A DNA stretch of 22,433 nt from a virus. Every line of letters starts with the position of its first letter. Position 1 is the first letter of the stretch. The stretch covers positions 1 to 22,433 of the IMG/VR virus record IMGVR_UViG_3300047557_001302; one strand, 5' to 3'. Of the stretch, positions 1-22,433 are shown one piece after another. The notes beneath the pieces are model-generated. The model ran no database searches. It saw only the letters and a program-made list of their open reading frames with translations, and was not told where the DNA came from. The position numbers were made by a program, and so were the translations under genes.

Positions 1-2
1 GC

Positions 3-842
3 TCAGAGGCTCTCGGATACCTAGGCCATATGGACATGCTCAACCGCTTCTTCAAAAACGACTTGAACAACTCGGCCCAAGGCCGCATGAGATGCGAGGT
101 GGTCAAGTTTCGACTCAAAGGGCATGCGGAAAAACCGTTTTGGCGGTGGGTTTGCTCCTGGGCGCGAGCTATTCGACGGCCATCTGATATCGGGTTTGAC
201 GATAGTGCTTTTGTCCTGCCGAGACTCATTGAGCAAGAGCACTTGGTCGATGCGCAAACGCTTGCAGATGGGATGCTGTTTGCCATGCCCGCCGTCGGGT
301 TGGCCGAACAACGAGAGGAGCGGAAGCGCACTGTAGGTGAGCGCTGCGAAAAAATCGCTAGCCTTGTCAACAACACGGGCCAGCCAGCACTTGTGTGGTG
401 CCACCTCAACGAAGAAGGCGACATGCTTGAAAAAATGATCCCTGATGCCGTGCAAGTTTCGGGGGCTGATTCTGATGATAAGAAAGAGGCAAAGCTGGAG
501 GAGTTCGCTGAGGGGCGCGCAAGAATTCTCATCACAAAACCAAAAATTGGAGCATGGGGGCTTAATTTTCAGCACTGCAACCATGTGACATTTTTCCCAT
601 CTCACAGTTTTGAGCAGTATTACCAGTCTGTTCGTCGCTGCTGGCGTTTTGGCCAAAAACGCGAGGTCACGGTAGACATTGTTACTACTGAGGGTGAGCG
701 AGGGGTTATGCGAAATCTCCAGCGAAAAGCAGAGCAAGCCGACAAGATGTTTTCGAATCTTGTTGCAGAGATGAATCAAGCCCTCGCAATCGAGCGAGTT
801 AACAACATGACAAAGAAAATTGAGGTGCCATCATGGCTGTAA
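3..842 (+). CDS. SNF2-type DEAD/DEAH helicase, C-terminal part (5' end outside window)
   Basis: The reading frame is open to the left edge, so this is the C-terminal part of a longer protein; the ATG at 30 is internal. It shows the second RecA-like lobe of an SF2/SNF2 helicase. A strand reading ALVWCHLN (about nt 387-410) is followed by VSGADSDD. Then come a motif V-like segment, ILITKPKIGAWGLNF (about nt 525-569), and a clear motif VI, QSVRRCWRFGQ (about nt 624-656), which contains the arginine finger. In this family such proteins use ATP to translocate on or remodel DNA, and phages place them with replication genes. The N-terminal Walker A and B lobe is outside the window. The last 10 nt overlap the methyltransferase start, so the two are probably translated together. 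The family is secure; the exact role in the phage is not shown. Confidence 0.88.
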   Translation, partial: SEALGYLGHMDMLNRFFKNDLNNSAQGRMRCEVVKFRLKGHAEKPFWRWVCSWARAIRRPSDIGFDDSAFVLPRLIEQEHLVDAQTLADGMLFAMPAVGLAEQREERKRTVGERCEKIASLVNNTGQPALVWCHLNEEGDMLEKMIPDAVQVSGADSDDKKEAKLEEFAEGRARILITKPKIGAWGLNFQHCNHVTFFPSHSFEQYYQSVRRCWRFGQKREVTVDIVTTEGERGVMRNLQRKAEQADKMFSNLVAEMNQALAIERVNNMTKKIEVPSWL

Positions 843-1813
843 TCGATCAACTTATTACCGACAAATTCGCAATCTATAACGGCGACTGCATGGAGGTTAT
901 GTCTGGTTTGCCGACAGGCAGCATCCATCACTCGATATATTCGCCGCCGTTCGGCGGGTTGTATCACTACAGCAGTAACGAGCGAGACTTGTCTAACTGC
1001 GACACGTACGAGTCATTTTTCGATCACTACAAATTTGTAGTCCGTGAGCTTGCTCGCATCACGATGCCAGGGCGTGTTACTGCCGTCCATTGCATGGATG
1101 TGCCTCGCAGCAATAGCGGGACGGACTCATTGATCGATTTTCCGGGTGACATTATCCGATTGCATGAGGCCGAAGGATGGCGATTCACGGGCCGCCGGAT
1201 GATCTGGAAAGAGCCTCTTGCCGTGCGACTTCGCACAATGCAGAAGAACCTCGCTCACGCCTCGCTTTGCGCAGATTCGATTGATTGTGGCGTTGCCAGC
1301 GGAGACATGCTCCTAACATTCCGCAGAGCGGGGGCAAACCCGGTGCCAGTTAAACACCCCGAGGGGTTGTTCGACTACGCGGGCGAGCGAGTTCCACCCG
1401 CTGACTTATTGCCGTATCGAGGCTGGACTGGCAAGCAGACGGAGAACCGCTGGTCGCATTGGATCTGGAGACAGTACGCAGATTGCATGTGGGATGACGT
1501 GCGGATTAATCGCGTATTGCCATTCCGCGAAGCGCGGGACGGTGACGATGAAAAGCATGTCCACCCGCTCCAGCTCGATGTAATAGACCGCTGCGTGGAG
1601 CTTTTTAGCAATCCTGGCGAAACAGTTTTTACACCCTTCATGGGCGTCGGGTCAGAGGTCTACAGCCCTGTACTTCTTGGCCGTCGCGGCATTGGCGCAG
1701 AGTTGAAGCCGAGCTACTACAGGCAAGCCGTCAAAAATGTGCAGATGGCAGCGGCTGGTCGGAAGGATATCGAAACATCAGAGGCGTTTGATTTTGGCGA
1801 GGAATCAGAATGA
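833..1813 (+). CDS. Beta-class DNA methyltransferase (N6-adenine or N4-cytosine)
   Basis: A 326-aa SAM-dependent DNA methylase. The motif order is that of the beta class: catalytic motif IV first (SPPF, residues 37-40, in YSPPFGG), a target-recognition region in the middle, then the SAM-binding motif I near the C-terminus (TPFMGVGS, 267-274, followed by GIGAELKPSYY, 286-296). KHVHPLQLDVIDR (241-253) matches the HPxQ-type motif before motif I. SPP(F/Y) is used by both N4-cytosine and N6-adenine enzymes, so the modified base cannot be read from the sequence. No restriction endonuclease is adjacent, so a solitary phage methylase that protects phage DNA or marks it for packaging or replication is likely. 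The start overlaps the helicase stop and the end overlaps the next gene through ATGA. Confidence 0.9.
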   Translation: MAVIDQLITDKFAIYNGDCMEVMSGLPTGSIHHSIYSPPFGGLYHYSSNERDLSNCDTYESFFDHYKFVVRELARITMPGRVTAVHCMDVPRSNSGTDSLIDFPGDIIRLHEAEGWRFTGRRMIWKEPLAVRLRTMQKNLAHASLCADSIDCGVASGDMLLTFRRAGANPVPVKHPEGLFDYAGERVPPADLLPYRGWTGKQTENRWSHWIWRQYADCMWDDVRINRVLPFREARDGDDEKHVHPLQLDVIDRCVELFSNPGETVFTPFMGVGSEVYSPVLLGRRGIGAELKPSYYRQAVKNVQMAAAGRKDIETSEAFDFGEESE

Positions 1814-2193
1814 CCACCCTATCTAAAAAAATCATTAGCACCACAACAAAATCATCACCCAAGCCCAAGCGCAAAACAAAATCATCAGCCGCCTGGGTCG
1901 CAGCTCACGACGCCCGCAAGCGTGCAGCGGGGCAAAAGCGGGTGCATATCTGGGTGGCAAAGGAGCACGAGGCAACGCTGCGTTGGTACGCTCAGGCCCT
2001 CGCCGCGTCGAAACATGGCGCACCTTGTGGTCTGGTCAAAGCGGCGGCATGGACTCCGGTAGAGACGCTGGACAATCTCTCGCGCTACACAAGCGGGACG
2101 ATTTACCCCGAGCCTGGGCCGCTGATTGGCATGGTGCCTCTGTACACGCTGGAGGCGCTGGCGGCATTGATGCGAGGCGCTGTTACAAAATAG
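1810..2193 (+). CDS. Basic hypothetical protein
   Basis: A 127-aa protein of unknown function whose ATGA start overlaps the methyltransferase stop. The first 25 residues are a Lys/Ser/Thr-rich low-complexity tail. The segment WVAAHDARKRAAGQKRVHIW (residues 29-48), followed by an amphipathic helix ending in RWYAQAL, has the strand-then-helix look of a ribbon-helix-helix DNA-binding protein. That is only a resemblance; the canonical RHH spacing is not certain. It is the last gene before a short non-coding control region containing a 16-bp palindrome. If it does bind DNA, that palindrome would be an obvious candidate target. Alternatively it is an unrelated early phage protein. Confidence 0.65.
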   Translation: MTTLSKKIISTTTKSSPKPKRKTKSSAAWVAAHDARKRAAGQKRVHIWVAKEHEATLRWYAQALAASKHGAPCGLVKAAAWTPVETLDNLSRYTSGTIYPEPGPLIGMVPLYTLEALAALMRGAVTK

Positions 2194-2206
2194 CCTGAAA
2201 AACACC

Positions 2207-2235
2207 TTGCATTAGCGCTAATGCTCGGGCACACT
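2207..2235 (+). promoter_or_regulatory. Candidate promoter/operator with 16-bp perfect palindrome
   Basis: Bases 2209-2224 read GCATTAGCGCTAATGC, a perfect 16-bp palindrome in the 73-bp gap before the next small gene. TTGCAT at 2207-2212 could be a -35 box. Seventeen bases later CACACT (2230-2235) is a weak -10 candidate with 3 of 6 consensus bases. The palindrome would then sit in the spacer, a typical operator position. Its TTAGC-GCTAA core resembles the KorB operator of plasmid RK2 (consensus TTTAGCSGCTAAA) but lacks the central base. The palindrome is certain; promoter and operator roles are inferred. Confidence 0.5.
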
Positions 2236-2266
2236 CTCTACATCAACAACGCAACGGAGAGAGAAA

Positions 2267-2428
2267 ATGGACAAATTCACCACGCATCAACTGCAAGCCG
2301 CCCTGATCGGACTGCGCGCACGCACCGACGCAGACAGCGTGGCCGCATACGAAATGACGTTTGATGAAGTTGCCAGCCGCATGGGTGACGAGGCATTCGA
2401 CGCTTGGTGTGAGGCGCAGGGGTTTTGA
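2267..2428 (+). CDS. Small hypothetical protein, 53 aa
   Basis: A short acidic ORF beginning MDKFTTHQLQ and ending WCEAQGF. The leader GGAGAGAGAA before the ATG is a purine-rich ribosome binding site. The stop overlaps the following ATG (TGATG), as expected for translational coupling. The middle, with alternating hydrophobic residues such as LIGLRAR and EVASRMGDEAFDAW, predicts two short helices and no recognisable domain. It is the first gene after the palindrome-containing control region, so it probably starts a separately regulated transcript. Phage proteins of this size in this position are often host-takeover or regulatory factors, but nothing here identifies one. Confidence 0.6.
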   Translation: MDKFTTHQLQAALIGLRARTDADSVAAYEMTFDEVASRMGDEAFDAWCEAQGF

Positions 2429-2613
2429 TGAAGGCCCCAGACTGGCAGGGGCAGGCAGACAAGGAGGCCCGGCGCATCGTGCGCAAGGCCTACGCTGCAG
2501 GAAGCACGGTGCCCTACAGCCTCGGGCGCCTGCTAGAGCTTGGCTTTAGCCTAAAGGTAGTGCGGGCCGTCTACCGCAGCCCAGCGCTTGATTCCCCTGG
2601 CTCGGTGCGCTAA
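2428..2613 (+). CDS. Small basic hypothetical protein, 61 aa
   Basis: Begins MKAPDWQGQADKEARRIV at an ATG overlapping the previous stop, with AGGGG upstream as ribosome binding site. A TTG three bases earlier is less likely as the start. The protein is rich in Arg and Lys. Its predicted helical segment YSLGRLLELGFSLKVVRAVY could be a small HTH-like unit (SLGRLLELG-F-SLKVVRAVYRS), but it is too short to assign. Coding status rests on tight coupling, the ribosome binding site and codon use; function is unknown. Confidence 0.55.
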   Translation: MKAPDWQGQADKEARRIVRKAYAAGSTVPYSLGRLLELGFSLKVVRAVYRSPALDSPGSVR

Positions 2614-2846
2614 GCTCAGCATGTCGTCCTGTTCAGTTCGGCATGGCACGGCCTAGGGGGCACCCGAAAAGGCGACTAATCCACGCCCTGGCCTGTCTTC
2701 CTCGCACATCGCACGACCCAAAATCAGGCGATTTGTATCACTGTCAAGCAAGCGCATAGACGGGGGGGGCGTAAGCCGCAAGGCCCGCGCCCTCGATTGC
2801 TTGCGGGGGTTTTGGCCCCCCCGGTCTATGCGCAGAGAAGGAGCGT
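2614..2846. other. 233-bp intergenic control region before the replication genes
   Basis: This is the longest gene-free stretch in the window. Its right third (2752-2833) is a large nested inverted repeat, listed separately. The left part holds AAATC-AGGC-GATTT (2721-2734), a short dyad next to TTGTAT (2733-2738), a weak -35 candidate. No convincing -10 box at the right distance was found. ORFs on either strand here are short and have no ribosome binding site. The region probably separates the upstream short transcript from the replication operon. Confidence 0.5.
2752..2833 (+). repeat. Nested inverted repeat / RNA structure upstream of replication gene
   Basis: GCGCATAGAC (2752-2761) pairs perfectly with GTCTATGCGC (2824-2833). 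After one G:G mismatch, seven Gs (2763-2769) plus C2770 pair with G2815 plus seven Cs (2816-2822). Inside, CCGCAAG (2776-2782) pairs with CTTGCGG (2800-2806). A rival hairpin, GGGGG (2805-2809) with CCCCC (2816-2820) across TTTTGG, cannot form at the same time as the outer stem. The structure ends one base before the purine-rich ribosome binding site GAGAAGGAG (2835-2843). It could be a terminator of the upstream unit, a translational or attenuation switch, or a DNA-level element near the origin. Confidence 0.7.
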
Positions 2847-3635
2847 ATGGCACGCGCAAGAAACATCAAGCCTGGGTTTTTCCGAAGCGCCGATCTTGTT
2901 GAAACAACATTCGCGGCGCGCCTGCTTTTCATCGGACTGTGGACTATTGCAGATCGATCTGGGAGGCTAGAGGATCGCCCAAAGCAGATCAAGATGGAAA
3001 TATTCCCGGCAGATGACGTCGACATAGAAAGTTGTCTTCGAGAGCTTGAGGCAATTTCAGTCATTGATCGCTACGCGGTTGATGGGCGCAGCTTCATCCA
3101 GGTCGTGAACTTCTCGAAGCATCAAAACCCGCACCGAGACGAGCGTGCGAGCACACTGCCAGACAAGTGCGGGAACATTGAAAGCCCAGCGCAAAAACCA
3201 ATGAAGCACAGTGCAAGCACAGTGCAAGCACGGTGCACGAAAGATGCTGACACTGTGCCAATCGGGCTGATTCCTGATTCCGGATTCCTGATTCCTGAAA
3301 CAGAACCTGTCGGTTCTGTGGGCGCGAGCGCCCCGAAGCCACGGGCCAGCCGAAAGTGCCCGGAGTCATTCGCCCTCACCCCAGAACTCATCTCGTGGGC
3401 TGAATCGGAGGCGCCTGGGGTGCCTCTCGACACCGAGACGGCAAAGCTGCGCGACCACACCTTCAAAAACGCCATTTCCGACTGGCCGGGGGCGTGGCGC
3501 AATTGGATGCGGAGGGCCCAGCAAGACCTTGGGTTTCGCAGGGCGCCGGGGGGCGTGACCGCGACCAGCAAGCACGCTGGCTTTGCCCAGAAAAACTACC
3601 GAGAAGGGATCGAAGCAGATGGATCAATCGCCTGA
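2847..3635 (+). CDS. Phage replication initiator-like protein (replisome organizer/DnaT-like)
   Basis: A 262-aa protein. The N-terminal ~110 residues (KPGFFRSADLVETTFAARLL, then WTIADRSGRLEDRP, FPADDVDIESCLREL, and VVNFSKHQNPH at about 87-97) match the winged-helix N-terminal domain common in phage replication proteins. Residues ~115-170 are a low-complexity linker. The C-terminus (residues ~195-225, ending AWRNWMRRAQQDL) resembles the small helical domain of DnaT- or PriC-like loader partners. The expected role is to bind the phage origin and recruit the DnaC-like ATPase encoded immediately downstream (17-nt overlap). The start has GAGAAGGAG upstream. The linker DNA carries iteron-like repeats, the same arrangement as lambda O. 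Family assignment is from remembered sequence pattern; the detailed partner is inference. Confidence 0.75.
   Translation: MARARNIKPGFFRSADLVETTFAARLLFIGLWTIADRSGRLEDRPKQIKMEIFPADDVDIESCLRELEAISVIDRYAVDGRSFIQVVNFSKHQNPHRDERASTLPDKCGNIESPAQKPMKHSASTVQARCTKDADTVPIGLIPDSGFLIPETEPVGSVGASAPKPRASRKCPESFALTPELISWAESEAPGVPLDTETAKLRDHTFKNAISDWPGAWRNWMRRAQQDLGFRRAPGGVTATSKHAGFAQKNYREGIEADGSIA
3205..3318 (+). other. Candidate replication origin: iteron-like arrays and hairpin inside initiator gene
   Basis: Three tandem 11-bp units, AGCACAGTGCA (3205-3215), AGCACAGTGCA (3216-3226) and AGCACGGTGCA (3227-3237), each hold the dyad GCAC-N-GTGC. An inverted partial copy, CACTGTGC, lies at 3251-3258. A second array of four 7-bp units follows: CTGATTC, CTGATTC, CGGATTC, CTGATTC (3267-3294), then a partial CTGAAAC. 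A perfect 7-bp hairpin CAGAACC-TGTC-GGTTCTG closes it (3301-3318). Neither 11 nor 7 is a multiple of three, so the repeats are not explained by protein periodicity. The origin role is inferred by analogy with lambda; no strongly AT-rich unwinding element is evident nearby. Confidence 0.5.
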
Positions 3636-4419
3636 AAACCATCCGCGATCGGTAGTTCAAGCGCTTGGTGATCGCCAGCCAGACCGCGATGGACACTGCC
3701 CAGAGCACGGGGCATTCGTGAGCCGCAACATCTTCGCCAAGGTGTGGTCGAAGTGCCCGGCGTGCTCTGCTGCTGAAGCTGCTGCGGCCCAGGCCGAAGC
3801 CAGCGAGCGAGCAGCCCGCGCCGCCGATGAGCGCCACCGGGAGGCCATTGCCCAGGCTCGCATTCCTGCCCGATTCGTGGGCCGCACGTTCGCAAACTTC
3901 GTGGCAGACAGCGACGCACAGACTCATGCCCTGACCGTCGCCCGCGACTTCTCCGAGCGGTTCGAGCATCACGCCAAGCGTGGCACGTGGTTGGTTTTCT
4001 CCGGGCGTCCTGGCACCGGGAAAAGCCATCTCGCCGCAGCGATTTTGCAAGCGTCTATCACGCGGCACGTGCGATACATGACCTGCATGGACCTGATACG
4101 AACGGTGCGCGAAACGTGGCGGCGCGACTCAGAGAAAAGCGAATCCCAGGTTCTCGCCTACCTAGCCGGGCTTGACCTGCTCGCCATCGATGAGGTGGGG
4201 ATGCAGTACGGGACCGATGGGGAGCAGACCATTCTTTTCGACGTTATAGACCGTCGATATCGGGACATGAAGCCGACGATCCTGCTCACGAATCAGAACA
4301 AGGAAGGGCTTAAGACATTCCTGGGGGAGCGCACGCACGACCGGCTGCGCGAGATTGGCCGATGGGTTGCATTCGAGTGGGAGTCCTACAGGCCGCAATC
4401 AAGGATGGAATGGAAATGA
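3619..4419 (+). CDS. DnaC-like AAA+ helicase loader ATPase
   Basis: 266 aa from the ATG at 3619, chosen because AAGGGA lies about 10 bases upstream; an in-frame TTG at 3583 has no such site. Order of elements: a Cys/His cluster, CPEH (27-30) with CPAC (46-49), likely a zinc site; an Ala/Glu-rich helix (50-80); then the ATPase core with Walker A GRPGTGKS (129-136), Walker B LLAIDE (187-192), sensor-1 ILLTNQN (221-227) and a basic DRLRE (241-245). This is the DnaC/IstB-like layout. Such proteins load the host DnaB-type helicase on single-stranded DNA. The gene overlaps the initiator-like gene by 17 nt, so the two probably act together at the phage origin. Confidence 0.88.
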   Translation: MDQSPENHPRSVVQALGDRQPDRDGHCPEHGAFVSRNIFAKVWSKCPACSAAEAAAAQAEASERAARAADERHREAIAQARIPARFVGRTFANFVADSDAQTHALTVARDFSERFEHHAKRGTWLVFSGRPGTGKSHLAAAILQASITRHVRYMTCMDLIRTVRETWRRDSEKSESQVLAYLAGLDLLAIDEVGMQYGTDGEQTILFDVIDRRYRDMKPTILLTNQNKEGLKTFLGERTHDRLREIGRWVAFEWESYRPQSRMEWK

Positions 4420-4601
4420 CGCAAAAAGACGCAGAATACGAAATCGCAGAGGCTCGGGAAATCGGAGAAAGTACAACCAACCCAAGGAGCTTGGCCTACC
4501 GATTGAAGCTGCGCGAGTTATTGGGCGAAAAGCTCACAGCAGCACAGCGCCGTCGCGAAAAAACAACAAATCGGATTTTTGGAATGCAGACATGGGAATG
4601 A
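4416..4601 (+). CDS. Small charged hypothetical protein, 61 aa
   Basis: Begins MTQKDAEYEIAEAREIG at an ATGA overlap with the DnaC-like stop. AAGGA (4401-4405) stands at normal distance; an ATG at 4410 would leave only four bases. The protein is strongly charged and predicted mostly helical (EYEIAEAREI, YRLKLRELLGEKL, then a basic AAQRRREK). No family is recognised. Coupling on both sides and the ribosome binding site support coding. Position suggests an accessory replication or early function, which is inference. Confidence 0.6.
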   Translation: MTQKDAEYEIAEAREIGESTTNPRSLAYRLKLRELLGEKLTAAQRRREKTTNRIFGMQTWE

Positions 4602-4969
4602 TCGGCTACCAGGACAAAACGGCGAAGGTTTGCATGATGGAGGTCTTACGGTGTACTACCGAGGAATTCCGACTGTCGTGGCTATCTAAGCGCGCTGGAG
4701 TTGCTGAAAGCACTGGCAGGAAAGCCGGATGTGAGCTTGAGGCAGACAGATACATCGGAAGATCGACTAGGGCAGGATGGTGGAAGGTTGTGAATCGCCC
4801 GAGCCAACAGGATATAGACGACGAGATTGCTGGAAGGGCAAAACGCGAATCGAAACGGGCAGATTACATCCACCGAAAATCGAGCGAAGACCTAATAAAC
4901 AAAGCCATCGCCAGTCGCCCGATGCGGGTGGTGGCATTTGAAGGTTCAATCAATGGGGAATCAGAGTGA
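4598..4969 (+). CDS. Hypothetical protein with possible HTH, 123 aa
   Basis: The start at 4598 forms an ATGA overlap with the previous gene; an ATG at 4592 (two residues longer) is equally possible. The frame is open further upstream, but that part is a shadow of the previous genes. Residues ~25-55 (EFRLSWLSKRAGVAESTGRK, then CELEADRYIGR) have a helix-turn-helix rhythm, with A-G-V-A-E-S-T at the turn, and could be a winged-helix DNA-binding domain. The C-terminal half is basic and helical (AKRESKRADYIHRKSSEDL). No known family is recognised. It ends in a GTGA overlap with the HNH-like gene. Confidence 0.6.
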   Translation: MIGYQDKTAKVCMMEVLRCTTEEFRLSWLSKRAGVAESTGRKAGCELEADRYIGRSTRAGWWKVVNRPSQQDIDDEIAGRAKRESKRADYIHRKSSEDLINKAIASRPMRVVAFEGSINGESE

Positions 4970-5544
4970 CGCAGAAAAGATACACAGAACACATCTTGTC
5001 CAGGTGTGAGCCAAAAGACGAGGAAACGGGGTGCATCCAATGGACTGGCGCAATGAGTTCGCGCAAGCCTGGGGACATGGCGGCTATCCCTGTCATTGGG
5101 ATCATGGTTGATGGGAAACGTGCAGTTAGGACGTGTGCATCAGTTCTGTGGCGTGAAGCTGGCAGATATTTGCCAAGTGGGCACGTTGTCTGGCGCACAT
5201 GCTGCAACGAAGACCGAAAGTGCCTGAACATAGATCACATGAAATCTGGCACAAGGGCACAGAGGCAGACATTTTTTTCTAATGGCGGAGCATGGAAGGG
5301 AAACCCTATCCGAATCGCTGGGATCATGGCCAGGGCTGAAAAGATCAGGACAAGCCGAGAAGATGTTCGAGAGATTGAGCGGCTACTTGCAAGCGGTGTC
5401 TTGAACCGGGAAATAAAGGCGCAACTCGGTCACAGCCTGCCCCTAATCAGCAGGGTTAGAACAGGGAAACACCCATACAGCGCAAACCGCGAGGCGCTTA
5501 TCCCTGGCGCGTCTGTGTTTTCATTCGGGCAAGGCCGCAGATAG
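4966..5544 (+). CDS. HNH-type endonuclease-like protein with C-terminal HTH
   Basis: 192 aa from a GTG overlapping the previous stop (GTGA), with GGGGA upstream. Residues 20-96 follow the phage HNH pattern: GCIQWTGAMSS, LWREAGRYLPSGHVV, two Cys (79, 80), then KCLNIDHMKSGT (85-96) with N88 and H91. In most relatives a His lies two residues before the first zinc Cys; here that place appears to be Arg77, so nuclease activity is uncertain. Residues ~130-166 (REDVREIERLLASGVLNREI, then KAQLGHSLPLISRVRTGKHP) look like a helix-turn-helix similar to those attached to free-standing HNH enzymes. Possible roles are a homing-type endonuclease or a degenerate DNA-binding derivative. It is the last gene before the packaging block. 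Confidence 0.7.
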   Translation: MTQKRYTEHILSRCEPKDEETGCIQWTGAMSSRKPGDMAAIPVIGIMVDGKRAVRTCASVLWREAGRYLPSGHVVWRTCCNEDRKCLNIDHMKSGTRAQRQTFFSNGGAWKGNPIRIAGIMARAEKIRTSREDVREIERLLASGVLNREIKAQLGHSLPLISRVRTGKHPYSANREALIPGASVFSFGQGRR

Positions 5545-5548
5545 ACGG

Positions 5549-5576
5549 TTGCTTTTGGCTTAAAATGCTGAATAAT
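5549..5576 (+). promoter_or_regulatory. Weak promoter candidate before the packaging genes
   Basis: TTGCTT (5549-5554) is separated by 16 bp from AATAAT (5571-5576), which matches five of six -10 consensus bases; the -35 matches only in TTG. It lies at the boundary between the replication block and the terminase block. If used, transcription would start near 5583, and the first usable ATG of the next gene would be at 5604. Confidence is low because the -35 is poor. Confidence 0.3.
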
Positions 5577-5969
5577 TGTGCAATCGATCAAGAAATATCA
5601 CGCATGGCGCACCCGCCAGATGATGACGACGAAGCGACGATATTCCGCCAAAAGATCATCTGGCGTAGCGCAGCCGACGCTGAACCACACAAGATATTGG
5701 GGCCATCGTCAATTTTCGACATCGTTCACGTACTAGCAATAAAGAGGGTGAGGCTCACAACAGCACAAGCCTCAGGGAGGACGACAAAGGAAACAGACGG
5801 CACAAAGACCGTCGAAGGGTGCAGATACCCAATGGCAAGGGATCAAGATGAGCGCGAATTGATCCGACGCGAGAAGCTATCGCGCATCAAGCCGCCAAAG
5901 CCACCTAAGGCAGCCATCACCAGGGGCCGGAAAATAGGCCGCATTTACACAGACTGGGAAGATTACTGA
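5565..5969 (+). CDS. Hypothetical protein upstream of small terminase
   Basis: 134 aa from the ATG at 5565, or 121 aa from the ATG at 5604 (MAHPPDDDDEATIF). Neither has a good ribosome binding site. The later start fits better if the promoter candidate at 5549-5576 is real. The N-terminus is acidic (DDDDEAT). The C-terminus is strongly basic and Pro-rich (SRIKPPKPPKAAITRGRKIG) and ends DWEDY, suggesting nucleic-acid contact. It is the first gene of the packaging block, one base before the small terminase. No family is recognised, and its function is unknown. Confidence 0.6.
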   Translation: MLNNCAIDQEISRMAHPPDDDDEATIFRQKIIWRSAADAEPHKILGPSSIFDIVHVLAIKRVRLTTAQASGRTTKETDGTKTVEGCRYPMARDQDERELIRREKLSRIKPPKPPKAAITRGRKIGRIYTDWEDY

Positions 5970-5970
5970 C

Positions 5971-6519
5971 ATGGCCGGGAAATCAAAGCTCACCATCGCA
6001 CAATGGGATGAAATCGAAAAGCGCCTACTAAGAGGCGAACCCAAACGTGCAATTGCAAAAGACCTGTCAGAACGAGGCATCAAAATCACAGAGGGCGCGA
6101 TACGATTGAAATTCGGAGACCGCGTAGAAATGGCAAAGGCCCTAGCAAATCAAATAGTTGCAAATGATGCGCAGTTAAAATCGCTACCAATGGCTACGCA
6201 GGTCAATGTGAATTCCCTCGTCGATGAGCTAAAGGCAGTCTCGATGCATCTCGCCAGTGCTGCAAAGTACAACGCCGCTACCGCACACCGGATGGCAGCT
6301 ATCGCCAATGGGCAGGTCGAGAAGATAGACGACGCAAACCCACTGGCAAGCGAGGACACACTAAAGGCAATAGCCGGTCTTACAAAGATGGCGAACGAGG
6401 CTAGCCAAATCCCGGTTGCACTGATGAACGCACACAAAGACCGGATGGCCGCAGTAGATGCACAGAAGGGGCAGGACGGCGGGCAGGTGAAGTTCTACCT
6501 ACCGAGCAATGGCCGCTGA
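5971..6519 (+). CDS. terS: Terminase small subunit
   Basis: A 182-aa protein directly upstream of and overlapping the large terminase by 11 nt. The N-terminus is a helix-turn-helix: AQWDEIEKRLLRGEPKRAIA (residues 10-29), then KDLSERGIKITEGAIRLKFG (30-49). The middle is a long helical region (residues ~55-150) suited to oligomerisation, and the Gly/Gln-rich tail ends FYLPSNGR. In tailed phages TerS binds the packaging initiation site as a ring and delivers DNA to TerL. The assignment rests on HTH plus helix architecture and on position; sequence families of TerS diverge widely. Four of its eleven Ile codons are ATA. Confidence 0.8.
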   Translation: MAGKSKLTIAQWDEIEKRLLRGEPKRAIAKDLSERGIKITEGAIRLKFGDRVEMAKALANQIVANDAQLKSLPMATQVNVNSLVDELKAVSMHLASAAKYNAATAHRMAAIANGQVEKIDDANPLASEDTLKAIAGLTKMANEASQIPVALMNAHKDRMAAVDAQKGQDGGQVKFYLPSNGR

Positions 6520-7858
6520 CATTAGACCGCAGAAAGGCCCACAAGAGCGGTTTCTTGCCTGCTCGGCTGACATTGCAATCTATGGTGGCGCCGCTGGAGG
6601 TGGGAAAAGCTGGGCGCTTCTTTTGGAGCCGCTGCGACATGTCACATCAAACCCGGAATTTTCCACTGTTTTTTTCCGACGAAATACAGTTCAGGTGCGT
6701 AACCCAGGCGGGTTGTGGGATGAGAGCGCAAAGCTCTATCCATTGAGCGGTGCCGTACCTGTCAAGCATGTGCTCGAATGGGCATGGCCAGGAGGCGGCA
6801 AGGTGAAATTCGGACACCTTGAGCATGAAACGACCGTCTACGATTGGCAGGGGGCACAGATTCCCCTGATCTGTTTTGACGAGTTAACGCACTTCACAAA
6901 AAACCAGTTTTTCTACCTGATGAGCCGCAATCGCTCGATGAGTGGTGTTAAGCCATACATCAGGGCGACGACGAACCCAGATGCTGATTCTTGGGTCGCA
7001 GAGTTTATTGAGTGGTGGATTGACCAGGATACAGGGCTTCCGATACATGACCGCGCAGGGGTTGTCCGTTGGTTCATTCGTATCAATGACTCGATCATCT
7101 GGGGCGATAGTGTTGAGGAGCTGAAAGCTACGCACGGGCCAGAAGTTGAGCCAAAGTCTGTGACGTTCATCCCTGCAAAACTATCTGATAACGCCGCACT
7201 AATGGCGGCTGATCCAGGCTACCGCGCAAACATCATGGCGCAAAGTGCCGTCGAACGTGCGCGATTGGCAGATGGGAATTGGAAGATACGTCCAGCCGCT
7301 GGGCTTTACTTCCGCAGGTCATGGTGCGATGTGGTTGACGCTATCCCTTCGGATTGCGACCTTGTTCGATATTGGGACTTGGCAGCTACCGAGAAAACAG
7401 AGGCGAACGACCCGGATTGGACTGTAGGCATAAAGATGGGTTATAGCCCGTCAACTAGGAAATACTATGTCTGCCACGCGGTACGAATTAGGGCCGGAGC
7501 GTTCGCTGTTGAAACGGCAATAAAAAACACAGCGGCCCAAGATGGGATAAGGGTCAAAATCAGACTGCCACAAGACCCAGGTCAAGCTGGTAAATCTCAG
7601 GCCCAATCTCTTATTTCCATGCTCGCAGGCTATACCGTGACAGCAAGGGCCGAACGAGGCGACAAAATCACCCGGTTCGGGCCATTCAGCGCCCAGTGCG
7701 AAGCGGGCAATGTCGCATTCTTGCGTGGAAATTGGACAGAGGATGTTTTCGATTCTCTGGAGATGTTCGGCCCAGACGCAAAGCATGACGACGACGCCGA
7801 TGCCTGCGCTGGCGCGTTTGGTGCATTTGTCACCCCTTCCGTTGGCATCTTTGCCTAG
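6509..7858 (+). CDS. terL: Terminase large subunit (packaging ATPase/nuclease)
   Basis: 449 aa. The ATPase domain has a Walker A-like GGAAGGGKS (26-34), Walker B LICFDE (120-125) and coupling motif ATTNP (153-157). The RNase H-like nuclease domain shows acidic residues in RYWDLAAT (Asp290), QDPGQAGK (Asp356) and the HDDDAD cluster (426-431), the three usual metal-binding positions. The enzyme cuts concatemeric phage DNA and drives it through the portal. Length is normal for the family. The start overlaps terS, and the stop TAG overlaps a GTG that could be, but probably is not, the portal start. Five of its 25 Ile codons are ATA, unlike the major capsid gene, which has none. Confidence 0.95.
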   Translation: MAADIRPQKGPQERFLACSADIAIYGGAAGGGKSWALLLEPLRHVTSNPEFSTVFFRRNTVQVRNPGGLWDESAKLYPLSGAVPVKHVLEWAWPGGGKVKFGHLEHETTVYDWQGAQIPLICFDELTHFTKNQFFYLMSRNRSMSGVKPYIRATTNPDADSWVAEFIEWWIDQDTGLPIHDRAGVVRWFIRINDSIIWGDSVEELKATHGPEVEPKSVTFIPAKLSDNAALMAADPGYRANIMAQSAVERARLADGNWKIRPAAGLYFRRSWCDVVDAIPSDCDLVRYWDLAATEKTEANDPDWTVGIKMGYSPSTRKYYVCHAVRIRAGAFAVETAIKNTAAQDGIRVKIRLPQDPGQAGKSQAQSLISMLAGYTVTARAERGDKITRFGPFSAQCEAGNVAFLRGNWTEDVFDSLEMFGPDAKHDDDADACAGAFGAFVTPSVGIFA

Positions 7859-7865
7859 TGGCCAC

Positions 7866-7875
7866 TCCCTATCAT
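7866..7875 (+). promoter_or_regulatory. Repeated motif TCCCTATCAT, copy 1
   Basis: First of five exact copies of this 10-mer. It ends six bases before the ATG at 7882, which has no Shine-Dalgarno sequence. TATCAT matches five of six bases of a -10 box. It lies immediately after the large terminase stop. Confidence 0.5.
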
Positions 7876-7881
7876 CAGCGC

Positions 7882-9225
7882 ATGGACATCATCGTCAACA
7901 CATCCGACATTGCAGCCGCACGCGCAGAACTGGCCCGGGCATTCGGTGCGCTCGATACGAAACGTCCCGAGGCTTGGGACGTTTACGGCTACCCTGAACA
8001 AGTCGCATTCGCAAAGATTAAGACGGCCTACGAGCGATTTGGCCCGGCCCATGGCGCAGTCCACAGGCTGCTAGATACGTGCTGGGAGGAATATCCACGG
8101 ATCAAGCGGCCGGATGATGACGAACAAAGCCCATGGGAGAAGTCTGTCTCCGCGCTGTTCAAATCAGCCAAGGTATGGCCCGCACTTCGAGACTTCGACC
8201 GCAAAAATCTGATCGGTCGATTCTCGGCGCTTGTCTACCGTGTAGCCGATGGCCAATCGCTGGATCAGCCGCTAATCCGGGCCCGTAAATTGGTGGAGGT
8301 AATCCCACTCTACGAGGATCAAATCAAGGTAGAGGCATGGGACACGGATCAAACATCGGAGACATACGGTCAGCCGATGATGTTCGGAGTTCGGACAAGA
8401 TCACCTGACGCACAAGATACACAAGGCGCCCCTGAGGCGTGGATTAACGTCCACCACAGCCGAGTTCAGATACTGGCAGAAGGCGCTATAGGGGATATGT
8501 TTTCAGGCGTACCAATGCTGCGCGCTGCGTACAACCATCTCGTTGATCTGGAGAAGATCAGCGGAGGAAGCGCTGAAAGCTACCTTAAAAACTCGGCCAG
8601 AACTGTTGTTTTTCAGTACGAACCTGGCGCATCGGTGCAGAGCATTCAAGCGGCAGATGGGTCAACAAAGACGGTCCGGCAAATCCATGAGGAACAGACC
8701 CAGGCCCTAAACCGCAATCAAGATGCGTCTATCGTCCTGCAAGGCGGCAAGGCCGAGACTTTGCAGACGAGCATTAGCGACCCTACGGGGGCTTACCTGC
8801 TCGCTGCGAACCTGTTTTCTGCGGCGGTGCGAATCCCGTTCACTATCCTATTCGGCCAGCAAACGGGGCGACTTGCCAGCGACCAAGACAATGCAGACTT
8901 GATCGCCCGGGCGACATCCCGCAGAAATATTGAATTGACCCCGATGCTTGAGGAGTTCATTACCAGAATGCAAGCGGCTGGGATCATCGAGCCCGGAGAA
9001 TTTGAGGTTGAATGGCCGACATTGGGTGCACCAACTGACGATGAGAAGGTCACTATTCTCGGAAAGATGACCGATGCAATGGTCAAGGCATCGAGCGCAG
9101 GAATAGTCGCCCCGTTATTTGACGAGAACGAGCTAAGGCGAGTTGTTGACTATGAGGAACGCGAGGAGTTAGCTGCAATGCCAGCGCCTCAAGAAGAAGG
9201 GGAGAAAGATGATCGGGAGCTTTGA
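7882..9225 (+). CDS. Portal protein (DUF1073-type)
   Basis: 447 aa from the ATG at 7882. An in-frame GTG at 7858 overlapping the terL stop would add eight residues. I prefer the ATG because it stands at the same distance from a TCCCTATCAT motif as two other starts. Recognisable portal features are AFAKIKTAYERFGPAHGAVH near residues 43-62, a central beta-rich wing (EVIPLYEDQIKVEAWD), then the long helical stem with RIPFTILFGQQTGRLASD, a pattern of DUF1073 portals, and an acidic tail (EEGEKDDREL). Twelve copies form the DNA channel at one capsid vertex in tailed phages. Position directly after terL supports the call. Confidence 0.88.
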   Translation: MDIIVNTSDIAAARAELARAFGALDTKRPEAWDVYGYPEQVAFAKIKTAYERFGPAHGAVHRLLDTCWEEYPRIKRPDDDEQSPWEKSVSALFKSAKVWPALRDFDRKNLIGRFSALVYRVADGQSLDQPLIRARKLVEVIPLYEDQIKVEAWDTDQTSETYGQPMMFGVRTRSPDAQDTQGAPEAWINVHHSRVQILAEGAIGDMFSGVPMLRAAYNHLVDLEKISGGSAESYLKNSARTVVFQYEPGASVQSIQAADGSTKTVRQIHEEQTQALNRNQDASIVLQGGKAETLQTSISDPTGAYLLAANLFSAAVRIPFTILFGQQTGRLASDQDNADLIARATSRRNIELTPMLEEFITRMQAAGIIEPGEFEVEWPTLGAPTDDEKVTILGKMTDAMVKASSAGIVAPLFDENELRRVVDYEEREELAAMPAPQEEGEKDDREL

Positions 9226-10036
9226 CAACGAGCGGCACTCTATGGGTATGCCGTGGCTAAACGCGGCATCTCTCGGCACAAGCTCCGGTGTTGTTCGTGT
9301 CGCTGTGTCTGGGAACAATGCAGACGTCGCAACCGGGTCAGCGAGTGAGGACATTTGGGCTGGGTCTGACCTTGGGACGATCAACACAATCAACCATCAC
9401 ACGATCCAGATTCCCCAAACCGCCACAGCGATGGAGGTCGTGAGTGACAACGCAGCCGACACAGCCGCAGGCGCTGGGCTGCGCAGCGCCCAAATCATCT
9501 ACCTCGATGCGGCCTATGTGTCCAAAACCGTCACGGTTGTGATGAACGGGACGACGCCTGTAGCCCTCCCTGAACCTGTTGTGGCGATCAACTCATTCGC
9601 CCGGGCGACTACTGGGACGTTCATGGGCGCGAATATCGGCAATGTTTCGATCCGTGCAGTTGGTGGTACTGGGGCGACTTACTCTTACATGCGGGCCGGA
9701 ATCGGAAGTGCTCAGTCTGCGATTTACACGGTACCTGATGCGCACACCATGATCCTCGATGGCGTGACGTACTCACTCAAGAAGCCAAACGCCGGTGATG
9801 CAACGGCTGATTTCTACATCTCATCAATCAGCGGCACCGGAGCCCTTTTGAAAAGCTCGCCCATCTCGGTTGCGTCTGCTGCGACATACCGGACAAACGG
9901 CGGCGTGGCCCTCGCAATCGTCCCGGCGCGCACTGCTCTGTGGGTCAGCGTTACAAATGTGACAGGCAACAACACAGGTGCGACTGCGACCATGTACGGA
10001 ATCAGAATCCCTAACTCTAAGCTGGTGCCGCAATGA
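9209..10036 (+). CDS. Putative beta-rich virion protein between portal and MuF-like gene
   Basis: 275 aa from the ATG at 9209, with AAGAAGGGGAG upstream and a 17-nt overlap with the portal gene. The sequence is rich in Thr, Ala, Gly and Val with many alternating beta-like segments (VRVAVSGNNADVATG, SKTVTVVMNGTTPVALPEPV, ATMYGIRIPNSKLVP). It lacks charged helices, cysteines and any signal peptide. This fits a beta-sandwich structural protein such as a head decoration or neck-associated component. No family is recognised. It is coupled by ATGA to the next small gene, so the pair probably act together in the virion. Confidence 0.6.
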   Translation: MIGSFDNERHSMGMPWLNAASLGTSSGVVRVAVSGNNADVATGSASEDIWAGSDLGTINTINHHTIQIPQTATAMEVVSDNAADTAAGAGLRSAQIIYLDAAYVSKTVTVVMNGTTPVALPEPVVAINSFARATTGTFMGANIGNVSIRAVGGTGATYSYMRAGIGSAQSAIYTVPDAHTMILDGVTYSLKKPNAGDATADFYISSISGTGALLKSSPISVASAATYRTNGGVALAIVPARTALWVSVTNVTGNNTGATATMYGIRIPNSKLVPQ

Positions 10037-10299
10037 TCTTGCCAGACATAACCCTCGCAGAGTCAACATGGACTAATGTGTTCGCTGCTGCATCGCTGTC
10101 AGTAGGCACTGCCGTTATTGTCACGACAAAAACGCCAGGGGCGACCGTCATGCTGTGGGATGGCGTATCTGCCCCAGGCTCCACAACTAGCGGATACCCC
10201 GTTATTTACCCGCAGTCTGCAAAGGTCACAGCAGGATCATCCGGTTTGTGGGCATATCCTGGCACTCGGTCTGTACAAATAGCAGTGCAAACAGTTTGA
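10033..10299 (+). CDS. Small beta-rich virion protein, 88 aa
   Basis: Begins MILPDITLAESTWTNVFAAA at an ATGA overlap with the preceding gene and ends at a TGATG overlap with the MuF-like gene. The pattern GTAVIVTTKTPGATVMLWDG, followed by YPVIYPQSAKVTAG, resembles small phage proteins with a single beta-sandwich domain that are often head-fibre or decoration components. The assignment is by pattern and context only. Confidence 0.6.
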   Translation: MILPDITLAESTWTNVFAAASLSVGTAVIVTTKTPGATVMLWDGVSAPGSTTSGYPVIYPQSAKVTAGSSGLWAYPGTRSVQIAVQTV

Positions 10300-11213
10300 T
10301 GAACCCGATCATCCCCGGCAACAAATCAGACCGAACTGGATCGTCTGGGATCATTCGCAAGGCAATCGCGCAGATCAATTTGCGTTATTCGGCATTGCAG
10401 CGTGATGTGCTTGCCATCTTCTCGCGCATTCAATACCTCAGGCTAAACGAGGTTGATTTTGGTCGCGTGTCTTACATGCTCACGCCTGACCAAATGCGGA
10501 TCGTAGATCGAGAGATCGAGTTAGCACTATCGAAATGGATCGCAGACGGGAACAGCCCTGCTGAGTTCCATTGGTATGCACAATACGATGAAGCGGCTCA
10601 TTTCCTTGGTACTACGCAGACCGCCGCAAACCTTGGCCGTGCATCTGAGGCTTACGCAATCGCTAGGCAATTGTCCAACATCGTGAGGACTGACCCATAC
10701 AGAACACGATTGGCAATGACTCAATTCCGCAGCTATGAACACTGGGTAAGCCTAAGTTCCCAAGCCAAAAGCGATCTTACGTCCATCATCACCCGCGCTG
10801 TTAGTGACGGAAAAAACCCAAAGGCGGTACGCACTGAAATAGCAGAAAGGATTGACGTCAGCAGGTCGAGGGCTGCACTCTATGCGCAGACAGACATAAC
10901 AGGGACGCTCAGGGAAGCACGCGTAGCCGAAGCTGAACAAGCCGAGATTGATCTTGGCATCAAGACTGGCCTGCTATGGACGAGCGCGCTAAAGACGACA
11001 ACCAGGCCGTGGCACGCATCTCGGCACGGTAACGCGTACTCTAGGGCAGAGGTCAAGGCTTTCTATTCTGAGAATGGGAATTCATTCAACTGCTATTGTT
11101 CAATAACAGAGACGCTTCTAGACAAAGACGGGAATCCGATATTGTCTGATAAGCTAAAGAAGGCCATGGCACTTGAAAAGAAAGCCTGGAAAGCCACCCA
11201 TGTGGGCCGTTAA
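10299..11213 (+). CDS. MuF/SPP1 gp7-like head morphogenesis protein
   Basis: 304 aa from the ATG at 10299; upstream in-frame codons belong to a shadow. The N-terminal two thirds are helical. The C-terminal part carries the hallmark of phage Mu F-type minor head proteins: TDITGTLREARVAEAE, then LLWTSALKTTTRPWHASRHG and SFNCYCSITETLLDKDG, where the HxxRHG and CYC elements probably hold a metal or disulfide. These proteins are packaged minor head components bound near the portal and needed for head assembly. The last ten bases (GGC CGT TAA and the preceding G) are also the 5' end of a tRNA gene, so the stop codon TAA is tRNA positions 8-10. Confidence 0.85.
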   Translation: MNPIIPGNKSDRTGSSGIIRKAIAQINLRYSALQRDVLAIFSRIQYLRLNEVDFGRVSYMLTPDQMRIVDREIELALSKWIADGNSPAEFHWYAQYDEAAHFLGTTQTAANLGRASEAYAIARQLSNIVRTDPYRTRLAMTQFRSYEHWVSLSSQAKSDLTSIITRAVSDGKNPKAVRTEIAERIDVSRSRAALYAQTDITGTLREARVAEAEQAEIDLGIKTGLLWTSALKTTTRPWHASRHGNAYSRAEVKAFYSENGNSFNCYCSITETLLDKDGNPILSDKLKKAMALEKKAWKATHVGR

Positions 11214-11280
11214 CTCAGACGGTCAGAGTAGCCGACTCATAATCGGTTAGTCGCAGGTTCGAGCCCTGCACGGCCTACCA
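11204..11280 (+). tRNA. tRNA with CAT anticodon, probably tRNA-Ile2 (reads AUA)
   Basis: A complete 77-nt cloverleaf. Acceptor arms are GGGCCGT (11204-11210) and ACGGCCT (11270-11276), with one G:U pair at 1:72. The D-stem is ACTC/GAGT with GG in the loop. The anticodon stem is GCCGA/TCGGT around loop CTCATAA, with anticodon CAT at 11238-11240. The T-stem is GCAGG/CCTGC with loop TTCGAGC, the discriminator is A, and CCA is encoded. The anticodon stem lacks the G:C triplet of initiator tRNA. C4:G69 and C5:G68 match the determinants that TilS uses in E. coli tRNA-Ile2, favouring Ile2 over elongator Met. It lies inside the late operon and overlaps the preceding gene by 10 nt. Confidence 0.93.
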
Positions 11281-11298
11281 ATCAAAGTTGGATCATAT

Positions 11299-11326
11299 TT
11301 TCAAGGTGCAACGTTGCACCTTGAAA
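11299..11326. repeat. 28-bp perfect palindrome between tRNA and protease/scaffold gene
   Basis: The left arm TTTCAAGGTGCAAC (11299-11312) is followed without spacer by its exact reverse complement (11313-11326). As RNA it would form a 12-13 bp hairpin with a minimal loop, but no U-run follows, so it is not a classical intrinsic terminator. It lies in the widest gap of the late block, 18 nt after the tRNA CCA and 17 nt before the second TCCCTATCAT copy. An operator, a processing or stabilising stem, or a recombination site are all possible. Confidence 0.8.
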
Positions 11327-11343
11327 TCGGACAAGAAGTGTGA

Positions 11344-11353
11344 TCCCTATCAT
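11344..11353 (+). promoter_or_regulatory. Repeated motif TCCCTATCAT, copy 2
   Basis: Ends eight bases before the ATG at 11362. The flanks extend the identity with copy 5 to 14 bases, TGATCCCTATCATT (11341-11354 and 17350-17363). Only a weak AGAAG precedes the start codon. Confidence 0.5.
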
Positions 11354-11361
11354 TCAGAAGC

Positions 11362-12495
11362 ATGAAGCGAGTAAACCTAATCTCTGCCGTGAATGCGTCG
11401 AATATCCGCAAGGATGGCGCGTCTTACTACATCAAAGACTTGGTTCACGCTGTTGACGGCATCGTCCTGAATGGGCGGCTGTACCCTGGCGATGAATTGC
11501 AGAAGTCGGTTTCTACGCTTGAGGGCAAGCCAGCCCCGGCTGGCCACCCGAAGGACGACCAGGGCCGACACATCAGCGCAAGCAACGGCAAGGCACTAGC
11601 TTCTGCATACATCGGCGCCTACTGCACCAATAGCCGCTATGAAGGCGGGCGTGCAATGTGCGATGTGGTTATCAACGAGGCCCAGGCAAAAGCTCTACCC
11701 GCTGGTGCTGAAATCATCGCCCGATTGGATGCAGCGATTCTCGGCACAAATACCGAGCCAATCTCGGTGAGTTCCGGCCTGCTACTGCGAGAGATCGCCG
11801 CTAATGGTGAAAGCCGCGGCAAGAAGTACCGCGCCATTGCCACAGACATGAACTTTGACCATGTTGCTTTTCTGCTCAACGAGAAGCCAGCCGGATCACC
11901 AGCAGATGGGATCGGTGTTTTTGTGAATGAGGCAGGCGAGGAAAGCGAGGTTGAAACCGTGGAAGTGAATGATATTCATGAAGACCAGGATACGCCGAAG
12001 TTCATTCGGTGGCTTACTGCGATTTTCGCCAATGTCAAGGCGCAAAAATCGACTTCCCTATCATCTAGCACAGACGAGGTTGATATTGAGCCCGTCGAAA
12101 TCAAACCCGCCACGAATGGAGATGATCCGGTGAAAGAAATCATTATCGAAGCGCTGAACAGCGCCGGGGTGGCTGTTGCAGGGCTCGATGATGCCCAGCT
12201 ACTGGCCGCATACAACTCGCTGCAAGCCAAGCCGATCGAGGCCAAGCTGGCAGACGTTACCGCCAAGCTGGCCACGTTGGAGGCTAACGCCGCCGCCGCC
12301 GCTGATGCCGAGGTGACAGCGCTGGCCGCAGAACTCGCCGCCAATTCGAGCTTGACCGTCGATGACCTCAAGAAGCTCGGCGCAGATCGCTTGAAGGAAA
12401 TCAAGGCCAACACCAAGGCCGCGCCGATCCTGCCAGCACAAGGCGGGACCATTGAGAAACTCCAGGCGTACAGCCTGAACGCTGAAATCAAGTAA
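11362..12495 (+). CDS. Prohead protease/scaffold protein (DUF2213-like)
   Basis: 377 aa with two parts. Residues ~1-190 match the DUF2213 pattern of phage maturation proteases: LNGRLYPGDEL, EGKPAPAGHP with His62, EPISVSSGLL with Ser137 or Ser138, and MNFDHVAFLL with His167. The assignment of catalytic residues is by analogy. Residues ~190-255 are an acidic linker. Residues ~257-377 are Ala/Leu-rich and coiled-coil-like (AKLADVTAKLATLEANAA, AEVTALAAELAANSSLTVDD), typical of scaffolds. Protease fused to scaffold next to the capsid gene is a common head-assembly arrangement. An in-frame GTG at 12130 preceded by GGAG could start a separate 121-aa scaffold, as in lambda C/Nu3. Confidence 0.8.
   Translation: MKRVNLISAVNASNIRKDGASYYIKDLVHAVDGIVLNGRLYPGDELQKSVSTLEGKPAPAGHPKDDQGRHISASNGKALASAYIGAYCTNSRYEGGRAMCDVVINEAQAKALPAGAEIIARLDAAILGTNTEPISVSSGLLLREIAANGESRGKKYRAIATDMNFDHVAFLLNEKPAGSPADGIGVFVNEAGEESEVETVEVNDIHEDQDTPKFIRWLTAIFANVKAQKSTSLSSSTDEVDIEPVEIKPATNGDDPVKEIIIEALNSAGVAVAGLDDAQLLAAYNSLQAKPIEAKLADVTAKLATLEANAAAAADAEVTALAAELAANSSLTVDDLKKLGADRLKEIKANTKAAPILPAQGGTIEKLQAYSLNAEIK
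12055..12064 (+). promoter_or_regulatory. Repeated motif TCCCTATCAT, copy 3 (inside protease/scaffold gene)
   Basis: This copy lies within the linker-coding part of the protease/scaffold gene, 66 bases upstream of the possible internal scaffold start at 12130. In frame it reads part of Ser-Leu-Ser-Ser, so chance coding cannot be excluded for this copy alone. Confidence 0.35.
12118..12132 (+). promoter_or_regulatory. Possible internal start of a scaffold-only product
   Basis: GGAG (12118-12121) is followed after eight bases by an in-frame GTG (12130-12132, codon 257). Translation from here would yield 121 aa containing exactly the predicted scaffold helices. The site is inferred from spacing and domain boundary only. 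Confidence 0.35.
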
Positions 12496-12504
12496 GGAGC
12501 GAAC

Positions 12505-12954
12505 ATGCCTAACGCAATTTTCCGCAGCACGAATGTCGAGCCGCGCACCATCTCCGACCGCACCGTGTCTGGTGCTTTGCTGCCATGTACTGCTGTAAGT
12601 ATTGGCGCCACGCAACTGACCCAGGCGACGGCAGTGTCGGCTACCAATCTGGCGCTGCTCGGCCCTCGTGACTTTTACGGCCTGAGCACCTCCAGCACCG
12701 ATGTACTCAAGACTCCGTATGTTTCTGGTGAAACCGGCATCGCCTACAAGCTGCGCCCTGATGATCAAGTCGTTTGGGCTATGGCCGCTGGCACTTACAC
12801 CTACGGCCAAGAACTTACCGTTGCCGCTTCTGGCCGTTTGGCTGCTGCTGCTGCGACGAACATCGTGGTCGCGTTCTACGATCAAGCAGGCGCAACCCTC
12901 TCGGCTGGTGATCTGGCCGATGTGTGTGTCGCAAACTTCTACACCAAAGCCTAA
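12505..12954 (+). CDS. Capsid decoration protein
   Basis: 149 aa beginning MPNAIFRSTNVEPRTISDRT. It has a very strong ribosome binding site, TAAGGAG, that overlaps the previous stop codon. The sequence is beta-rich and low in charge, with a Thr/Ala-rich body and segments such as GIAYKLRPDDQVVWAMAAGT and NIVVAFYDQAGATLSAGDL. Small proteins of this type encoded between scaffold and major capsid genes are usually head-stabilising or decorating proteins (lambda gpD position), often of the DUF2190-like type. The strong translation signal fits a product needed in hundreds of copies. Function is inferred mainly from position. Confidence 0.72.
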   Translation: MPNAIFRSTNVEPRTISDRTVSGALLPCTAVSIGATQLTQATAVSATNLALLGPRDFYGLSTSSTDVLKTPYVSGETGIAYKLRPDDQVVWAMAAGTYTYGQELTVAASGRLAAAAATNIVVAFYDQAGATLSAGDLADVCVANFYTKA

Positions 12955-12970
12955 CTAGGAGCTTCTCAAA

Positions 12971-13972
12971 ATGGCTGACATTCTGCAATTCACGCCCGAG
13001 CAAGAAGCCCAAGTCTGGGCCGCTCGCAACAGCTTTAACGACCGCCAAACTGCCATGTCTACCAATGGCGCATTGGAGGGCAATGCCCTGTCGATCCCCA
13101 TCGACGCATGGCGACGCATTGACGGCCGTGCACAGCAACTCGCTCGATCGCGCTTGGTGGTGTTTAACGCCCTGGCCGCTGCCAGCACGCAGCCCGTTTC
13201 GATCGCTGATCTGGTGAGCTACTACCCACAGGTGAGCGACTCGGGCGAGGTGACTGTGACCATGGATGGTCGCAACCAAGCCAAGGCAGACCAAGCCGCC
13301 GTCAAGTACGTGGGTACCCCGGTCCCCGTGATGACCTCGACCGCTCGCATGGGCTGGCGTCAGATGGAAGTCATGCGCAAGGGTGGCGGAATGCTGGATG
13401 TGACGACCATCGCCAACAATCAGCGCAAAGTCGCTGAGAAGCTGGAGGACATGGTTATCAACGGCTTGTCGTCGGTGAGCGTTGGCGGTGATACCGTCTA
13501 CGGCCTGCGCAACTTCCCCCAGCGCAACGCACTGACCCATGGCCTGACGCTCTCGACCGCTACCGGCGCACAGTGGCTGACTGCCGTCAAGGCAATCATC
13601 AATTCGGCCATCGGAGATAACCAGTTCGGCCGCATCACGTTGTTTGTGAACATTGGTGATTACGTCGCAATCGACACGACCGACTATAGCGCGAGCTATA
13701 GCGGCACGATCAAAGAGCGCCTGATGACCATTGGCCAGATCGCTGACATTGTGCCATCCTCGTCGATCCCCGCGAGCGAGATCATCGGCATTGTTGATTT
13801 GGCCGCTGGTGAGTGGGGCTCGATTCTGTCGGCCATGCCTATGACCACGCGCCCGAAGACTCGCCAAGAGCCCGAGGACGATTATGTGTTCAGCGTCATC
13901 GCAGCCGCCGCGCCGCAGTTCCGCGCTGACTACAACGGCAACTCGCCGTTTGTCCATTCGACGACCGCCTGA
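12971..13972 (+). CDS. Major capsid protein (HK97/encapsulin-like fold)
   Basis: 333 aa with TAGGAGC upstream of the ATG. Residues ~50-130 (RIDGRAQQLARSRLVVFNAL, then YYPQVSDSGEVTVTMDGRNQ) and the segment MGWRQMEVMRKGGG with KVAEKLEDMVINGL match the encapsulin-related group of HK97-fold capsid proteins. The E-loop and long spine-helix order are as expected; the C-terminus is beta-rich (DDYVFSVIAAAAPQFRADY). It forms the icosahedral shell. Codon choice is strongly host-like: none of its 23 Ile codons is ATA, although the terminase genes use it often, consistent with very high expression. The length is short to normal and no N-terminal scaffold domain is fused, agreeing with the separate scaffold gene. 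Confidence 0.88.
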   Translation: MADILQFTPEQEAQVWAARNSFNDRQTAMSTNGALEGNALSIPIDAWRRIDGRAQQLARSRLVVFNALAAASTQPVSIADLVSYYPQVSDSGEVTVTMDGRNQAKADQAAVKYVGTPVPVMTSTARMGWRQMEVMRKGGGMLDVTTIANNQRKVAEKLEDMVINGLSSVSVGGDTVYGLRNFPQRNALTHGLTLSTATGAQWLTAVKAIINSAIGDNQFGRITLFVNIGDYVAIDTTDYSASYSGTIKERLMTIGQIADIVPSSSIPASEIIGIVDLAAGEWGSILSAMPMTTRPKTRQEPEDDYVFSVIAAAAPQFRADYNGNSPFVHSTTA

Positions 13973-14232
13973 TGAAGTTCATCATCACCCACATGAAAGC
14001 ACCCTGGCCCGATGGGGCTGGGGTGGGTGATGTGGTTTCGTTTGATGTGGTCCCGCCTTGGGCCTTGGGTAAGTGCAAGCCAGCCGCAGAAGATGTGGCT
14101 GTGTTTGTCACGCAGCAAGCTCAAAAAGAGCCAAGCTTGCGTGAACAGGCCGAAGCCATGGGCATCAAGGTGGATGGCCGCTGGACTGACAAGCGGATCG
14201 CAGAAGAACTCGCCAAGGCACAAGCCAAGTGA
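13972..14232 (+). CDS. Small head protein with HeH/LEM-like C-terminus
   Basis: 86 aa coupled to the capsid gene by ATGA. The N-terminal half is beta-like (KFIITHMKAPWPDGAGVGDV, then VVSFDVVPPWALGK). The C-terminal 40 residues, LREQAEAMGIKVDGRWTDKR followed by IAEELAKAQ, have the helix-extended-helix pattern common in small phage proteins encoded after the major capsid gene. The HeH fold often binds nucleic acid in other proteins, but its role here is unproven. Probably a minor head component. Confidence 0.6.
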   Translation: MKFIITHMKAPWPDGAGVGDVVSFDVVPPWALGKCKPAAEDVAVFVTQQAQKEPSLREQAEAMGIKVDGRWTDKRIAEELAKAQAK

Positions 14233-14594
14233 TTACTGTCACTCAAGCGACTCAATACATCGACATGGCGCTGGGGGTTTCGCTCCCGGCGTTTGTTGTT
14301 TCTGCGGCAGTCGAGAAGATCGAAACCGCAGAGCCCGCCATGGTTGCAGCCGGATATTCAGAGGCTGACATGGTGTTGATTCAATCGATGGCCGTGGCTG
14401 TTCTCGCGTGTGGAGGGGCACCACGGCGCATTGATAACCAGGGAGCTTCTAGCGGGGCTCGCCGCGCATTCAAATACGAGGACGGAAGCCTCTCGAAGCT
14501 CCGCCGCTCGCTCGCATCGCTGGACACTGCAGGTACGGTTGCTGATTTGATCGGTGCTGATCCGGCAATGTCCACCATGTTCATGGTCGTCTAA
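14229..14594 (+). CDS. Head-tail connector/adaptor candidate, 121 aa
   Basis: Starts at a GTG in a GTGA overlap with the previous gene. The protein is largely helical: ATQYIDMALGVSLPAFVVSA, AVEKIETAEPAMVA, DMVLIQSMAVAVLACGG, then a basic RRIDNQGASSGARRAFKYED and a final helical segment. This length and layout, placed just after the capsid genes, fits adaptor proteins that dock under the portal (gp6/gp15-type). No catalytic motif is present. The assignment is from helical profile and synteny. Confidence 0.55.
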   Translation: MITVTQATQYIDMALGVSLPAFVVSAAVEKIETAEPAMVAAGYSEADMVLIQSMAVAVLACGGAPRRIDNQGASSGARRAFKYEDGSLSKLRRSLASLDTAGTVADLIGADPAMSTMFMVV

Positions 14595-14605
14595 GGAATC
14601 GAAAA

Positions 14606-15007
14606 ATGGCAAACGCTGTATACCCGAAGTGGAAAGAAGGTCTTACTCAGGCCAGCGCAAACACGGCACTAACTGGGACCGTAAAAGCGGCCTTGGTCGA
14701 TACTGGAACCTACACCTACAGTTCCGCGCATCAGTTCTGGTCGTCGGCATCGTCTGCGGTTGTCGGAACGCCACAAACAATTGGCACAAAGACATACACC
14801 AACGGGCTGTTTGATGGCGCTGATGTGACCTACACGGCGCTCACTGGATCGACCGCAGAAGCTATCATCATCTACATCGACACTGGATCAGCCGCTACGT
14901 CGCCATTGGTCGCGTACTTTGACACTGGCGTCACCAATCTGCCGGTAACCCCTAACGGCGGTGATGTAACTATCACCTGGAATGCATCCGGTATCTTGCA
15001 GCTCTAA
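14606..15007 (+). CDS. Putative virion structural protein, 133 aa
   Basis: Begins MANAVYPKWKEGLTQASANT, with TAAGGA overlapping the previous stop as a strong ribosome binding site. This opening, then TVKAALVDTGTYTYSSAHQF and later segments such as AEAIIIYIDTGSAATSPLVA and TITWNASGILQL, matches a widespread family of small phage structural proteins encoded in the neck region. The body is beta-rich with no cysteine. It is probably a virion component; the exact place in the particle is unknown. Confidence 0.65.
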   Translation: MANAVYPKWKEGLTQASANTALTGTVKAALVDTGTYTYSSAHQFWSSASSAVVGTPQTIGTKTYTNGLFDGADVTYTALTGSTAEAIIIYIDTGSAATSPLVAYFDTGVTNLPVTPNGGDVTITWNASGILQL

Positions 15008-15032
15008 GCCACGCTACTAAGGGGAGGGCTGC

Positions 15033-16799
15033 ATGGCCCTAGTGCAGACCTCCACACTGCTCCGCACAGTCAACAGCGGGGCAACGTCAACGATCTCATA
15101 CACAAGCAACCTGACGGCTGGAAGCCTGTCGGTGCTTTGCGTTGGCAACTACCCGAGCGGAATCACATCCGTCTCGGGTAGCACGAACGGGGCATATTCC
15201 CAGGCTGTTACCTACGGGGACGGCGGGAACAACTACACCGAGATTTGGTACAAGGCCAACGTCTCGGCTGGGGCTGAAACTCTCACGATAACCCCAACGA
15301 GCGCAAGCGGGAATTACGTCACCGCAGTAGCTCAAGAGTGGTCCGGGATGGCGACTAGTTCGCCGCTCGATCAAACAGGCACATCTGGAACGCTCACGGT
15401 CAGCACGACAGGGGCGACGACGCAGGCCGATGAGGTTGTGTTTACCGTCGCGGTGGCCGACGCCGGATCGTCCAACGTCGGGTGGGGCACGCCGAGCGGC
15501 TACACGCTGATCGCCCGTGAGAACGACTCGAACACGTACACGGGCCTGCAATCTGCGTACAAGATCGTTGCAGCTACTGGCACGCAGTCAGCCACTCACA
15601 CGAACTCAAGCGTCTCTGCTGACACGATCATCGCCGCGTTCAAAGTGGCAGGCGGTGGTGGTCAGACACTATCGCCGGGTCTGCTGACAAATACCAGTAC
15701 GATCTACGTCCCGAGTTTGACGCTTGGGAGCGTTGCGCTATCTCCGGGCCTGTTGACAAACACGTCAACGCTCTACGCTCCGACTTTGAGTGCATCGCTC
15801 AATGTCTCGCCTGGGTTACTCACAAACACAAGTACGCTCTATGCGCCATCGGTGAGTGTTGGGGTGTTGACTGTATCGCCAGGGCTGCTGACCAACTCAA
15901 GCACGCTTTACGATCCGTCGATCACTCTCGGTGCTGTCTCGCTATCTCCAGTCCTGCTGACTAACACCAGCACGCTATATGCACCGGCTTTGTCGCTCGG
16001 TGGCCAGAGCCTTAGCCCTCCGCTACTGACCAACACATCGACGATCTACGCGCCAAGCATTGCACTCGGTGCAGTCAATCTCTCGCCTGGGCTACTGACA
16101 AATACGTCCACGCTGTACGCGCCAAGCGTTCTAGCTGGCCAGAACCTAGCCGCGCCTTTGCTCGATTCTGGCGGGTTTATTTACGCGCCTAGCATCTCAC
16201 TTGGCACGGTTACCCTATCACCTCCGCTGATTGGCAGCACTGGTGCGCTGTATGCGCCTTCTATCGCCACCGGGACGGTCATATCGCCGCCGCTTCTGAC
16301 CAACACAAGCACCCTTTATGGGCCGTCTTTGTCCGTTGGCTCGGTGACGTTAAGTCCAAGCCTTCTAACCAACACCAGCACGCTTTACGCCCCGACGCTC
16401 ACGCAGTTCTCACCAGGGGCGCAGACACTAAGCCCTGGGTTACTGACAAACACCAGCGCACTCTATGCGCCTAGTCTGTCTGTCGGTACTACGTACCTAA
16501 GCGCCCCGCTTTTGGTGAGCGATGGGCAAGCCTATCACCCTGCAATCTCGTCTTTGCTGTCGGTTGGCGCGCCGCTTATCACCAATACATCGAGCGTATT
16601 TGCTCCCGTTGTTACGCCGGGCGGGGTAACTCTGCAACCCGGCATTCTGGTGAATGTCTCGGCTTTGCTGCTCCCTATCATCACGGGCGGGGCATCTGCA
16701 AACCCATCTGCGAAGTGGATCTATTCGGTCGCTACGCAAGGGATGGGCTTCAACGTCTCACCCGATGGGCTTTATTACTCGGTCAAGGCAAGGTCTTAA
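15033..16799 (+). CDS. Large virion-associated protein with ~15 tandem repeats
   Basis: 588 aa with AAGGGGAGGG before the ATG. Residues 1-205 form a beta-rich jelly-roll or Ig-like domain (TISYTSNLTAGSLSVLCVGN, IWYKANVSAGAETLTITP, VVFTVAVADAGSSNVGWG, TIIAAFKV), a type seen in phage adhesion and decoration proteins. After a GGGGQ linker, residues ~211-551 hold about 15 repeats of 22-23 residues built on LSPGLLTNTSTLYAPSLS. Repeats 8, 9 and 13-15 are the most diverged. The last ~35 residues (KWIYSVATQGMGF, then SPDGLYYSVKARS) form a separate cap. The regular PGLLTNTSTLYAPS unit suggests a fibrous beta-structure. It could be a collar, head or neck fibre; exact function and oligomer are unknown. 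Confidence 0.7.
   Translation: MALVQTSTLLRTVNSGATSTISYTSNLTAGSLSVLCVGNYPSGITSVSGSTNGAYSQAVTYGDGGNNYTEIWYKANVSAGAETLTITPTSASGNYVTAVAQEWSGMATSSPLDQTGTSGTLTVSTTGATTQADEVVFTVAVADAGSSNVGWGTPSGYTLIARENDSNTYTGLQSAYKIVAATGTQSATHTNSSVSADTIIAAFKVAGGGGQTLSPGLLTNTSTIYVPSLTLGSVALSPGLLTNTSTLYAPTLSASLNVSPGLLTNTSTLYAPSVSVGVLTVSPGLLTNSSTLYDPSITLGAVSLSPVLLTNTSTLYAPALSLGGQSLSPPLLTNTSTIYAPSIALGAVNLSPGLLTNTSTLYAPSVLAGQNLAAPLLDSGGFIYAPSISLGTVTLSPPLIGSTGALYAPSIATGTVISPPLLTNTSTLYGPSLSVGSVTLSPSLLTNTSTLYAPTLTQFSPGAQTLSPGLLTNTSALYAPSLSVGTTYLSAPLLVSDGQAYHPAISSLLSVGAPLITNTSSVFAPVVTPGGVTLQPGILVNVSALLLPIITGGASANPSAKWIYSVATQGMGFNVSPDGLYYSVKARS
15663..16689 (+). repeat. Tandem coding repeats (~66-69 bp units)
   Basis: About 15 degenerate copies encode the LTNTSTLYAPS unit. 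The nucleotide copies vary much more than the protein at third codon positions, so the array is old and kept by protein selection rather than by recent duplication. Most units are 66 or 69 bp; the unit near 16380-16440 is longer, with an insertion reading TQFSPGAQT. Confidence 0.85.
16672..16681 (+). promoter_or_regulatory. Repeated motif TCCCTATCAT, copy 4 (inside repeat-protein gene)
   Basis: Lies near the 3' end of the repeat-protein gene, about 120 bases before the ATG at 16800. In frame it encodes Leu-Pro-Ile-Ile, so it could be chance on its own. Confidence 0.3.
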
Positions 16800-17012
16800 A
16801 TGCCAACTGGTCAAGGTACCGCAACGATTGATTTTGGCGCCTTCCCTGGCGGGAATGAGGCCAACGTGGCCGTCACTGGTGAGACTGCAATTTCAGCCAC
16901 CAGTAAAGCAGAAGCATTTTTCATGGGTGACGACACAAGTGGATCACACACAGCAAGCGACCACAGGTACACGGTTGGCGCAGATGACCTGTTTTTTTAC
17001 ATAGCAGATTGA
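16800..17012 (+). CDS. Small virion protein, 70 aa
   Basis: The ATG directly follows the preceding TAA; AAGG elements lie just upstream within that gene. The sequence MPTGQGTATIDFGAFPGGNE, then VAVTGETAISATSKAEAFFM and SDHRYTVGADDLFFYIAD, matches a small beta-sandwich protein found repeatedly in the neck and tail-start region of proteobacterial phages. It is probably a minor structural or fibre-associated component. The family is remembered by pattern; no function is known. Confidence 0.65.
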   Translation: MPTGQGTATIDFGAFPGGNEANVAVTGETAISATSKAEAFFMGDDTSGSHTASDHRYTVGADDLFFYIAD

Positions 17013-17022
17013 AGGATTGAGC

Positions 17023-17352
17023 ATGGCAACGACTGGAACCGCGTGGGACTTGAGCAACCCGGATAAGCCGGTGGCAAAATTCGACCCCGATGCAATCCGT
17101 GACATTCCTATGGATTGGTCGGAGTGGTTGACCGATATCGGATCGACCTACTCTAGCCATTTGGTAACAGCTCCGGCCCCGCTTGAGATGGTTTCTAGCT
17201 CTGAATCGTCTGGTGTTATCACGGCCCGAATCAAGGTTGCCACGGCTGCGACGTACACGCTCGGCACCAAATGCCCAGTTACTTACACGGTAACTGCTGC
17301 GAATGGCGAGAAGGACGAGCGCACGGTTTGGCTCAAGCTCGTGCAGCGGTGA
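17023..17352 (+). CDS. Fiber-tail-adaptor-like structural protein
   Basis: 109 aa from the ATG at 17023, with GAAGGA (17011-17016) overlapping the previous stop; the TTG at 17017 is not needed. The pattern is FDPDAIRDIPMDWSEWLTDI, a central Ser-rich strand region, then TYTVTAANGEKDERTVWLKL. This matches the phage proteins annotated as fiber-tail adaptor: an Asp/Trp-rich N-terminus on an Ig-like beta-domain ending in an R-x-V-W-L-K-L strand. It likely sits at the neck or links a fibre to the particle. It is followed by the fifth copy of the TCCCTATCAT motif. Confidence 0.68.
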   Translation: MATTGTAWDLSNPDKPVAKFDPDAIRDIPMDWSEWLTDIGSTYSSHLVTAPAPLEMVSSSESSGVITARIKVATAATYTLGTKCPVTYTVTAANGEKDERTVWLKLVQR

Positions 17353-17362
17353 TCCCTATCAT
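17353..17362 (+). promoter_or_regulatory. Repeated motif TCCCTATCAT, copy 5
   Basis: Overlaps nothing but the 16-bp gap after the previous TGA and ends six bases before the ATG at 17369. There is no Shine-Dalgarno between motif and start. Flanks are identical to copy 2 over 14 bases. Confidence 0.5.
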
Positions 17363-17368
17363 TTACGC

Positions 17369-17710
17369 ATGAGTAACGCCGCAAACTGGAGCTACACCAG
17401 CACAGCTACGCACTGGCCAAGCATGGGCCGGGACGATTGGACTGGCACGCTTCGATTTGGCGCGCCGGTTTCATTTGCGTGTGACTACTCGGCAAAAGCG
17501 GAGCGCATGACGGATCAAAAGGGCGTCGAGTTTGTTTCACGCCAGATCATCTACACCGAGCGGGCCACGATTAACCGGGGTGATTTTGTGATGATTGGCG
17601 CATCGACTGCGGCTGACCCAATCTCAGCGGGAGCGTTTGAGGTTCGATCTGTCACACGTTTTGCTGATACGTTCGACAAGATCGCTGATGACTACATGGT
17701 GGCCACATGA
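17369..17710 (+). CDS. Neck/head-completion-like protein, 113 aa
   Basis: Begins MSNAANWSYTSTATHWPSMG at an ATG following the TCCCTATCAT motif. Segments WTGTLRFGAPVSFACDYSAK, VEFVSRQIIYTERATINRGD and FEVRSVTRFADTFDKIADDY form a small beta-barrel-like protein. This protein is common in prophages in the gap between connector and tail tube genes, where stopper or head-closure proteins occur. The family function is not established. The gene is coupled by ATGA to the next. Confidence 0.6.
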   Translation: MSNAANWSYTSTATHWPSMGRDDWTGTLRFGAPVSFACDYSAKAERMTDQKGVEFVSRQIIYTERATINRGDFVMIGASTAADPISAGAFEVRSVTRFADTFDKIADDYMVAT

Positions 17711-18057
17711 GCGAGGTGCGAGTAAACAACCACATTGGCGAGTTCATCACCGATGTGCAAAAACGCGGGGCCAGGAGCATGACGCAAGTGCTAATCCTTG
17801 GATCGTCTGAGGCTTCCGTATTGACCCCGGTAGATACGTCAAACCTGCTGAACTCGCAATTCCGATCTGTTGACATCAACGCAGATAAGATCGTTGGAAC
17901 GGTTAGCTACTCGGCAAACTATGCCAGATGGGTTCACGACCCGGCTGTGAAGCAGACTTTCAGGCGTGCGACGGCAGAAAAGGAATTTCTGACAAAGGGA
18001 TTCAGCCGGGCAAAACCTAACATTGATGCTGTGATGAGTGGGACATTGAAGGTATGA
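17707..18057 (+). CDS. HK97 gp10-like neck/tail-completion protein
   Basis: 116 aa coupled by ATGA on both sides. The features of the HK97 gp10 group are present: an N-terminal helix (NHIGEFITDVQKRGARSMTQ), a central TPVDTSNLLNSQFR element, and the signature VSYSANYARWVHDP followed by a C-terminal helix. Such proteins join the head connector to the tail or complete the tail top. Its place just before the tail terminator fits this role. The call is by motif and synteny. Confidence 0.72.
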   Translation: MSEVRVNNHIGEFITDVQKRGARSMTQVLILGSSEASVLTPVDTSNLLNSQFRSVDINADKIVGTVSYSANYARWVHDPAVKQTFRRATAEKEFLTKGFSRAKPNIDAVMSGTLKV

Positions 18058-18401
18058 ATGCAGCGGACATTCTTCGAGAGTTTCTAGATCCAATCCTGCA
18101 AGGCTGGCGGATTCAATTCGGCCGGTGGATGGACGGGAACCGAGAAGATCGGTATGCGGTGATTCGACCTGTCGGTGGAATTCCCGTTTCACTTGTGCGT
18201 GAACCTCAATTCACGCTGACCCTAGTCGCGGGTACTGGTGATGATTCGTCTGTGGTTTCTCTAGCCGCTGATGCAGTCATCGAAGCAATGCGCGAAACCA
18301 GTGGAAACGCTGTTTTCTTGCAGCCGGGAGAGCCGGTGTATTTCGCCACCGAAGACGGGCGGCACATTCTTGAACTGGCCATCTCGGCTATCACTACGTA
18401 A
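18054..18401 (+). CDS. Tail terminator protein
   Basis: 115 aa, coupled to the gp10-like gene by ATGA and directly upstream of the tail tube gene. The layout, an N-terminal helix (AADILREFLDPILQGW), beta strands (YAVIRPVGGIPVSLVREPQF and TLTLVAGTGDD) and a helix VVSLAADAVIEAM, followed by a strand pair ending ELAISAITT, corresponds to the lambda gpU-like tail terminator fold. That protein forms a hexamer which caps the tube and joins it to the head. The assignment rests on profile and order. Confidence 0.65.
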   Translation: MNAADILREFLDPILQGWRIQFGRWMDGNREDRYAVIRPVGGIPVSLVREPQFTLTLVAGTGDDSSVVSLAADAVIEAMRETSGNAVFLQPGEPVYFATEDGRHILELAISAITT

Positions 18402-18413
18402 GGAGACTCTGAA

Positions 18414-18863
18414 ATGGGTACTTTTGTCGGGCGCGACGTACTTGTCGAATTCGCCATTGCAAACGAAGACGCAACCATTGGTTCGCTGACCTACAACAAG
18501 TTGGGTATGTATCGCGGCCAAGCGATCGACACGACTTGGGAAACTGTGGATTCGACCGCGTCGGATTCTGCGAACTTCACCAAGACCAGCCTTGTGACCT
18601 TCAAAAACGTCACTTTGTCTATGGATGGCGTCAGCTATGACGATGCCGTACATAACCAAGAAACGCTTGAGGCCCATGTGGTTAACCCACCTTCGACCAC
18701 GAACTATCAGCCGAAAGCTTGGTTCAAGGTCACTTACCCGAGCGGCAAGATTTACGAAGGCCCGTTCATCATCACCAAGTGGGGTAACTCAGTGCCTTAC
18801 GCTGATGTGGCGACGTGGAGCATCGAAGCCATGAGCAATGGCGCCGTGACTTGCACCCTGTAA
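18414..18863 (+). CDS. Major tail tube protein
   Basis: 149 aa with the strong ribosome binding site TAAGGAG upstream. The sequence MGTFVGRDVLVEFAIANEDA, then SLTYNKLGMYRGQAIDTTWE, LVTFKNVTLSMDGVSYDDAV and WFKVTYPSGKIYEGPFIITK, is the beta-sandwich pattern of siphovirus tail tube proteins, with a long loop near residues 70-95. Hexameric rings of it stack along the tape measure to build the tail. Position between tail terminator and tape measure region supports it, and high expression is expected from the leader. Confidence 0.8.
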   Translation: MGTFVGRDVLVEFAIANEDATIGSLTYNKLGMYRGQAIDTTWETVDSTASDSANFTKTSLVTFKNVTLSMDGVSYDDAVHNQETLEAHVVNPPSTTNYQPKAWFKVTYPSGKIYEGPFIITKWGNSVPYADVATWSIEAMSNGAVTCTL

Positions 18864-18874
18864 AAACACCTGAC

Positions 18875-18887
18875 CTAAGGAGCTTAG
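18875..18887 (+). promoter_or_regulatory. Ribosome binding site inside a small inverted repeat
   Basis: CTAAG (18875-18879) and CTTAG (18883-18887) are inverted repeats around GAG, so the TAAGGAG ribosome binding site of the next gene lies in a 5-bp hairpin with a 3-base loop. Formation in RNA is uncertain because the stem is short and weak. No comparable element precedes the tail tube gene. Confidence 0.4.
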
Positions 18888-18890
18888 AAA

Positions 18891-19235
18891 ATGGCAGCAA
18901 TTTCAAATATCGACGCGACCGTGGTGGGCCCGTTCTCGGCCCCCATTTCCACCTTGAGCGCATCGGACACGATCACGATTGACACGCGCCGCAAACAACT
19001 CGCCGTGTTCACGAACACTACGGGGGGTTCGCTTACCGTCACCATTGATGGCGCCAACGGTACTACCGTGAGCGTTAACGGCATTGGTGATGTTGATGTG
19101 TCGGCAGGCAAGGCGATTGTGGTAGGTGCAGGCCTGAGCGTGGCAGTCGTCTTGTCCACCATCAAGCACTACACTCAGGGCGTGGTGACTTTGACCGGTG
19201 CCGCTACCCTCAAACTCCAGATTTTCAATCTGTGA
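18891..19235 (+). CDS. Small beta-rich tail-associated protein, 114 aa
   Basis: Begins MAAISNIDATVVGPFSAPIS with a strong TAAGGAG leader. The protein is almost entirely Thr/Val/Gly/Ala-rich beta structure (RKQLAVFTNTTGGSLTVTID, ATLKLQIFNL), without Cys or long helices. It lies between tail tube and tail chaperone genes, where some phages encode Ig-like tube decorations or a second tube component. Such a role is inference; no family is recognised. Strong translation signals suggest many copies per particle. The stop overlaps the next start by GTGA. Confidence 0.6.
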   Translation: MAAISNIDATVVGPFSAPISTLSASDTITIDTRRKQLAVFTNTTGGSLTVTIDGANGTTVSVNGIGDVDVSAGKAIVVGAGLSVAVVLSTIKHYTQGVVTLTGAATLKLQIFNL

Positions 19236-19777
19236 TGTTGATCGAGTGCGGACATGTTCGCGCTCAAACTGTGGCCGGGGCTGAGTACTCATTCACCCCG
19301 GCCATTGGCCGTATCGCACAGCTAGGCACTCCGAGAGAGATCGTCGAGCTATACGCAGAGCTACACAGCCAAAAAGCTGAGACTGCTGCGAGGTTCATCC
19401 TTTACACCCTTTGCGACCAATCAGACCCGTCTGAGCTATTGGGGTGGGTGGATGATGTATTTCACTCGGGTGAGATGCCACCCGGTGAACAGATCATTCT
19501 TGCCCGTCACTTGATGCGTCACGGAATCATCGGTACCGCGAAGCAAGACCGCAAAGGTGACGGAAAGTTTTCGCAAGAGTTCAATGCATCGGAATATATC
19601 GGCGCTGCGATGATTCACCTTGGGATGAGCAGGCAAGAGGCCGAATGTCTATCAATGACCGAATTTCAGCAGCTTTTTGAGATCAAATTCCCAGACTCAA
19701 ACAAGCACAAAGACATTGCGACGCGTGAGGAATACATGGCCGCAATGAAGCACTTCGAGGATATGCGCCGTGGCTGA
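19232..19777 (+). CDS. Tail assembly chaperone candidate (DUF6246-like)
   Basis: 181 aa from a GTG in a GTGA overlap; the adjacent ATG at 19235 is equally good. Recognisable stretches are MLIECGHVRAQTVAGAEYSF, TPAIGRIAQLGTPREIVELY, ILARHLMRHGIIG and EYIGAAMIHLGMSRQEAECL with SMTEFQQLFEIKFPD. The N-terminus is beta-like and the rest helical. This fits a protein I remember as DUF6246, which precedes tape measure genes in many Burkholderiales phages and occupies the place of lambda gpG/gpT. The ORF continues without break to an 8-nt overlap with the tape measure gene, and no slippery heptamer with a second product was seen. Confidence 0.65.
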   Translation: MMLIECGHVRAQTVAGAEYSFTPAIGRIAQLGTPREIVELYAELHSQKAETAARFILYTLCDQSDPSELLGWVDDVFHSGEMPPGEQIILARHLMRHGIIGTAKQDRKGDGKFSQEFNASEYIGAAMIHLGMSRQEAECLSMTEFQQLFEIKFPDSNKHKDIATREEYMAAMKHFEDMRRG

Positions 19778-22280
19778 AAATGTCGGGTCGATTTACTACA
19801 CCGTCACGCTTGACACATCGCAACTCATCGAGGGGCAACGGAAAGTCGAGGCGTCTACCGGCAAGGTCCAGACATCGCTTACGCAATCTGCGCAAGCGGC
19901 AAAGACGCACGCGCAGGCTGTAGAGGCCGCTGGAATTGCCCAGCGTGAGTACGCGAAGAACGTGGAAAAAGCGGCTGCAAGCACCGACAAATTCACCATG
20001 TCGGCAAAAGCCCAGGCGGCAGCGATGCGAAGCCTACCCGCTCAATTCACTGACATAGCTACCGGGCTTGCGTCTGGTCAAGCACCAATGACCGTGCTTA
20101 TTCAGCAAGGTGGGCAGATTAAGGATATGTTCGGCGGCATCGGCAATGCTGCTAAGGCGATGGGGAGTTACATCGCGAGTCTGGTGACGCCGATCGGTGT
20201 CGCTGCGGCTGCAATCGGCGCGCTCGTGGTCGGGGTCATCAAGGGCCGCGACGAGATGACAGAGCTTCGCAATGGCTTGATATTGACTGGCGGCAGAGCT
20301 GGAGTTACTGCGGATCAGCTATCCGGCATGGCCGAACGGATGGACAACCTCTCTGGCGTCACCAGGGGAAAGGCTGTTGAAGCGCTCAATGAGTTCATTA
20401 AGTCTGGAGCAAAAGGTGCAGCGTCGATCGAGATGATGACGGCTGCGGCTGTTCGCCTTGAGTCTGCCGGTGGGCAAGCTGTAGCAGAGACTGCAAAGCA
20501 ATTTGCTGACTTGGCAAAAGAACCATTGCAAGCCTCGATCAAACTGAATGAGGCCACCGGGTTTCTAACACTCTCGATTTACAAGCAGATCAAGGCGCTG
20601 GAAGAACAGGGTCGACACACCGAAGCCACGGCCCTTGCCCAAAAGGAGTACGCCAACGCACTCAACAGTAGGGCCACAGAGATGGTGGAAAACCTCGGCC
20701 TGATCGAGAAGGGCTGGCGAGGTGTAAAGAACGCGGCCAAGGAAGCCTGGGATGGAATCGTCGGGTTTGGGCGTGAAAAGACGCTAGACGAGAAGATCAA
20801 GGAAACACGCGCCGCAATTGACCAACTGAGCGACCCGAAATATCGGCAGTCAGTTGATACGCCACCCGCTGCGATGGACAAGTTTCTAGCAGCGGAGAAG
20901 ATGCGCCTTGATCTTTTGCTTGAACAGCAAAGGGCCATCAACAAGGCCAATAGCGCTATGGCGGATCAGCAAAACCTGCTGAAAGCCAATGTCAAATGGG
21001 ATGAAACGCGCAACAAGTACAAAGACAAGGAACTCACGCTAGAGAAGGAAATCGCTCGCATTCGGCAAGAGGGCCAAGATGCAGGCGCAACTCCTGAGCA
21101 GATCAAGGCGACGATTGACGCAGCGACAAAAGCACTTGAGGAAAAGGACAAGAAAGGCCGCAAGCCATTCGACCAAGAGCACTACTTGGCAGGTTTGAGA
21201 GAAGCCCAGGCGACAGAGTTCCAACTCATCGACGAGAAGGAAAAGGAAGCCCTGCGCCTAGCAGAAAAGCGCCGTCGGTCGAATGAAGATGGCGAGAGAA
21301 TCAGCGCGGAGACATACACCCAAGCCGTTGAGTTGATTACTGTCGCGGCTGAACAAAAGCGCCAAGAACTCATCTACAAGATGCTCGACGAAGCTGGTAA
21401 ACAGCACATCAAGCAAGAGGAAGAAAAGCAGCGCAAGCTAGATGAGATCAAGAAGGGCCGCGCCTACGCCACGCAAATGAGCGTGGTCGATAGCCCTATC
21501 GGCAAGATCAATCAATGGGAGCAAGACCGATACACAGAGCTTGCAACGCTGCGAGAAAACGACCTGCAAAACGCAGAGCTTTACAACAATGCAATCCTAG
21601 CTGTTGAGCAAGAAGCTGCGAACAAGCGGGCCGAAATCCACCGCAAAGAAGCATCCGATAAGGCGGCCGCAGAGGCTCAAATTCTCGGCAGCGCATCGCA
21701 GATGTTTGGCGCGATGGCTGACATGCAAAAGCAAGCAGCTGGAGAACAGAGCAAGACCTACAAGGCGATGTTCGCGGTGTCGAAGGCCTTCGCCATTGCG
21801 CAATCCGTGGTGAACATCAACAAGGCGATCGGTGATGTGGCGGCGACGGAAGCAACGTGGCAGACCAAGCTGTTAGCCATGGCTTCTATCGCGGCTTCGA
21901 CGGCTGGAATTATCGGCGCGATCAAAGGTGCAACCTTCGGTGGAGGTCGGCAATATGGCGGCCCGGTTGAAGCTGGATCAATGTATCGAGTGAATGAAAC
22001 CGGCCAGCCGGAGATGTTCACGGCTGCGAATGGTTCTCAATACATGATCCCGACGAAAGATGGGAGTGTGACGCCTGCGAATAAGGTGGGCGGCGGTGTT
22101 CAGTGGAATATCGTGGTCAACAATAACGCGTCCAATGCGCAAGCGTCTGCAAGCGTTGACCAATCGAGCCGGACTGTTCAGATCACAATCGCGGAATTGT
22201 CTAACCAAGTTCAGACGAATACCGGGCAATTTTGGAACGCTCTGAGAGGGGCTACAAACGTGCGGGGACGCATCTCATGA
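19770..22280 (+). CDS. Tape measure protein
   Basis: 836 aa from a GTG (MAENVGSIYYTVTLD), with GAGGA eight bases upstream. N-terminal residues 20-90 form an Ala/Gln-rich coiled coil. Residues ~90-130 (PAQFTDIATGLASGQAPMTV, then LIQQGGQIKDMFGGIGNAAK) are the conserved phage tape-measure segment. Residues ~132-157 (YIASLVTPIGVAAAAIGALV) form a hydrophobic region probably used in the membrane during DNA entry. Long charged coiled coils follow to ~640. The Gly-rich C-terminus (GATFGGGRQYGGPVEAGSMY, then RVNETGQPEMFTAANGSQYM) is typical. By the usual rule of about 0.15 nm per residue it predicts a tail near 125 nm, so the phage is a siphovirus. Confidence 0.92.
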   Translation: MAENVGSIYYTVTLDTSQLIEGQRKVEASTGKVQTSLTQSAQAAKTHAQAVEAAGIAQREYAKNVEKAAASTDKFTMSAKAQAAAMRSLPAQFTDIATGLASGQAPMTVLIQQGGQIKDMFGGIGNAAKAMGSYIASLVTPIGVAAAAIGALVVGVIKGRDEMTELRNGLILTGGRAGVTADQLSGMAERMDNLSGVTRGKAVEALNEFIKSGAKGAASIEMMTAAAVRLESAGGQAVAETAKQFADLAKEPLQASIKLNEATGFLTLSIYKQIKALEEQGRHTEATALAQKEYANALNSRATEMVENLGLIEKGWRGVKNAAKEAWDGIVGFGREKTLDEKIKETRAAIDQLSDPKYRQSVDTPPAAMDKFLAAEKMRLDLLLEQQRAINKANSAMADQQNLLKANVKWDETRNKYKDKELTLEKEIARIRQEGQDAGATPEQIKATIDAATKALEEKDKKGRKPFDQEHYLAGLREAQATEFQLIDEKEKEALRLAEKRRRSNEDGERISAETYTQAVELITVAAEQKRQELIYKMLDEAGKQHIKQEEEKQRKLDEIKKGRAYATQMSVVDSPIGKINQWEQDRYTELATLRENDLQNAELYNNAILAVEQEAANKRAEIHRKEASDKAAAEAQILGSASQMFGAMADMQKQAAGEQSKTYKAMFAVSKAFAIAQSVVNINKAIGDVAATEATWQTKLLAMASIAASTAGIIGAIKGATFGGGRQYGGPVEAGSMYRVNETGQPEMFTAANGSQYMIPTKDGSVTPANKVGGGVQWNIVVNNNASNAQASASVDQSSRTVQITIAELSNQVQTNTGQFWNALRGATNVRGRIS

Positions 22281-22433
22281 CATCAGCCTACCCTCTTTCG
22301 TTCCGCACCGTCTTGGCGTCTAAGAGCCGGTCGCAACCTGCTCAATTCACCATCTCATCACCACGGCTAGGGATGGCATACGTCCAGCAGATCGGGACGG
22401 ATATCCCTGTTTTTTGGGATGTGACGTTTCGAT
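22277..22433 (+). CDS. Minor tail protein, N-terminal part (cut by window end)
   Basis: Starts at an ATG overlapping the tape measure stop (ATGA) and is open to the right edge. The 52 visible residues begin MTSAYPLSFRTVLASKSRSQ and include RLGMAYVQQIGTDIPVFWDV. This is the N-terminal pattern of minor tail proteins encoded directly after tape measure genes in many proteobacterial siphoviruses. It is the likely start of the tail-tip gene set (distal tail, hub and fibres), which lies outside the window. Confidence 0.7.
   Translation, partial: MTSAYPLSFRTVLASKSRSQPAQFTISSPRLGMAYVQQIGTDIPVFWDVTFR

Follow-up and report, generated by a model that had tools for sequence, protein, structure and literature searches.

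A probable replication origin within the linker of a phage initiator gene, read alongside the protein code

A phage gene for a replication initiator carries, in its linker, two adjoining arrays of short direct repeats, which very probably form a DNA-level origin of replication embedded in the gene of the initiator itself. The gene lies at 2847–3635 (+ strand, 262 aa) of a 22.4-kb virus fragment from IMG/VR, the whole of which was analysed and is called the window here. Sequence comparison strongly supports selection at the DNA level, a bipartite layout, one array per genome, a polar module and a pairing between initiator and iteron; from these we infer origin activity, initiator binding, strand opening and helicase loading at the arrays.

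The gene was assigned from matches to PHROG profiles, significant over the N-terminal domain (phrog_16167, E 2.5e-47; phrog_12556, 3.6e-47; phrog_1408, 9.4e-30), and from an AF2 model. The predicted protein consists of an N-terminal winged-helix domain (residues 1 to ~111), the origin-encoding linker (residues ~112–165) and a C-terminal domain. It is a member of the cluster of phage replication initiation proteins PHROG 16167/12556/17247/1408, whose annotation gives the protein name alone, without an origin array or a specificity residue, and it matches no Pfam family and no NCBIfam model. The gene that adjoins it downstream (3619–4419, + strand) encodes a DnaC-like helicase loader (phrog_50, E 3e-69), which is an IstB/DnaA-type AAA+ protein in Pfam and has DnaC-like NCBIfam matches below the curated cut-offs. 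This context of initiator and DnaC-like loader was counted in favour of an origin. Directly upstream of the initiator start, an inverted repeat of 26 nt (85%) with a folded interior occupies 2752–2833 and has, as RNA, a folding energy of −58 kcal/mol (z −3.7 versus shuffles); since perfect upstream stems of at least 11 bp occur in only 10 of 369 relatives, it is not a feature of the family. A match to the int-alpA RNA of Rfam at 2650–2693 is below threshold (27.2 bits; gathering cut-off 35.8).

In the linker, an 11-bp iteron array (3204–3237, + strand) comprises three direct units with GCAC-N-GTGC dyads. The units at 3204–3214 and 3215–3225 read AAGCACAGTGC; the unit at 3226–3236, AAGCACGGTGC, differs by a change of the central A to G that leaves the dyad intact, as an earlier reading of the sequence alone had noticed. 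An inverted partial copy of the iteron follows on the − strand at 3245–3258 (TGCTGACACTGTGC, 86% over 14 nt; ACACTGTGC on the + strand). The heptamer array (3267–3301, + strand) consists of CTGATTC at 3267 and 3274, CGGATTC at 3281, CTGATTC at 3288 and a degenerate CTGAAAC at 3295; its four units cover 3267–3294, and TRF reports a span of 3267–3298. Just 3' of it lies a hairpin with a putative role (3300–3319), with arms ACAGAACC and GGTTCTGT at 3300–3307 and 3312–3319 that are 8 bp long rather than the 7 bp first given. A degenerate copy of the 11-mer, AGCACACTGCC, is found at 3150–3160 (+ strand); its status as an iteron is ambiguous because it overlaps codons of the conserved protein motif S102-x-x-P105. 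Every element listed by the sequence-only reading, from the dyad units to this copy, is thus present at its site.

Within the whole 22.4-kb window, TRF ranks the 11-bp array first and the 7-bp array second. When codons were shuffled with preservation of both protein and codon usage, the observed score was reached in 0 of 2000 shuffles for the 11-bp array and in 1 of 2000 for the 7-bp array. The DNA of the heptamer array is comparatively unstable: a 40-bp segment starting at 3267 ranks below 98% of the segments of the gene in stability (2.1% are less stable), and for 247 genes the median share of less stable segments is 2.8%, although the array is only mildly AT-rich. Two other possible marks of an origin were given up. 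Short inverted repeats like the hairpin are numerous, and this one has no significance by itself; it was set aside as an origin part when folding 3' of the arrays in relatives proved only modestly enriched over control positions. Cumulative GC skew, suggested earlier as a check, is uninformative in the window, where the curve has no extremum. In circularised relatives, the skew minimum falls ~1.6 kb from the array in two, where it coincides with the region of divergent early transcription, and not in a third; this marker was therefore dropped.

The same layout, a variable 11-bp iteron array followed by a conserved CTGATTC array, recurs in relatives. A first set of 80 IMG/VR relatives was reduced to 65 non-redundant sequences, the window included; 64 of these have at least three heptamers in the linker, many with a preceding 11-bp array. 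Prophages in GTDB genomes, annotated phages and additional scans brought the collection to 371 non-redundant initiators. Of the 219 from all sets retrieved by homology, 175 (~80%) have a strict CTGATTC array in the gene, and many of the remaining relatives carry variant arrays, for example of CTGAATC or CTGATTCCCTTAACCCTATTA. Both repeat types had initially been taken for iterons; the comparison leaves that role to the 11-bp units as the variable, specificity-bearing part and marks the heptamers as the conserved part. Scanning viral contigs with a DNA pattern for the heptamer, blind to protein, returned 120 loci, and 98 of the 100 loci in an open frame belong to a homolog of the initiator. Of 51 whole phage records, 45 show the paired-heptamer pattern as a single cluster in the genome, and the reversed pattern, used as a control, occurs in none.

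Named phages with the array in the gene include Pseudomonas phages F10, LESphi2, JBD44 and psageB2, Bordetella phage IFTN1, coliphages HK639 (with a P-like loader as partner) and Louie, Vibrio phage 24E30.2 and Acinetobacter phage MD-2021a. The family spans tailed phages of Pseudomonadota, Bacillota and actinobacteria, with partners of DnaC, P or DnaB type. Five members (L246, L280, L432, L468 and L470) have the initiator domain and no detectable array in the DNA scanned. Actinophage relatives of Fishburne (L474–L553) show the same two-part layout in other sequences, with TCGCGA-type 11-bp iterons and GGAACAGn octamers that lie in the least stable 6% of gene DNA and are not AT-rich. Five of the 7 positions of GGAACAG agree with GAATCAG (CTGATTC in reverse complement), perhaps by chance. 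In E. coli 0H24–0H26 (L556, L557 and L561), a lambdoid phage with the initiator appears in both chromosomal and extrachromosomal records (39.4, 29.7 and 6.2 kb). The extrachromosomal molecules may represent induced phage, deleted forms or products of assembly; they were dropped as proof of autonomous replication, given that a chromosomal prophage copy is also present and that the 6.2-kb record is linear.

The manner in which the heptamer is fitted into the coding sequence offers a closer view of the selection acting on it. Successive units of a 7-bp repeat occupy each of the three frames in turn, and at that spacing one CTGATTC in three would set TGA in frame. Across 178 in-gene arrays, exact units number 243 and 325 in the other two frames and 0 in the TGA frame, a zero that is forced by the open frame. 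Among one-mismatch units, however, it is the T that is changed in 77 of 78 in the TGA frame, mostly to G, versus 34 of 155 in the other frames (Fisher 3e-33). The window follows suit at 3281, where CGGATTC alters the in-frame TGA to a codon read as GGA. Spacing shifts as well: exact frame-1 units are followed by a step of 7 bp 291 times and of 8 bp 9 times, exact frame-2 units by one of 7 bp 47 times and of 8 bp 198 times. In noncoding arrays, 91 of 91 units are exact, a count that informs on the T only, since the search pattern used to gather the units left just the second base free; there, 7-bp spacing holds in 68 of 75 steps. The actinophage octamer GGAACAGn contains no stop in any frame, and its array is regular. 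As judged from these sequences, the repeat retains its function while its spacing and single letters shift so as to avoid in-frame TGA. The earlier suggestion of a DNA-level function gains support in two ways, from the same bipartite array in the linkers of relatives and from its distortion exactly where stop codons would arise; the proposed comparison of repeat spacing likewise showed a recurrent layout whose 7- or 8-bp step follows the codon frame.

Several relatives carry the array in noncoding DNA (L101, L112, L144, L149, L158, L191, L197 and the related L090 and L170), up to ~3 kb from the initiator gene and on either strand, and their linker is short and free of the array. In L181, the array lies just 3' of a short initiator. 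Coding of these arrays on the opposite strand was rejected, as both strands of the arrays checked gave only ORFs of 24–79 aa. Even modules that are reversed relative to the gene have the iterons first and the CTGATTC array after them on the same strand, and in-gene arrays are oriented forward in 262 cases against 1 clear reverse case, though the reverse orientation would be stop-free. Conserved order and this bias imply that the module is polar and a DNA element rather than a protein feature. The sole clear reverse array, of GAATCAG units, lies at 5415–5454 of L263, from the genome of the planctomycete Bythopirellula. Initiator domains without linker repeats, an observation which had been expected to count against an origin, do occur in some relatives, yet they support it: the array sits elsewhere in noncoding DNA and the linker is short.

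These observations also bear on the proposal that the arrays are a protein feature or the product of neutral slippage, with a low-complexity linker of LIPDS type drifting and the DNA having no function of its own. In its favour, conservation of the linker that holds the arrays is poor, and protein repeats such as LIPDS arise where the arrangement is of 15 or 21 bp. Such drift would nevertheless have to produce 7- and 11-bp periods out of step with codons, a CTGATTC heptamer that persists across proteins 35–70% identical, perfect noncoding arrays in phages with an array-free linker, and deviations and spacing that follow the stop frame. On the strength of the noncoding arrays and of the distortion that follows the frame, the proposal was rejected, and we consider it extremely improbable.

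The 11-bp unit differs by lineage (GCACnGTGC, AGCACCA, TAACnGTTA, CCTAGG/CCTTGG, CTCCnGGAG and CGGTA; TCGCGA in actinophages), and its sequence appears to track a single position of the initiator. This predicted specificity residue is D98 in the window (codon 3138–3140, + strand), the second residue after the KHQNPH motif. Alignment column 98 is the top predictor of iteron class at 50–65% identity (log-odds 2.74; next 1.10), in a pairwise comparison in which classes were defined after inspection of the sequences, pairs are non-independent and N98 and K98 are mixed classes. A motif-free test based on shared linker 7-mers also places residue 98 first (ratio 2.90; next 1.99), and at equal identity up to 70%, iterons are shared by 58–78% of pairs with the same residue 98 versus 6–14% of pairs with different ones. 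Origins outside the gene fit the pairing, with R98 accompanying CCTAGG, K98 (in L112) accompanying GCACCATGC and N98 accompanying CGGTA; L112 is 86% identical to L101 over residues 1–95. The motif-free test and the noncoding cases partly answer the concern over class definition. The tracking thus seems to extend to initiators whose origin lies outside the gene, and it suggests a contact between residue 98 and the iteron. If this pairing is true, changing D98 to K, T or R should shift preference to AGCACCA, TAACGGTTA or CCTAGG, respectively, which makes origin specificity testable through single-residue changes.

The AF2 model of residues 1–115 (pLDDT 94.9) has a winged-helix topology with residue 98 just after the wing. 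Its nearest PDB folds include the initiator domains of RepA_N proteins of staphylococcal plasmids (4pql, 4pt7, 5kbj and 4pta), with 4pql at the top (Z 7.7, rmsd 3.3, 87 aligned; a Z in the range of common folds), as well as PLE RepA (4ro3, Z 6.0). With Z below 8, a RepA_N-type fold of the predicted N-terminal domain is suggestive only. RepA_N (PF06970) has no Pfam match to the window protein or any of 81 relatives, and searches of the initiator against Pfam and NCBIfam found no homology to lambda O, so that by these sequence tests the initiator is a member of neither family.

An iteron origin inside the initiator gene is nevertheless of a known kind, with precedents in lambda O, SPP1 gp38 and plasmid RepA_N/pSK41, and the window has the dyad direct repeats within the initiator gene and, next to them, DNA among the least stable 2–3% of the gene. 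In RepA_N initiators of pSK41 and pTZ2162 and in PLE RepA, an N-terminal winged-helix domain binds the repeats, as is proposed for the window initiator. The Rep boxes of pSK41 are central in rep, as the array is in the window initiator gene, and the protein linker encoded there can be dispensed with (PMC5703833); in the window family, initiators whose array lies elsewhere have a short, array-free linker, as dispensability predicts, although this is a comparison and not a deletion. Unlike RepA_N plasmids, the window family has 11-bp dyad units and a conserved polar heptamer array. Lambda O has dyad iterons in mid-gene, an unstable region beside them and the helicase-loader gene next to it (PMC7466680), and the window shares all of this layout, including the adjoining loader (3619–4419); in contrast to lambda, its iterons are 11 bp long and its unstable part is a repeated heptamer instead of a plain AT-rich tract. 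The likeness to lambda O drawn at the outset therefore holds for the in-gene layout, whereas the lambda O sequence family is unmatched and pSK41 RepA_N is the closer architectural analogue. Gene 38 of SPP1 likewise contains direct repeats and an unwinding element, with a second similar origin elsewhere in the genome (oriL and oriR; PMC6316719); unlike SPP1, the window family, whose sequence was compared by family scans, has one array per genome, in the gene or outside it. RepA of the mycobacteriophages Miko, Rachaly and Jeeves has been described as related to plasmid RepA (PMC7157519); no link of it to the window family is shown.

In the mechanism that we propose, the 11-bp dyad iterons, spaced by one turn of the helix and all facing one side of the DNA, would be bound by the N-terminal winged-helix domain, and residue 98 would largely determine which iteron is recognised. 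The initiator assembled there would open the neighbouring heptamer array, which is among the least stable DNA of the gene, and expose one strand of the polar repeat; the replicative helicase may then be loaded by the initiator's C-terminal domain together with the DnaC-like product of the downstream gene. A more tentative extension, which we regard as quite possible but somewhat short of probable, is that the initiator or a host factor reads the heptamer array in single-stranded form, as an element with strand polarity and sequence specificity that is akin to but distinct from DnaA-trios, and that residue 98 and the 11-bp iteron make up a modular code for exchanging origin specificity while the opening element is kept.

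The arrays could instead be a cis site bound by the initiator for another purpose, such as an autoregulatory operator, a centromere-like partition site or a fork block. Initiator-bound iterons can regulate transcription, parS-like sites are also short direct repeats (of 8 bp in mycobacteriophage parS; PMC7157519), and contigs of the L101 type have a D3-like cI gene in the neighbourhood of the noncoding module. An operator or partition site would, however, poorly explain an array deep in the initiator gene that occurs once per genome and pairs with the initiator's DNA-binding domain, or the low-stability element beside the iterons, as in the lambda, SPP1 and pSK41 origins. We judge this alternative improbable and prefer the embedded origin.

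In the literature searched, TGATTCCTGATTCC occurs in no paper and no origin of this type was found reported. As far as that literature shows, the novelty lies in the conserved polar heptamer module, in the way the coding frame distorts it, in its relocation to sites outside the gene and in the pairing of residue 98 with the iteron. With these features, origins in a large family of phage initiators that lacks a Pfam entry (in Pseudomonadota, Bacillota and actinobacteria) can be recognised by their sequence, and a clear natural case is at hand in which one stretch accommodates both DNA function and coding; the relocated origins serve as natural controls in which DNA element and protein linker are separated. 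Elsewhere in the window, a 588-aa ORF at 15033–16799 is made up of many ~20-aa repeats (LSPGLLTNTSTLYAPSL) and resembles a repetitive tail or surface protein.

Follow-up and report, generated by a model that had tools for sequence, protein, structure and literature searches.

The window, by which we mean the whole 22,433 nt stretch of viral DNA that was analysed, carries a portal gene, a DUF2213-type protease/scaffold gene (phrog_760) and a phrog_797 gene, each preceded by a copy of the 10-mer TCCCTATCAT (Table 1). The exact 10-mer occurs five times in the whole window, always on the + strand, as an earlier note made from the sequence had reported. Only 0.02 copies are expected in a shuffled window, and none of 100 shuffles reached five. 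Copies 2 and 5 share the 14-mer that had been pointed out, as is visible in the sequence. Beyond what the earlier note had seen, copy 3 precedes an internal start led by a Shine-Dalgarno (SD) sequence, and copy 4 precedes an SD-led gene start.

Table 1. Boxes, associated genes and candidate regulator in the window.
Feature	Coordinates	Strand	Remarks
Candidate late regulator	5565..5969	+	No PHROG match for the longest ORF (134 aa); candidate by association only
Box 1 TCCCTATCAT	7866..7875	+	Predicted -10 hexamer TATCAT 7870-7875; portal ATG 7882 6 nt on, predicted leaderless
Portal gene, predicted leaderless	7882..9225	+	phrog_146, E 1.2e-87
Box 2 TCCCTATCAT	11344..11353	+	ATG 11362 8 nt on, predicted leaderless
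DUF2213-type protease/scaffold gene (phrog_760)	11362..12495	+	DUF2213 name from annotated homologues
Box 3 TCCCTATCAT	12055..12064	+	Predicted inner promoter within phrog_760 gene, in frame S-L-S
Predicted separate scaffold-like product	12118..12495	+	SD GGAG 12118-12121, GTG start 12130
Box 4 TCCCTATCAT	16672..16681	+	Near 3' end of gene 15033-16799; ATG 16800 118 nt on, AAGG 16790-16793
Box 5 TCCCTATCAT	17353..17362	+	Immediately after upstream gene's stop; ATG 17369 6 nt on, predicted leaderless
phrog_797 gene, predicted leaderless	17369..17710	+	phrog_797, E 1e-34, alignment starts at residue 1

Copies 1, 2 and 5 had been placed 16-18 nt before an ATG, which holds when distances are counted from the 10-mer's first base. 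The three ATGs also lack an SD, as claimed: no core (AGGA, GGAG, GAGG or AAGG) is present in the region tested, about -20 to -4. The lack of an SD is not by itself unique to the box genes in the window. Among 23 other starts tested, 15 have a core and 8 have none. Since all eight of these overlap or abut the preceding gene and the three box genes do not, SD absence away from a coupled start is confined to the box genes. The hexamer TATCAT at the end of the box does match TATAAT in five of six bases, and the reported lack of a -35 box also stands, the best match to TTGACA at 15-19 bp from the window boxes being 1-3 of 6. In-frame starts upstream of and spanning the box do occur: an ATG in L050 and in L072, and in the window GTG 7858, which would permit a longer reading of the portal gene across Box 1.

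The 10-mer of the window is one form of an element that reads roughly TYCSTAKCAT in its relatives, which include Comamonadaceae prophages; Comamonas terrae NBRC 106524, Rhodoferax sp. TH121 and Pseudorhodoferax sp. Leaf265 carry three of the loci (L204, L205 and L207). The last six bases are TATCAT in the window and TAGCAT in most relatives. The exact 10-mer is therefore a misleading search key; it matched 56 stretches, few of them relatives, and most of the matches look like chance. The element itself is kept in diverged relatives, which is where the earlier note had said that its proposal might fail. Across 65 loci, 305 copies fall on the coding strand and 10 on the other; some prophages are present twice in that set, and the non-redundant set has 190 copies. 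In 16 records, there are 112 sense and 5 antisense copies, with 3-6 expected per strand. The 11 records that include the early half have 87 copies, all of them in the late DNA (297 kb) and none in the 218 kb of early DNA. In this analysis, no close cultured relative of the phage group was found, nor was a description of the box among the matches listed for open-licence PMC papers.

Among single-base variants of the box, T5, A6, A9 and T10 hardly vary; these we take to be promoter positions -12, -11, -8 and -7. Upstream of the box, the alignment columns stay at or below 0.43 apart from two, which lie 1 and 3 bases from it (C 0.74, G 0.47), and neither the window copies nor the aligned copies of relatives have a conserved -35 hexamer at 16-18 bp. 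A protein-level motif was rejected as the cause of the copies, as copy 3 encodes S-L-S in frame and copy 4 lies in another frame. Copies of TCCATAGCAT that lie within the candidate-regulator gene in G055, G057 and G059 may be a coding coincidence.

The distance from the box to the start codon falls into two classes. In 97 of the 190 non-redundant copies, an ATG lies 6-9 nt downstream (26, 23, 41 and 7 copies at 6, 7, 8 and 9 nt). The layout recurs in relatives at homologous genes: the portal start of G058 and G063 has a box 6-7 nt before it, and the arrangement at Box 5 is repeated in G058. None of the 102 close copies, those with an ATG 5-10 nt on, has an SD core, a figure that is partly forced because the box and spacer occupy the SD space. 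The other 88 copies have no ATG at 5-10 nt, and 61 of them precede an SD-led start, compared to 29.5% in the control. For the remaining 27, no SD-led start appears within 130 nt; a GTG or TTG at 5-10 nt, found in 13 cases in the far group, may account for some of them. The close class might suggest that the box is a non-SD translation-initiation signal of the mRNA, located 6-8 nt ahead of the ATG, at a spacing that resembles that of an SD and at genes without one, and passages of PMC3203893 interpret the start-associated sequences of mycobacteriophages in this way. We judge this very unlikely here, as it does not explain the 88 copies lacking a nearby ATG, the 61 SD-led starts that follow them, or the inner boxes and upstream terminators considered below.

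The protease/scaffold gene bears the box at two places. Upstream, 34 of 38 distinct relatives have a box within 75 nt of the phrog_760 gene. Of 37 distinct phrog_760 genes, 32 retain the inner box, and each of the 32 has an SD-led start in frame 65-77 nt further on, against a background of 3.1%. One lineage lacks the box and has another TAnnnT box, 6-7 nt ahead of the ATG of this gene; two of its members lack the inner box as well. A protein motif at the inner site was likewise discarded: two relatives lacking the box encode similar residues there with different codons. In five gammaproteobacterial phages, the homologous gene has an SD and no box.

Ten of the 190 copies have a terminator-like hairpin in the 70 nt upstream, compared to 2 of 3000 random positions. 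This bears on the idea that the box marks an RNA-processing site, where a nuclease would cut a long late transcript just past the box to give leaderless or short-leader mRNAs. The strand bias and fixed spacing would fit a cut site equally well, but terminators just upstream would not be expected, the bases that vary least correspond to a -10 box, and in one lineage a different TAnnnT box stands in this position; we hold this explanation to be highly improbable. Oriented repressor or silencer sites, asymmetric, in a single orientation and many per genome like the stoperators of mycobacteriophages (PMC9283540 and PMC6550527), are scarcely credible, as they would not predict the tight ATG spacing, the alternation with SD-led starts or the late-only location.

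Our preferred reading is that these boxes are probably dispersed, single-box late promoters of temperate tailed phages of Comamonadaceae, about half of them giving leaderless mRNAs and probably served by a phage factor. Leaderless late mRNAs, made from a factor-dependent promoter of the -10 type, were a specific possibility in the earlier note, which also kept in view a non-SD translation signal and an RNA-processing site. The comparison, which shows conservation, strand, late-only location, spacing, SD-led alternation and the inner start, supports the first strongly, if indirectly, because the element is late-only and on one strand, the ATG peaks at 6-8 nt, and SD-led starts appear where the ATG is further off. 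Support also comes from the terminators just upstream, the inner copy, which is conserved and followed by a hidden SD-led start, and the alternative TAnnnT box of one lineage.

In such a promoter, the last six bases of the box would occupy the -10 position and the first four, about T-Y-C-S, would be an upstream extension, with no -35. RNA polymerase, probably with a phage factor, would initiate about 6-8 nt downstream of the box. At about half of the sites, initiation would be on the A of the ATG, giving a leaderless mRNA, as predicted in the window for the portal, phrog_760 and phrog_797 genes; the spacing fits mRNAs that begin at the ATG. Most other sites would feed an SD-led start further downstream, and the inner promoter would allow the scaffold domain to be made separately. 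The predicted start point shows at most a weak purine preference. Leader hairpins were dropped as evidence of the start point, 36 leaders being no stabler than shuffles (mean z 0.05). While TATCAT matches TATAAT in five of six positions, TAGCAT matches in only four, and an additional factor must therefore be assumed.

A shared phage sigma factor was not found: Sigma70_r2 and Sigma70_r4 exceed the cut-off in one of 16 records, both in G054. Weak Sigma70_r4 matches elsewhere, partly at the TerS position, look like the TerS helix-turn-helix. Regulator candidates were taken from families common to at least 14 of the 16 records, and the family of the 5565-5969 protein, present in 14, is a candidate late-promoter factor by association. 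Its predicted structure is of low confidence (mean pLDDT 62.5, pTM 0.27), and its one PDB sequence match is a tRNA amidotransferase subunit (E 0.006). Of 33 distinct homologues, 14 have a QLxLF clamp-type motif, against a background of 25 in 11,982; the window's own protein has none. A profile search of 36 further records, many of them fragments, gave no family match in 22; three of these carry TNCVTAGCAT boxes (7 in 29 kb of G078, 5 in G079 and 4 in G083), which speaks against the candidate, though not decisively. The family was matched in 12 of 399 Comamonadaceae-family genomes. G049 and G052, which belonged to the set already, and three genomes with weak matches (E >1e-5) were set aside; the rest gave eight neighbourhoods from seven genomes, and sense boxes are present in seven of the eight (7, 6, 4, 2, 1, 1 and 1). 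Those of G122 and G207 have boxes on the upstream side only, and that of G396 contig 2 has no sense box in 40 kb. Homologous portal, DUF2213 and capsid genes occur in only two of the eight, G318 (7 boxes) and G396 contig 1 (6 boxes).

The closest parallels are in other phages. Passages of PMC2988020 describe T4 late promoters as a single box about one helical turn from the start, without -35 conservation, at late genes. The box here is likewise single, at the -10 position, without a -35 and before late genes, with a start spacing of 6-8 nt. However, the T4 box is an 8-bp TATA box of other sequence, and here the phages are temperate, about half of the sites are predicted leaderless, and no gp55/gp33 homologue was recognised. 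The start-associated sequences (SAS) of cluster K mycobacteriophages resemble our box in being short, asymmetric, phage-specific repeats with one prevailing orientation that stand a few nt upstream of start codons (passages of PMC3203893); but AGGAG is part of SAS, which belong to the non-structural half, whereas the box lacks an SD core, lies in the late half and in about half of its copies is not beside an ATG. AR9 and phiKZ also have short phage-specific late motifs, and a passage of the AR9 study calls phage transcripts often leaderless (PMC5312081); unlike the phages here, both encode their own multisubunit RNA polymerases, and AR9 late UTRs are 26-491 nt. For lambda-type antitermination, the parallel is Klebsiella phage ST11-VIM1phi8.1, which has a homologous DUF2213 gene, this gene order and an annotated antitermination protein, but the 5-9 boxes per genome here apparently serve late genes, in contrast to one antiterminated transcript.

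We also entertain, as a rather doubtful extension, that the 5565-5969 family uses QLxLF to connect the host beta sliding clamp with RNA polymerase at the single-box promoters, coupling virion-gene transcription to replication as T4 does, with many virion mRNAs leaderless. QLxLF would then have been lost or altered in some members, including that of the window, and a T4-like logic would have arisen separately in a lambda-like body plan.

In a lambda-like phage, the late genes are normally expressed from one antiterminated promoter. Here, the late region appears to be divided into several separately started units with a common single-box promoter, about half of them predicted to be leaderless and one hidden within the capsid protease gene, from which scaffold would be made separately. 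If confirmed, this would define a group of structural-gene mRNAs in betaproteobacteria that are leaderless, and would provide a late-gene marker for the phage group together with a testable candidate activator.

The earlier note had reported five exact copies of TCCCTATCAT in the window, a virus record of 22,433 bases; its positions are right, and all five lie on the + strand where shuffled sequence would give 0.02. The portal, phrog_760 and phrog_797 genes have their ATGs 6, 8 and 6 nt past the ends of boxes 1, 2 and 5, respectively, and box 3 is an inner copy within the phrog_760 gene. Box 4 lies 118 nt upstream of ATG 16800, which has AAGG; boxes with a comparable layout, though not necessarily homologous, lie near a gene end in the records G001 and G003. 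A Shine–Dalgarno (SD) core is absent at 8 of the 23 other starts in the window, and all eight overlap or abut the preceding gene. A second contig, L104, is 99.96% identical to the window across 11.3 kb and has four of the five copies in common. The anticodon arm of the tRNA in the table resembles tRNA-Ile2, which we take to mean that it may read AUA.

Features of the window
Feature	Position	Strand	Remark
Candidate regulator	5565-5969		134 aa as longest ORF
Terminase	6509-7858	+	
Box 1	7866	+	
Portal	7882-9225	+	
Head morphogenesis	10248-11213	+	
tRNA	11204-11280		called Met (CAT); overlaps end of head morphogenesis gene
Palindrome	11299-11326		perfect, 28 bp, between tRNA and box 2; possible terminator or protein site
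Box 2	11344	+	
DUF2213-type protease/scaffold gene, phrog_760	11362-12495	+	DUF2213 name taken from annotated homologues
Box 3	12055	+	
Head decoration	12505-12954	+	
Probable major capsid gene	12971-13972	+	top PHROG named virion structural protein, the next one major head protein
Internal repeats	15799-16471		imperfect, 79-87% identity; within gene 15033-16799 (minor-tail-like protein)
Box 4	16672	+	
Box 5	17353	+	
Tail genes		+	as far as tape measure protein

The box recurs in relatives. When the viral collection was scanned for the 10-mer with GCATG directly after it, 56 stretches came up, three of which (L050, L072 and L069) carry the 10-mer just upstream of a relative of the phrog_760 gene, at 55, 56 and 52% identity to that of the window; exact copies number 5, 2 and 2 in these records, and within each record they share one strand. 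Scanning by protein yielded 60 viral loci and 5 genome loci, the latter belonging to Comamonas terrae, Rhodoferax and Pseudorhodoferax. In most loci the gene is preceded by TCCCTAGCAT, TTCCTAGCAT or a closely similar word, the window form being the T variant at position 7. Counts were made over 65 loci (940,669 bases) from the protein scan, except for the window and L135, L137 and L072, three records that the protein scan recovered too. Sense and antisense occurrences were 100 and 5 for TCCCTAGCAT, 68 and 0 for TCCGTAGCAT, 66 and 4 for TTCCTAGCAT, 19 and 0 for TCCATAGCAT, and 15 and 0 for TCCCTATCAT, or 305 against 10 for the combined pattern; the same words reversed occurred at most once each. 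Some prophages entered the set both as a viral contig and within a genome; de-duplication to 190 copies removes these doubles.

Among the 190 copies, an ATG follows the box at 6, 7, 8 or 9 nt in 26, 23, 41 and 7 cases, and any other offset within 0-99 occurs in at most 10. Upstream, the only base bias is at 1 and 3 before the box (C 0.74, G 0.47), and no conserved -35 was found. Between -20 and -4, an SD core occurs at none of the 102 copies whose ATG is 5-10 nt away; the box and spacer occupy that stretch, so the absence is in part forced. The remaining 88 are followed within 130 nt by an SD-led start in 61 cases, as against 29.5% of random windows. The box thus accompanies either a leaderless start or a more distant SD-led one, a pairing that a promoter box predicts and a translation signal does not.

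The boxes keep to the late genes. We compared the window with 15 phage or prophage records, each oriented by the strand richer in boxes. All tblastn matches to head and tail proteins fall on that strand; 14 records have 5-9 sense copies each, and G062 has none. Over all 16 records there are 112 sense and 5 antisense copies, where 3-6 per strand would be expected from a first-order Markov model. The early half, defined as all DNA lying over 200 nt ahead of the candidate regulator gene, is present in 11 records; in these, early DNA holds 0 copies in 217,957 bp and late DNA 87 in 297,497 bp. Counted from listed places, 32 of the 53 occurrences of TYCSTAGCAT in four host genomes are within prophages and 21 elsewhere; the reversed control occurs 21 times in the whole of the same genomes. 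In the 70 nt upstream, 10/190 boxes have a hairpin with a T-run as against 2/3000 random positions, and genes behind such a terminator require their own start or readthrough.

The box lies within 75 nt upstream of the phrog_760 gene in 34 of 38 distinct relatives, and the inner box is present in 32 of the 37 long enough, always in frame 0, where it encodes S-[VL]-[AS]. GTA makes up 4.8% of Val codons in these genes. All 32 have, 65-77 nt past the inner box, an SD-led in-frame start codon (ATG, GTG or TTG), against 270/8,672 (3.1%) at pseudo-positions in the same genes; in the window it is GTG 12130, with GGAG ending 8 nt upstream. Box-less L159 and L165 have similar residues at the inner site, encoded by codons that do not fit the box; in L166 there is a single mismatch. 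An inner promoter, from which a scaffold-like product would be made separately in a way comparable to lambda Nu3 within gene C, is the simplest reading.

The box before the phrog_760 gene is missing in 4 of the 38. L159, L165 and L174 have a T-rich terminator-like stretch and, after it, TATATT or TAGACT at a distance of 7 nt from the ATG, a layout shared by L168 and L198, which do not count as distinct at the 90% identity level; in L173 an SD-like AAGGA takes the place of the box. In L165 and L198, TGTAGACTCGCGCC occurs again just upstream of another ATG. It appears to be a lineage-specific second start box (L198 4019 and 12733, L165 10035), 0-1 base before the ATG, where the main box is absent. 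Five gammaproteobacterial phages all have an SD at the homologous gene, with no pattern within 60 nt of its start and one copy, on one strand, per 15-25 kb stretch read. Separately, the head morphogenesis gene of L072 (2218-4086, - strand) seems by eye to contain an intein-like insert, which is overlapped by an ORF on the opposite strand.

No phage sigma factor common to the 16 records was found. One prophage-type record, G054, has a sigma factor gene (39419-39892; Sigma70_r2 and r4 over cut-off). Among ORF families in at least 14 of the 16 records, the candidate regulator is the sole coding-strand family outside the head–tail block. It is missing from G062, which also lacks the box and a portal match, and from G003, which starts inside the portal gene. 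Neither Pfam nor PHROG matches the family at E ≤0.01, and its member in L170 has no tblastn match at E 0.01 among 50,697 phage records. Conserved parts are a GPxS[VI]FDLA stretch and ETEEWQERExRRARQxxPKP. In 355 loci, its profile matches 49/173 with at least two same-strand boxes and 4/182 others, those four being pieces of box-rich records. A QLxLF-type motif, a published beta-clamp consensus (PMC4549789), occurs in 14/33 distinct members, as against 25/11,982 other ORFs; the window's own protein is without it. This association and the motif make the family a candidate activator. Against it, 36 further records included 22 without a match to the profile, some of them rich in boxes, and of eight neighbourhoods in family-mate genomes one is without a box and most others have few. 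Homologues also lie beside other head genes in G431, G367, G122, G207 and G218, where 1-4 sense boxes occur close by, some of which precede an ATG by 6-9 nt.

The candidate activator would perhaps be clamp-tethered, by analogy with T4 late transcription (PMC2988020). The comparison of relatives supports the earlier proposal of a -10-type late promoter giving leaderless mRNAs, and the element is predicted to belong to a known kind, the single-box phage late promoter.
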